A DNA stretch of 40,388 nucleotides, taken from a virus. Both the position numbers and the translations under genes were made by a program. This document shows positions 1 to 40,388 of this stretch, piece after piece; position 1 is the stretch's first letter, and every line of letters starts with the position of its first letter. The stretch is from positions 1 through 40,388 of the IMG/VR virus record IMGVR_UViG_3300042731_005376. One strand, written 5' to 3'. A model generated the notes under the pieces. It was not told where the DNA came from. It searched no databases and saw only the letters and a program-made list of their open reading frames with translations.

Positions 1-1
1 C

Positions 2-559
2 GAAAAAATGGCAACCCGGCTGGATGTCGATATTGAAGATTCGTTTTATGTGGACAGCGGGATTATGGACACCGGCACGTCGACGACGATTTCCGGACTG
101 GATCATTTGGAGGGCGAAACGGTGGTGGCATTGGTGGATGGAGTTTATGACGGAACATTTACCGTGTCCAGCGGCTCAATCACCTTAACCACCACACCGG
201 TCGAAAAGACGGTGGTTGGTTTGGCTTATACGTCATTGCTTAAACCGATGCGGATTGTCCAAAACAGCCAGATCGGTTCATCCCTTGCGGCGATTACCCG
301 CATCACGGATTTAAAGGTCATCTTTTTAAACACCAAGGGAGTTCAGTATGGACGTGATACTTCTGATTTATTTAGTTTCAATTTTGACGATGAGCGGCTT
401 GAAGATGCCGCGTACATAACAAGTTTGTTTTCCGGGGATATTCCGGTCAATATGCCCGGCGGTTTTTCGATGGAAAATCCGATACTGATTAGCAGTAGTC
501 AGCCGTTTCCCATGACGGTAAAAGCCATTGTTGTCGGATTTGAACAGACGGGGAGATGA
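2..559 (+). CDS. Tail nozzle protein (tail tubular protein B / T7 gp12-like), C-terminal fragment
   Basis: Reading is open from the left edge, so the ATG at 8 is very probably an internal Met. The product carries the segment DSFYVDSGIMDTGTSTTISG, then DHLEGETVVALVDG, typical of the C-terminal part of podovirus nozzle proteins. The family is about 700-900 aa; only about 185 remain here. The protein forms the distal tail tube through which DNA leaves. The next gene starts 2 bp downstream, and the gene order nozzle, gp13-like, gp14-like, gp15-like, gp16-like matches T7-type tails. The N-terminal part is absent from the window and cannot be supplied by the right edge, which ends in a different gene. 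Family assignment is by remembered motif, not by a search. Confidence 0.75.
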   Translation, partial: EKMATRLDVDIEDSFYVDSGIMDTGTSTTISGLDHLEGETVVALVDGVYDGTFTVSSGSITLTTTPVEKTVVGLAYTSLLKPMRIVQNSQIGSSLAAITRITDLKVIFLNTKGVQYGRDTSDLFSFNFDDERLEDAAYITSLFSGDIPVNMPGGFSMENPILISSSQPFPMTVKAIVVGFEQTGR

Positions 560-560
560 T

Positions 561-986
561 ATGGAATTTAGAATTGCAACGAAAGCCGATATTGATTTTG
601 TCGCTGAAAATAGTCTGTATGGACCTATCGGCAAAGAACAACAAGAACAGATTGATTTTGTGTATACGTTGGATCACGGCGATTACATCTTAGGCGTGGG
701 TGGTTTTCGTATGGTCACTGATTCGACGGCATGGGGATGGATCGAACTGAGTGGATACATCGGCAATCATCTGGTGCCTACGATTCGTGTCATACAGGAT
801 TATATGAAAATATTTTGCAGTAATCATAAGATCAGACGCTTGCAGGCATGGGTCGCGTCGGATTTTCCCGAGGGCATACGCACGGCAAAACATTTGGGCT
901 TTGTCGAAGAGTGTACCATGATCGACTTTTTGGGTAAGGGCAAGAATGCGATCCTGTTAGTGCAATATTTTAATGGAGATAACTAA
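561..986 (+). CDS. GNAT-fold phage protein (gp13-like internal virion protein family)
   Basis: A 141-aa protein. I chose the ATG at 561 over an in-frame upstream codon because GGGGAG lies just before it, and it follows the nozzle stop by one base. The pattern IATKADIDFVAE at the N-terminus and the later TAKHLGFVEEC resemble a GNAT acetyltransferase fold. Small GNAT-like proteins sit at this position in many podoviruses and are often annotated as gp13-like or as acyltransferases. No classical acetyl-CoA loop (Q/RxxGxG/A) is obvious, so enzymatic activity is doubtful. It overlaps the next gene by one base (TAATG), so the two are probably translationally coupled. Confidence 0.65.
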   Translation: MEFRIATKADIDFVAENSLYGPIGKEQQEQIDFVYTLDHGDYILGVGGFRMVTDSTAWGWIELSGYIGNHLVPTIRVIQDYMKIFCSNHKIRRLQAWVASDFPEGIRTAKHLGFVEECTMIDFLGKGKNAILLVQYFNGDN

Positions 987-1423
987 TGGCAGTTCCCGCA
1001 TTACTCATGGCCGCCGGAACGTTGTTCGGGGCTTATGGACAATATCAGGCCGGTGAAGAATCCGCCGCCGTTGCCAAGTACAACCAACAAGTTAAAGAAC
1101 GTGAGGCACAGGCCGCCGAACAACGATCACTGATTGAATCCCGTAAACAGGCCCGGGCCGCCGCCCGTAAAATGAGTGAACTTCAAGCGGGCTTGGGGGC
1201 GTCGGGTGCCCTGACAACCAGCGGGGCACCACTTAAAATCATGAGTGAGCAGGCCAAGGAAAGCGAATTGGAGAATCTGGAAATCGGTTTAGAGGGATCA
1301 ACCGAGGCTCAACGCTTGCGGTCCGAGGGAAAGATGTTACGTCGAGAAGGCGAATCTCAACGTCGAGCCAGTCGGATCAGTGCCGGATCAACGCTTTTAA
1401 CCGGGTTTTCCAGCATTTTTTAG
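986..1423 (+). CDS. Internal virion protein (gp14-like ejection protein)
   Basis: A 145-aa protein with an N-terminal hydrophobic Ala/Gly stretch (about residues 3-20). A long, strongly charged helical region rich in Ala, Glu, Gln and Arg follows, with GLGASGALTTSGAPLKIMSE in the middle. This glycine-rich hinge flanked by coiled coil is characteristic of gp14-type core proteins. In T7 those are ejected into the host envelope to form the outer channel for DNA. It sits directly before two larger internal virion proteins, as expected. Assignment rests on pattern and synteny. Sequence identity to T7 gp14 would be very low. Confidence 0.7.
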   Translation: MAVPALLMAAGTLFGAYGQYQAGEESAAVAKYNQQVKEREAQAAEQRSLIESRKQARAAARKMSELQAGLGASGALTTSGAPLKIMSEQAKESELENLEIGLEGSTEAQRLRSEGKMLRREGESQRRASRISAGSTLLTGFSSIF

Positions 1424-1432
1424 CGAGGGATC

Positions 1433-2848
1433 ATGGCTAAATTTGATATAGAGTATGCCGATAAGCCGGTTAATATTCAGGCAGGTGCCGCTTATGCCCG
1501 TCCCCAAACGGCTGAATATGAGGCGATTGCACAGGCAGGCCAAACCATTTTTCAAATTGGCTCTGAATTGCAACAGCAAAAGAATGCGTTGGATTATTCC
1601 AATGGTCAGCGGCAAATATCTGAGTATATCAATTCGGCCATGTCGTCATTGACCGGCGATGAAAAAATCGACCAGCCGATCATTGAAAAGTTACAACAAG
1701 ATTTGGCTAATGTCAAGGTCGGCAATCGTCGTGTTGACCAGTCTTTGACAATGTATCGTAATAATATTTTGCCGAACGTGATGGAATCGGCACGTCAACG
1801 CCATGCAATATTGTTAAAAAATAATATTCATGACGAATTTGAGGCGGTGGGCCAAACGTTTTTGGCCCGGGGCCAACTGGAAAATTATCAAGAGATTCTG
1901 GATCGCCGGTTGGAAAGTAAAGATATTACGATAACCCAATATGAATCCATGACGAAATCGGCGTTTGTCGATTCATTGTTGGAGCAATCCAGAGACTTGA
2001 TTGCGTCAGGAACTCCCGAGGGCAATCAGACCGCGATTCAAATGTTATCCGCCGTGCCCCAATCCGAAGAGGCAACCACCGAAAAAAAAGAGTATGCCAA
2101 TAAATTACTAAGTATAGCTCAGAAAAATTCCGGCGATCTTTCCGAGGAAGCCAACAAGCAACTCACCGACTTGATGATCGCCGGAACCATTTCAACCGAA
2201 GAGGTAGTCAAACGCCGCGTGGCATTAAGCGATGATGATTATCAGTCATGGGCCAAGATTGCGATGCAACCCGTGGATAAGCGGGGCAACATCATCAAGG
2301 AAACCGAACTCAAGACCCACGCCATTGATGTATGGCGGGGAACCCTGAGCCGAACCAATTTAGAGGGAATGATTCGTGAGTCGTTGGCCGATCCCAATGG
2401 GATTAATGAAAGACAGTATGCCGCGATTTATGAAGACCTGAATCGGGAAGTCAAAGCCTATCAAGCTCAGGATACTAAATCGTATTCGATGGCGGCCGCC
2501 CGGGTGATTTTGGGCAAGGATGCCGGGGTGATTTCTTTTGACGCATTGGGTAATATGACGTTTGATCTGCAAAAACTCCTAAGCCCGAATGACGTGTTTG
2601 AACAGAAGATGCACTTTATTGATCTGTATAACCGGGACATGGCGGACTATCTGGCCGAGAATCCGGCCGCATCTAAAAAAGAACTGTATGTAAAGGCTCA
2701 GGAACTTCGATCTACTTATTTGGCCGCGTCCAAGGGAGAGACCCCGACGGCGTTGGCTCCGAAGCGTATTTCAACAGACGAGGAATGGCAACTGTTACAG
2801 CCGGGCGAACATTTCATCGGACCGGACGGGATTGAAAGGGTGAAGTAA
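1433..2848 (+). CDS. Internal virion protein (gp15-like ejection protein)
   Basis: A 471-aa, almost entirely alpha-helical, charged protein with no signal peptide or membrane segment. Gln, Glu and Ala are abundant (for example SELQQQKNALDYSNGQRQIS near residue 44). Its position between the gp14-like gene and the 1416-aa gene matches T7 gp15, which lines the periplasmic part of the ejection channel. It has a Shine-Dalgarno-like GAGGGAT just before the start. Its stop overlaps the next start (TAATG). No catalytic motif was seen. The gp15 label is a synteny inference. Confidence 0.6.
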   Translation: MAKFDIEYADKPVNIQAGAAYARPQTAEYEAIAQAGQTIFQIGSELQQQKNALDYSNGQRQISEYINSAMSSLTGDEKIDQPIIEKLQQDLANVKVGNRRVDQSLTMYRNNILPNVMESARQRHAILLKNNIHDEFEAVGQTFLARGQLENYQEILDRRLESKDITITQYESMTKSAFVDSLLEQSRDLIASGTPEGNQTAIQMLSAVPQSEEATTEKKEYANKLLSIAQKNSGDLSEEANKQLTDLMIAGTISTEEVVKRRVALSDDDYQSWAKIAMQPVDKRGNIIKETELKTHAIDVWRGTLSRTNLEGMIRESLADPNGINERQYAAIYEDLNREVKAYQAQDTKSYSMAAARVILGKDAGVISFDALGNMTFDLQKLLSPNDVFEQKMHFIDLYNRDMADYLAENPAASKKELYVKAQELRSTYLAASKGETPTALAPKRISTDEEWQLLQPGEHFIGPDGIERVK

Positions 2849-5800
2849 TGCCGCTATGGGAGCAATCCACGCCCGTCGAGGATCAGGAACCACAGCCGTA
2901 TCAGTGGCAATCCTCAACGCCGGTGGGCACAGCCGTGACATTGGACGCTGAATCAGCCGCCAATGTGTATGACACCTCCACCGAACTTGATTTGCCTATC
3001 AATGAGGCGGAAAATCTGTACGCCGCCACGCCGGACGCCAAAGGGGCTAAGGGCGAAAACCTTGTGGTCCGGTTCGGCAAGCAACTATATAACAGCACCA
3101 TCGGCCATATTGTTACAATGGCGTCAACTGAATCCAACTTAGGCCGAATAGCCACAGACATAAAACTGCTGGAAAATCTGGAGGAAGATTTTTACGCCCG
3201 GGTGGAACAGGGTCTTCCTGTGGATGAAGATCGGGTATTGTATTATGTTAGCCCACGGCGGGTCTTGCCCGATGGTGAAATTCAAATGCGGGAACTTGAC
3301 GAACGGGCGTTTCGGGTACTCAAGGCATATCGGCAAGGTCAGATTAATTTATCCTTGCCCGGAAATGCTAAAGATCAAATTGAACAGTTTGCCCAAATTC
3401 AGCAAGCCACCGAACAACAGCGGTTCGAGCAAGCGGATGTCACCTTACAGGTCAAAGAGGCGGAAAATGTCGCGGAAAAAGTTACAGATGCCGCCGCTGG
3501 GATCGCCGGATTTGTGGCTCAGATTGCGGCGTTAAAAAAGGTGGCTCCATCCATGCCGGAATGGATGGTATGGGAACAAATTAACTTAGCCAATGGCGGT
3601 TCACCCGGTGAAGGGGCGGCGATGCAATTAACATTGGGCGGTATTGGCAAAGCCATACCTGGTCCGGGATTTACTCCGGCGTTGGCACGGGGGGCGACAA
3701 CCAGTGCGTTATTTGGTACATCAACATATTTCGGCGGCGGGGATACCGAAGAAATATTAATTAACATGGGGATACCCTTTGCTTTTGAAGGAGTCGGCTT
3801 GACGCGGCAATCATGGGCACGTTACAAAAACAAAAAGGCCATGATCCAAACCATCAAGGACAAGGCCCCGGCTTTGAAGGGGCGACCGGATATCGAGGTA
3901 GACGCGGCGATCAGCAAGCTGTTGAATGATTCGGAGATGATCGATCAATTTGCCCCGCGTGAACGACCGGCCAGTCTCTCTAAAGAGGTTGTCGATTACA
4001 TGGCCCGCCAGCGGTATGATGTCCTGCTGGAAAAGGCCAATGCCGGAGATAAGACAGCGATCCGGCAATTAAACGAATATGTTCAAGGCACCAATCTGCC
4101 CACCTACGATCAGTTATTGCAACGTGGGTTTGAAGGTGATCCGACGGCGTTTGATACGATTGTGTCCGGCGAATACTACGGGGGGCGTAACCAAAACCTG
4201 CCCGAACTAAAACTGCCTAAACAAAAGCCGGTGGGGGCTAAAGCACCGGTGCCCAAACCATTAAAGGCTCCTTCACCTGAGCGTGTAGCCCGTGAAGTCT
4301 ATATGAAAGGATTCGCGGCTCGACTAACTTCAATCCGCAATAATGCCGATAATCTGATCGCCAAAGCCGGAAAGAAAAAGACACAACTCAAGACAATGAA
4401 GGATGATCTCAAGGCGATTGAAGATCATTATCGATCTGTTTCTGATACGATTGGTCGAAGTGCCAAAGATTTGCCTGAACTGGTTCAAATCAAAAAATTG
4501 TTGCCTGACTATTCCAAGGCGGTAAATGAATTTACTGCAAAGCCGTCTAAAGAGGGATTTGAACAAATCAAGAATATCGGGGACCAGATTGCCGACTTAA
4601 GCACCGCCTTTGGACAGCGGTTTAATACCGCCCAAGCCAAGGCCATGATTGAAGAGCCTTACACCACGCCGATTGAGCAAATGCGGCAACGTGAAGTTTT
4701 TGCCGCTAATGCCGACACCCGTCCCGGGTCGCTGTCAAAAGCGGATTTGAAAAAAGCCCGTGAACGAGGGTTTATTACCAGTGCCAAAGAAATCTATCCG
4801 GAATTGCGGGTAGAAGGCCAGTACGTGCCGCGTCCGACCGATCCTTTGGCAATCAAAAACCGCAATCTGATTATCGATGATATTGCCCGGGCCGAACAAC
4901 TGGCTCGATCCGGCATGAACGATAAGGCGGTTTCTATGGCAAGTGAACTCGTCAAATACTATGGAGATAAAGGGCGATCTGCTAAAACCCCGGCCGAAGC
5001 CGATTTATATTTTGAAAAAGCCGCCACCATTGCCAATGATATTGCCGTAACATTGACAGAGGCCGGTCGCACTGTGCAGGCGGCGTCTATCTTAGGACGG
5101 CTTACACCCGAGGGACAAGTGCGATACGCCGCCCGTGAAATCCAAAAGTACAATGAAAAGGTGTCTCAACGACGCGGGAGTCTTGGCGGTTTACAAAAAC
5201 AAATCCCTGAATTGACCGGGAAACAGGCCAAATATATCTTAGAGGAAATGGACGCTATCTCCAAAATGCCCGAGGGCAAGGCCAAGAATGTTCGGTTTTT
5301 TAAGTTACAAAATTATATCGCTGATCTGGTGCCGTCGTCTCTTTATCGCAAGATTGTCACTGTATGGAAAGCGGGTCTTTTGACCGGGTTCAAAACACAC
5401 GGTGTGAATATCTTTTCCAACGCGGCCCATTTGTCCTTAGAGGCAATTAAGGATATTCCCGCAACAGCCGTAGATAAAATCGCGTCGTATTTTACGGGTA
5501 AGCGTACTGTTGCTCCAACGGTCAAAGGGTTGGGGTCCGGGACGATTGAAGGGTTAGAAAACAGCATTGAATATATCAAAACCGGGTACAGTGAACGTAA
5601 TATCGGCACCAAGCTGGACATCAAGCGGACCAATTTCGGCAAGAGCAATACCGGCAAGGCCCTGAATATGTATACTGAGGGCATATTTCGTACATTGGGG
5701 GCCGAAGATCAGCCGTTTTATTATGCCGCAAAAATGCGATCCATGTACGAACAGGCCAAGGTATCGGCCATCAACCAACGGCTCAAAGGTCCGGCCGCTC

Positions 5801-7098
5801 AGAAACATATTGATTATTTGCTGGAAAATCCAACCGAGCAGATGATTAAAAACGCAACACTGGACGCTGAAACAGCCGTGTATATCAATCAGACCGCGTT
5901 AGGGGACTTTGCTCGATCGGTCCAACGCCTGCCCGGGGGTGAAATTATTGTTCCTTTTGGTCGCACGCCGTCGGCGGTGGCAATGCAGGTGGTTAATTAT
6001 TCCCCGGTGGGCATCGCCAAGACCATTATTGAAAACATTGGTCAAGGTCGATTCGATCAGCGGGCCTTTTCCAAAGGCGTCGGCCGGGGCCTGACTGGCA
6101 CCGCGATCATCGCCATCGGTGCCGCACTGTATGACAATGGATTGATTAATTTAGATCGGCCTAAAAATGAAAAAGAACGCAAATTGCAGGAATTAGAAGG
6201 CCGCACGGATAATAGTATCAAGATCGACAATCAATGGAGGTCGATTCAATCGTTAGGTCCGGCGGGGAATCTGTTGATAATTGGTGGACATTTTAAGCGG
6301 GCGTTTGATGAAAACGGGTCACCATCGGCGGCGATGGCCGAGGCATTGGGCGGTAGTGCCAAGTCGTTTACTGAACAGACATTTTTGAAAGGTGTTAATC
6401 AGTTTGTCGATGCCTTGTCTGATCCGGAGCGGTCCGCCAACTATGTCGCGGGCAGTACCATATCATCGATTATTCCTGTATTTGTTTCCGATGTCGCCCG
6501 GGCAACCGATGTGTACGAACGCCGGGCCGATAGCATTGCCGAGAAAGTGCTGGTGCGAATTCCCGGGGCACGGCGAACACTGGAACCGTCGATTAATGTA
6601 TTGGGTCAACGTCGTGAACCAACCGCCAATCCGATTGAGATCATGTTTGATGCCACCCGGCCCAGCATGGATATTTCCACGCCGGTTGTCACTGAACTGA
6701 GGCGGCTGTGGGATTTGGGATGGGAAGCGTCGCCGAATTTATTGGGTGGACGTGAAGGATATGACATATTGACTCCCGAAGAAAATACCGCCTTGTGGGA
6801 ACAGGCCGGGGATTTGACTAAGCAGGGTTTAACGACGTTGATTGAAGCACCCGGATATGCTCAGCTTGTCGACGAACAAAAGGCCGAAGTCATCGCCAGT
6901 ATTATTTCACAAGCTCAAACGGCGGCCAAAACACAGGCGGTTATTGACAAGCTGACCGGATTAGAAGGGGATGAATTGAATGAAACGATCTTTGAAATGC
7001 GTCGACAGGGATTGGCAACCGAAGCGATTTTGCCTATTGCCCTGAGCAAGCGAAATCCCCGTAAAGCATTGAAAGAACAGAAGGAACAAAAACAATGA
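2848..7098 (+). CDS. Large internal virion / ejection protein (gp16-like)
   Basis: At 1416 aa this is the largest gene in the window and is about the length of T7 gp16 (1318 aa). The N-terminal 240 residues are acidic and helical. A hydrophobic Gly/Ala-rich stretch follows (about 245-320). The middle has long charged helices (about 490-800). Around 840-900 comes a conserved-looking segment, KAGLLTGFKTHGVNIFSN, seen in large phage polyvalent-type proteins. I found no convincing lytic transglycosylase motif, unlike T7 gp16. By position it should be the last ejected protein and reach the cytoplasm. Its stop overlaps the next start (ATGA). The specific role is inferred. Confidence 0.65.
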   Translation: MPLWEQSTPVEDQEPQPYQWQSSTPVGTAVTLDAESAANVYDTSTELDLPINEAENLYAATPDAKGAKGENLVVRFGKQLYNSTIGHIVTMASTESNLGRIATDIKLLENLEEDFYARVEQGLPVDEDRVLYYVSPRRVLPDGEIQMRELDERAFRVLKAYRQGQINLSLPGNAKDQIEQFAQIQQATEQQRFEQADVTLQVKEAENVAEKVTDAAAGIAGFVAQIAALKKVAPSMPEWMVWEQINLANGGSPGEGAAMQLTLGGIGKAIPGPGFTPALARGATTSALFGTSTYFGGGDTEEILINMGIPFAFEGVGLTRQSWARYKNKKAMIQTIKDKAPALKGRPDIEVDAAISKLLNDSEMIDQFAPRERPASLSKEVVDYMARQRYDVLLEKANAGDKTAIRQLNEYVQGTNLPTYDQLLQRGFEGDPTAFDTIVSGEYYGGRNQNLPELKLPKQKPVGAKAPVPKPLKAPSPERVAREVYMKGFAARLTSIRNNADNLIAKAGKKKTQLKTMKDDLKAIEDHYRSVSDTIGRSAKDLPELVQIKKLLPDYSKAVNEFTAKPSKEGFEQIKNIGDQIADLSTAFGQRFNTAQAKAMIEEPYTTPIEQMRQREVFAANADTRPGSLSKADLKKARERGFITSAKEIYPELRVEGQYVPRPTDPLAIKNRNLIIDDIARAEQLARSGMNDKAVSMASELVKYYGDKGRSAKTPAEADLYFEKAATIANDIAVTLTEAGRTVQAASILGRLTPEGQVRYAAREIQKYNEKVSQRRGSLGGLQKQIPELTGKQAKYILEEMDAISKMPEGKAKNVRFFKLQNYIADLVPSSLYRKIVTVWKAGLLTGFKTHGVNIFSNAAHLSLEAIKDIPATAVDKIASYFTGKRTVAPTVKGLGSGTIEGLENSIEYIKTGYSERNIGTKLDIKRTNFGKSNTGKALNMYTEGIFRTLGAEDQPFYYAAKMRSMYEQAKVSAINQRLKGPAAQKHIDYLLENPTEQMIKNATLDAETAVYINQTALGDFARSVQRLPGGEIIVPFGRTPSAVAMQVVNYSPVGIAKTIIENIGQGRFDQRAFSKGVGRGLTGTAIIAIGAALYDNGLINLDRPKNEKERKLQELEGRTDNSIKIDNQWRSIQSLGPAGNLLIIGGHFKRAFDENGSPSAAMAEALGGSAKSFTEQTFLKGVNQFVDALSDPERSANYVAGSTISSIIPVFVSDVARATDVYERRADSIAEKVLVRIPGARRTLEPSINVLGQRREPTANPIEIMFDATRPSMDISTPVVTELRRLWDLGWEASPNLLGGREGYDILTPEENTALWEQAGDLTKQGLTTLIEAPGYAQLVDEQKAEVIASIISQAQTAAKTQAVIDKLTGLEGDELNETIFEMRRQGLATEAILPIALSKRNPRKALKEQKEQKQ

Positions 7099-7880
7099 GT
7101 TATACAAACGTTGCACGAACAACAAATTTTTTATTGGAAGTCTCCAAGGGCAATGTTGCCGGTCATTCGGTTATCCATAAATTCGGCCGTAATTCAGCGG
7201 TATCGACCACGATTGTTCCGGTTTGCGATGGCGGATTTTATCAAACTCCTACATCGGTGGCATCATTGGAAATGGTATCCGCCAGTACCAACGATGTAAA
7301 TACATCCGGATCGGGTGCCCATCAAGTGACCGTCATAGGACTGGATTCGAGCTTTGCCGAACAATCCGAAGTGGTTAATCTAAACGGGACAACGGCCGTT
7401 GCTTTGTCCAATACATATTTACGGGTGTACCGGATGTATGTTTCAGCGGCCGGACAGTATGCAAGCCAGACCGTGCCGTCTCAGGATGGAGCGATCACAT
7501 TGCGGGTCGCCGGGGCCGGGGCGACGTGGGCGACGATCCCAACGCTTGCAACGAATTTCGGGGCGGGTCAATCTTTGATTGGAGCTTATACGATTCCGGC
7601 GGGAAAAACAGCGTATATTTTATCTACTTCCATCGCCATCGATACCAACAAGACCGCGACATTGTACTTTTTCAAACGCGAAAACGCCGACGATGTGTCC
7701 AGTCCTTTTTCAGGTACATTACGTACCCAAAATGTATATACCGGTATGACGGGGTATTCGGAAATTTTGCATGAAACCAATGAATCTTTTGCAGAAAAAA
7801 CAGATATTGGTTATTTAGCTACCGCCGCGTCTGCCTCAGATATCTCTGTCGAATTTGAACTATTGCTTGTTGATAATTAA
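7095..7880 (+). CDS. Virion structural protein, surface or decoration type
   Basis: A 261-aa, Thr/Ser/Gly-rich, beta-strand-type protein. Recognisable segments are VSKGNVAGHSVIHKFGRN near the N-terminus, VNLNGTTAVALSNTYLRVYR in the middle and VEFELLLVDN at the C-terminus. I recognise this combination from hypothetical virion proteins of environmental podoviruses, but no function has been assigned that I know of. It has no signal peptide and no catalytic motif. The start overlaps the preceding stop, so it belongs to the tail/ejection operon. A tail-associated or head-decoration role is the likeliest reading. Confidence 0.6.
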   Translation: MSYTNVARTTNFLLEVSKGNVAGHSVIHKFGRNSAVSTTIVPVCDGGFYQTPTSVASLEMVSASTNDVNTSGSGAHQVTVIGLDSSFAEQSEVVNLNGTTAVALSNTYLRVYRMYVSAAGQYASQTVPSQDGAITLRVAGAGATWATIPTLATNFGAGQSLIGAYTIPAGKTAYILSTSIAIDTNKTATLYFFKRENADDVSSPFSGTLRTQNVYTGMTGYSEILHETNESFAEKTDIGYLATAASASDISVEFELLLVDN

Positions 7881-7890
7881 TGGAAACACG

Positions 7891-8115
7891 ATGCCAGCAA
7901 CTAAAGATGAAATCAAAGTTATTGCCCAGGAAGTGGCCGAACATTACTTCGGCCTGATGAAGGAATACGTAACTAAAGAAGTTCAGCTACATACCGCTCA
8001 ATGCAAAGCAAACAAATATACAAAACTCATGGGCCTCCTGTATAGCGTGATCGGCGGTGTATTGGTCGGATTGATTATGTGGGTGTCCACTCTGTTTCAT
8101 ACCTTCATGTTGTGA
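7891..8115 (+). CDS. Small membrane-anchored protein, possible holin or tail accessory protein
   Basis: A 74-aa protein. Residues 1-48 are a charged amphipathic helix (EVAEHYFGLMKEYVTKEVQL). The C-terminus has one transmembrane segment (LLYSVIGGVLVGLIMWVSTL) and a very short tail. The ATG at 7891 is preferred to an upstream in-frame start at 7855 because the longer form overlaps the previous gene. It is the last gene of the virion operon before a long gene-free block. Single-pass proteins of this shape are often called holins or membrane-associated virion proteins. The sequence does not decide between these. Confidence 0.5.
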   Translation: MPATKDEIKVIAQEVAEHYFGLMKEYVTKEVQLHTAQCKANKYTKLMGLLYSVIGGVLVGLIMWVSTLFHTFML

Positions 8116-8152
8116 GCCTCTCTTTAAATCGTACCTGCTTCAAGTTGGCAAA

Positions 8153-8425
8153 GTCGTAACTACCTCCAGATCGAGTTATATCTACCTTACCGACAAAACG
8201 GCTTGTTTTTGGGGTTGTAACTACTTCTTAAATTGTAGCAAGAGTTGTAACTATATGACTGTTGGATGTTGTACTTACTTATGTTGTAATTAACTGGGTT
8301 GTGTCTACAAAATGCCAGAGAGCCTTACACGTTGCATCTATATCTTGAACTGGAAGTTGTGCCTGTACGATGGATATGTATGCCAAAGTTGTATCTACTT
8401 AAACGAAGCAGAATATTGTGACATA
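8153..8425 (-). repeat. Degenerate guide-like repeat array 2 (distal)
   Basis: About 11 irregular copies of a core motif near GTAGTTACAAC are visible on the minus strand. In plus coordinates they start near 8153, 8175, 8214, 8244, 8268, 8283, 8298, 8331, 8356, 8388 and 8415. Spacing is 15-39 bp. The block lies downstream (minus-strand sense) of the second structured RNA copy at 8431-8491, just as array 1 lies downstream of the first copy. One non-repeat block, 8167-8201, has a near copy at 8596-8631 in array 1. That supports a tandem duplication of scaffold plus array followed by decay. No credible protein reading exists here. Confidence 0.6.
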
Positions 8426-8430
8426 AAAAG

Positions 8431-8491
8431 GTAGTTTAGCCGCAGGCCCGGTAAGAGCCGGGCCTTATGCGACAAGGCCCTACACGGACCT
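8431..8491 (-). ncRNA. Structured scaffold RNA, copy 2 (tracr/omegaRNA-like)
   Basis: This is a 61-nt element, the second copy of the one at 9403-9463. Minus-strand fold: a 6-bp stem AGGTCC/GGGCCT with loop GTGTA, then outer stem GTCGCA/TGCGGC enclosing hairpin GGCCCGG/CCGGGCC, then tail TAAACTAC. Compared with copy 1, paired positions change together (A-T to G-C and C-G to T-A in the first stem, GGCCCGG to AGCCCTGT in the inner hairpin). Upstream on the minus strand is CTCTTTAATATGAAAATA, resembling the last codons and 3' flank of the tnpB-like gene. This copy is therefore probably a remnant of a duplicated gene-plus-scaffold unit. Confidence 0.65.
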
Positions 8492-8544
8492 GTTTTTTTA
8501 TTTTCATATTAAAGAGCTATTACGGTTCTAAAAATGATTGGGGT

Positions 8545-9013
8545 ATTGTATCTACTTCACCTCTTCTGTATCGCACTTCAAGTTGTTTCTATTCCCAGAT
8601 TCGAGTTATGTCCACCTTGCTAATAAAACGGATGAACGGGAAAGTAGGTTGTTTCTCAGAATTATTATAGACAATATGTTGTAACTACTCAACCGATCTT
8701 CGATAAGCAAAACATCACAGTTGTAACTACATCATCCGTATAAAGACGTGTTGAAACCAATTAATTTGTTCAACAACAGTTGTATCTATTCACCTCTTGT
8801 CAAGATGTTATATCTGCTAATACAGTTGTAGCCACTTTGTCGGTATTGAAGGTTATGTTAGCTGTTGTAACTACACCTCAAAATAACTGATTCACCCTTA
8901 CGCGTTGTAACTACAGTAATATAATTATAATATCCTGTTGTAATTACCGTTTATCAATTGCCTCGTATTAGCGTGCAGTTGTTTCTACATATCCTTTGCT
9001 CAGTTGTCTATTC
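8545..9013 (-). repeat. Degenerate guide-like repeats, distal part of array 1
   Basis: About 14 copies of the core GTTGTAACTAC (plus-strand spelling) or near variants start at 8545, 8582, 8605, 8648, 8678, 8720, 8779, 8807, 8825, 8864, 8904, 8937, 8978 and 9003. Mostly only the 11-nt core is conserved; the hairpin half of the canonical 36-nt repeat is lost. The copy at 8864-8899 still keeps most of it. Unit spacing ranges from 18 to 59 bp. The conserved core is the part predicted to pair with the scaffold RNA tail. This suggests selection on, or late loss of, that portion. Confidence 0.6.
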
Positions 9014-9015
9014 TA

Positions 9016-9393
9016 CTTGTTACTACCTTTCAAACTGTGGTATTAACCATTACGGTCTAAACCTTTTCAATATCATCTCCAGTTGTGACTACATCTCAAA
9101 CGGAGGTATCAGCCACCGTATAGTGCATGGGTAATTTAAAGTGCATAGTTGTGACTATATCTCAAACTGAGGTATCAGCCACCTTTCTTCCACAGTAGTG
9201 CTTTTAGCATCTGGTTGTGACTACACCTCAAATTGAGGCATCAATCACCCGATTTCGATGTGGCCATAAGGGTTGTCGAGTTGTAACTACATCTAAAACT
9301 CAGGTATCAACCACCCGGTTTTCATCTGTCACATATTCCCAAATAGTTGTAACTACACCTCAAGCAGCCCACGGTTGTGACTACACCTCAAAC
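9016..9393 (-). CRISPR. CRISPR-like array: 36-nt repeats with 30-nt spacers
   Basis: Five units with an exact 66-bp period start at 9016, 9082, 9148, 9214 and 9280 (plus coordinates). Each has a 36-bp repeat and a 30-bp unique spacer. Truncated repeats follow at 9346-9373 and 9374-9393. In plus spelling the repeat begins GTTGTGACTACAYCTCAAA and ends GGTATCARCCACC. It contains a small inverted repeat CTCA-AAC-TGAG, in one copy CCTCA-AAT-TGAGG. On the minus strand each repeat ends in GTAGTYACAAC directly before the spacer, like Cas12f-type repeats ending in CAAC. There is no cas1 or cas2 in the window. Repeats vary by several bases each, unlike an actively acquiring array. Confidence 0.75.
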
Positions 9394-9402
9394 AAAAAAA
9401 AA

Positions 9403-9463
9403 GTAGTTTAGCCGCAAGCCCTGTGAGAACAGGGCTTTATGCGACAGGGCCTTACACAGACCC
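9403..9463 (-). ncRNA. Structured scaffold RNA, copy 1 (tracr/omegaRNA-like), next to tnpB-like gene
   Basis: On the minus strand this 61-nt element begins 18 nt after the stop codon of the tnpB-like gene. Fold: stem GGGTCT/AGGCCC with loop GTGTA; outer stem GTCGCA/TGCGGC around AGCCCTGT-TCTC-ACAGGGCT; tail TAAACTAC; then nine T. The tail AACTAC is complementary to the repeat core GTAGTT. The first repeat lies only 9-25 nt further on, so the pairing could also form in cis. Two pairs that are U-G on this strand would be C-A mismatches on the plus strand in both copies. That favours minus as the transcribed strand. Position and shape match TnpB omegaRNA or Cas12f tracrRNA. Confidence 0.65.
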
Positions 9464-9481
9464 GTTTTTTTTATTCTATTG

Positions 9482-10471
9482 TTAAAGAACGTATTTGATG
9501 ACTTCGATGCCTTTTTTCTTCGCGTCAAATACTAAAATGTTTACGAACATGGCATAAGCCGCATCACACAACATCATCGCCTTGCGGCTGGTGGTGGCGT
9601 GAGTGATTTTTTGTTTAAAGGGCACCTTGGGTACTTCGATCACGTCGTACTTATTGACATATTCATTTGCGATATGCTCTAAGAAATATCGCCGTTTATT
9701 GGCGATATGTTCATGGTGTTTTTGCAAGGTATAGCGGGCCGCTTTGCGACCACGTGACCCCTTTTGTTTACGGCTGAGGGATCGACTTAATCGCCGTAGC
9801 CGTTCAATCGATTTAAAGTAAAATTCAGGATGGGGGATTTCCCGTCCGTCGGTATCGCGAATAAAGACGTTATCTTCAAACCGGATACGGACCAGCCGTT
9901 TTCGGCGAGGGGGTTCATATTCCGGCAACGGTACTTCACAGCTAAAACAGACATACCAGCGGTTGCGATGTAACCGGATCGTTACGGTTTTGATTTGTCC
10001 CTCGATGGGCCGGTGAAGCTTCAATTTAAACCGGCCGCAATTATCAATATGCAGATATTTTCCGTCCAGCGTCCAGCCAAATGGCTTGTTTGCGACCCGG
10101 CCCAATTCAATGATCCGATGAATCCCCTTTTCGCGGGGCGGCCGGGCGTCGGGATCGGTTTTAATCAGGGCAAAAAAAGAACGATACGAGTCATGGAGTT
10201 TGGCGGTGACCGCCTGTAGAGCGAGGATGTTGACATGCTTCAATTCCGGATGTTTACGGCGGGAAACATGGTGATACTGTTTCCACTTATGGTTGATCGG
10301 CTTAACCGTAGGATCGGTTTTGGATGCCTCGTAGGATTCTTGTCGTTCGGCTAAAGCGTCATTCCAGACGTTTGCCATATCCACCATCCACCGAATCGCC
10401 GCTTCACGGGTCCTTCGGTTGCAATAGGCCCGGTACTTGTATGCAATCCGATATGTCGTGGCTTTTTTCAT
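9482..10471 (-). CDS. TnpB/Cas12f-like protein, predicted nuclease-dead (RNA-guided DNA-binding protein)
   Basis: A 329-aa protein. The N-terminal KKATTYRIAYKYRAYCNRRT and the central SIERLRRLSRSLSRKQKGSR, with KHHEHIANKRRYFLEHIANE, are hallmarks of TnpB. In active TnpB the RuvC-I motif is GIDxG. Here it is RIRFED (about residues 195-200), with Arg at the catalytic Asp. The RuvC-II region reads YDVIEVPKV instead of the usual IVxEDL. The protein stops at GIEVIKYVL, where TnpB normally continues into the zinc ribbon and third catalytic Asp. Dead TnpB-like repressors (TldR) are known to use guide RNAs to block transcription. A comparable role here, fed by the adjoining arrays, is inference. No TnpA was seen. 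Start: ATG at 10471 is preferred over an upstream TTG because of the promoter position. Confidence 0.8.
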   Translation of the reverse strand: MKKATTYRIAYKYRAYCNRRTREAAIRWMVDMANVWNDALAERQESYEASKTDPTVKPINHKWKQYHHVSRRKHPELKHVNILALQAVTAKLHDSYRSFFALIKTDPDARPPREKGIHRIIELGRVANKPFGWTLDGKYLHIDNCGRFKLKLHRPIEGQIKTVTIRLHRNRWYVCFSCEVPLPEYEPPRRKRLVRIRFEDNVFIRDTDGREIPHPEFYFKSIERLRRLSRSLSRKQKGSRGRKAARYTLQKHHEHIANKRRYFLEHIANEYVNKYDVIEVPKVPFKQKITHATTSRKAMMLCDAAYAMFVNILVFDAKKKGIEVIKYVL

Positions 10472-10477
10472 GACCGC

Positions 10478-10506
10478 AAAATACAATCGTCAGCAATTAT
10501 TGTCAA
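10478..10506 (-). promoter_or_regulatory. Promoter of the tnpB-like gene, apparently leaderless
   Basis: On the minus strand TTGACA (10506-10501), a 17-bp spacer and TATTTT (10483-10478) are followed after six bases by the ATG at 10471. Transcription would be expected to start at or next to the ATG. No Shine-Dalgarno sequence precedes it. The -35 overlaps a TTGTCAA half-site like those found in other control regions of this phage. Confidence 0.6.
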
Positions 10507-10523
10507 TTAATAATTTAGAAAAA

Positions 10524-10545
10524 GTTGGACACATTTGCTGGACAC
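10524..10545 (+). promoter_or_regulatory. Candidate arm-type integrase binding sites, left of attP
   Basis: Two direct copies, GTTGGACAC (10524-10532) and GCTGGACAC (10537-10545), are spaced 13 bp apart. A similar pair lies on the other side of the tRNA-like core at 10808-10828. Paired direct repeats flanking a core are the normal attP layout for tyrosine integrases. The function is inferred. Confidence 0.55.
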
Positions 10546-10693
10546 GTGCCGTCTAAATGTGCCATATAACCACAATTATTATCTATTATTCTTGACTATT
10601 CGCAATCATTATATATACTGTTAGATAGTAGCTAAACGCTGTTTTTCAAGTTTATAGTCGGTTTTGGGGCCATAAATGAGAATATACGAGAAA

Positions 10694-10735
10694 ACTCTTA
10701 ATCAGCGGGTCGCGGGTTCAATTCCTGCATCGCCT
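10694..10735 (+). other. attP core: 3' half of a tRNA-Lys(CTT) gene
   Basis: The segment reads as a tRNA from the anticodon loop onward: loop CTCTTAA (anticodon CTT), stem strand TCAGC, variable loop GGGTC, T-arm GCGGG-TTCAATT-CCTGC, acceptor strand ATCGCCT. There is no matching 5' half nearby (AGGCGAT is absent), so it is not a tRNA gene. It sits about 820 bp before the integrase and between paired repeats. This is the expected attP core that would rebuild a host tRNA-Lys gene on integration. Confidence 0.75.
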
Positions 10736-10807
10736 AATCTTTTAACCCCATATATTTCAAACGTTTACAAACTTTCTCAATTATTCTCACTTAATAACAT
10801 TTGACAA

Positions 10808-10828
10808 ATTAGACACTTTGTTGGACAC
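10808..10828 (+). promoter_or_regulatory. Candidate arm-type integrase binding sites, right of attP
   Basis: ATTAGACAC (10808-10816) and GTTGGACAC (10820-10828) are direct repeats 12 bp apart, matching the pair left of the attP core. A TTGACAA sequence begins at 10801 just upstream, with no good -10 at the usual distance. Confidence 0.5.
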
Positions 10829-10869
10829 TTCTGATCGACAAGACATTGGACTTTGTGGAGAAAGAGAAG

Positions 10870-11043
10870 ATGAATTTAAAAATAATCAGACGTATTTTTA
10901 TTGGATATGCCGTGTGTTTTTTGATTACAGCGATCACCTGTCATGTATTTGGATGCTGGATATTGACCGGTATTAATCTAATCTGTTTTGTGGTGTCCGT
11001 GTGGTTTGCATGGGACATCACTAATAAAATGAAGGGAAAATAA
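10870..11043 (+). CDS. Small two-pass membrane protein, unknown function
   Basis: A 57-aa protein beginning MNLKIIRRIFIGYAVCFLIT. It is almost entirely two transmembrane helices (about 9-30 and 34-50) with a short basic tail. The ATG at 10870 is preferred to a TTG at 10846 because GGAG and AGAAG lie just ahead of it. It is first of four genes that end with the integrase, separated from the next by two bases. No family was recognised. Membrane proteins beside integrases are often lysogenic accessory or superinfection-exclusion genes, but nothing in this sequence proves that. Confidence 0.5.
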   Translation: MNLKIIRRIFIGYAVCFLITAITCHVFGCWILTGINLICFVVSVWFAWDITNKMKGK

Positions 11044-11045
11044 TA

Positions 11046-11324
11046 ATGAAAAAACGAGGATTCATGCACGGTTTTGTAATACTGTTCAGTAGTCTTATGG
11101 CCGGTGGGTGTGGCCTTTTGCTGTATGATGTCGGCGGTTGGAAATTGGCTACAGCAATTTTATTACTTTTTTGCAGTTATGCAGTAAGTCGGTTTTATTG
11201 GGACTATATGAGTATCGTTGACCAAACCCATGAGCTTGACAGACTGAGATATATTCGGGATGAACTATATAAGATTCGAGATGAACTGAAAAAGAAACAG
11301 GAGAACAATCATGAGCAAATTTAA
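11046..11324 (+). CDS. Membrane protein with C-terminal coiled coil, unknown function
   Basis: A 92-aa protein with two hydrophobic segments (about 9-28 and 33-50) and a charged helical tail (IRDELYKIRDELKKKQENN). This layout resembles the preceding 57-aa protein with a coiled-coil extension, so the two may interact. It overlaps the next gene by 14 bp. No known family or catalytic motif was recognised. Confidence 0.5.
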   Translation: MKKRGFMHGFVILFSSLMAGGCGLLLYDVGGWKLATAILLLFCSYAVSRFYWDYMSIVDQTHELDRLRYIRDELYKIRDELKKKQENNHEQI

Positions 11325-11541
11325 AAAAGCGGATATCGATTATATTAGAACCGATGATGGATTGGATCAGGACGGAACTGAAACCATTATGTTTAGTTGG
11401 GGCATTAAAGGCTTTGGTTTTGGATCGACGACGTTTTATTACGAAAATGAAAAGTTGTTTTGCGATAATGAAACCCTGACAAAAGATCAGATAAAACTCT
11501 TGTTATGTGAATTTGTCGACAATGCAGAATTTACAAGTTAA
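11311..11541 (+). CDS. Hypothetical protein
   Basis: A 76-aa acidic soluble protein, rich in aromatic residues and Gly (SWGIKGFGFGSTTFYYENEK). It starts inside the end of the previous gene with AGGAG a few bases upstream of its ATG. A helical C-terminus (TKDQIKLLLCEFVDN) follows a short beta-rich middle. The stop is 18 bp before the integrase start, so it is co-transcribed with it. Function unknown. Confidence 0.5.
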   Translation: MSKFKKADIDYIRTDDGLDQDGTETIMFSWGIKGFGFGSTTFYYENEKLFCDNETLTKDQIKLLLCEFVDNAEFTS

Positions 11542-11559
11542 AAGAACAGGAGAAAGATC

Positions 11560-12708
11560 ATGCGTAAGAACACACCAAACACGGGTTGTTTATTTTTAAA
11601 CAGAGGGCGATATTACTATAAAGTCCATCTGCCTGGCACCGACAAGCGGACCAGTTATCCGCTGATTCCCCCGGGGCAAGACAAAAGTACCAAAGACAAG
11701 CGATTGGCGATATCGCTGGCTAATGAGATGTACCGACAGGCTAAGCGGCGGGTCGATGATCCAGAGGCACCCCCCGCTCAAATGTCGCTCCGTCAATATG
11801 TCGATATGTTCGTCCGTATGCGGCAACCGGATGTTGCAGGCAAGACGATATCAACCTATAAAGACACCATTAAATACATTTTAGGATTTTTTGGAGAGGA
11901 TTATCCTTTAAACGCCGTCATGCCAATGCAGGTGCAGGAATTTAAGTCTGCATTGGCTCGGGGTAAACTGGCCTACCTTATGGCCGGCAAGAAAAAACTC
12001 AATGCCGTTTCGGTCAATTCGCACATGACCCGGGCACGGGCGGTGTTTTCGTTTGCCGTAAAAAGGTTACGTATCTTGCCCGAAAATCCCTTTTCCGGGA
12101 CAGTGGACACAATCACGCGATCCAAACGATGGTACTATGTGACCCCTGACGAATTAAATGCCTTGCTGGAGGCCGCAACGGATAATTATCGATCGATGAT
12201 TGCTCTGTGTCGATTAGCGGGTTTGCGGCGATTAGAGGCCCTCAATGTTCAGTGGATTGATATAGATTTTGAAAAAAATCGGTTGCGGGTAGTCGGGGAT
12301 GCGGATTGGCAACCGAAGAGCCGAAAAACCCGGTTCATTCCGATTTGTTTGGAATTGCGTAATATATTATTGGATGCTTATAATCGGGACAAAAACAAAG
12401 CGGGGCTGATTTGTTCGCCTAAAAAAGAAGATAGTCTTTATAGGGATATAAAGGCCACGATTCAACGTGCCGGTTTAATTGTATGGAAACAACCATTCCA
12501 TACGATGAGAAAAAACTGCATTACCGATTGGGTAGTCGCCGGAAACCCTATACACGCGGTCAAGGAATGGGCCGGTCACGCCGACATTAAGACGACCCAA
12601 AAATATTACCTACAGGTGTCCGAGGCCGTCTACGACCAGGCCGCCGGTCAATCTCTATGGAATACCCCTAAAAATAAAAAAGAGGAAAATCCTCATCGGG
12701 TGGCATAA
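11560..12708 (+). CDS. int: Tyrosine-family site-specific integrase
   Basis: A 382-aa protein. It has an N-terminal arm/core-binding region (about 75-190, SAM-like helices, MSLRQYVDMFVRM) and a C-terminal catalytic domain. Catalytic residues are visible: Arg in GLRRLEAL (about 223-224), a Lys in SRKTRFIPI (about 253-256), H314-x-x-R317 in FHTMRKN, H340 in WAGHADIKTT and the nucleophile Tyr349 in KYYLQV. It would integrate and excise the phage at the tRNA-Lys core at 10694-10735. AGGAG precedes the start. A TTGACAA palindrome lies just after its stop. Confidence 0.93.
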   Translation: MRKNTPNTGCLFLNRGRYYYKVHLPGTDKRTSYPLIPPGQDKSTKDKRLAISLANEMYRQAKRRVDDPEAPPAQMSLRQYVDMFVRMRQPDVAGKTISTYKDTIKYILGFFGEDYPLNAVMPMQVQEFKSALARGKLAYLMAGKKKLNAVSVNSHMTRARAVFSFAVKRLRILPENPFSGTVDTITRSKRWYYVTPDELNALLEAATDNYRSMIALCRLAGLRRLEALNVQWIDIDFEKNRLRVVGDADWQPKSRKTRFIPICLELRNILLDAYNRDKNKAGLICSPKKEDSLYRDIKATIQRAGLIVWKQPFHTMRKNCITDWVVAGNPIHAVKEWAGHADIKTTQKYYLQVSEAVYDQAAGQSLWNTPKNKKEENPHRVA

Positions 12709-12732
12709 ATTCAGAAAAATATGATTGCAATA

Positions 12733-12751
12733 ATTGACAAAGATTGTCAAT
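12733..12751. promoter_or_regulatory. TTGACAA palindrome (candidate operator)
   Basis: ATTGACAA-AGA-TTGTCAAT is an 8-bp inverted repeat with a 3-bp centre, between the integrase stop and the next short gene. The same half-site, with the same 3-bp centre, recurs at 19800-19818, 28560-28578 and 30997-31013. No good -10 was found at the normal distance here, so an operator is more likely than a promoter. Confidence 0.5.
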
Positions 12752-12818
12752 ATTAAAGGCCGTCGGATCGCATAACCGATAAACAAAATACTTGGACCGG
12801 CTTTGAAAGGATTGTATT

Positions 12819-13163
12819 ATGGATCAAGTAGATGAACAACGACGGCATATAATGGAGGACATTTGCGATCTGTTATCCGATCAATCTCTTGGTCGGTTAC
12901 AAGTCTATAAGGAGGTATTTGATACTATGCAGGATTTACCATTTAAGCGTATCCGGATTATCCCGGTTGTTCTTTCGACCGTAGCTCTACGGTCAGCAAG
13001 CCCGCACCCAACTCGGCGGCGAACTCAACGTCCACATCCGGGCCAAACTCCCGGATCACCGCAAGGCATCCGATCAGTTTGTCCTGTTCGGTCCGGGTCC
13101 GTGCCGCAAACCACCGCACAACCCGTTTTTCATCAAGGCTCAGATATACCTCAGATTGATTGA
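12819..13163 (+). CDS. Small ORF with good start signal, possibly a remnant; tail end antisense to the repressor
   Basis: GAAAGGA precedes the ATG, matching the ribosome-binding style of other plus-strand genes here. The first 46 codons encode a natural-looking acidic helical peptide (MDQVDEQRRHIMEDICDLLS). From 12958 on the reading runs antisense through the repressor gene and gives an odd Pro/Arg/Ser-rich tail. Either the true gene was truncated and now reads into foreign sequence, or it is a short peptide with a fortuitous extension. About 205 bp overlap the repressor gene in convergent orientation. Confidence 0.35.
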   Translation: MDQVDEQRRHIMEDICDLLSDQSLGRLQVYKEVFDTMQDLPFKRIRIIPVVLSTVALRSASPHPTRRRTQRPHPGQTPGSPQGIRSVCPVRSGSVPQTTAQPVFHQGSDIPQID

Positions 13164-13374
13164 GTGAACCGACTTTCAATCGAGTGACCTGGGGTCCTAA
13201 TAAGACAACTAATTTCTTGAGCTGTTTGTATCGGGGTACAGTATCTCCCTTTATCCACTTATACAGGGTGCTTAATCCGCATCCCACCTCATCGGCAACC
13301 TGTTGATATGTTAATTCTGCCTCATCAATTAACACAGGCAACGCCTCGGGATTAAATAAATTCTTTGTGTTCAT
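12958..13374 (-). CDS. XRE/Cro-CI-type transcriptional repressor
   Basis: A 138-aa protein with an N-terminal helix-turn-helix (about residues 22-60: LTYQQVADEVGCGLSTLYKW, then IKGDTVPRYKQLKKLV). A roughly 75-aa C-terminal part has no Ser-Lys LexA-type protease motif. It is therefore not obviously RecA-cleavable. It is divergent from an excisionase-like gene, with about 200 bp of AT-rich control DNA between them, the classic lysogeny switch arrangement. AGAGGGAT precedes its ATG. It is a good candidate to bind the GTGAGAA motifs found in that control DNA. Confidence 0.8.
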   Translation of the reverse strand: MNTKNLFNPEALPVLIDEAELTYQQVADEVGCGLSTLYKWIKGDTVPRYKQLKKLVVLLGPQVTRLKVGSLNQSEVYLSLDEKRVVRWFAARTRTEQDKLIGCLAVIREFGPDVDVEFAAELGAGLLTVELRSKEQPG

Positions 13375-13399
13375 AAATCCATATCCCTCTACGATTTAC

Positions 13400-13506
13400 G
13401 TTTTCATTCTCATTTATTTTATGCAAAGTGAGAAAAAGTGAGAAAATAGATTTGCACTTTTTCTACTTGCATGTAATAAATGACATTCGTTGACAATGAT
13501 TGACAA
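13400..13506. promoter_or_regulatory. Lysogeny switch control region with GTGAGAA and TTGACAA sites
   Basis: Between the divergent repressor and excisionase-like genes lie ATTCTCAT (13409-13416), then two tandem copies of AAGTGAGAA about 10 bp apart (around 13425-13445), and two direct TTGACAA copies at 13490-13496 and 13500-13506. The GTGAGAA pattern recurs in three other control regions. For the rightward gene, TTAACA at 13535 and TATGTG near 13559 are possible promoter boxes. Operator function is inferred from position. Confidence 0.55.
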
Positions 13507-13578
13507 TGATCTACTCGACAACCAAATACAATCTTTAACAAGATACTGCAATTATTAGTATGTGTCAAGGATTTTGAT

Positions 13579-13842
13579 ATGCCGAAAAAGAAATCCCGTA
13601 AAACAGCTAAAACAGCCGTAGTCGAACAGGAACCTGATCTGCTGAATCGGCTACATACCGATTATTACACGACCGAAGAGGTCGCCAAGGCGGTTGGACG
13701 CAATCCAGAACAATGGTGTCGTATACGTCACAATTATATCACACGGTTTAAGTTACATGTCATCAAAGTGGGTCGCAATCTTTTTTACGAGAAACATTCA
13801 GCCAACCGCATGATCGAAGAGCTATTGAAAAACGGGGACTAA
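13579..13842 (+). CDS. Excisionase-like / MerR-type helix-turn-helix protein
   Basis: An 87-aa protein with a Lys-rich N-terminus (MPKKKSRKTAKTA) and a winged-helix DNA-binding domain of the HTH_17/Xis type (YYTTEEVAKAVGRNPEQWCR, about 31-50). It is divergent from the repressor, so it occupies the cro/xis position. It could be the recombination directionality factor for the integrase or a lytic regulator. A predicted terminator follows about 55 bp after its stop. AAGGA precedes the start. Confidence 0.6.
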   Translation: MPKKKSRKTAKTAVVEQEPDLLNRLHTDYYTTEEVAKAVGRNPEQWCRIRHNYITRFKLHVIKVGRNLFYEKHSANRMIEELLKNGD

Positions 13843-13856
13843 AAAACAGGATGTGT

Positions 13857-13943
13857 GCAAATCCGGCAGGGGTTGTCGAGACACCCTACGTTATCGCCGA
13901 GCAGGGGTTGACCGGATGCCTAAGCCTGCTCTCCTGTTCTTTT
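13857..13943 (+). ncRNA. Structured RNA element ending in a terminator-like hairpin
   Basis: The block holds two direct GCAGGGGTTG copies (13866 and 13901), each starting a stem. The second stem is GAGCAGG (13899-13905) with CCTGCTC (13925-13931), followed by TCCTGTTCTTTT, a plausible rho-independent terminator for the gene upstream. The loop carries GTTGACCGGATGCCTAAG, and GCAAATC lies at 13857. A related pair of motifs occurs in the capsid leader at 36208-36267, so this may be more than a terminator. Confidence 0.45.
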
Positions 13944-14070
13944 GCAAGTAAAGACGGTGTGTGTGGAGCAACGGTTTGCCGCGTACCTCAACGCGAGAAT
14001 TGGCCGGACAATTCGTTGCATATATAGATTAGATTACGGACTGAACTTGAAATTCAGGGTCCAAATTGAA

Positions 14071-14148
14071 ATCGAAAAATGTGGGTTCGACTCCCATCGC
14101 CCGCTTTTATTTCCATGCGGGCGTAGCTCAAGGGTAGAGCGTCGATCT
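14071..14148 (+). tRNA. Circularly permuted tRNA gene (3' half upstream of 5' half), tRNA-Gly-like body
   Basis: The 3' half comes first: anticodon-stem strand ATCGA (14071-14075), variable loop AAAAT, T-arm GTGGG-TTCGACT-CCCAT, acceptor strand CGCCCGC (14098-14104), then T as base 73. After a 12-nt linker the 5' half follows: acceptor strand GCGGGCG (14117-14123), TA, D-arm GCTC-AAGGGTA-GAGC, G, and anticodon-stem strand TCGAT (14142-14146), then CT. Acceptor (7/7) and anticodon (5/5) stems are perfectly complementary across the two halves. The anticodon lies at the broken ends and is not readable with certainty. ATTAGAT (14028) and ATCTAAT (14145) could pair the outer flanks. Alternative: leftovers of two tandem tRNA genes. 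Confidence 0.6.
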
Positions 14149-14323
14149 AATGGCTACCAGTGGCCTGAACTGGTGAGGAACTCCGATGATCCGAAACTTG
14201 TACATTGAATATCCCACTAATTGATGATCCGATTTTATTTCTTCCGATGAATAGAAATCCCAATGACCACGCTCCAACACCGTTTATTTTTTTTATAACT
14301 CATATATGAAAGGATTACGAATT

Positions 14324-14626
14324 ATGAAATTAGCCGAAGCATTGTTACGTCGCAAGGAACTGCAAGATCGTCTGAAACGTATTGATCCGGTTCGTCATGC
14401 TGACGTATTCACCACCAAAGTCAGCCGTATTAAAGTCACAGACTCCATTGACAATATTACCGCCGATGTCCCTAAGCTCGAACTGAATCAGGTGATGGCC
14501 GAATACGATCATTATGCTCGACAACTGCGATTAATCGACGCGGCCATTCAGCAAGCCAACTGGACAACTGAACTGTCCGTGCAGGGTGTCATGGACGATT
14601 ACAAAACGCCGGATAAATCCGCATGA
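14324..14626 (+). CDS. DIP1984/DUF6847-like (septicolysin-type) protein
   Basis: A 100-aa helical protein starting MKLAEALLRRKELQDRLKRI, the signature opening of the DIP1984/DUF6847 family, whose members are helical proteins of unknown function. GAAAGGATT sits before the ATG at 14324; an upstream in-frame ATG at 14306 overlaps that ribosome-binding site and is rejected. It begins the rightward early operon. Its stop overlaps the next start (ATGA). The leader is long, about 480 bp from the previous gene, and contains the structured RNA and the permuted tRNA. Confidence 0.65.
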   Translation: MKLAEALLRRKELQDRLKRIDPVRHADVFTTKVSRIKVTDSIDNITADVPKLELNQVMAEYDHYARQLRLIDAAIQQANWTTELSVQGVMDDYKTPDKSA

Positions 14627-14895
14627 TTATTAATATCGAACAGATGAAGGATATGCTCGCCAATGCCATTGATGATCGGGTATGTGCCCCGGTCCTTAAA
14701 ACCCGGGCCAAGTACCATTTCTGGCTTGATAAAAATACGCTCAACATCGGTTGTCATTGGGCCGGAACGTATGTTCCCCAAGATCATATTCAAATTGTGG
14801 CAACGATGATGTTTCATCCCGAAGACGGCTTAACGGTGAATCAATGGGAAGAGCTGGCTCAAAAGTTTCTCCCGTATTTTCAGTCGAGGAAATAA
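14623..14895 (+). CDS. Hypothetical early-operon protein
   Basis: A 90-aa protein whose start overlaps the previous stop, implying translational coupling. It has mixed alpha/beta composition with several His and Trp residues (KYHFWLDKNTLNIGCHWAGT). No signal, membrane segment or known motif was recognised. It lies directly before a Gp157-family gene in the replication operon, so a DNA-metabolism accessory role is possible but unproven. Confidence 0.5.
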   Translation: MIINIEQMKDMLANAIDDRVCAPVLKTRAKYHFWLDKNTLNIGCHWAGTYVPQDHIQIVATMMFHPEDGLTVNQWEELAQKFLPYFQSRK

Positions 14896-14897
14896 TC

Positions 14898-15389
14898 ATG
14901 TCCGAACTCATGAACATTTACGAATGCCAAGACCTGGTGGAACAGATCGAGGCCAAGGCCGAAGCCAATGACGGTGATGTTTCCGATGAAGACTTAGAGG
15001 CTTTGGTAAAAGCCCAAACGGCGTCGATAACCCAACTGGAAAAACTCGCTAATTATGTCCGCTATATGGAGGGGTTTTGTTCTTTGGCAAAACTCGAAGC
15101 GGACCGATTGACGACCAAACGGCGGATGGTGGAACATCGGATTGAATCGGTGAAGAGATTCCTAAGACCTTATTTACAGGAACATGGGCCGATCCACGTC
15201 GGCACCCATCGCTTATCATTGCGTAAATCCGAGGGCGTGGTGCTGGCTGAGGGGTTTTATAACCCCAAGTATGGTAAATCCATCACCACATTTACGCCAG
15301 ACAAAAAGGCCATCAAGAAAAGTATTAAAGATGGGATTGAAGTTGAAGGAGCCATGCTTGAAGAGCGTCTCAATGTACAAATAAAATAA
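14898..15389 (+). CDS. Siphovirus Gp157-like protein
   Basis: A 163-aa protein with an N-terminal acidic coiled coil (MNIYECQDLVEQIEAKAEAN). A conserved block follows: IESVKRFLRPYLQEHGPIHV, a short beta segment HRLSLRKSEGVV, then KKAIKKSIKDGIEVEGAMLE. This domain order matches the Gp157 family, commonly located next to ssDNA-binding and recombination genes in phages. GAGGA precedes the ATG at 14898; an in-frame extension upstream to 14751 overlaps the previous gene and lacks such a site. Its exact biochemical role is not established. Confidence 0.75.
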   Translation: MSELMNIYECQDLVEQIEAKAEANDGDVSDEDLEALVKAQTASITQLEKLANYVRYMEGFCSLAKLEADRLTTKRRMVEHRIESVKRFLRPYLQEHGPIHVGTHRLSLRKSEGVVLAEGFYNPKYGKSITTFTPDKKAIKKSIKDGIEVEGAMLEERLNVQIK

Positions 15390-15403
15390 CAATGGAGTGT
15401 ATC

Positions 15404-15763
15404 ATGCCTAAAGTTAGTGACCTAAAAAACAGCAAGTATCTAAAAAAGGAAGATGTCAAACCGCCGGTCTTGGTCACCATTGCCGGATGGGAGTATGTCG
15501 ATGTCTCGATGGAATCCGAACCCGCGTCGATGCGATATATCCTAACCTTTGAAGAAGCCGTTAAACCGCTGGTACTGAACCAGACCAAGGGAGCGGTCAT
15601 TGAGGCTATGACCGGCAAGGATGATTTTGAAGACTGGATCGGGCATCAGATCGTTCTCTATGAAGACCCAACGATCATGTACAAGGGCAAGATTGTCGGT
15701 GGCATCGGCGTGCGTCCCCCCAAGGGACAGGCCCCGGCCATTGAGGATGATTGCCCGTTTTAA
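15404..15763 (+). CDS. Putative phage ssDNA-binding protein with SSB-type acidic tip
   Basis: A 119-aa protein with mixed beta-rich sequence (VTIAGWEYVDVSMESEP, GHQIVLYEDPTIMYKGKIVG), compatible with an OB fold. The C-terminus, EDDCPF, resembles the DDDIPF tip by which bacterial SSB recruits partner proteins. Similar short proteins follow Gp157 homologues in many phages. Start: ATG at 15404, with GGAG just upstream; an alternative in-frame ATG at 15392 precedes that site. Binding to ssDNA is an inference from the tip and neighbourhood. Confidence 0.6.
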   Translation: MPKVSDLKNSKYLKKEDVKPPVLVTIAGWEYVDVSMESEPASMRYILTFEEAVKPLVLNQTKGAVIEAMTGKDDFEDWIGHQIVLYEDPTIMYKGKIVGGIGVRPPKGQAPAIEDDCPF

Positions 15764-15778
15764 GTTGCGGTTTCACTT

Positions 15779-15832
15779 CCCGGAATGTTACCGGGTTCTC
15801 CACTAAGGCCGGGAGTTGATTGCCTCCCGGCC
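15779..15832 (+). promoter_or_regulatory. Two stem-loops in the csrA leader
   Basis: CCCGG (15779-15783) pairs with CCGGG (15791-15795). A perfect 9-bp stem GGCCGGGAG (15807-15815) pairs with CTCCCGGCC (15824-15832). No long T-run follows, so full termination is unlikely. CsrA proteins bind GGA in hairpin loops and near ribosome-binding sites. The downstream start site contains AAAGGA, so autoregulation is possible. Confidence 0.5.
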
Positions 15833-15853
15833 TGCTTATTGAAAGGATTCGAT

Positions 15854-16045
15854 ATGTTAGTTTTATCCCGTAATGTTGGTGAAAGTATCCGTATCGGCGA
15901 CCATATCAAAGTCACCATCGTGAGAGTACAAAGCGATAAACGTGTCCATTTAGGTATTGAAGCTCCACTCGATATTGACGTTCATCGAGAGGAAATCTAT
16001 CAGGACATAAAAGAAAGGGGGTGTCTCAATGATTGCAGGCATTGA
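15854..16045 (+). CDS. csrA: CsrA/RsmA translational regulator
   Basis: A 63-aa protein matching CsrA over its whole length: [20 protein letters not shown] at the start, GIEAP in the centre and [10 protein letters not shown] at the end. The RNA-binding Leu4-Ser5-Arg6 and the Arg of VHREE (about residue 44) are kept. CsrA dimers bind GGA motifs in mRNA leaders and change translation or stability. Here it sits between an SSB-like gene and a RuvC-like gene, in the early operon. Its ribosome-binding site GAAAGGA contains the target motif, as do the leaders of the genes at 14324, 12819 and 18023. It could act on host or phage messages. Confidence 0.92.
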
Positions 16046-16493
16046 CCCGGGCCAACAAGGAGCGATTGCCTTTATATCCGCCCAAGGTGATCTGGTTGAA
16101 GTGATTGAGTTTTCACGCTACACAGAACATGACATCGCCGAGGAACTGCGTTTAAGTCATGACTATATAGAGAGGGCCTACATCGAGAAAGTCGCCTCAC
16201 GTCCCGGACAGGGTGTTAAATCGACGTTTAAATTCGGGACCAATTACGGATTTTGGTTAGGACTGTTGACGGCCTTTCGGATTCCTTATGAACAGATTGT
16301 GCCGCGACGCTGGCAAACGGTAATGAACTGTTTGACTGGTGGCAACAAAAACATCACCAAAGCCAAAGCACAACAGCTATATCCTCACGAACGAATCGTA
16401 CATGCCAATGCCGACGCGATTCTTATTGCCGAATATGGACGACGGATGTTTTATAAAATGGATGGGAAACATGGCCGAAGGCAGGATGCTTAA
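16029..16493 (+). CDS. RuvC-like Holliday junction resolvase
   Basis: A 154-aa RNase H-fold nuclease. Asp6 lies in [11 protein letters not shown], Glu53 in [14 protein letters not shown], and Asp129 in [15 protein letters not shown], forming the RuvC catalytic set. [13 protein letters not shown] and VPRRWQ are typical RuvC/phage resolvase segments. It would cut four-way junctions before packaging. The start lies 17 bp inside the end of csrA and its own 3' end overlaps the next gene by 23 bp. Confidence 0.85.
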
Positions 16494-17400
16494 AAAAGTG
16501 ATCTCCACCAGCAAAAAACTTGCACAGGTATCAGATCGGGCCAAAGTGATCTGGTTCATGCTGTTGCCCCACACCGATGTCGAGGGGCGATGCAATGCTT
16601 GTCCGGATATTGTCAAAGGGCAGTATTTAACCCTGCTAAATTACCCCAAAAATAGTATTCAAAAATGTCTTATTGAACTCCACAATGTAGGGCTTATCAT
16701 TCTCTATCAGGTCGATGATAACCAATTTGCCGAGTTTGCACGGTTCAAAGATTTCCAGCAATTACGCCCCAATCGAGAGGGTGAATCGACGATTCCACCG
16801 CCCAATTCTCATGCAATTCCGGTCGTACTCCCGGAGTACTCCGGCCAAAGTGAAGTTAAGTTAAGTAAAGTTAAGTTAATTAATAACTACTGTGCAAATG
16901 TTTTCGATTTTTGGAACGAACAGGGAAAACTTGGAAAATGGAAGTCCCATCGAAAGATGACTCCGGATATCCAGAAAGCAATCGCCACCGCATTGAACGA
17001 GTATTCTCCCGAAGAGGTTATTGAGGCGATTGGTAATTTCCGATTGGTACTTCATGGGCAAGACTATCTGTGGACCTACGATGGGTGGGGGCTGAGGGAA
17101 TTTTTGACTCGGCGGGACAAAGATGATCGATCGACGTGTCAGTGGCTCCGGTTTCATCCCAACACCTTTCGTGAATCGGACTGGTTGACGCCGGCCGCCA
17201 AGCAACGACGGATCACGGCCCAGCGAACCCAGCAGGATCAACAACAAAAGTCACAACAGTACATCGAAGAAAACAAAGCGTGGATCATGGAGGCCGAACC
17301 GGCGGCCTTGCTCAAGCGGGCACAGAGTGATCCACGTCTGTATCGAGCGATTGAACAATTACGACCGGAGATTTTGGATAAGGGAGCAAATCATGAGTGA
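16471..17400 (+). CDS. Replication initiation protein, O/DnaD-like
   Basis: A 309-aa protein. The N-terminal winged-helix region ([20 protein letters not shown], then LLPHTDVEGRCNACPDIVKG) follows the opening of lambda-O/DnaT-like phage replication proteins. A Ser/Pro/Lys linker (about 110-140) leads to a second helical domain (VFDFWNEQGKLGKWKSHRKM, then LREFLTRRDK) and a Gln-rich tail. It probably binds the replication origin and loads a host helicase. I chose the ATG at 16471 because upstream in-frame ATGs lie deep inside the resolvase gene and lack family-like sequence. Confidence 0.65.
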   Translation: MAEGRMLKKVISTSKKLAQVSDRAKVIWFMLLPHTDVEGRCNACPDIVKGQYLTLLNYPKNSIQKCLIELHNVGLIILYQVDDNQFAEFARFKDFQQLRPNREGESTIPPPNSHAIPVVLPEYSGQSEVKLSKVKLINNYCANVFDFWNEQGKLGKWKSHRKMTPDIQKAIATALNEYSPEEVIEAIGNFRLVLHGQDYLWTYDGWGLREFLTRRDKDDRSTCQWLRFHPNTFRESDWLTPAAKQRRITAQRTQQDQQQKSQQYIEENKAWIMEAEPAALLKRAQSDPRLYRAIEQLRPEILDKGANHE

Positions 17401-17596
17401 TAAAGAAATCTCGCGAGCTGGGGGTATTGGATTTTTGGGGATGTTGTTTATTGCGTTGATGGTACTCAAGCTGTGCGGTGTTATCAACTGGTCATGGTGG
17501 TGGGTGACGATTCCCTTGTGGGGACCGTTGGCCGTGGCGGTGGTGATCTTGTTTGGGGCGTTGCTTTATGCGGTCATCCGATGCTGGAAACGGTAA
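17393..17596 (+). CDS. Small membrane protein (transmembrane Fragile-X-F-like)
   Basis: A 67-aa protein with two transmembrane helices around the segment GVINWSWWWVTIPLWGPLAV. This Trp-rich turn is the hallmark of short phage proteins annotated as transmembrane Fragile-X-F. AAGGGAG precedes the ATG at 17393, which lies just inside the end of the replication gene. The function of these phage proteins is unknown to me. Confidence 0.65.
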   Translation: MSDKEISRAGGIGFLGMLFIALMVLKLCGVINWSWWWVTIPLWGPLAVAVVILFGALLYAVIRCWKR

Positions 17597-17735
17597 ATGC
17601 ACGGTGTGTTACTATCACCCGGACCGTGAGGCGTTTGTGGACGTGGGCCTGTGTGACAAAAAATTTTATGTGTGTCTGGAATGTTATCTAAACGAGGATC
17701 GGGATCAATGGCGAAAAGATCAGTTCAGGACATAG
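17568..17735 (+). CDS. Small putative zinc-binding protein
   Basis: A 55-aa protein with two Cys pairs, GKCTVCYY (about 11-14) and FYVCLECYL (about 36-39), separated by about 24 residues. This is compatible with a zinc-ribbon or treble-clef knuckle. It overlaps the upstream membrane-protein gene and the downstream gene, typical of compact early operons. The start is uncertain: ATG at 17568 or a TTG at 17553. No specific family recognised. Confidence 0.45.
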   Translation: MRSSDAGNGKCTVCYYHPDREAFVDVGLCDKKFYVCLECYLNEDRDQWRKDQFRT

Positions 17736-18007
17736 ACGATTACCCGTTGTTCTCAATCAGGGCACGGCGGACCCACCCCCCGTCCAGTCACGCTGATTGT
17801 CAGCGACAGAATCGCCAGCTTTCCGACTCGATGATCTATGCCCTGCAATGGATTCATCGTTATCCAGGCAGGACAGCTAAAGAACTTGAATCGCTGGCCG
17901 AGTGTACACCGGGTCAAATCTGGAAAGTCGTTGCACAGCTTGAACGGCGAGGATACATATACCGTCGACGTGACGGATCAAAACCCATGAAAATTTATCC
18001 CAACTGA
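17708..18007 (+). CDS. Winged-helix DNA-binding protein (MarR-like)
   Basis: A 99-aa protein. Residues about 45-95 (MIYALQWIHRYPGRTAKELE, then AQLERRGYIYRRRDG) form a classical winged helix with a basic wing. The first 40 residues are basic and unstructured. The ATG at 17708 is the first with family-like sequence. It may regulate transitions within the early operon. Its target is unknown. Confidence 0.6.
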   Translation: MAKRSVQDIDDYPLFSIRARRTHPPSSHADCQRQNRQLSDSMIYALQWIHRYPGRTAKELESLAECTPGQIWKVVAQLERRGYIYRRRDGSKPMKIYPN

Positions 18008-18022
18008 CTGAAAGGAAAAATC

Positions 18023-18235
18023 ATGTTATTTGAAATTGCGATTTTGGAACATCCGACGAAAGAACAGGAAAAAGAAGGCCAGTCAGCCAAGCTGGTTCTT
18101 GGGCCGGTGTATGCGGTGACCAAAGATGATCGAGGAGCCGCCATTGCCGCCGTCATGGATCACGCCGACAAGCTGGCCACGGTCGCCCGGGATCGGATGG
18201 AGGTACTTGTCCGCCCTTTTGCCAAGTCGATGTAG
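18023..18235 (+). CDS. Hypothetical phage protein
   Basis: A 70-aa alpha/beta protein (MLFEIAILEHPTKEQEKEGQ, then VYAVTKDDRGAAIAAVMDHA, ending VLVRPF). I recognise the layout from short phage proteins with conserved VLxRPF endings, but no function is known to me. GAAAGGA precedes the start. It is the last gene before the putative holin. Confidence 0.55.
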   Translation: MLFEIAILEHPTKEQEKEGQSAKLVLGPVYAVTKDDRGAAIAAVMDHADKLATVARDRMEVLVRPFAKSM

Positions 18236-18300
18236 GAGGCCAGAGCTGTTCACCACTGCGACAAGCTAAGGGCATTGTTTTGCCGAGACGTTCACCGGAC

Positions 18301-18393
18301 GTGGATGATATTTATCGCGATAAGTATCAGGGTATGTGGTCAGCGGCGGCCGGAGACACGGTATGTTATTCGTCCACAGATTTAGGAGTTTAA
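18301..18393 (+). CDS. Possible 30-codon ORF between the hypothetical gene and the putative holin
   Basis: A GTG at 18301 opens VDDIYRDKYQGMWSAAAGDT and ends at a TAA that overlaps the ribosome-binding site of the next gene. The frame stays open upstream to the previous stop. The composition is protein-like, but there is no clear Shine-Dalgarno sequence. It may be a remnant. Otherwise 18236-18395 holds nothing I recognise. Confidence 0.22.
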   Translation: MDDIYRDKYQGMWSAAAGDTVCYSSTDLGV

Positions 18394-18395
18394 TT

Positions 18396-18800
18396 ATGAT
18401 ATCCAAGGTATGGTCATGGATTGAAAAAAATCGCTTTACGGTCCTGATCCCGCTGATCGGATGGGTGGTGTGGATCGTGGCGGTCGGATGTACGCCCACG
18501 ACACAAAGCCCGTTTGATCCGGATAAGAACGTCACGGCGATGGAACTGCAACAGGATTATTTGATCTGGCAAAAGGAAAATGAAATTGTCATGACCAAAT
18601 TTGAAAACGCCGGTCAAGACCTGCAACGGCAGGCCGATGAACAGGCCAAATTTTTTGAAGTCATCACCACATTAGCCAGTGGCAACGTCGCGGACCTGCC
18701 TGGATTGATCCAACTATTGTTAGGATCGGGCGTGGTGGGATTGTTTGCCGACAACATCCGAAAGAACGGTGTGATCGGTGGATTAAAGCGGAATGCGTAA
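18396..18800 (+). CDS. Membrane protein, putative holin
   Basis: A 134-aa protein. One hydrophobic segment near the N-terminus (FTVLIPLIGWVVWIVAVGC, about 12-31) ends in a Cys that could act as a lipobox. A charged coiled-coil middle follows, then a second hydrophobic segment (LIQLLLGSGVVGLFADNIRK). The C-terminal pattern LPGLIQLLLGSGVVGLFADN resembles holin-like proteins of environmental phages. TAGGAG precedes the ATG. It ends the rightward operon, directly before a strong terminator. No endolysin was recognised nearby. Confidence 0.5.
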   Translation: MISKVWSWIEKNRFTVLIPLIGWVVWIVAVGCTPTTQSPFDPDKNVTAMELQQDYLIWQKENEIVMTKFENAGQDLQRQADEQAKFFEVITTLASGNVADLPGLIQLLLGSGVVGLFADNIRKNGVIGGLKRNA

Positions 18801-18804
18801 ATTC

Positions 18805-18844
18805 AGAAGGGGGCAAGGCATCCTGCTTTGTCCCCCTCTGTTTT
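18805..18844 (+). terminator. Rho-independent terminator of the rightward early operon
   Basis: AGAAGGGGGCAAGGCA (18805-18820) pairs over 16 positions with TGCTTTGTCCCCCTCT (18824-18839), with one mismatch and two G-T pairs, around a TCC loop. GTTTT follows. It lies 5 bp after the putative holin stop and 20 bp before the convergent leftward gene, so it may work in both directions. Confidence 0.8.
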
Positions 18845-18863
18845 GAAAGAAACCATGAACAAG

Positions 18864-19139
18864 TCATCCAGCCTTCCATGCCTTTTGAAGGGATGCTTCA
18901 TACTGAGCATGTAATTTTGCCGCTCTTGCTCCCTCTCCGTTTCGATACCCTGTTACGGAAATGCCCAATTTTCTAAGGCGATAAATAACCTGCCCTTTTG
19001 TGAGGTGCGTCCAGCGTGCAATCGTGGCGATGGATAACCCGGCATCGGCCCAAAACTTGCACGCCTTGTTGATGGGGTCTACCCAGCTTATCCGATGATG
19101 TTCATTGAGTCCCAAATAGTGAATTTTGCGTTTGTTCAT
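18864..19139 (-). CDS. Helix-turn-helix protein
   Basis: A 91-aa basic protein starting MNKRKIHYLGLNEHHRISWV. Residues about 40-65 (GLSIATIARWTHLTKGQVIY, then RLRKLGI) form a helix-turn-helix of the homeodomain/resolvase type. GGAGG precedes the ATG at 19139. It is last of three leftward regulatory-type genes. Its function is unknown. It resembles the small DNA-binding proteins often found in phage accessory regions. Confidence 0.55.
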   Translation of the reverse strand: MNKRKIHYLGLNEHHRISWVDPINKACKFWADAGLSIATIARWTHLTKGQVIYRLRKLGISVTGYRNGEGARAAKLHAQYEASLQKAWKAG

Positions 19140-19155
19140 AAGAGCCTCCAAAATT

Positions 19156-19548
19156 TTAACTGAACATGGACGGTAAAAGTATTTGTGCGACATATTCTGT
19201 AGGCACGAAAAATTCAAGAGTAATCATCAATCCTCCTTCACATTCCCTTGACGTGGTGCTAATGCGTTGAGTGGACGGCTGAGGTGAACGGGGTTTAACA
19301 AGAGACAGATTTTTGTTTTTGCGTTTTCTGTATTTGCGTTTGGGCTTAGGGGATTCATCCGGTGTTGCTTCATTCCCGGCTAATTCAAAATACCGAGGAA
19401 TATCTTTTTTCTTAAGTGCAAGACCGTGGGTATTGGGAAAATGTCGTATTGCTCCCATCACCCACTGAACCGGTTTCCCGCATTTTTTGCATCTTAACTT
19501 TTCATTTTTTGTTTTGTCATTCAGCAGTTCAAGGGTCAACTCGTTCAT
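19156..19548 (-). CDS. Basic protein with Cys-x2-Cys motif
   Basis: A 130-aa protein. The N-terminus has one zinc-knuckle-like pair (LRCKKCGKPVQW, about 19-30). The middle is very basic (KPKRKYRKRKNKNLSLVK) and the C-terminus hydrophobic. Only one Cys pair is obvious, so a full zinc finger would need the nearby His residues. It starts inside the upstream excisionase-like gene (20-bp overlap). GAGAGGA lies before the ATG at 19548. Function unknown. Confidence 0.5.
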   Translation of the reverse strand: MNELTLELLNDKTKNEKLRCKKCGKPVQWVMGAIRHFPNTHGLALKKKDIPRYFELAGNEATPDESPKPKRKYRKRKNKNLSLVKPRSPQPSTQRISTTSRECEGGLMITLEFFVPTEYVAQILLPSMFS

Positions 19549-19756
19549 GTTTAATCCTCTCAAAAATTTTTCGACTTGGCTTTTCGTATTCCAACCATAA
19601 TTCGATGTCGGTTGCTAACCAATATTTTCTATTCCTTTCCCCATACATGGCCGGAGCCGGAATTTTTAATTCGTCGTTATACCGATACACGGTCCTGACT
19701 GAGACATTCAACCACTTTGCAAGTTGGACTACGTCCAATACACCAATAGACTGCAT
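19529..19756 (-). CDS. MerR/excisionase-type helix-turn-helix protein
   Basis: A 75-aa protein with an HTH_17 domain (LDVVQLAKWLNVSVRTVYRY, about 7-26) and a wing containing NRKYWLATDIELWL. Such proteins are excisionases or plasmid/phage regulators. It is first in a leftward three-gene group, preceded by AAAGGGGTGAATA, the leader style common to leftward genes here. A double TTGACAA palindrome lies 35-60 bp upstream. Confidence 0.6.
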   Translation of the reverse strand: MQSIGVLDVVQLAKWLNVSVRTVYRYNDELKIPAPAMYGERNRKYWLATDIELWLEYEKPSRKIFERIKHERVDP

Positions 19757-19790
19757 TATTCACCCCTTTCGTCAAAAATCAACCGATTCA

Positions 19791-19818
19791 TTGACATTTC
19801 TTGTCAAAACTTGACAAG
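19791..19818. promoter_or_regulatory. Overlapping TTGACAA palindromes (operator or divergent promoter elements)
   Basis: CTTGTCAA-AAC-TTGACAAG (19800-19818) is a perfect 8-bp inverted repeat. Its left arm also pairs with TTGACAT at 19791-19797, again across three bases. It lies between a leftward regulatory gene and a rightward structured region. TTGACA is also the consensus -35 hexamer, so operator and promoter roles may overlap. Confidence 0.55.
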
Positions 19819-19844
19819 ACCCGTTTTTAGTTACGCATAGTTAC

Positions 19845-20225
19845 GCCGCAGAATGCCCCACAATGGCCGATCTTTTCTTAAAGGTACTCCGGGATGGTCT
19901 TAGAGCCGATCGTCGATCTCCGTTGATCCTGCGGCCTGTAGTGGCAAATTAGAAATGCGGTTAAAGATGATTACAAAAGAACTTTTGACCAATTTCGTCT
20001 ATTTTACAATCTTACACAACTGTAATCAACTAAATTTTGAGAAAGTGAGAAAAAAAGAGACGGTCCGGCGTTGGGAGCCGAACCGCCTGGTCGAGAGGGA
20101 GGGGCAATGGTGTCATAGCCCCGAATATGATTTGATAAAAACCCTTCCCCGGCAATACACCGGGGAAAGGTAGGCCAATCCCACGCCTGGATTGTGGCCT
20201 TTGCAGGTCAGGCCGATGTCTTTTT
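19845..20225 (+). ncRNA. Candidate structured non-coding RNA with five consecutive stem-loops and terminal T-run
   Basis: GCCGCAG (19845-19851) can pair with CTGCGGC (19929-19935). Then come stem 1 at 20062-20084 (GGTCCGGC/GCCGAACC, one mismatch), stem 2 at 20101-20122 (GGGGC/GCCCC), stem 3 at 20143-20170 (TTCCCCGG/CCGGGGAA core), stem 4 at 20173-20199 (GGCCAATCC/GGATTGTGGCC, 2-nt bulge), and stem 5 at 20196-20214 (GGCCT/AGGCC, alternative to the end of stem 4). TTTTT follows. An open frame at 19955-20173 crosses these stems but looks non-natural. A TTGACA at 19811 could drive it. Not a class I recognise. Confidence 0.45.
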
Positions 20226-21030
20226 AATAGATCATTAACGAACTGTTTGGCGAATTTTTAGATATCCTATCTTGAGGCGGCATCTCGACATCGGATTGCT
20301 CAAGATATGTTATCATCTCTTCGATTTCAGAGATATATTTTTGTAAAACGTCCTGTGTGTTGTCCGGGAAAGCATTCCAATTTTTCCGAGCGATATTTTC
20401 CGGAGATTCATTGCTTTCCGGATAATAATTGTTCATTGCTTTGATCTGATCGGCATATAATTGTATGGCTTCGGCGGGCATTTCGTTTTTGAAACCATCT
20501 GCCATTTGTCGAAGCATGTTTAACTGTTCAAGTAATTTTTCATCTGAACAAAACATAAACAGATTTAATCCTTCACGCAAATCAGATAGCGGTTCGTTGG
20601 GAATAAACTCAGGAAAAAAATGTTCAATAGGTATGCTTGCTGGACGAATATCGATCCGTCCGTCCAGTTCTTCAAGAAACGCCCGACTCAACGCATCCGC
20701 TTTTTTTCTGATAACGGCTCGATGGTTGGCGGCGGCTAAGCATTTTTCGAGATAAACATAATCCGCTTCGGCCTTGACACTACTTTTCATATAAACACGA
20801 AACATACGTAAAACGGCTTCGGGACTACCGTAGTAGGCGTCGTCTTTCATGTCATTTAGAAACCGGGTTTTCGGCTCAGAAGTCAGATATAGTTCTTCTT
20901 CTGTCGGGGCATTGGCATACATGCGATGGATTTCCCATTTTTGCATAAGGGCGTTAATTGCTTGTGTGGCAGGATAAAAAAGTAATATCATTGCCCCGAT
21001 GCACAAAAATAAAATTGTTTTCGTTTTCAT
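20224..21030 (-). CDS. Membrane-anchored hypothetical protein paired with the large secreted protein
   Basis: A 268-aa protein. An N-terminal signal anchor (TILFLCIGAMILLFYPATQA, about 4-23) is followed by a wholly helical, acidic extracytoplasmic domain rich in Glu, Asn and Met (EEMITYLEQSDVEMPPQD near the C-terminus). AAGGGA precedes the ATG at 21030. This start lies 12 bp inside the end of the upstream 1136-aa secreted protein, so the two are co-translated and may act together. No family was recognised. Confidence 0.55.
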   Translation of the reverse strand: MKTKTILFLCIGAMILLFYPATQAINALMQKWEIHRMYANAPTEEELYLTSEPKTRFLNDMKDDAYYGSPEAVLRMFRVYMKSSVKAEADYVYLEKCLAAANHRAVIRKKADALSRAFLEELDGRIDIRPASIPIEHFFPEFIPNEPLSDLREGLNLFMFCSDEKLLEQLNMLRQMADGFKNEMPAEAIQLYADQIKAMNNYYPESNESPENIARKNWNAFPDNTQDVLQKYISEIEEMITYLEQSDVEMPPQDRISKNSPNSSLMIY

Positions 21031-21041
21031 AGTCAGTCCCT

Positions 21042-24000
21042 TCAATCAGCCGCATCATATAAAAGTTTCATTTGTTTAGCATATATATCGCTATTGTCTT
21101 TTGTCAATATAATGAATGGTTTCCAAGGGTCTTCGATATCGGATACATAATCAATCAATCGCGTGTCTGTAGGTAAAAAGTTCTGCCAGCAATGGGGGAA
21201 TTGTGTAATGTTGTAACGTGCCCTCCATAGGGATTCTAATCTAAATTCATTCCAAAAACCTGTCACTACAGCAGTATACCCGGCATCTCTGTAATATTTG
21301 TGAGCAAAAACTTTTCTGTCCCATCCAATGAAAAACTGGTAAGGGTGTACACCTGAAAAAATACCGAACGATTCGGCCAGCATGGAGTTTTTAGCCGATT
21401 CGCAACCATCAAAAAATACGATGCAAATTTTACCGGAATCCATTAATCCCCAATCCCGCATATTAATCCCGTTGCGTTTGGCCGGGGGACCGCCCCATAC
21501 ATCAACGAATTTATCCCCAAAAATACCTTTTCCCCCGCTATGTAGTTTAAAAAATGGCGATGAATTGGGGTGCCAGTCTTTTAAACCGCTGTTGCAATGT
21601 GTTATAAAGTATACAAATCGGGTATGGGGCAGTACGGTTAAAGCATTTTTAACATTTTCCGGGGTGGCGTTGTAGCGGTACAGATATAAAATCTCGAAAT
21701 TCTTTGATGTAAATACCTCTGCCATCTTTTTAATAGCCGGTACTCTCCACGGAGTTAAATTTTCATAGGGCATAATAACCACCAGATCGTATTTATGCCA
21801 ATCACTTTCGATGGGGATGGTATTGGGATCACTTGGAACAACAACAGGTTTATTTAAAAATGTATACCAGTCCTCTGATCCCACCTCTGGCATCTCATCG
21901 GCCAATGCCATGAAAACCAGCGGCAATCCATTGGGATCATTAGGGTCGACAGGATAGACTTCTAAAAACTGTACTTCGACAATATCTTGCAGGCCATCAT
22001 ACATATCTGTGGGGATACGTAAAGTAAAGCCGCCGGGAGCAAGGGGAATGGTGACATCATTCACATCCTCGATAACAGCGGTATAGACGATTTCAGCGTC
22101 GATTTCACTGAATCCGGTAATAATCCCCTGGTCATCGTCCGTAAGTAAATCGTGGTAGGCATTGGCAAAATTCAGGTAGAAGGGTTCGCCCACTGTGACG
22201 GTATTGGGATCGTCAAAGCTGACCAACTGGCACTGGTGCAGACCGTTGCCGAATGATGTGGTATCTAATGAAAGTTCATACCGGTTCGTTTCATCGTCTG
22301 AGGCGAAGATATTGACCAGATCAGAACCGACCCTTAACCATAATGCCCTGATCTTTTCCATATAACCATCGACGGTCAGCAAGACGTTTCCATGCACAAA
22401 ATCCGGGTCCTGGTCAATTTGAACTGTATAGGCCGGGTGTTCGGGGACATAATTGGGATCGGCTGACCATGAACCATAGGACATCCAATCATCGGTCATA
22501 TAGGCAAGGTCGTTGATATCGATCACGCCAGAATCGTCAAAATCACACCGATAATATAGTAAATTGGGGTCAACCGCCGGGTTGATGTTCGGATCGGTGC
22601 TTAAACCGTATCCCTGGGCGAACAAGGAAAAATCGGATAACCGAGTGAAACTGTCCTGATCGACATCCGTCGGAGCAAATCCTTGATTGACGTTTTGCAT
22701 GGAGTGAGGGTAATACCGGCCCAAATGCAGGCCACTGCTGCCGACCGGCATAAAATCATTGGTGGCGGTCCAGCCTAATAGCTCTGGCACGTCGTAGATT
22801 TCTCCAAATCCGGTATTACGAAAGATAGATCCTTGGGCCAGAAACATTAATCGTGGGTCACATGTGCCGTTATAATAAAGCTCCGGATATTCGATAAGAC
22901 ATCGGTATCCGCCCTTCATTTCAAAAATCGGATACACTTCATAATCATAAAGACTATGAAATGGAAAAACATTGTGTTCCTGTACGGTTCCTATGGCTTC
23001 AATCGGCATATTGGATAAAAAGTCGAGTCCAAACAGTCCGGTGTGAACGACAACCGGTTTCATCACTCCGTCAACTAAATACAGAGCGGGCCAATCTCCC
23101 CCATAATTGTATGTAAAGGTATTGTTTAAACAATACACTTCCGGGGCGACTTCATTCGGATCATGATAGTCCGGATTCAGGACAGGATTGTTTGGATCGG
23201 CGGGATTATCCAGCCATAGGGTATCCCTGGCACATTGATGCCCGTGGACTATCAGACCATGCCCGCTGTCAAAGGTGGTGTTGTGGGCTACTAAGACCGT
23301 GCAGGGTTCGGTTACCGTGTTGGCATCGGCTGGATCGGTATAGATTTCGATTGCCGCCCAATGTTTCTTGGTCGCATTATCATACCAGCCGGTATACCAT
23401 ATCTGATTATTAATAATCTCATGGGTTCGGTGTCCCATACTAATGATCGGGCGAGAGCAAGCGTAAAAATAATTATTAAAAATCGTCGCCTCACGCTTGC
23501 TAAGGATACCAATCGTCGCCCCTTTAATATACATATTGGTTAAAGAACAATAATCGCCCGCATCCTCTTCGATCACTACGGCGGCGGTATAATCCAACAT
23601 GCCACTTATCCAATTAAGCGGCGTCATGACAACCGGGTTAGCCGGTAAATCTGTAGGGGTTTTGTTCGGATCGGCGGGGGCTTCGGCTCCATAGCGTCCT
23701 GTAATAAGGTTTGCTCCGTCTCGGATCACCAGCATCGCTTCGGTGTTATAACAAAGGACCGTACCTTGCTGTATGATAAGCGTTGCATCGTTTTGGACAT
23801 AGACTGGCCCTTCAAGGATGTGGATATAATCCGCCGTAAATACTGTGGTTTCGTCTATGATCGTATTAGGGCCATAGACTATTTGCGGATAATTACTGTC
23901 GGGGATTGGTGTTGACAGGGTTTGCATCGGCGGGTTATCAGACAGTGGAAGATCAAAAACCCCCGTGCGTAAATAAGCGGATGAATCGATGTCAAAGGTC

Positions 24001-24452
24001 GGCGTTATTGACAGTGTTGTCATGGTCAAGGGCATAGACACGGTGGCATCCGGACAATAGGTTATGACGTCTGCTGTTTCCATTAAGGTCGTCAATGAAG
24101 CGGGAATATCCGGAAAGTCCATTACCATTAAGTCGGATCGATCAATGATCGGTTCTGGTAAAGGGATTTGGATACTATCCATTGTTTCCGTCATATATGA
24201 CGTTGCTAACATCGGGTCGATTTCCGTTTGTCGGCTTTCAACGATGGCATTCATAATATCGATCAGACAAGCTTGGAAATCCTCTTCGGTCGGATTTGCG
24301 GGCAAGGTGGATAACAGGTCGCTATATTCGGCGGCGGTCAGATCGGTTTCAGAAACGATGTAATCCATGATCCCTATAAGGGTATCGGCGTCTGTTGCCA
24401 TACTTATACTTGTTAATGTGACTACAATAATGAATAAAAAAAATGACTTCAT
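21042..24452 (-). CDS. Large secreted protein: beta-helix, dockerin-like repeat and caspase/gingipain-like C-terminal domain
   Basis: An 1136-aa protein. Signal peptide about 1-20 (MKSFFLFIIVVTLTSISMA). A right-handed beta-helix-like region lies at about 200-480 (GPVYVQNDATLIIQQGTV, then further short repeats). A dockerin-like pair of Ca-binding loops is at about 595-650 (DVDQDSFTRLSDF and DFDDSGVIDINDL), and a beta-sandwich region at about 660-860. The C-terminal domain has His952 in YFITHCNSG and Cys1017 in FFDGCESAKN, the catalytic His/Cys arrangement of clan CD peptidases (caspase, gingipain, CHAT). Probable surface or secreted peptidase carried as lysogenic cargo. GGAGGT precedes the ATG. 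Peptidase activity is inferred. Confidence 0.7.
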   Translation of the reverse strand: MKSFFLFIIVVTLTSISMATDADTLIGIMDYIVSETDLTAAEYSDLLSTLPANPTEEDFQACLIDIMNAIVESRQTEIDPMLATSYMTETMDSIQIPLPEPIIDRSDLMVMDFPDIPASLTTLMETADVITYCPDATVSMPLTMTTLSITPTFDIDSSAYLRTGVFDLPLSDNPPMQTLSTPIPDSNYPQIVYGPNTIIDETTVFTADYIHILEGPVYVQNDATLIIQQGTVLCYNTEAMLVIRDGANLITGRYGAEAPADPNKTPTDLPANPVVMTPLNWISGMLDYTAAVVIEEDAGDYCSLTNMYIKGATIGILSKREATIFNNYFYACSRPIISMGHRTHEIINNQIWYTGWYDNATKKHWAAIEIYTDPADANTVTEPCTVLVAHNTTFDSGHGLIVHGHQCARDTLWLDNPADPNNPVLNPDYHDPNEVAPEVYCLNNTFTYNYGGDWPALYLVDGVMKPVVVHTGLFGLDFLSNMPIEAIGTVQEHNVFPFHSLYDYEVYPIFEMKGGYRCLIEYPELYYNGTCDPRLMFLAQGSIFRNTGFGEIYDVPELLGWTATNDFMPVGSSGLHLGRYYPHSMQNVNQGFAPTDVDQDSFTRLSDFSLFAQGYGLSTDPNINPAVDPNLLYYRCDFDDSGVIDINDLAYMTDDWMSYGSWSADPNYVPEHPAYTVQIDQDPDFVHGNVLLTVDGYMEKIRALWLRVGSDLVNIFASDDETNRYELSLDTTSFGNGLHQCQLVSFDDPNTVTVGEPFYLNFANAYHDLLTDDDQGIITGFSEIDAEIVYTAVIEDVNDVTIPLAPGGFTLRIPTDMYDGLQDIVEVQFLEVYPVDPNDPNGLPLVFMALADEMPEVGSEDWYTFLNKPVVVPSDPNTIPIESDWHKYDLVVIMPYENLTPWRVPAIKKMAEVFTSKNFEILYLYRYNATPENVKNALTVLPHTRFVYFITHCNSGLKDWHPNSSPFFKLHSGGKGIFGDKFVDVWGGPPAKRNGINMRDWGLMDSGKICIVFFDGCESAKNSMLAESFGIFSGVHPYQFFIGWDRKVFAHKYYRDAGYTAVVTGFWNEFRLESLWRARYNITQFPHCWQNFLPTDTRLIDYVSDIEDPWKPFIILTKDNSDIYAKQMKLLYDAAD

Positions 24453-24530
24453 GGGGTCTACCTCCATACTAAAAAAGTTGATTTTGTCACACATCACAAT
24501 CTGAGTAATTTATGGCATAGGCATTTCCTT

Positions 24531-24842
24531 TCAATTAGACAAAAATCCTTTTCTACATTTATCTAATATCCGATCATGGCCGTTGACAGCCTGATCCCAA
24601 GTTTTATAACGTTCACACGTTCGATCTAATGGGCCGCCAAAGACCATTGTTTCAAACAGCAAGGACGGTTCGACATCGGGAGCAATACCTAAAAACACTG
24701 TCGAAACCAATACACCATTGGATAAATAATCCCGCTTGACTAAGCGGTTATGTATGTCAAAACACCAGTTCGCCCAATAAACCAAATCGGTGCATCGGAT
24801 TGGAATGTGTTTTTCATTTAAAGTGTAAAATACCACCTGCAT
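24531..24842 (-). CDS. Conserved phage/plasmid hypothetical protein
   Basis: A 103-aa protein with recognisable conserved blocks VSTVFLGI, LLFETMVFGGPLD and ERYKTWDQAVNGHD, known to me from many phage and conjugative-element hypothetical proteins of about 100 aa. No biochemical role is established. GAAAGGAATCAA precedes the ATG. It begins downstream of a long hairpin leader (24864-24907) and leads into the large secreted protein gene. Confidence 0.65.
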   Translation of the reverse strand: MQVVFYTLNEKHIPIRCTDLVYWANWCFDIHNRLVKRDYLSNGVLVSTVFLGIAPDVEPSLLFETMVFGGPLDRTCERYKTWDQAVNGHDRILDKCRKGFLSN

Positions 24843-24863
24843 TTGATTCCTTTCAAATTACCA

Positions 24864-24907
24864 TGCCGGGCCAGTGCAAGATTGTCTTGCACCACAACGG
24901 CCCGGCA
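24864..24907 (-). promoter_or_regulatory. Long nested hairpin in the leader of the 103-aa gene
   Basis: TGCCGGGCC (24864-24872) pairs with GGCCCGGCA (24899-24907). Inside, GTGCAAG (24874-24880) pairs with CTTGCAC (24886-24892). No T-run follows on the minus strand, so it is not a canonical terminator. It may be an attenuator, an RNA-processing site or a rho-dependent element. Confidence 0.6.
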
Positions 24908-24938
24908 CGTAAAAAGGAGGAGGAGGGCTATAAATTGT

Positions 24939-24997
24939 AAATGATCCAGCGAAGCAAGCCACAACCTTTAGCAATCATTATCAATGATGGATCATTT
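24939..24997. repeat. Inverted repeat AAATGATCC with internal palindrome
   Basis: AAATGATCC (24939-24947) is repeated inverted as GGATCATTT (24989-24997). The span includes ATCATT-ATC-AATGAT. It lies just downstream of the stop of the zinc-ribbon gene at 25033. It could be a hairpin in the intercistronic message or an operator. Nothing decides this. Confidence 0.45.
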
Positions 24998-25032
24998 ATT
25001 GTAAATAGTATTTTTAGAAATTTTTTAAAATC

Positions 25033-25485
25033 TCACTTTTTCCGCTTTAAACGCGGTTTTTGATGGGGTATTTTCTTTAGTATTTGTGGTCGTGAGAGAG
25101 CTAATATGTGAGTTATTGTCTCCGAAAATTCCCCCGTTTTAGGGATCATGGCTAAGGCGGTTTTGATATACCGCCGTAGATAACTGGCCGTTGGTTGGCT
25201 AATACTAAGCCAAAGGGAGAGCGTGCGACAGGTTATTTTTGGCATCATCAATACAAGATATATAGCGAATAACCACTGATCCAATGTCAGAGGCGAAAAC
25301 TCAAGCGGCGTCCCCTTTTTAATGCTAAATTGTGCCCGGCAATCGGGGCAATAATAAACAGCTCGGCTGTTCATCAAATAGACATGCCGACTTTTACACA
25401 CAAGACACACTGGTCCATCGGGCCAGCGGCAACGACTGAAAAAAGCGTGGGTTGTTAGCCCGTCTGTAGGGGGTTTGTAGTTCAT
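25033..25485 (-). CDS. IS1595/ISXO2-like transposase N-terminal zinc-ribbon protein (stand-alone)
   Basis: A 150-aa protein. VCLVCKSRHVYLMN and YYCPDCRAQFSIKKGTPLEF give two Cys-x2-Cys pairs of a zinc ribbon. The segment LTLDQWLFAIYLVLMMPK then follows, as in the N-terminus of ISXO2-type transposases. The DDE catalytic part is absent; the protein ends in a basic tail (KKIPHQKPRLKRKK). No inverted repeats or target duplication were seen, so it may be a domesticated DNA-binding protein rather than a broken insertion sequence. Confidence 0.6.
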   Translation of the reverse strand: MNYKPPTDGLTTHAFFSRCRWPDGPVCLVCKSRHVYLMNSRAVYYCPDCRAQFSIKKGTPLEFSPLTLDQWLFAIYLVLMMPKITCRTLSLWLSISQPTASYLRRYIKTALAMIPKTGEFSETITHILALSRPQILKKIPHQKPRLKRKK

Positions 25486-25562
25486 GTTATTTTCCTTTTC
25501 AAATTAAAGTGTTAGTCATTATCAGCCGACAGGCCGTCCGTGGCTTGCCGGTTGGATAAGGG

Positions 25563-26357
25563 CTAAGCGTTTGTACTGCGGATAAATTCGTCAAGCTGAT
25601 ACAGGGCATTGTTGGTAATCTTGCGTTGCCAACACACGCCCTGCCGGGACCAGTTAAACCCGCGTCTTTTAAGTTCCTGCCTGACATTGAGCGGCGGTTT
25701 TTCATCATGGAAAATCTGAACGCGGTTTTCTTCATAATTTACCAATGCCGTGCCTCCGACAAAGTCAATCGTATAGCTCTCTTTTGTTGACTTGGCTTGG
25801 AGTTCTTCAATCCGTTTTTTGAGCCGCCTTATCTCGGCGTTATTGTTTTGCAGGGCATAAGCCGGAATGCCTATCCGACCGCAAAAATCCGGTTCAAACG
25901 CTTTTAGTGCCGTTGACTCTTTCATGCCGAGTGCAATGAGGTCGGCTATCTTTTCTGGAGTCGCTACATTCTTAGGATTGCGACGGACAATCTTATTTGT
26001 GGCCTTAGATTTTTCTTGGAATACTTCACACTTGGCCAGCTTCTCTTGGAGCTTTTGAACGGCTTCTGGATCGTCACTACTGATTCCACCGTCTCCCACG
26101 CTCAGGGCTTTGCTTTTGTAATACTCAGCCTTTTTGCTTTCTTCGACACTTTGCCGCATTTTGTTGTCGATCCGTTCTAAATCCCGCCGGTGACGTTTTT
26201 CACTGTGGTGTCCAACGAGGATTGGTTGTCCCGGTGGAATGACATCGGCAATGCGATGGGCCGAGCCATAGGCTGATTCTGATTTCTTGGCCGCCTTTTC
26301 GGCAAGCTCAAGATACCGCTGTCGACGTGCTTCTTGTTTTGCTTCATAATCATTCAT
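25563..26357 (-). CDS. DUF3560 family protein
   Basis: A 264-aa protein matching DUF3560: SAHRIADVIPPGQPILVGHH followed by SEKRHRRDLERIDNKM, then ISSDDPEAVQKLQEKLAK. A coiled coil (NNNAEIRRLKKRIEELQAK) and a C-terminal segment with FNWSRQGVCWQR follow. DUF3560 proteins occur on plasmids and phages near antirestriction genes. The His-rich HHSEKRHRRD block is the conserved core. Molecular function is not known. AAGGGGTGAAACA precedes its ATG, the common leader of this leftward cluster. Confidence 0.85.
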   Translation of the reverse strand: MNDYEAKQEARRQRYLELAEKAAKKSESAYGSAHRIADVIPPGQPILVGHHSEKRHRRDLERIDNKMRQSVEESKKAEYYKSKALSVGDGGISSDDPEAVQKLQEKLAKCEVFQEKSKATNKIVRRNPKNVATPEKIADLIALGMKESTALKAFEPDFCGRIGIPAYALQNNNAEIRRLKKRIEELQAKSTKESYTIDFVGGTALVNYEENRVQIFHDEKPPLNVRQELKRRGFNWSRQGVCWQRKITNNALYQLDEFIRSTNA

Positions 26358-26396
26358 TGTTTCACCCCTTCAAAAAAATGGTTTTCTTATTTATTT

Positions 26397-26744
26397 TTAC
26401 CCTTTTTTATAGGCAGTATAACCGCCCCAATAATAGTTATCTATTGTATCCAATGTGCCGTAATAATGGCCCTTGTGAATAACTCCGTAGGCTTTGATGC
26501 CGAAAATTTGCCCGGTTTCATTAACAACCATATATCGCCCGCTTGTATAAATATCGATTTTTGTATACTTTCGACCGGGTACAATTTTGGTTTGTGAGTA
26601 GACTACATTAAAGTCGGGCATTTGTATCAGTAAATTAGGATTGGTCTTTTTGGTTTCATTGTCCAAACGTTCCTTTGTTTGGTTTTGGATCAAACCAGCT
26701 AACCGCTGAATTTTTGCATCAAAATCCTTTACTTGTGTTTTCAC
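26397..26744 (-). CDS. Conserved mobile-element hypothetical protein
   Basis: A 115-aa protein with an N-terminal charged helix and a conserved C-terminal half: GRKYTKIDIYTSGRYMVVNE, then GQIFGIKAYGVIHKGHYYGT. I recognise this block from proteins adjacent to DUF3560 genes on plasmids and phages. No function is known. The start is a GTG at 26744, directly behind AAGGGGTGAAACA. An N-terminal Met start is not available in frame. Confidence 0.6.
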   Translation of the reverse strand: MKTQVKDFDAKIQRLAGLIQNQTKERLDNETKKTNPNLLIQMPDFNVVYSQTKIVPGRKYTKIDIYTSGRYMVVNETGQIFGIKAYGVIHKGHYYGTLDTIDNYYWGGYTAYKKG

Positions 26745-26772
26745 TGTTTCACCCCTTCAAAAAAATGTTAGA

Positions 26773-26955
26773 TTAAAAATCGGCTTTGTGTTCGACGGGC
26801 TTGCCGTCTTTTTCCGCTAAAATCACGGTGATTTCATGGCTTTTTTTGATTCTGTTCTGTTCGGCGATTAGGCATTGTGCCTTGTACGTGTTTTCGGCGT
26901 GTACTTCAAAACGCCGCCCCCGATAAAAGCCAATGTATCCATTGAGTTTTTTCAT
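26773..26955 (-). CDS. Small hypothetical protein
   Basis: A 60-aa basic protein: MKKLNGYIGFYRGRRFEVHA, then EITVILAEKDGKPVEHKADF. It is a likely small beta/alpha fold of the kind seen in accessory clusters of phages. The AAGGGGTGAAACA leader precedes the ATG. It shares its operon with DUF3560 and the 115-aa protein. No function known. Confidence 0.55.
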   Translation of the reverse strand: MKKLNGYIGFYRGRRFEVHAENTYKAQCLIAEQNRIKKSHEITVILAEKDGKPVEHKADF

Positions 26956-26972
26956 TGTTTCACCCCTTCAAA

Positions 26973-27167
26973 TTAAAAATAGTAATCGGTTTTTCGGTCG
27001 ATAAATCTCTTGTTTACAATTTTTTGAATACGTGTAATTATATCGGCGGCGGATTCAGACAGAATAGATAGTGTCCGCATATCACATCCGTATATATCGC
27101 TATATTTGCGATATATTCGCCGATATATTCGCAGTAATTGTTCTGTTGTCATATCGGATAACTGCAT
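26973..27167 (-). CDS. Small helical hypothetical protein
   Basis: A 64-aa helical protein (MTTEQLLRIYRRIYRKYSDI, then ADIITRIQKIVNKRF). The DNA contains short direct repeats of CGATATATTCGC around 27108-27132, within codons for the RIYRKY region. GAAGGGGTGAATT precedes the ATG. No recognised family. Confidence 0.5.
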   Translation of the reverse strand: MQLSDMTTEQLLRIYRRIYRKYSDIYGCDMRTLSILSESAADIITRIQKIVNKRFIDRKTDYYF

Positions 27168-27229
27168 AATTCACCCCTTCAATAATGATTAATAGTTAAG
27201 GGAAAGCCCGGATTGTCCCGGGCTGTCCG

Positions 27230-27832
27230 TTAAGCATTAGCTATTTTTTTCAATTGATAAAGACTATTGATATCGCTACAGGCATTTTTTCCCTTTGCCG
27301 TAATTGCCCCCCTAACATTTAAATGTCCCGTTTGAATCAATTCGGCTTTTGTTGTATCCCAATCTTTTAAAGTGATCCCGGTTTCCCGATTTGCACTGTG
27401 AAAGCGATAATTTTTTATGCCTCCATAAGTAGATTTTAAAGACTGCGTGGCAACAAGAACAATCAATTGTTCCCGTGTTAATTGTTCTTTTGCAGGCAGA
27501 TACTTGCAAATATCGGTATCATTAGCATAGATTGTGATACCGATATCCTTACCGCAAAAAATTGCATGCCTTAATAGAATGATCCTTTTGGGTAAAACCT
27601 TCAATTCCCTGGGATTTTGGCCTTCAAAAACCGGATGATTAGACTGTACAGGCAAAATTTCCTTTTCATCAAGGTGGTAAAAACAGTAATAATCTTTTGA
27701 TCCACCAGACCAGTAAGAATCTAATCTATGGGGGATCGAAGGTGAATAGTTAATCTGTCTTCCTGTATAATTAGGAAAACAGACTTTGACGATATGCCGT
27801 ATATCGTCGGGTATTTTTTCAAAGTAATACAT
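27230..27832 (-). CDS. Hypothetical protein of the accessory cluster
   Basis: A 200-aa protein with an N-terminal Tyr/Pro-rich part (YSPSIPHRLDSYWSGGSKDY, about residues 29-48) and a C-terminal winged-helix-like part (AKEQLTREQLIVLVATQSLK, then ELIQTGHLNVRGAITAKGKN). The middle PKRIILLRHAIFCGKDIGIT resembles short conserved proteins found with DUF3560 and ArdC-like genes. Function unknown. GAAGGGG precedes the start. Confidence 0.5.
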   Translation of the reverse strand: MYYFEKIPDDIRHIVKVCFPNYTGRQINYSPSIPHRLDSYWSGGSKDYYCFYHLDEKEILPVQSNHPVFEGQNPRELKVLPKRIILLRHAIFCGKDIGITIYANDTDICKYLPAKEQLTREQLIVLVATQSLKSTYGGIKNYRFHSANRETGITLKDWDTTKAELIQTGHLNVRGAITAKGKNACSDINSLYQLKKIANA

Positions 27833-27888
27833 AATTTTTCCCCTTCAAATTAATGGTTAGTTTCTCATATTTTAACAAGTAAACGCAA

Positions 27889-27987
27889 TTACAACAAGGC
27901 ACAATAGGCCAGTATCGCGAAAATTAAAATCGCCCTGGTCGTGCCCTGCTGTTCGTGATTGATTTTGTCGATAAAGTTTAGCATCAT
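27889..27987 (-). CDS. 32-aa single-pass membrane peptide
   Basis: An ATG at 27987 preceded by AGGGGGTGT encodes MMLNFIDKINHEQQGTTR followed by the hydrophobic helix AILIFAILAYCALL and a stop. The strong ribosome-binding site, sensible membrane topology and fit between the neighbouring genes (27230-27832 and 28057-28455) support it as a real small gene. Role unknown. Confidence 0.5.
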   Translation of the reverse strand: MMLNFIDKINHEQQGTTRAILIFAILAYCALL

Positions 27988-28056
27988 ACACCCCCTGAGC
28001 TAAAGAAGGGCCGCCGGACAGAGGCCCGGCGGCTGTTTGGAGAGAAAAAATGTAGG

Positions 28057-28455
28057 TCAATTTTGAGAGACAAGCGAGCCGACTTCATCGGTCTGGGACA
28101 CATCAAACACCGAGACAAAGCGAAAACGCAAGTCTGATTTATCGCGGGTTTCATCATCGGTTTTCTTGCGGCTTGTGGGAACCATAATACACCCGCAAGC
28201 ACTTTCACCTTGACGAACGACGCGGCCGATTTTTTGCCACTGCCTGAAACCACCTATCTGCGTAGGTGTGAAACCGGGGCACTGAAACAATAGCAGGCAG
28301 GTATTTCGGATCGATAACCGATGCCCTTCGGCCGTGATAATCAGGTGATTTCCAACAAACGCTTGTTTTTCCTCTTCGCTCATGGCTTTGATTTTCTTTG
28401 CCAGTTTGGACATCTGGGCTTTCCATGCCCGGATTTCTTGAGCTGTTCTCTTCAT
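28057..28455 (-). CDS. ArdC-like N-terminal domain protein (antirestriction type, ssDNA-binding)
   Basis: A 132-aa protein. GFTPTQIGGFRQWQKIGRVV, then RQGESACGCIMVP and the ending FVSVFDVSQTDE match the ArdC N-terminal domain (DUF1738), which binds ssDNA and protects incoming DNA from restriction. The metallopeptidase half of full ArdC proteins is absent, as in many short homologues. It heads the leftward accessory cluster with DUF3560. A C-rich leader ending TTGAAGGGGATATC precedes the ATG. Confidence 0.75.
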   Translation of the reverse strand: MKRTAQEIRAWKAQMSKLAKKIKAMSEEEKQAFVGNHLIITAEGHRLSIRNTCLLLFQCPGFTPTQIGGFRQWQKIGRVVRQGESACGCIMVPTSRKKTDDETRDKSDLRFRFVSVFDVSQTDEVGSLVSQN

Positions 28456-28559
28456 GATATCCCCTTCAAATAAAATATTAAATTGTTATAGAACACATTC
28501 CCATTTATCTGATTAGAGTATACCTGATAAATTGTTTTGTGTCTACTTATAATTTTATA

Positions 28560-28599
28560 ATTGTCAAGAATTGACAATCTTTTAGAGGCAGGTTATAAG
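28560..28599 (+). promoter_or_regulatory. terS promoter overlapping a TTGACAA palindrome
   Basis: ATTGTCAA-GAA-TTGACAAT (28560-28578) is an 8-bp inverted repeat. Its right arm supplies the -35 TTGACA (28571-28576). After 17 bp comes TATAAG (28594-28599), six bases before the ATG at 28606. The geometry is the same as upstream of the tnpB-like gene and predicts a leaderless or near-leaderless message. A binder of the palindrome would block it. Confidence 0.6.
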
Positions 28600-28605
28600 G
28601 ATTGT

Positions 28606-29220
28606 ATGGATAATAATGATAATTTTAATAAAGTTTTAAAAGGTGCAAAATTAAGTGAAAAACAGTATAAATTCTTTGAAAACTTAGTGAATCCACAGTC
28701 TGAAACGTGTGGGGATATACCAAGCTCTTTTGTAAAAGCGGGTTACGCACAAAATAACACCACAAAATACTATTCATACAAGGTCTATAATAGTAGAAAA
28801 TTTCAGGCAGTACTTACGGCATGGCGTGAAAAAGAGCTGAAAAGGGAGAAAAACCGGGAATTTACGATATTAGAGAGGACCACCGAGGATCTTAATTTCA
28901 TCATTCAGAGATCAAAAACCGGGGGCGATCTGTCCACTATGAGGCAAGCCGTAATGGATCGGGCAAAATTACACGGGTTATTAATAGAGCGTCACCAGGT
29001 CATCGACCCGATAACCGAAGATAAGGTTAGTAAGGCTAAGGAATTAGAGGCGGCACAAATAGCAGAACGCCGTTTATTAGGAGAGCCGGTCGAATGCCCT
29101 GCTGATATGATCGAGGCCGACTTTGAGCCTATAAATAGTGGCGATTGTCCAGTCGAACCGTCCACTGATGAGGTAGAATCGGCGTTTTTAGACCAGAATT
29201 GCAGGTTGACTGCTGATTAG
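28606..29220 (+). CDS. terS: Terminase small subunit
   Basis: A 204-aa protein. The N-terminal half has KLSEKQYKFFENLV, then SFVKAGYAQNNTTKYYSYKV and KFQAVLTAWREKELKREK, the helix-turn-helix layout of small terminases. The later TMRQAVMDRAKLHGLL segment is typical of the family. It binds the packaging site and recruits the large subunit. It is separated from the large-subunit gene by about 2.1 kb of mostly opposite-strand genes, which is unusual. The ATG at 28606 is preferred over TTG at 28561, which lies inside the promoter. Confidence 0.8.
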   Translation: MDNNDNFNKVLKGAKLSEKQYKFFENLVNPQSETCGDIPSSFVKAGYAQNNTTKYYSYKVYNSRKFQAVLTAWREKELKREKNREFTILERTTEDLNFIIQRSKTGGDLSTMRQAVMDRAKLHGLLIERHQVIDPITEDKVSKAKELEAAQIAERRLLGEPVECPADMIEADFEPINSGDCPVEPSTDEVESAFLDQNCRLTAD

Positions 29221-29354
29221 GAATCAGTTAAACGCACATATTATCGGACCCCCATGCCCCCCCAAGCCCCCCGCCAGCTAATATGCTTCCCCCTCCACTT
29301 ACGCCTAATCCAATTTTCGTCTAAAAGACAAAATTTATCCACAATCACGCTATT

Positions 29355-29621
29355 TTATTGTGATTCTTCCCTGTTATTGTCTAATGTTTTTCTTCTTTTT
29401 ACGGATTTGGCTAATTTATCGATGTAATTAAGGGCTAATTTAAGATAGTTACGACAATGCTCGATCGGAATCTGTGAATAATCAGCCGTTTCGCGTATCG
29501 TGGCATCGGTAAAATAAGCAACATCATCGCGTTCAATGATTGCCCTTATAATTAACAGTCCCATCATGGTGCTGTAGGGATATTCTTCATCATCAATTTT
29601 TGGATAGTCATACTCTGTCAT
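29355..29621 (-). CDS. Hypothetical helical protein
   Basis: An 88-aa protein (from the ATG at 29621) with acidic N-terminus MTEYDYPKIDDEEYPYSTMM and helical remainder ending in a basic tail (KSVKRRKTLDN). A longer in-frame GTG start at 29681 would overlap the next gene. GAAAGGTG precedes the chosen ATG. It is last in a leftward five-gene cluster placed between the two terminase genes. Function unknown. The 29221-29354 gap upstream of its stop holds only a C-rich tract. Confidence 0.5.
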   Translation of the reverse strand: MTEYDYPKIDDEEYPYSTMMGLLIIRAIIERDDVAYFTDATIRETADYSQIPIEHCRNYLKLALNYIDKLAKSVKRRKTLDNNREESQ

Positions 29622-29673
29622 ATCAGCACCTTTCATAATTCCGATTGATTTTTCGGCACACTCCTCCAATATT

Positions 29674-29865
29674 TCAATCACATCGCCTCACAAATTCATC
29701 ACAGACACAGAACAAGCCCACCTCCATCTTATGCTGTTGGCAATATAGTTCGGCTTCGGTGACATTTCCGGCTTTTGTGTGAAATGTCACGCTTACGAAT
29801 TGGCAATGTACGCAGGACTCAGCCGTCCGGTAGTTGCTCTTTGTCGTCGATGGGTTCGGGAACAT
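29674..29865 (-). CDS. Small Cys-rich, probable zinc-binding protein
   Basis: A 63-aa protein with AESCVHCQFVSVTF, then LYCQQHKMEVGLFCVCDEF: five or six Cys plus a His in a CxxC...C..H...CxC layout, consistent with one zinc site. Short Cys-rich proteins ending in a CDEF-like motif are common in phage genomes. It starts inside the upstream gene. No function known. Confidence 0.5.
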   Translation of the reverse strand: MFPNPSTTKSNYRTAESCVHCQFVSVTFHTKAGNVTEAELYCQQHKMEVGLFCVCDEFVRRCD

Positions 29866-30166
29866 TTTCGGCCTCTTCGGGTGTCTCGTCGTCTTTTTTT
29901 ATTTCAATTTCTACACGTGATATTTGATCTTCTTTGACATTTTTAAAATCCCGCAATATGTCGGCATGAGTGCGACTGAAAAAACTATGACATTTATAGA
30001 GAAGGTCGACTTCCCCCTCCGGGGGCGATGGAAACTGTTTGACGTTGTGCCAGAACCGACAGACGGTTTCACAGGCACAATCGTGGCAATTATGCCCGGC
30101 ATTGGAATAAACCCGTCTGTCTCCATTGTTTTTAATCTTGATGTGAATAATCGTCGGATTGTTCAT
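29819..30166 (-). CDS. Cys-rich protein with acidic tail
   Basis: A 115-aa protein. The N-terminal half contains NAGHNCHDCACETVCRFWHN, a dense Cys/His cluster likely to bind zinc. The C-terminus is acidic (KKDDETPEEAENVPEP). AAGGAG precedes the ATG at 30166, which is preferred over an upstream in-frame start at 30199. It overlaps genes on both sides. Function unknown. Confidence 0.5.
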   Translation of the reverse strand: MNNPTIIHIKIKNNGDRRVYSNAGHNCHDCACETVCRFWHNVKQFPSPPEGEVDLLYKCHSFFSRTHADILRDFKNVKEDQISRVEIEIKKDDETPEEAENVPEPIDDKEQLPDG

Positions 30167-30452
30167 CGTTATTCTCCTTATCTTTTTTGAGTATCTCAAT
30201 AGAATTTAGACGTTCAACAATAAAATCCAATTCGTTTAACACGTCAAAGATCGCCTTATAAAGCGTGGGTGTGTTCGTGGGTTGTTCCTCAGCCAAACGT
30301 CGTACAACCGCCTCCATTGCGGGTCGGCTGTCTTTATGCCGTATAATCAGGGAAAGAATCTGCAATCCAGCGTTGAAGTGCAAAAAATGTTCGACGGTGT
30401 TAAACGAATAAATTTCATTCATACATTTTTGAACAGCCTCTTTATCGGTCAT
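30132..30452 (-). CDS. Hypothetical helical protein
   Basis: A 106-aa, wholly helical protein (MTDKEAVQKCMNEIYSFNTV, ending in acidic and Lys-rich KKDKENNDEQSDDYSHQD). AGAGAGGAAA precedes the ATG. Its downstream end overlaps the Cys-rich gene by 35 bp. It resembles phage accessory four-helix proteins, but no family is recognised. Confidence 0.5.
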   Translation of the reverse strand: MTDKEAVQKCMNEIYSFNTVEHFLHFNAGLQILSLIIRHKDSRPAMEAVVRRLAEEQPTNTPTLYKAIFDVLNELDFIVERLNSIEILKKDKENNDEQSDDYSHQD

Positions 30453-30478
30453 GGGTTTCCTCTCTTTTTAAATACGGC

Positions 30479-30500
30479 CCGTGGGGCGGGCACCCCACGG
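30479..30500 (-). terminator. GC-rich hairpin between leftward genes (attenuator-like)
   Basis: CCGTGGGG (30479-30486) pairs perfectly with CCCCACGG (30493-30500), with a 6-nt loop, in the 80-bp gap between two leftward genes. A weak T-rich sequence follows on the minus strand only after several bases, so it is an attenuator or processing hairpin rather than a strong terminator. Confidence 0.4.
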
Positions 30501-30532
30501 ACCTATGCGTAGCACCCAAAACGGGTTTGGGG

Positions 30533-30823
30533 TCAAATCATATATTCTATCGGCGGTGTGGAGGGTTTTTCTTTAATATGAATGCGTTGTGCCCCGGATA
30601 TATGGGCGGCTTTATTGAGAACATCGAGAAATTGCAGGGCGTGTTCGATATCTTGTTTCAAATAGTTTTTGGGCACCCCGGTTTGTTGGGACACCTCTAA
30701 AACAAAGTCGGAAAATCCGTCACAGCCAGTGCTGGCAATAAACGACGTCATGAGGTTAAATCCGTTGATAATGTGGCATGTCAACGGGTCTAATGGATTC
30801 ATGGAGGACTGAGAGAAACCCAT
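30533..30823 (-). CDS. Hypothetical helical protein, first gene of a leftward cluster
   Basis: A 96-aa protein: MGFSQSSMNPLDPLTCHIIN, then a helical central region (GVPKNYLKQDIEHALQFLDV) and a Pro-containing end. AAGAAAGGATGTGAT precedes the ATG. Its leader is about 160 nt and contains two inverted repeats (30851-30912 imperfect, 30923-30975 strong). Function unknown. Confidence 0.5.
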   Translation of the reverse strand: MGFSQSSMNPLDPLTCHIINGFNLMTSFIASTGCDGFSDFVLEVSQQTGVPKNYLKQDIEHALQFLDVLNKAAHISGAQRIHIKEKPSTPPIEYMI

Positions 30824-30922
30824 ATCACATCCTTTCTTAATTTAAGCTAAATAGGCCCCCCGACGCATTGGAGGTAGACCCTGTTCTACAACATGACGCC
30901 GAGGGGCTGACATTATGAATCA

Positions 30923-30975
30923 GATCAAACGGGGTGGGAATGTGTTCCTCAAAGAAGGGGTCACGCCGTTTGATC
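30923..30975. repeat. 10-bp inverted repeat in the leftward leader
   Basis: GATCAAACGG (30923-30932) is repeated inverted as CCGTTTGATC (30966-30975). A further GTG/CAC pairing and a small GGAA/TTCC hairpin lie within. It sits between the divergent promoter at 30985-31013 and the first leftward gene. A short in-frame ATG frame crosses it but looks non-natural. Confidence 0.5.
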
Positions 30976-30984
30976 CATGCGAAC

Positions 30985-31013
30985 ACCATATTATCATTGA
31001 CAACTGTTGTCAA
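30985..31013 (-). promoter_or_regulatory. Leftward promoter within a TTGACAA palindrome; divergent control of the terminase operon
   Basis: TTGACAA-CTG-TTGTCAA spans 30997-31013. On the minus strand TTGACA (31013-31008), 17 bp, then TATGGT (30990-30985) gives a good promoter for the leftward gene cluster. On the plus strand the mirror TTGACA (30997-31002) with TTTTAT about 18 bp on could start the terminase operon. ATTCTCAT and GAGAAAAAGTGAGA follow at 31036-31073, as in the lysogeny switch. Confidence 0.55.
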
Positions 31014-31093
31014 ATATATTTTTTATTTCTCTAAAATTCTCATATAGTGATATAGTGCGAGAAAAAGTGAGACTCCGACAAAGGAGACCTGAT

Positions 31094-31324
31094 ATGCCGA
31101 ATATGCTTGAAATTGCTCGGCTCTTGACGATGGGGGCCAAAAGCCCGGTTCCCAAGCGTAAGCGACGCATTTTAAAAGACGCTGTAAAAGAGCTTGATCG
31201 ACTTGAATCGTACAAAACCGCTCGAACCAAGGTCATTGAAAAGGCCACGGGTGCGAAAAGCGATATTGAAAAGCGAAAAAAAGAGGTGGCACGTCAGGCC
31301 CGCAAAAAACTCAAGGGCCAGTGA
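31094..31324 (+). CDS. Small basic helical protein preceding the terminase
   Basis: A 76-aa, very basic, helical protein (MPNMLEIARLLTMGAKSPVP, then EKRKKEVARQARKKLKGQ). AAGGAG precedes the ATG at 31094. The stop overlaps the start of the large terminase gene, so it is co-translated. It could be a DNA-binding packaging accessory. No family recognised. Confidence 0.5.
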   Translation: MPNMLEIARLLTMGAKSPVPKRKRRILKDAVKELDRLESYKTARTKVIEKATGAKSDIEKRKKEVARQARKKLKGQ

Positions 31325-33030
31325 TGAACAGTGAGGCTCTACAACAAGTTGAATTGATGTGTAGGTCTCATGCCGCCTATTGGGCCAAGACCAACCATAT
31401 CCGCTTATCCAATGGCCAGCCTTTTTGCACCGACGGTCGTGAGTACCAAGTCGCGTTTATGCACGACGATGCCCCCGAGAAATGTTACATGAAGGCCACC
31501 GGGTGCGGGGTGTCGGACGCTGAAATCCTTGAATGCCTGCATGGGATGATTTACGGCCGGTATGAACAGGGGGTGTTGTATGGGTTCCCCAACGATGGGG
31601 ATATGATGGATTATTCCAAGACCCGCTGGAATCCTCTCATTCAGTTTAATCCTTCGCAGATTGGAAAGTACCTGACCATTGGCGGCCGCAAGACCGATGC
31701 CGCCGATGTCAAGCGGATTCGTAGTGCTAATTTGTACTTGCGGGGGTTGCGGATGATGCCCACCGCCGACGGTGAAAGCCGTCAATCCGTGGCCGCCACC
31801 GGTATTCACGTCGATAAAGCGGTACTGGATGAAGTGGATCAGATGGAGGAGGAAATCATCGGCAAGGTTCGGGGGCGGCTGTCCAATGCCCACATCGATG
31901 GGATCAAGGGCAAGTCACAGATTGTGTATATCGGCAATCCCTCCGATGAAGACCGGGGTATTGATTCGTTGTGGTCCGGATCGGATCAGCGGTTCTGGTA
32001 TCGCAAGTGCCCGTGTGGCGGCTGGACCTGTGCGGAAATTGAGTTTTTTAATGACCCTGAAAAGTGCATAGGATTCTACCCGGATCGGATTGCCCGGATG
32101 GAGAACTATCAGCCCACCGGGTACATACGGTGTACCCAATGTGGCAAGCCCGTCAGCCAGCGGATCGGGACATGGGTGCCCACCAAAAAAGAAAACCGTC
32201 GTCGACATGGGTTTAACTGGTCGTATCTGACCAGCGAATCTCAAGACCCCGCTCATGTTTTGAACTGTTATCGCCATCCCCCTGAAAACAATCTCGGCGA
32301 TGTGGTGCGGCTGATGTTGGGCCGGGCGTATTCGTCTCAAGATGAAAAACTTCGCAAGGAAAATGTATACAGTTGTTGCGGTAACGAGGGGATGCCGGAT
32401 TCTCACGACGGTCCTTGTGCAATGGGGGTGGACAATGATGATAAAAAGCACGTTGTGATCGGCGTGCGGACCGGCGGGGAGACCTACAAAGTTATCCGGG
32501 TCTTTGTACTGGATGATGTTACCCAAAATCGATTTGCTCAATTACTGGATATTATTCAACGGTACCGGGTCAAATCCTGTGTCACGGATTTGCGGCCCAA
32601 TGCCGACGCGGCACGGGAATTTCAAAAGGCCGCGATTCGGTATGGATGCCGCGTCTGGTTGTGTGAGTACACCGATTCGCCCATGCAGGATGTTAATTTT
32701 CTGGATACCAATGGGATCGTCAAGGTCTACCGGACGGGGATTTTTGATTATACCCATCGGATCATTACATCCAGCCAGATCGTTTTCCCCCGCCGATCCC
32801 GGCTGATCGATGATTTTGCTCAGCAGTGTTGCAACTGTGTCAAGAGCAAGGAAATCGACAAACGCAAACGCATAACGATTTATCGCTATAAGAAAACCGG
32901 CAATGGAAATGACCATTTCCGCAATGCGTTGAATTATTTTTCGGTGGCCTCGTTGAAGGTGGGCCAAAGTCACGACCGTCGGTTTGGTCAAACCAAGGAA
33001 GATTGTATTATGGAATACGCTGTTTTTTAG
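31324..33030 (+). CDS. terL: Terminase large subunit
   Basis: A 568-aa protein. Near the N-terminus YMKATGCGVSDAEILECL is a degenerate Walker A P-loop. DKAVLDEVDQME is the Walker B with catalytic acid. The middle has a zinc-finger-like insert (CPCGGWTC, then CTQCGKPV). The nuclease half shows the RNase H-type acids in MGVDNDDKKHVVIG, CVTDLRPNADAAREF and NDHFRNALNYF. It pumps and cuts DNA during packaging. The ATG at 31324 overlaps the previous stop. The layout resembles GpA/TerL-type proteins. Confidence 0.88.
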   Translation: MNSEALQQVELMCRSHAAYWAKTNHIRLSNGQPFCTDGREYQVAFMHDDAPEKCYMKATGCGVSDAEILECLHGMIYGRYEQGVLYGFPNDGDMMDYSKTRWNPLIQFNPSQIGKYLTIGGRKTDAADVKRIRSANLYLRGLRMMPTADGESRQSVAATGIHVDKAVLDEVDQMEEEIIGKVRGRLSNAHIDGIKGKSQIVYIGNPSDEDRGIDSLWSGSDQRFWYRKCPCGGWTCAEIEFFNDPEKCIGFYPDRIARMENYQPTGYIRCTQCGKPVSQRIGTWVPTKKENRRRHGFNWSYLTSESQDPAHVLNCYRHPPENNLGDVVRLMLGRAYSSQDEKLRKENVYSCCGNEGMPDSHDGPCAMGVDNDDKKHVVIGVRTGGETYKVIRVFVLDDVTQNRFAQLLDIIQRYRVKSCVTDLRPNADAAREFQKAAIRYGCRVWLCEYTDSPMQDVNFLDTNGIVKVYRTGIFDYTHRIITSSQIVFPRRSRLIDDFAQQCCNCVKSKEIDKRKRITIYRYKKTGNGNDHFRNALNYFSVASLKVGQSHDRRFGQTKEDCIMEYAVF

Positions 33031-33040
33031 GAGATAAATC

Positions 33041-33229
33041 ATGGGAAAGCCCAAAGCCCCCGAACCGCCGCCCCCGCCCCCGCCTGTAGCTCCGGCGGCT
33101 ACTGTAGAGGACACCGCCCCTGCTGGGGATGAAGCCATCACGCGAAAACGCCGTCAAGGTGGATATCGCAAGACGGTATTGACCGGATCGCTATCGCCGT
33201 CCAGCGGCAAAAAAACCGTATTAGGATAA
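33041..33229 (+). CDS. Small proline-rich protein preceding the portal
   Basis: A 62-aa protein beginning MGKPKAPEPPPPPPPVAPA, with a basic middle (RKRRQGGYRKTVLTG) and ending KKTVLG. Short Pro-rich proteins with a TVLTG or TLLG ending precede the portal gene in many podoviruses, and are thought to be minor head-tail proteins. TAGGAG precedes the ATG. Role not established. Confidence 0.65.
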   Translation: MGKPKAPEPPPPPPPVAPAATVEDTAPAGDEAITRKRRQGGYRKTVLTGSLSPSSGKKTVLG

Positions 33230-33233
33230 AATC

Positions 33234-34868
33234 ATGGACAATCGAGCCGTAGAAATCATTCAGGAATGGCAACGCGAAGATTCGGACGCCTCCGTGCCAA
33301 TGGCATTGTATCAACAGGTTGCCGATCACTTTATGCAACGGGAAAGCTCTATCCTCTCCCAAAAGACACCCGGAGAAGATAAATCCCTGCCGATCATTGA
33401 TCCCACCGGCCGCATTGCGTTTCAAAAGATGTGTGCCGGTCTGTCGTCGGTCTTGTTTCCGCCGGGGCAGTATTTTTGTCGATTGGCTCCTGAGTCTCAA
33501 GCGGAGTTTAACGGTAACACGATCAGTTATCTCAATCGCGTTACAGAGATTCTCCATACGGAACTATTTAAGCCCTCCTGTAATTTCATTTTGGAAATCA
33601 ACGAAACAATCATGTCATGGGCCGGATTCGGCACAGCGTGTATTTTTTCTGAATGGAATAACGATCTGTTGAGTTTGAATTTCAAAGATTGGGACGTAGC
33701 GAATTTCCGTTTCGGTGTGGATGCCCGGGGCTATCCCAATCGTTGTCTGATCCGCTGGCAGTACACCGCCGAACAGGCGGTGCAACTGTTTGGGGACAAG
33801 GCCGGTCGATTGGTGATTGAAGCGGCTAACGATCCACGACGGCGACAGGATAAGTTTTATTATATCTGGCGGATTCGTCGTCGACCTGTTCGCAGTATGA
33901 AGTATGCCGACCGCTTGAATTTTGCCTATGAAAACCTGTGTGTCAATGAACGGGAGAAGATCGTAGTTGATGAAGGCGGGTTTCGTGAATTGCCTTATCA
34001 CATTGCCCGTTGGTTGACCAGCAGTCAGGAAAAATGGGGCTATGGGCAAGGGGTCTATGGTCTGTCGGCCGATAAGGAACTGCAACAACAAAAACGATCT
34101 TTGTTGTTGTGTGCCGATTTATCCAATAATCCTCCCCGTCAAACCTTGTCGTCCTTTGATGGCACGCCCAAAGTATATCCCGGGGCCAATAACATCGTCA
34201 CGGAAATGAACTCGATTCAGGCGTTGGACCGCAACCTGCATGGCAGTTTTCCGATCAGTAAAGATACGCTGGACATGACCAAACAGGATATCCGCAATAT
34301 CTTTTATGACAAGGTGTTCGCCCCACTGGATGAACTGACCGGGGATCGCCGGACCCGGTTGGAAATCGCCGAACGGATCAAGGCCGGATATCAGCAAGTG
34401 GTATTGCCAGCCACCCGATTTTACAACGAATGCCTGACGCCGCTGATCGAACGGTGTGTATTACTGTTGCTTCGCAATTACCGAATCCCCGCCCCGCCGC
34501 CGCAATTAGGTGGATTCAAGGTGGAATATTTGGGCCGCCTGGCGTTGGCATTGAAAGAACAAAACGCCGATGCGTTGCAACGCTATGTCGAGTTTTCGGC
34601 ATTGATGGAACAAGTGGTTCCTAATTTTACGGTCGATACAATCAATGTGGATCGGGCCGGTCGGAATATGGCAACCACGTTTGGGGTTAATGAATCGGAT
34701 TTGAATACCCCCGAAGAGCGGGATGCGTTAAGACAAGCTCGACAACAGAAAGAACAACAAATGCAGGCGATGATGGCCGCCCAGGCGATGGGCCAAGCCT
34801 ATCGAGATGGATCAGCCGCCCCGCAACCTGGATCACCTGCACAACAAATGTTGCAAGGAGTCGCCTGA
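33234..34868 (+). CDS. Portal (head-to-tail connector, T7 gp8-like)
   Basis: A 544-aa protein, close to the usual size of T7-type connectors. The N-terminal IDPTGRIAFQKMCAGLSSVL and FPPGQYFCRLAP, the middle VANFRFGVDARGYPN, and the helical end rich in Gln and Ala match the bacteriophage head-to-tail connecting protein family. Twelve copies form the ring through which DNA enters and leaves. It lies directly after terL and before the scaffold gene. Its stop overlaps the following small gene (TGATG). Confidence 0.9.
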   Translation: MDNRAVEIIQEWQREDSDASVPMALYQQVADHFMQRESSILSQKTPGEDKSLPIIDPTGRIAFQKMCAGLSSVLFPPGQYFCRLAPESQAEFNGNTISYLNRVTEILHTELFKPSCNFILEINETIMSWAGFGTACIFSEWNNDLLSLNFKDWDVANFRFGVDARGYPNRCLIRWQYTAEQAVQLFGDKAGRLVIEAANDPRRRQDKFYYIWRIRRRPVRSMKYADRLNFAYENLCVNEREKIVVDEGGFRELPYHIARWLTSSQEKWGYGQGVYGLSADKELQQQKRSLLLCADLSNNPPRQTLSSFDGTPKVYPGANNIVTEMNSIQALDRNLHGSFPISKDTLDMTKQDIRNIFYDKVFAPLDELTGDRRTRLEIAERIKAGYQQVVLPATRFYNECLTPLIERCVLLLLRNYRIPAPPPQLGGFKVEYLGRLALALKEQNADALQRYVEFSALMEQVVPNFTVDTINVDRAGRNMATTFGVNESDLNTPEERDALRQARQQKEQQMQAMMAAQAMGQAYRDGSAAPQPGSPAQQMLQGVA

Positions 34869-35005
34869 TGCCTAAAGCAATGGAACGCAAACTAAAAGCA
34901 CAGGCCCGTAAGCGGTTTGGATCAACCACCAGTGCCCGGGCCAGAGCGTATATTTATGGAACCATGCGAAAAACAGGTTGGAAACCGAAGCGAGAAAAAG
35001 AATGA
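34868..35005 (+). CDS. 45-aa basic phage protein
   Basis: An ATG overlapping the portal stop encodes MPKAMERKLKAQARKRFG, then ARAYIYGTMRKTGWKPKREK. This is a short, strongly basic peptide with a conserved GTMRKTGWKP ending that I recognise from many phage genomes next to head genes. Its own stop overlaps the next start. Function unknown; a DNA or scaffold contact is plausible. Confidence 0.7.
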   Translation: MPKAMERKLKAQARKRFGSTTSARARAYIYGTMRKTGWKPKREKE

Positions 35006-35253
35006 CCGCCGATCAGTTAAGTCGAGCCTACAAAGAATGTTTCGCCACACAAGCCGGACAGACCGTGCTGGATCATTTGGGTACGTTCTGTCTGGCGAAT
35101 TACAATCAGAACCCGGCTGATCCCACATCAACCAATCAGACCTATTACAACTTGGGAGCGTATGCCGTCTATCGCATGATCCAACATCAAATCAATATGA
35201 ATTTAGGCCAACGGGCCGAAGAATGTATTATGGAAACTGAGCAAGGAGAATAA
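35002..35253 (+). CDS. Bbp19-like phage protein
   Basis: An 83-aa protein: SRAYKECFATQAGQTVLDHL, then LGAYAVYRMIQHQIN. The opening (factor with x-AGQxVLxxL) and the aromatic-helix ending match Bbp19-type proteins located between portal and scaffold genes. The ATG at 35002 overlaps the preceding stop. Role unknown; probably a head-assembly accessory. Confidence 0.7.
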   Translation: MTADQLSRAYKECFATQAGQTVLDHLGTFCLANYNQNPADPTSTNQTYYNLGAYAVYRMIQHQINMNLGQRAEECIMETEQGE

Positions 35254-35254
35254 C

Positions 35255-36151
35255 ATGTCCGAAGAAACAACCCCGGCCGCCGTCACCCCCGAAGCAGGTC
35301 CATCGTTTATCAATACCGATGGGTCATTCAATGAAGGCTGGCAAAATCAGGTGATCCCCGAAGACATCCGAGGTCGCAATCAAATGTTATGGAGCGGGAT
35401 GAAAAGCGTCGATGATCTGATCCAGCACGTCGACAACCAGGATAAAGTTATCAGTCGGCAAAACAAGGGCGTTTACCCACCCGGCGAAAATGCCAATCCG
35501 CAGGAAATTCTGGCCTTTCATCGGGCTATTGGCGTACCGGAATCGCCGGACGGTTACACTCTGACCATCCCCGAAGGAGTTGAAAAGTATTATCAGGATG
35601 CCGAGTTGATGAACGAGGCCAAAGGGGTCATGCACCAGTTGGGGCTGACACCCAAGCAATTTGCCGGGATCATGGCGTTGGATGCCAAGCGAATGCAACA
35701 GGCCGAACAGGCCATGACCTCTGATCCGGTGGCTTTTTATGAGGAAGCGTTGGAATTGGCGATGCCGGTTATGAAACAACAGGCCGAAGCCGAATTGCGG
35801 GAAAAATGGGGCGATGCGTATGATACCCGGTTGCAGTTTGCCAATGCCGCCATCACCGAAAACACCGAAGAAGGTGAGCAACGGGACAAATTATTGGAAC
35901 GAATTGGCAACGATCCACTGGTTGCTGATTTTATCGCCACAATACACCACAAACACCATACGGAGTCCCACGGCGTGGATACGTCATTGGGTGAAGGCGG
36001 TAAATACATGAGTGTCGATCAACAGATACAATCGTTAATGAACAATCCACACTACATGGATGGCAAAACCAATCCTGTTGAGCATAAACGCATTATCGAA
36101 GAAGTGCAACGGCTCATGTTGCAAAAAAGTGGTGGAAAAATGTTGGAATAA
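35255..36151 (+). CDS. Scaffolding protein (T7 gp9-like)
   Basis: A 298-aa acidic, helical protein (Glu/Gln/Ala-rich) without hydrophobic segments. It contains NQMLWSGMKSVDDLIQHVDN, AFHRAIGVPESPDGYTLTIP and MDGKTNPVEHKRIIEEVQRL, patterns typical of podovirus capsid assembly proteins. It lies directly before the major capsid gene. Scaffolds guide capsid assembly and leave the shell before DNA fills it. AAGGAG precedes the ATG. Confidence 0.85.
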   Translation: MSEETTPAAVTPEAGPSFINTDGSFNEGWQNQVIPEDIRGRNQMLWSGMKSVDDLIQHVDNQDKVISRQNKGVYPPGENANPQEILAFHRAIGVPESPDGYTLTIPEGVEKYYQDAELMNEAKGVMHQLGLTPKQFAGIMALDAKRMQQAEQAMTSDPVAFYEEALELAMPVMKQQAEAELREKWGDAYDTRLQFANAAITENTEEGEQRDKLLERIGNDPLVADFIATIHHKHHTESHGVDTSLGEGGKYMSVDQQIQSLMNNPHYMDGKTNPVEHKRIIEEVQRLMLQKSGGKMLE

Positions 36152-36155
36152 GGGG

Positions 36156-36354
36156 TTGACAAAATAAAATATCTGACATAGTGTGTCATATACAACTTAA
36201 ATCACGGGCAAATCTGCAAGAACCCGCGTTGACCGCCTGAAAGTGGGCCGTTGACCGAACGCTAAACGCAGGTAGAACCTGTTGAGTATCTACTCAAAGG
36301 CAAATCACCGAAAAAGGCATTAACTAAATTTAAAACCTTTTAGGGGATAGACCT
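36156..36354 (+). promoter_or_regulatory. Internal promoter and structured leader of the major capsid gene
   Basis: TTGACA (36156-36161), 17 bp, then TAGTGT gives a weak promoter, overlapped by palindrome TGACA-TAGTG-TGTCA (36174-36188). The leader of about 170 nt contains GCAAATC (36208), two GTTGACCG copies (36228, 36250), GTTGACCGAACGCTAAAC, and hairpin TTGAGTA-TC-TACTCAA near 36281-36296. Several of these motifs recur at 13857-13924. Separate expression of a major virion protein is expected; the structured leader is notable. Confidence 0.5.
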
Positions 36355-37281
36355 ATGAGTTTGCAGATACCCGTTGCTTTCGTAGATCAATACAAAGCAA
36401 ACATCCTCATGCTTTCGCAACAGAAGCAATCTGTTTTGCGTAAGACTGTCATGCCCGAAGCCATGACAGGCGATACCATGTTTATCGAACGGTTAGCCAA
36501 GAAAGACCCGCAAAAACGAACGACACGACATGGGGCGACACCGATTTCCGACGCGACGCATGATCGGCGTAAATTGACCATTGTCGATTATGAAGTCCCA
36601 GCGGATTTGATTGATAAGCAGGATCGGCTAAAGATGCTGATTGATCCGCAAAGTGCGTATGCACAAAATCAGGTCAGCGGTCTGAATCGGGCGATTGATG
36701 ATGAAATTATTTCCGCTTTGGGTGGGACGGTCTATACCGGACATACCGGCTCGACAGCGGTCAACTATTATGCCACCGGTGAAATGCGGCTGATTGCCGG
36801 GGATGGCTCTGTTGTTGCCGCAGGTTCCGCCCACAGTGACACTACTGCCACGGGACTGACCATCGCCAAGCTGTTGACATGTAAGCAATTACTGGACGAT
36901 GCTGAAATTGATCCCATGCGGCGTCGGTACTTTGTGTGCAACCCGTATAACATCAACCAGTTGCTTAACACCACGGAAGTCAAGAGCGTCGACTATAACA
37001 ACGTCCGGGCATTGGCACAGGGCCAAATCAACACCTTCATGGGGTTTGAATTTTTGATGTCGACCCGTCTGGTGACCGACGGCACCGAAACCGACTGTAA
37101 ACATTGCTATGCGTTTGCTGAAAACTCCATCACGTTTTCATCCCAAGAAGAACCGTCTGTGAGTGTTAGTATTCGACACGATTTAAGCGATTGCGTTCAA
37201 ATATATACAACGATGTCCTGTGGTGCGGTTCGCAATGAAGGCCCGGCGGTGATTGAAATCAATCTCAAGACCAGTGCGTAA
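36355..37281 (+). CDS. Major capsid protein
   Basis: A 308-aa protein of the podovirus capsid family: the N-terminal VDQYKANILMLSQQKQSVLR, TMFIERLAKKDPQKRTTRHG and the C-terminal SVSIRHDLSDCVQIYTTMSC are typical of T7-supergroup-like environmental phages. It forms the HK97-fold shell. Position after the scaffold gene confirms the role. A strong GGGGATAG site precedes the ATG. It has its own promoter and leader region. Confidence 0.9.
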   Translation: MSLQIPVAFVDQYKANILMLSQQKQSVLRKTVMPEAMTGDTMFIERLAKKDPQKRTTRHGATPISDATHDRRKLTIVDYEVPADLIDKQDRLKMLIDPQSAYAQNQVSGLNRAIDDEIISALGGTVYTGHTGSTAVNYYATGEMRLIAGDGSVVAAGSAHSDTTATGLTIAKLLTCKQLLDDAEIDPMRRRYFVCNPYNINQLLNTTEVKSVDYNNVRALAQGQINTFMGFEFLMSTRLVTDGTETDCKHCYAFAENSITFSSQEEPSVSVSIRHDLSDCVQIYTTMSCGAVRNEGPAVIEINLKTSA

Positions 37282-37325
37282 TCGTAGTAAAAAAAACGAA
37301 ACTCTTTTTCTTAGGAGTTATTACA

Positions 37326-38102
37326 ATGAGTAATGATTTTGCTTATCCCAATCAGCCGTTGCCTTGGAATGCCGGGCCGCAGGACCTTACGGGTGACTAC
37401 AATATTGGTCTTTCCACCAATGACGTCACCCAAAGATATATACTTGGGACGCGGTTCTTGGCATGGGATGGAAGCGTTTATAAGTATTGCAAGGCAGGTG
37501 CAACGCTTACGTCTTATCAGATGGGCGTACACACAGAGGGCACAGGTGCCGCCGTAAGTTTTGAGTCGCTCCCCGGGGGTGAGGCCGCTGGTTCAAACCA
37601 TGTCACCATTACACAAGGCTCTATTACAGAAAATCAGTACGCCGGTGGGTATATCATTATATTCCATGCAACCGGCGATGCTCAAGTGTATTGTATAGCG
37701 GGCAACGACGCTACCGCTGGTACAATCACAAGACTGTATCTTGACCGACCTGTTGGTGTTGCCTTAACGTCGTCTGACAGTATGGAGCTTTATGCAAATC
37801 CGTACTCCACGATTTCACAGGCAAATACGAGCGGCGGACTTGCCTTTATTGGCGTTCCGATGGCCTTGCTTACCGATACGTATTACGGGTGGGTAAAGAC
37901 CCGGGGACCGGCTTTCGTCGCTCCACAAAGTACCGTGGGGAATGCGTATGTCGGTGAAGGAGCCTATTGGCGACATGACGGCTCAGTTGATGTTGTCGGT
38001 AACTCCGGTGCATCCCCTGTCACCAGCCAGTACGCCGGTTATGTCATGGTCGGAGACGCGGCCAATGACGGTCCGCTTATCATGCTTCAAGGCTCATATT
38101 AA
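37326..38102 (+). CDS. Virion decoration or head-fibre protein
   Basis: A 258-aa, Gly/Thr/Tyr-rich beta protein (SFESLPGGEAAGSNHVTITQ, then NQYAGGYIIIFHATGDAQVY). It lies directly behind the capsid gene, where decoration proteins usually lie. AGGAG before the ATG can pair in a 5-bp hairpin (AACTC/GAGTT) that could tune translation. No catalytic motif. Assignment by position and composition. Confidence 0.6.
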   Translation: MSNDFAYPNQPLPWNAGPQDLTGDYNIGLSTNDVTQRYILGTRFLAWDGSVYKYCKAGATLTSYQMGVHTEGTGAAVSFESLPGGEAAGSNHVTITQGSITENQYAGGYIIIFHATGDAQVYCIAGNDATAGTITRLYLDRPVGVALTSSDSMELYANPYSTISQANTSGGLAFIGVPMALLTDTYYGWVKTRGPAFVAPQSTVGNAYVGEGAYWRHDGSVDVVGNSGASPVTSQYAGYVMVGDAANDGPLIMLQGSY

Positions 38103-38115
38103 CAGGAGTTTTAAT

Positions 38116-38217
38116 ATGACAATGTTCGACGAAAACGGAAATCGTATCGTCCCTGAATCGAAAGATGAAATATTGGACGATGAAAAAATTGAAGTCGAAA
38201 AAGAAGAAATGGATTAG
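38116..38217 (+). CDS. 33-aa acidic peptide
   Basis: An ATG at 38116 preceded by AGGAG encodes MTMFDENGNRIVPESKDEIL and a strongly acidic remainder. It fits tightly between the decoration protein and a terminator hairpin. Short acidic peptides after capsid genes occur in many phages. No role assigned. Confidence 0.5.
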   Translation: MTMFDENGNRIVPESKDEILDDEKIEVEKEEMD

Positions 38218-38223
38218 CTTTAT

Positions 38224-38251
38224 GGGGTGGCCGAAAAAGGCCGCCCCTTTT
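38224..38251 (+). terminator. Terminator hairpin after the capsid/decoration genes
   Basis: GGGGTGGCC (38224-38232) pairs over nine positions with GGCCGCCCC (38239-38247), one T-G pair, loop GAAAAA, then TTTT. A good rho-independent terminator, allowing higher capsid than tail expression. It occupies the place where the ribosome-binding site of the next gene would lie. Confidence 0.75.
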
Positions 38252-38256
38252 CCCTT

Positions 38257-38472
38257 ATGAAACCTCAGCCGCTTATATTATCGCCGAATGAATCGGAAAA
38301 TAACGTCAGAGAAGAAGCCAACCGAAGAACGTATAACGCAGGGTATACCGACAGGGATGGACAGCCAAAGATATCCAGAAACCTAAAGGCCGCTGGAAAA
38401 GGCGATGTTCCACGACCTGTCAATAAAAAGCGGTATGATGAAAACTACAAACGTATATTTGGACACGATTAA
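38257..38472 (+). CDS. Hypothetical virion-region protein
   Basis: A 71-aa basic, hydrophilic protein: MKPQPLILSPNESENNVREE, ending PVNKKRYDENYKRIFGHD. The C-terminal RYDENYxxIFG ending is common in short phage head proteins. The ATG at 38257 directly follows the terminator's T-run and has no ribosome-binding site, so translation may depend on readthrough or a different start (GTG at 38227). Function unknown. Confidence 0.5.
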   Translation: MKPQPLILSPNESENNVREEANRRTYNAGYTDRDGQPKISRNLKAAGKGDVPRPVNKKRYDENYKRIFGHD

Positions 38473-38483
38473 GGAGTCTTATT

Positions 38484-38792
38484 ATGGCCGCCGCAACAGC
38501 AGATCAAACGTTATATGGATTTATTTACTGGCTTAAACGCAATCCGTTTAAGTCACCCGAGGCCGGGTTTACTTTTGATGATCTGGATGAAATGGTGAAG
38601 CAGTATTGTGCGGTGAATGCCACAGACGCTTCACTGTCTTCGACTGATCCATTGTCGTATGGAGCGACACAGGACATCCCCAAAAAGGGAAGCTCAACAC
38701 GGTATGCCTCAGATGGCACGGGAGTATCGTTTACGACGCCCTCAGCCGCCGTATGCAATCAATCGTTGTACCCGGACCAGCATTTAAGCTAA
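38484..38792 (+). CDS. Hypothetical virion-region protein
   Basis: A 102-aa protein: MAAATADQTLYGFIYWLKRN, then TFDDLDEMVKQYCAVNATDA, with a Ser/Thr-rich C-terminus. AAGGAG precedes the ATG. It is flanked by virion genes in the same orientation, and is probably a minor structural or assembly protein. No family recognised. Confidence 0.5.
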   Translation: MAAATADQTLYGFIYWLKRNPFKSPEAGFTFDDLDEMVKQYCAVNATDASLSSTDPLSYGATQDIPKKGSSTRYASDGTGVSFTTPSAAVCNQSLYPDQHLS

Positions 38793-38802
38793 AGGATGAA
38801 TC

Positions 38803-39183
38803 ATGGCTATTACATCCAATACATTTACGTTAGTCGCCCTACCGGCCGATGGGGTGTTATTTTATAAATCCCTGGCGTCTGAGGACGTTACCGGGGCCGA
38901 AGAAATCGCCGCCGCCGCGTCCGGGCGTACACATTATCTGACGAAACTACAGATCAATGCCGACGCCGCTATGGATATCACCATTGGGTCGGGAGAAACG
39001 ACCGATGCGGTTACCACAACCCATTTTGGTCCGATTCCATTGGACGCTACCGGCGGCCGATTTCTTTGGGAAGCTCCGCCGGGGATGGGCGTGCAATGCA
39101 CAGCGGCCACGGCGATTGTTGTGGATTCGACAGGTGCAGGCACTATTTGGATCGAAGCTCACGGCAAGACGTGTCTTGTCTAA
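38803..39183 (+). CDS. Virion structural protein, beta-rich
   Basis: A 126-aa protein: MAITSNTFTLVALPADGVLF, then RTHYLTKLQINADAAMDITI. It is a beta-sandwich-like sequence with Thr and Ala, resembling receptor-binding or head/tail joining subunits. A broadly similar layout occurs in the truncated last gene (40153 on). Its stop overlaps the start of a 27-codon frame. The exact role is unknown. Confidence 0.55.
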   Translation: MAITSNTFTLVALPADGVLFYKSLASEDVTGAEEIAAAASGRTHYLTKLQINADAAMDITIGSGETTDAVTTTHFGPIPLDATGGRFLWEAPPGMGVQCTAATAIVVDSTGAGTIWIEAHGKTCLV

Positions 39184-39266
39184 TGAGTGTTATTCTCCCC
39201 TCCAAATGCCGGGGGTGTGAACACCGTCCGTCCATGCTCCCGGTAAATTTTAAGGACGTACAATAA
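39183..39266 (+). CDS. 27-aa peptide in a stop-start chain
   Basis: The ATG overlaps the previous stop (TAATG) and the frame ends in TAA that overlaps the next ATG. It encodes MSVILPSKCRGCEHRP and ends in MLPVNFKDVQ. The exact chaining of three frames suggests translational coupling, but the Cys-x2-Cys peptide is short, and it may only serve to keep ribosomes moving. Confidence 0.45.
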   Translation: MSVILPSKCRGCEHRPSMLPVNFKDVQ

Positions 39267-40150
39267 TGGCTTTTACGACGGCGGCGGAAATTACGTTTAT
39301 TAATCAGGTCTTGGACCGAATTGGGGCGTCTCAAATCACCTTAGCTGACCAAACCAGTGTGGCGGCATTGGTTTCCTTTCGTCATTGGACCACGACATTA
39401 AATGCGTTGGTGCGATCTTATACATGGCCGTTTTTGACCACACGGGACGAACTGTCTCAGATCAAAACAATGACATTGGACGCCTCGCCGACATCGGCTT
39501 GGTCTGTGGATGACACGATCACGGGCGTGACATCGGGAACGACGGCGACCATTTTAGCCGTCACATCGGATTCGCAGTATGATCTAAGTCATATTTCCGG
39601 GGACTTTACCGACGGCGAAACCATCACGAATGCCACGGTATCTAAGGTGTATTATAATGGCGTATTGGTGACTTACGGGTCAGAAACCGTATATACGTTT
39701 AGTACCTCAAGTACGTACCAAATTAATTGTGCCACTGGTTACCCGGTTGTCGCTGTTAAGACACCGGATTATGAATGGGATTATCAGTATGAACTACCGG
39801 CCGATTTTATGCGGCTGATTGATGTTTATGAGGACGATGGATCAGATGCCCCCTACCAGCGTTGGACGCGAGAAGGTAATCGTATACTCACAGATTACGA
39901 TTCATGTAGTATTCGTTACGTCCAATCCGTGACCGACCCGGGTGATTTTGATCCCTTGTTTGCCGAAGTGTTGTTGCTTCGGATGGCGTGGAAACTCATC
40001 CCCCTGTTGGCCGGGAGTCTGTCTAAAACAAATCGCGAAAGTATTCAAAGTGAACTACAAACCGTCGAGGCCAAGGCCCGGACGGTATGTGGTCAGGAAA
40101 ATAATCAGACCGGGCGAATGGATTTGAGTCTTGCCCGATACGGGAGCTAA
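39266..40150 (+). CDS. Tail adaptor (tail tubular protein A / T7 gp11-like)
   Basis: A 294-aa protein. EITFINQVLDRIGASQITLA at the start and the long helix SLSKTNRESIQSELQTVEAK at the end are the hallmarks of podovirus gp11-like adaptors, which connect portal and nozzle. The middle (YDLSHISGDFTDGETIT) is a beta insertion longer than in T7 gp11 (196 aa). It is followed by a short structural gene, then normally by the nozzle, whose C-terminus is at the left edge of the window. Confidence 0.75.
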   Translation: MAFTTAAEITFINQVLDRIGASQITLADQTSVAALVSFRHWTTTLNALVRSYTWPFLTTRDELSQIKTMTLDASPTSAWSVDDTITGVTSGTTATILAVTSDSQYDLSHISGDFTDGETITNATVSKVYYNGVLVTYGSETVYTFSTSSTYQINCATGYPVVAVKTPDYEWDYQYELPADFMRLIDVYEDDGSDAPYQRWTREGNRILTDYDSCSIRYVQSVTDPGDFDPLFAEVLLLRMAWKLIPLLAGSLSKTNRESIQSELQTVEAKARTVCGQENNQTGRMDLSLARYGS

Positions 40151-40152
40151 GC

Positions 40153-40388
40153 ATGGCGGATTTAAAAGAAGCGGCGGTCACGTTATTGTCGTCGACAACA
40201 TTGGACGTGACCAGTACAGGGGCAACGACATTGTATACCGTGCCGACCGGCAAGCGGTGTGTGTTGGATCACTTCAAGGTCATTTGCGGATCAGCGGCCT
40301 CGACCACGGCGGTGATTACTGTTGGGCGATCCACGGCGTTGACAGATTTTCTGGATAGTCAGACAATGACCAATCTGGCGGCTCAATA
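40153..40388 (+). CDS. Virion structural protein, truncated by the window edge
   Basis: The frame runs off the right edge after 78 codons: MADLKEAAVTLLSSTTLDVT, then LYTVPTGKRCVLDHFKVICG. It resembles the beta-sandwich type of the 126-aa protein at 38803 in its layout. It lies between the tail adaptor and the missing N-terminus of the nozzle. Its 3' end is not in the window. Joining it in frame with the left edge would give a fusion that does not look natural. Confidence 0.5.
   Translation, partial: MADLKEAAVTLLSSTTLDVTSTGATTLYTVPTGKRCVLDHFKVICGSAASTTAVITVGRSTALTDFLDSQTMTNLAAQ

Follow-up and report, generated by a model that had tools for sequence, protein, structure and literature searches.

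Among described RNAs, the closest analogues of the phage RNA considered here are GOLLD (RF02032) and ROOL (RF03087). These are ornate phage- and prophage-encoded RNAs of unknown function, rich in pseudoknots, whose kissing loops build cages with a variable linker inside; GOLLD linkers sometimes carry phage tRNAs, and the GOLLD kissing loops are self-interacting (PMC12286853). The bacterial YrlA Y RNAs (RF02553) carry a tRNA-like domain that consists of a T arm, a hairpin-capped acceptor and a D arm in that order; DusA and TruB modify this domain, and PNPase is bound by it (PMC8394870). Circularly permuted tRNA genes are known from some algae and archaea, as a first-pass annotation of the DNA analyzed here had noted; a review counted 34 of them, in six algae and one archaeon, that mature through a circular intermediate dependent on BHB splicing (PMC3978253). 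In these genes, as at the present locus, the 3' half stands before the 5' half and a short linker joins the acceptor ends. The first-pass annotation knew of no established phage example, and searches of the open-licence literature likewise brought up no report of a permuted tRNA gene from a bacterium or a phage. In the precursor of two-piece tmRNA the acceptor ends are internal, and a large RNA replaces the anticodon arm.

The window, that is, the whole stretch of DNA analyzed here, comprises 40,388 nt of the virus record IMGVR_UViG_3300042731_005376 and holds a permuted cloverleaf on its + strand at 14071-14146 (Table 1). The first-pass annotation had described a tRNA 3' half preceding its 5' half, with four helices that close only in permuted order, and this geometry was confirmed by the sequence, the predicted fold and covariation, every helix it had named being present. 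The isolated module (77 nt) was predicted to fold into exactly the permuted cloverleaf (-27.3 kcal/mol), and one full permuted cloverleaf was found in the window compared to none in 300 windows simulated with its dinucleotide composition. The suggested pairing of the flanking ATTAGAT and ATCTAAT (14028-14034/14145-14151) appears in the single-sequence minimum-energy fold but competes with the 14142-14146 strand. Three further features had gone unremarked: an anticodon arm at 14041-14057, a surrounding RNA of approximately 13954-14283 and a neighboring gene for a DUF6847 protein. Considered together with its relatives, the feature is probably a tRNA-mimic module carried by a conserved noncoding RNA of phages, encoded next to a DUF6847 gene.

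Table 1. Coordinates of the RNA, its parts and its neighbor in the window, and of permuted modules at other loci.
Feature	Position	Strand	Basis or remark
Whole noncoding RNA, closed by P1	13954..14283	+	window-free model match 13957-14021; closing-stem geometry as in relatives
P1 5' strand, ACGGTGT	13954..13960	+	pairs with 14277-14283
P2 5' strand, TGGAGC	13964..13969	+	pairs with 14271-14276
H-type pseudoknot	13973..13995	+	covariation over 44 members
Hairpin C, GAATTG-GCCGGA-CAATTC	13997..14014	+	self-complementary loop (GGCC/CCGG)
Variable linker, GUUGC to 3' domain	14015..14176	+	locus comparison
Canonical anticodon arm, CTGAA-CTTGAAA-TTCAG, Ser-UGA-type loop	14041..14057	+	just 5' of permuted body
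Anticodon-stem equivalent, 5' strand ATCGA	14071..14075	+	5/5 with 14142-14146; covariation
T arm, GTGGG-TTCGACT-CCCAT	14081..14097	+	stem 14081-14085/14093-14097, 5/5, one G-U; covariation
Acceptor hairpin, CGCCCGC / 12-nt loop (14105-14116) / GCGGGCG	14098..14123	+	14098-14104 pairs with 14117-14123, 7/7; covariation
D arm, GCTC-AAGGGTA-GAGC	14126..14140	+	stem 14126-14129/14137-14140, 4/4; covariation
Anticodon-stem equivalent, 3' strand TCGAT	14142..14146	+	5/5 with 14071-14075; covariation
P7 hairpin, ACCAGT...ACTGGT	14156..14174	+	predicted fold; relatives' hairpin at equivalent place (by eye)
3' domain, CCGA-type repeats (AACTCCGATGATCCGA ... CAATGACCA)	14177..14270	+	consensus-structure search
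P2 3' strand, GCTCCA	14271..14276	+	pairs with 13964-13969
P1 3' strand, ACACCGT	14277..14283	+	pairs with 13954-13960; followed by T run
DUF6847 (PF20935) protein gene	14306..14626	+	constant neighbor of the RNA; possible partner
Permuted modules outside the family, one each	L093:1168, L120:2137, L118:11274, L016, L024, L109, L259, L261, L271		
Permuted modules outside the family, two each	L091, L045, L033, L034		

Fifteen permuted modules, all of them from phage contigs, were aligned. In this alignment 98.1% of the cells were paired, as compared to 72.1% in shuffled alignments and 36-49% when the structure was slid along the sequence, and the covariation score was 0.741 versus 0.207 for shuffled alignments, with none of 500 shuffles reaching any of these measures. 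Two-sided changes were observed at 17 of the 21 base pairs and in every arm, and RNAalifold recovered the same permuted structure from these modules without guidance. The T loop GTTCRANTC and the GG of the D loop were essentially invariant across permuted modules, such that the tRNA elbow is retained. The family members are metagenomic and partly related or redundant, such that all counts given here overstate their independence. The aligned sequences show that the inside-out tRNA structure is real and conserved across many phages, and that selection has kept the permuted form as it diverged. In several relatives the acceptor is capped by a loop of 3-5 nt (e.g., GAAA, GAGA, TAAA or GATT), shorter than the 12-nt loop of the window, and an acceptor closed in this way would have no free 3' end for charging.

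Hairpin-capped permuted modules of the order T, acceptor, D were also seen in other phage contigs outside the RNA family (Table 1), and are a building block that recurs among phage RNAs. Several lie inside tRNA arrays and are enclosed by a further outer stem, such as AGGTTACTT/AAGTAACCT of L093, and some of the caps are GNRA or UUCG. At L034:8971-9683 a permuted tRNA-like module follows a ROOL RNA within approximately 45 nt, and at L045:5852-6901 a GOLLD RNA locus has two such modules a few hundred bases downstream.

Relatives of the locus were gathered through proteins related to the product of the open reading frame at 14306-14626, which yielded at least 53 loci from viral contigs. In most of these the intergenic region adjoining the DUF6847 gene was homologous to positions 13950-14285 of the window; in total, more than 55 phage loci have the RNA adjoining a DUF6847 gene, and in the loci fetched via DUF6847 the two lie on the same strand. 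When the viral collection was scanned by motif alone, blind to DUF6847, at least nine contigs were returned; seven of these were already known as DUF6847 contigs, while L176 and L182 were new and have a DUF6847-like coding sequence just upstream. Cultured carriers include the Vibrio phages PS32B.1 and 1.264.O (Zobellviridae), in which the RNA core lies directly 3' of the DUF6847 gene and no permuted module is present. A covariance model (R1) built from 34 relatives, with the window excluded, matched the window at 13957-14021 (31.9 bits, E=8.4e-8; next best match in the window, E=0.3) and recognized 62 of 66 DUF6847/RNA loci at E<=0.5, held-out loci included, while none of 52 unrelated viral loci matched at E<=0.1. 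The helices P1 and P2, pseudoknot helix B, hairpin C and P7 all occur at the expected places in the window, and on these sequence comparisons the window belongs to the DUF6847-linked RNA family.

The family is apparently undescribed so far. No Rfam match was obtained in the window at the gathering score, no Rfam 15 family covers the RNA in the window or its relatives, and searches of the open-licence literature yielded neither a description of the RNA nor a report tying DUF6847 to an RNA. Among named phages, the locus gave no match by DNA similarity, and a blastn search with the RNA of one relative returned short chance matches only. A scan of genome contigs with the 3'-domain motif returned, among the matches listed, only coincidences in coding sequences (L183-L187, by eye). 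The DUF6847 protein has no PHROGs family, and its structure model consists of two helices at low confidence (mean pLDDT 68). No integrase relatives were found in the viral contigs.

In its order of arms the module matches the tRNA-like domain of YrlA. A phage Y RNA of the YrlA type, in which a basal stem would tether a Ro/Rsr ring protein, has to be weighed. The mimicry of D, T and acceptor arms is as published for YrlA (PMC8394870), and at relaxed thresholds the only strong Rfam hit is to YrlA, at 14052-14173 (31.1 bits, E=1.8e-4 in 1.3 kb). This score is, however, far below the gathering score of 69, and no TROVE (Ro/Rsr) match was found in the virus record, which was the only sequence searched and may be incomplete. 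In addition, the YrlA module stands on a basal stem for Ro/Rsr, whereas the module here is part of the linker in a different RNA, one with P1 and a pseudoknot, of which many members have no module. A YrlA-type RNA thus seems unlikely.

The first-pass annotation had read the locus as a permuted tRNA gene in a phage, and while the permuted order and all of the helices stand, the gene for a working tRNA does not follow from them. For an algal-type gene the ends would have to be joined and the acceptor end opened to give a working, tRNA-Gly-like product. The perfect permuted cloverleaf with consensus D and T loops is what such a gene would contain, a canonical anticodon arm lies close by, and the 12-nt acceptor linker of the window could be removed by RNase P and a 3' nuclease. 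Against this, the strands 14071-14075 and 14142-14146 run into the linker and the sole anticodon arm is a separate one, the acceptor is closed by short caps in many relatives, and the module sits inside a conserved larger RNA. Moreover, CCA is not encoded, the acceptor strand being followed by TTTT, and ARAGORN finds neither a tRNA nor a tmRNA in the window. Bacteria are not known to have a BHB splicing endonuclease. The known algal and archaeal cases need this enzyme and yield working tRNAs (PMC3978253), whereas here there is no anticodon loop and acceptors are often capped. We consider a true permuted tRNA gene decidedly improbable. The precursor of two-piece (permuted) tmRNA is similar in topology; unlike it, the module has a true D stem and no tag reading frame was identified, and Rfam gave no tmRNA match in the window. 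A permuted group I intron-exon arrangement was rejected, with no group I match in Rfam at E<=10 across 13500-14800.

The tRNA-mimic module is best considered within its surrounding RNA, which measures approximately 330 nt in the window and roughly 270-450 nt in relatives. Its closing helix P1 varies from 7 to 27 bp and differs in sequence among relatives, with P1 and P2 at a nearly constant spacing. The pseudoknot consists of helix A (GGT 13973-13975 with ACC 13985-13987), which at 3 bp is weak in the window, and helix B (CGCGT 13980-13984 with ACGCG 13991-13995). Across 44 members the three helices of the pseudoknot and hairpin C were 83.2% paired, compared to 60.3% in shuffled alignments and at most 55% when slid, and their covariation score of 0.629 versus 0.207 was reached by none of 500 shuffles. 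G-U pairs outnumber A-C mismatches in these helices by 40 to 20, a ratio of only 2:1, which favors an RNA on the + strand. In the 3' domain, by comparison of the relatives, no conserved helix or consensus structure was found; the repeats of this domain (TCCGAnTnnGAnaACA), in the window (14177-14270) and in relatives, are putative protein-binding sites, possibly for DUF6847. Directly upstream of the RNA, a GC-rich and apparently structured stretch (13845-13938) is closed by AACAGGA/TCCTGTT, and a similar element (GCAGGATATAGAC ... GTTGAACTCCTGC) occurs at the equivalent place in L122, L123, L138, L151 and L153. The window also encodes a CsrA-family translational regulator near the RNA (15785-16045; PF02599, E=1e-21) and, on the - strand, a TnpB/OrfB_IS605-type transposase gene (9482-10486) that might come with a guide RNA of its own.

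Hairpin C ends in a loop that is self-complementary in 43 of the 45 members, with ten different palindromes among them. Of 26 distinct loops, 24 are palindromic, as compared to a mean of 8.9 and a maximum of 18 for within-loop shuffles, and the two remaining loops become self-complementary once G-U pairs are allowed (by eye). The palindromes are often flanked by non-pairing bases, as in A-CCGG-A and U-GGCC-G. Conservation of the palindrome through ten different sequences implies a homodimeric (homotypic) kissing loop, and the RNA probably associates with other copies of itself and presents shapes resembling a tRNA. In some members hairpin C is a perfect inverted repeat, for which a DNA-level signal could also account. 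Such palindromes, together with 3'-domain repeats that form no helices, are what a DNA element such as a replication origin with iteron-like CCGA repeats would offer in place of an RNA. This reading we hold to be very improbable, given that the H-type pseudoknot covaries, G-U exceeds A-C in the helices, the DUF6847 gene lies on the same strand in the loci obtained through it, and tRNA genes are embedded in the region.

These embedded tRNAs occupy the linker, which spans approximately 70-270 nt from GUUGC to the 3' domain and contains, as alternatives, a normal-order tRNA, one or two permuted modules, or an anticodon-arm hairpin alone; the permuted module is optional in the family. ARAGORN identified a linker tRNA in 16 members (Ile, Gln, Asn, Arg, Ser, Leu, Thr and others), excluding L137 and L145, where its calls overlap permuted modules and were counted as permuted. 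In 14 of the 34 remaining members the linker contains a canonical anticodon arm of 5 bp whose 7-nt loop is of the U33 type, versus 1.0 expected from shuffles, and a 4-bp arm is present in 23 of the 34 (3.1 expected). The linker tRNAs of L133, L139 and L140 are closely alike in the same context and differ in anticodon (Asn GTT, Ile GAT and Arg TCT, respectively), a pattern suggestive of anticodon switching. The complete normal-order tRNAs at this site recall a caveat of the first-pass annotation, that relatives with full tRNA genes might expose the arrangement as a deletion, and a deletion within a tandem tRNA pair would indeed yield the 3'-half/5'-half order and may have been the first origin of the module, but a decaying remnant of this kind is hardly credible because the permuted form covaries, with 98% pairing over 15 modules and two-sided changes in every arm.

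As a tRNA-mimic module in a larger RNA, the feature invites comparison with GOLLD and ROOL, the former of which shares a variable linker able to carry a tRNA. GOLLD and ROOL exceed 600-800 nt compared to approximately 330 nt here, and the present RNA is linked to DUF6847 and carries permuted tRNA mimics. Their Rfam models gave no match in the window (gathering score), the locus (E<=10) or the relatives, and the same Rfam search finds ROOL in L034 and GOLLD in L045. Both oligomerize through kissing loops, for which the self-complementary loop of hairpin C is a candidate counterpart here. Two or more copies of the RNA would associate via the palindromic loop and display their linker modules to tRNA-recognizing proteins. 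With the elbow of D loop and T loop kept and the module anchored by its anticodon stem, tRNA-binding proteins would recognize it as a tRNA, although it would be unable to decode and, where capped, to be charged. Tentatively, the likeliest role of the RNA would be that of a scaffold or decoy by which tRNA-recognizing factors are held or titrated during infection, candidates being modifying or processing enzymes, PNPase and host tRNA-cleaving defenses. It is a more doubtful proposition that it represents a new self-assembling class of phage RNA, in which anticodon arms and uncharged tRNA mimics would trap host tRNA-cleaving defenses, tRNA-processing enzymes or ribosomes. If that were true, the mimics would come in normal or permuted topology, and the permuted cloverleaf would be the version that is unusable in translation.

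Altogether, these observations bring to light a phage RNA family that apparently has not been described before and is strongly supported by covariation. Like GOLLD, the RNA has a variable linker in which tRNAs are carried; like both GOLLD and ROOL, it seems built for self-association. A single linker site that holds a full tRNA, a permuted mimic or an anticodon arm alone provides natural snapshots, through which the question of why large phage RNAs carry pieces of tRNA becomes testable. Permuted cloverleafs are also shown to be a building block under selection in bacterial viruses, one that tRNA finders miss.
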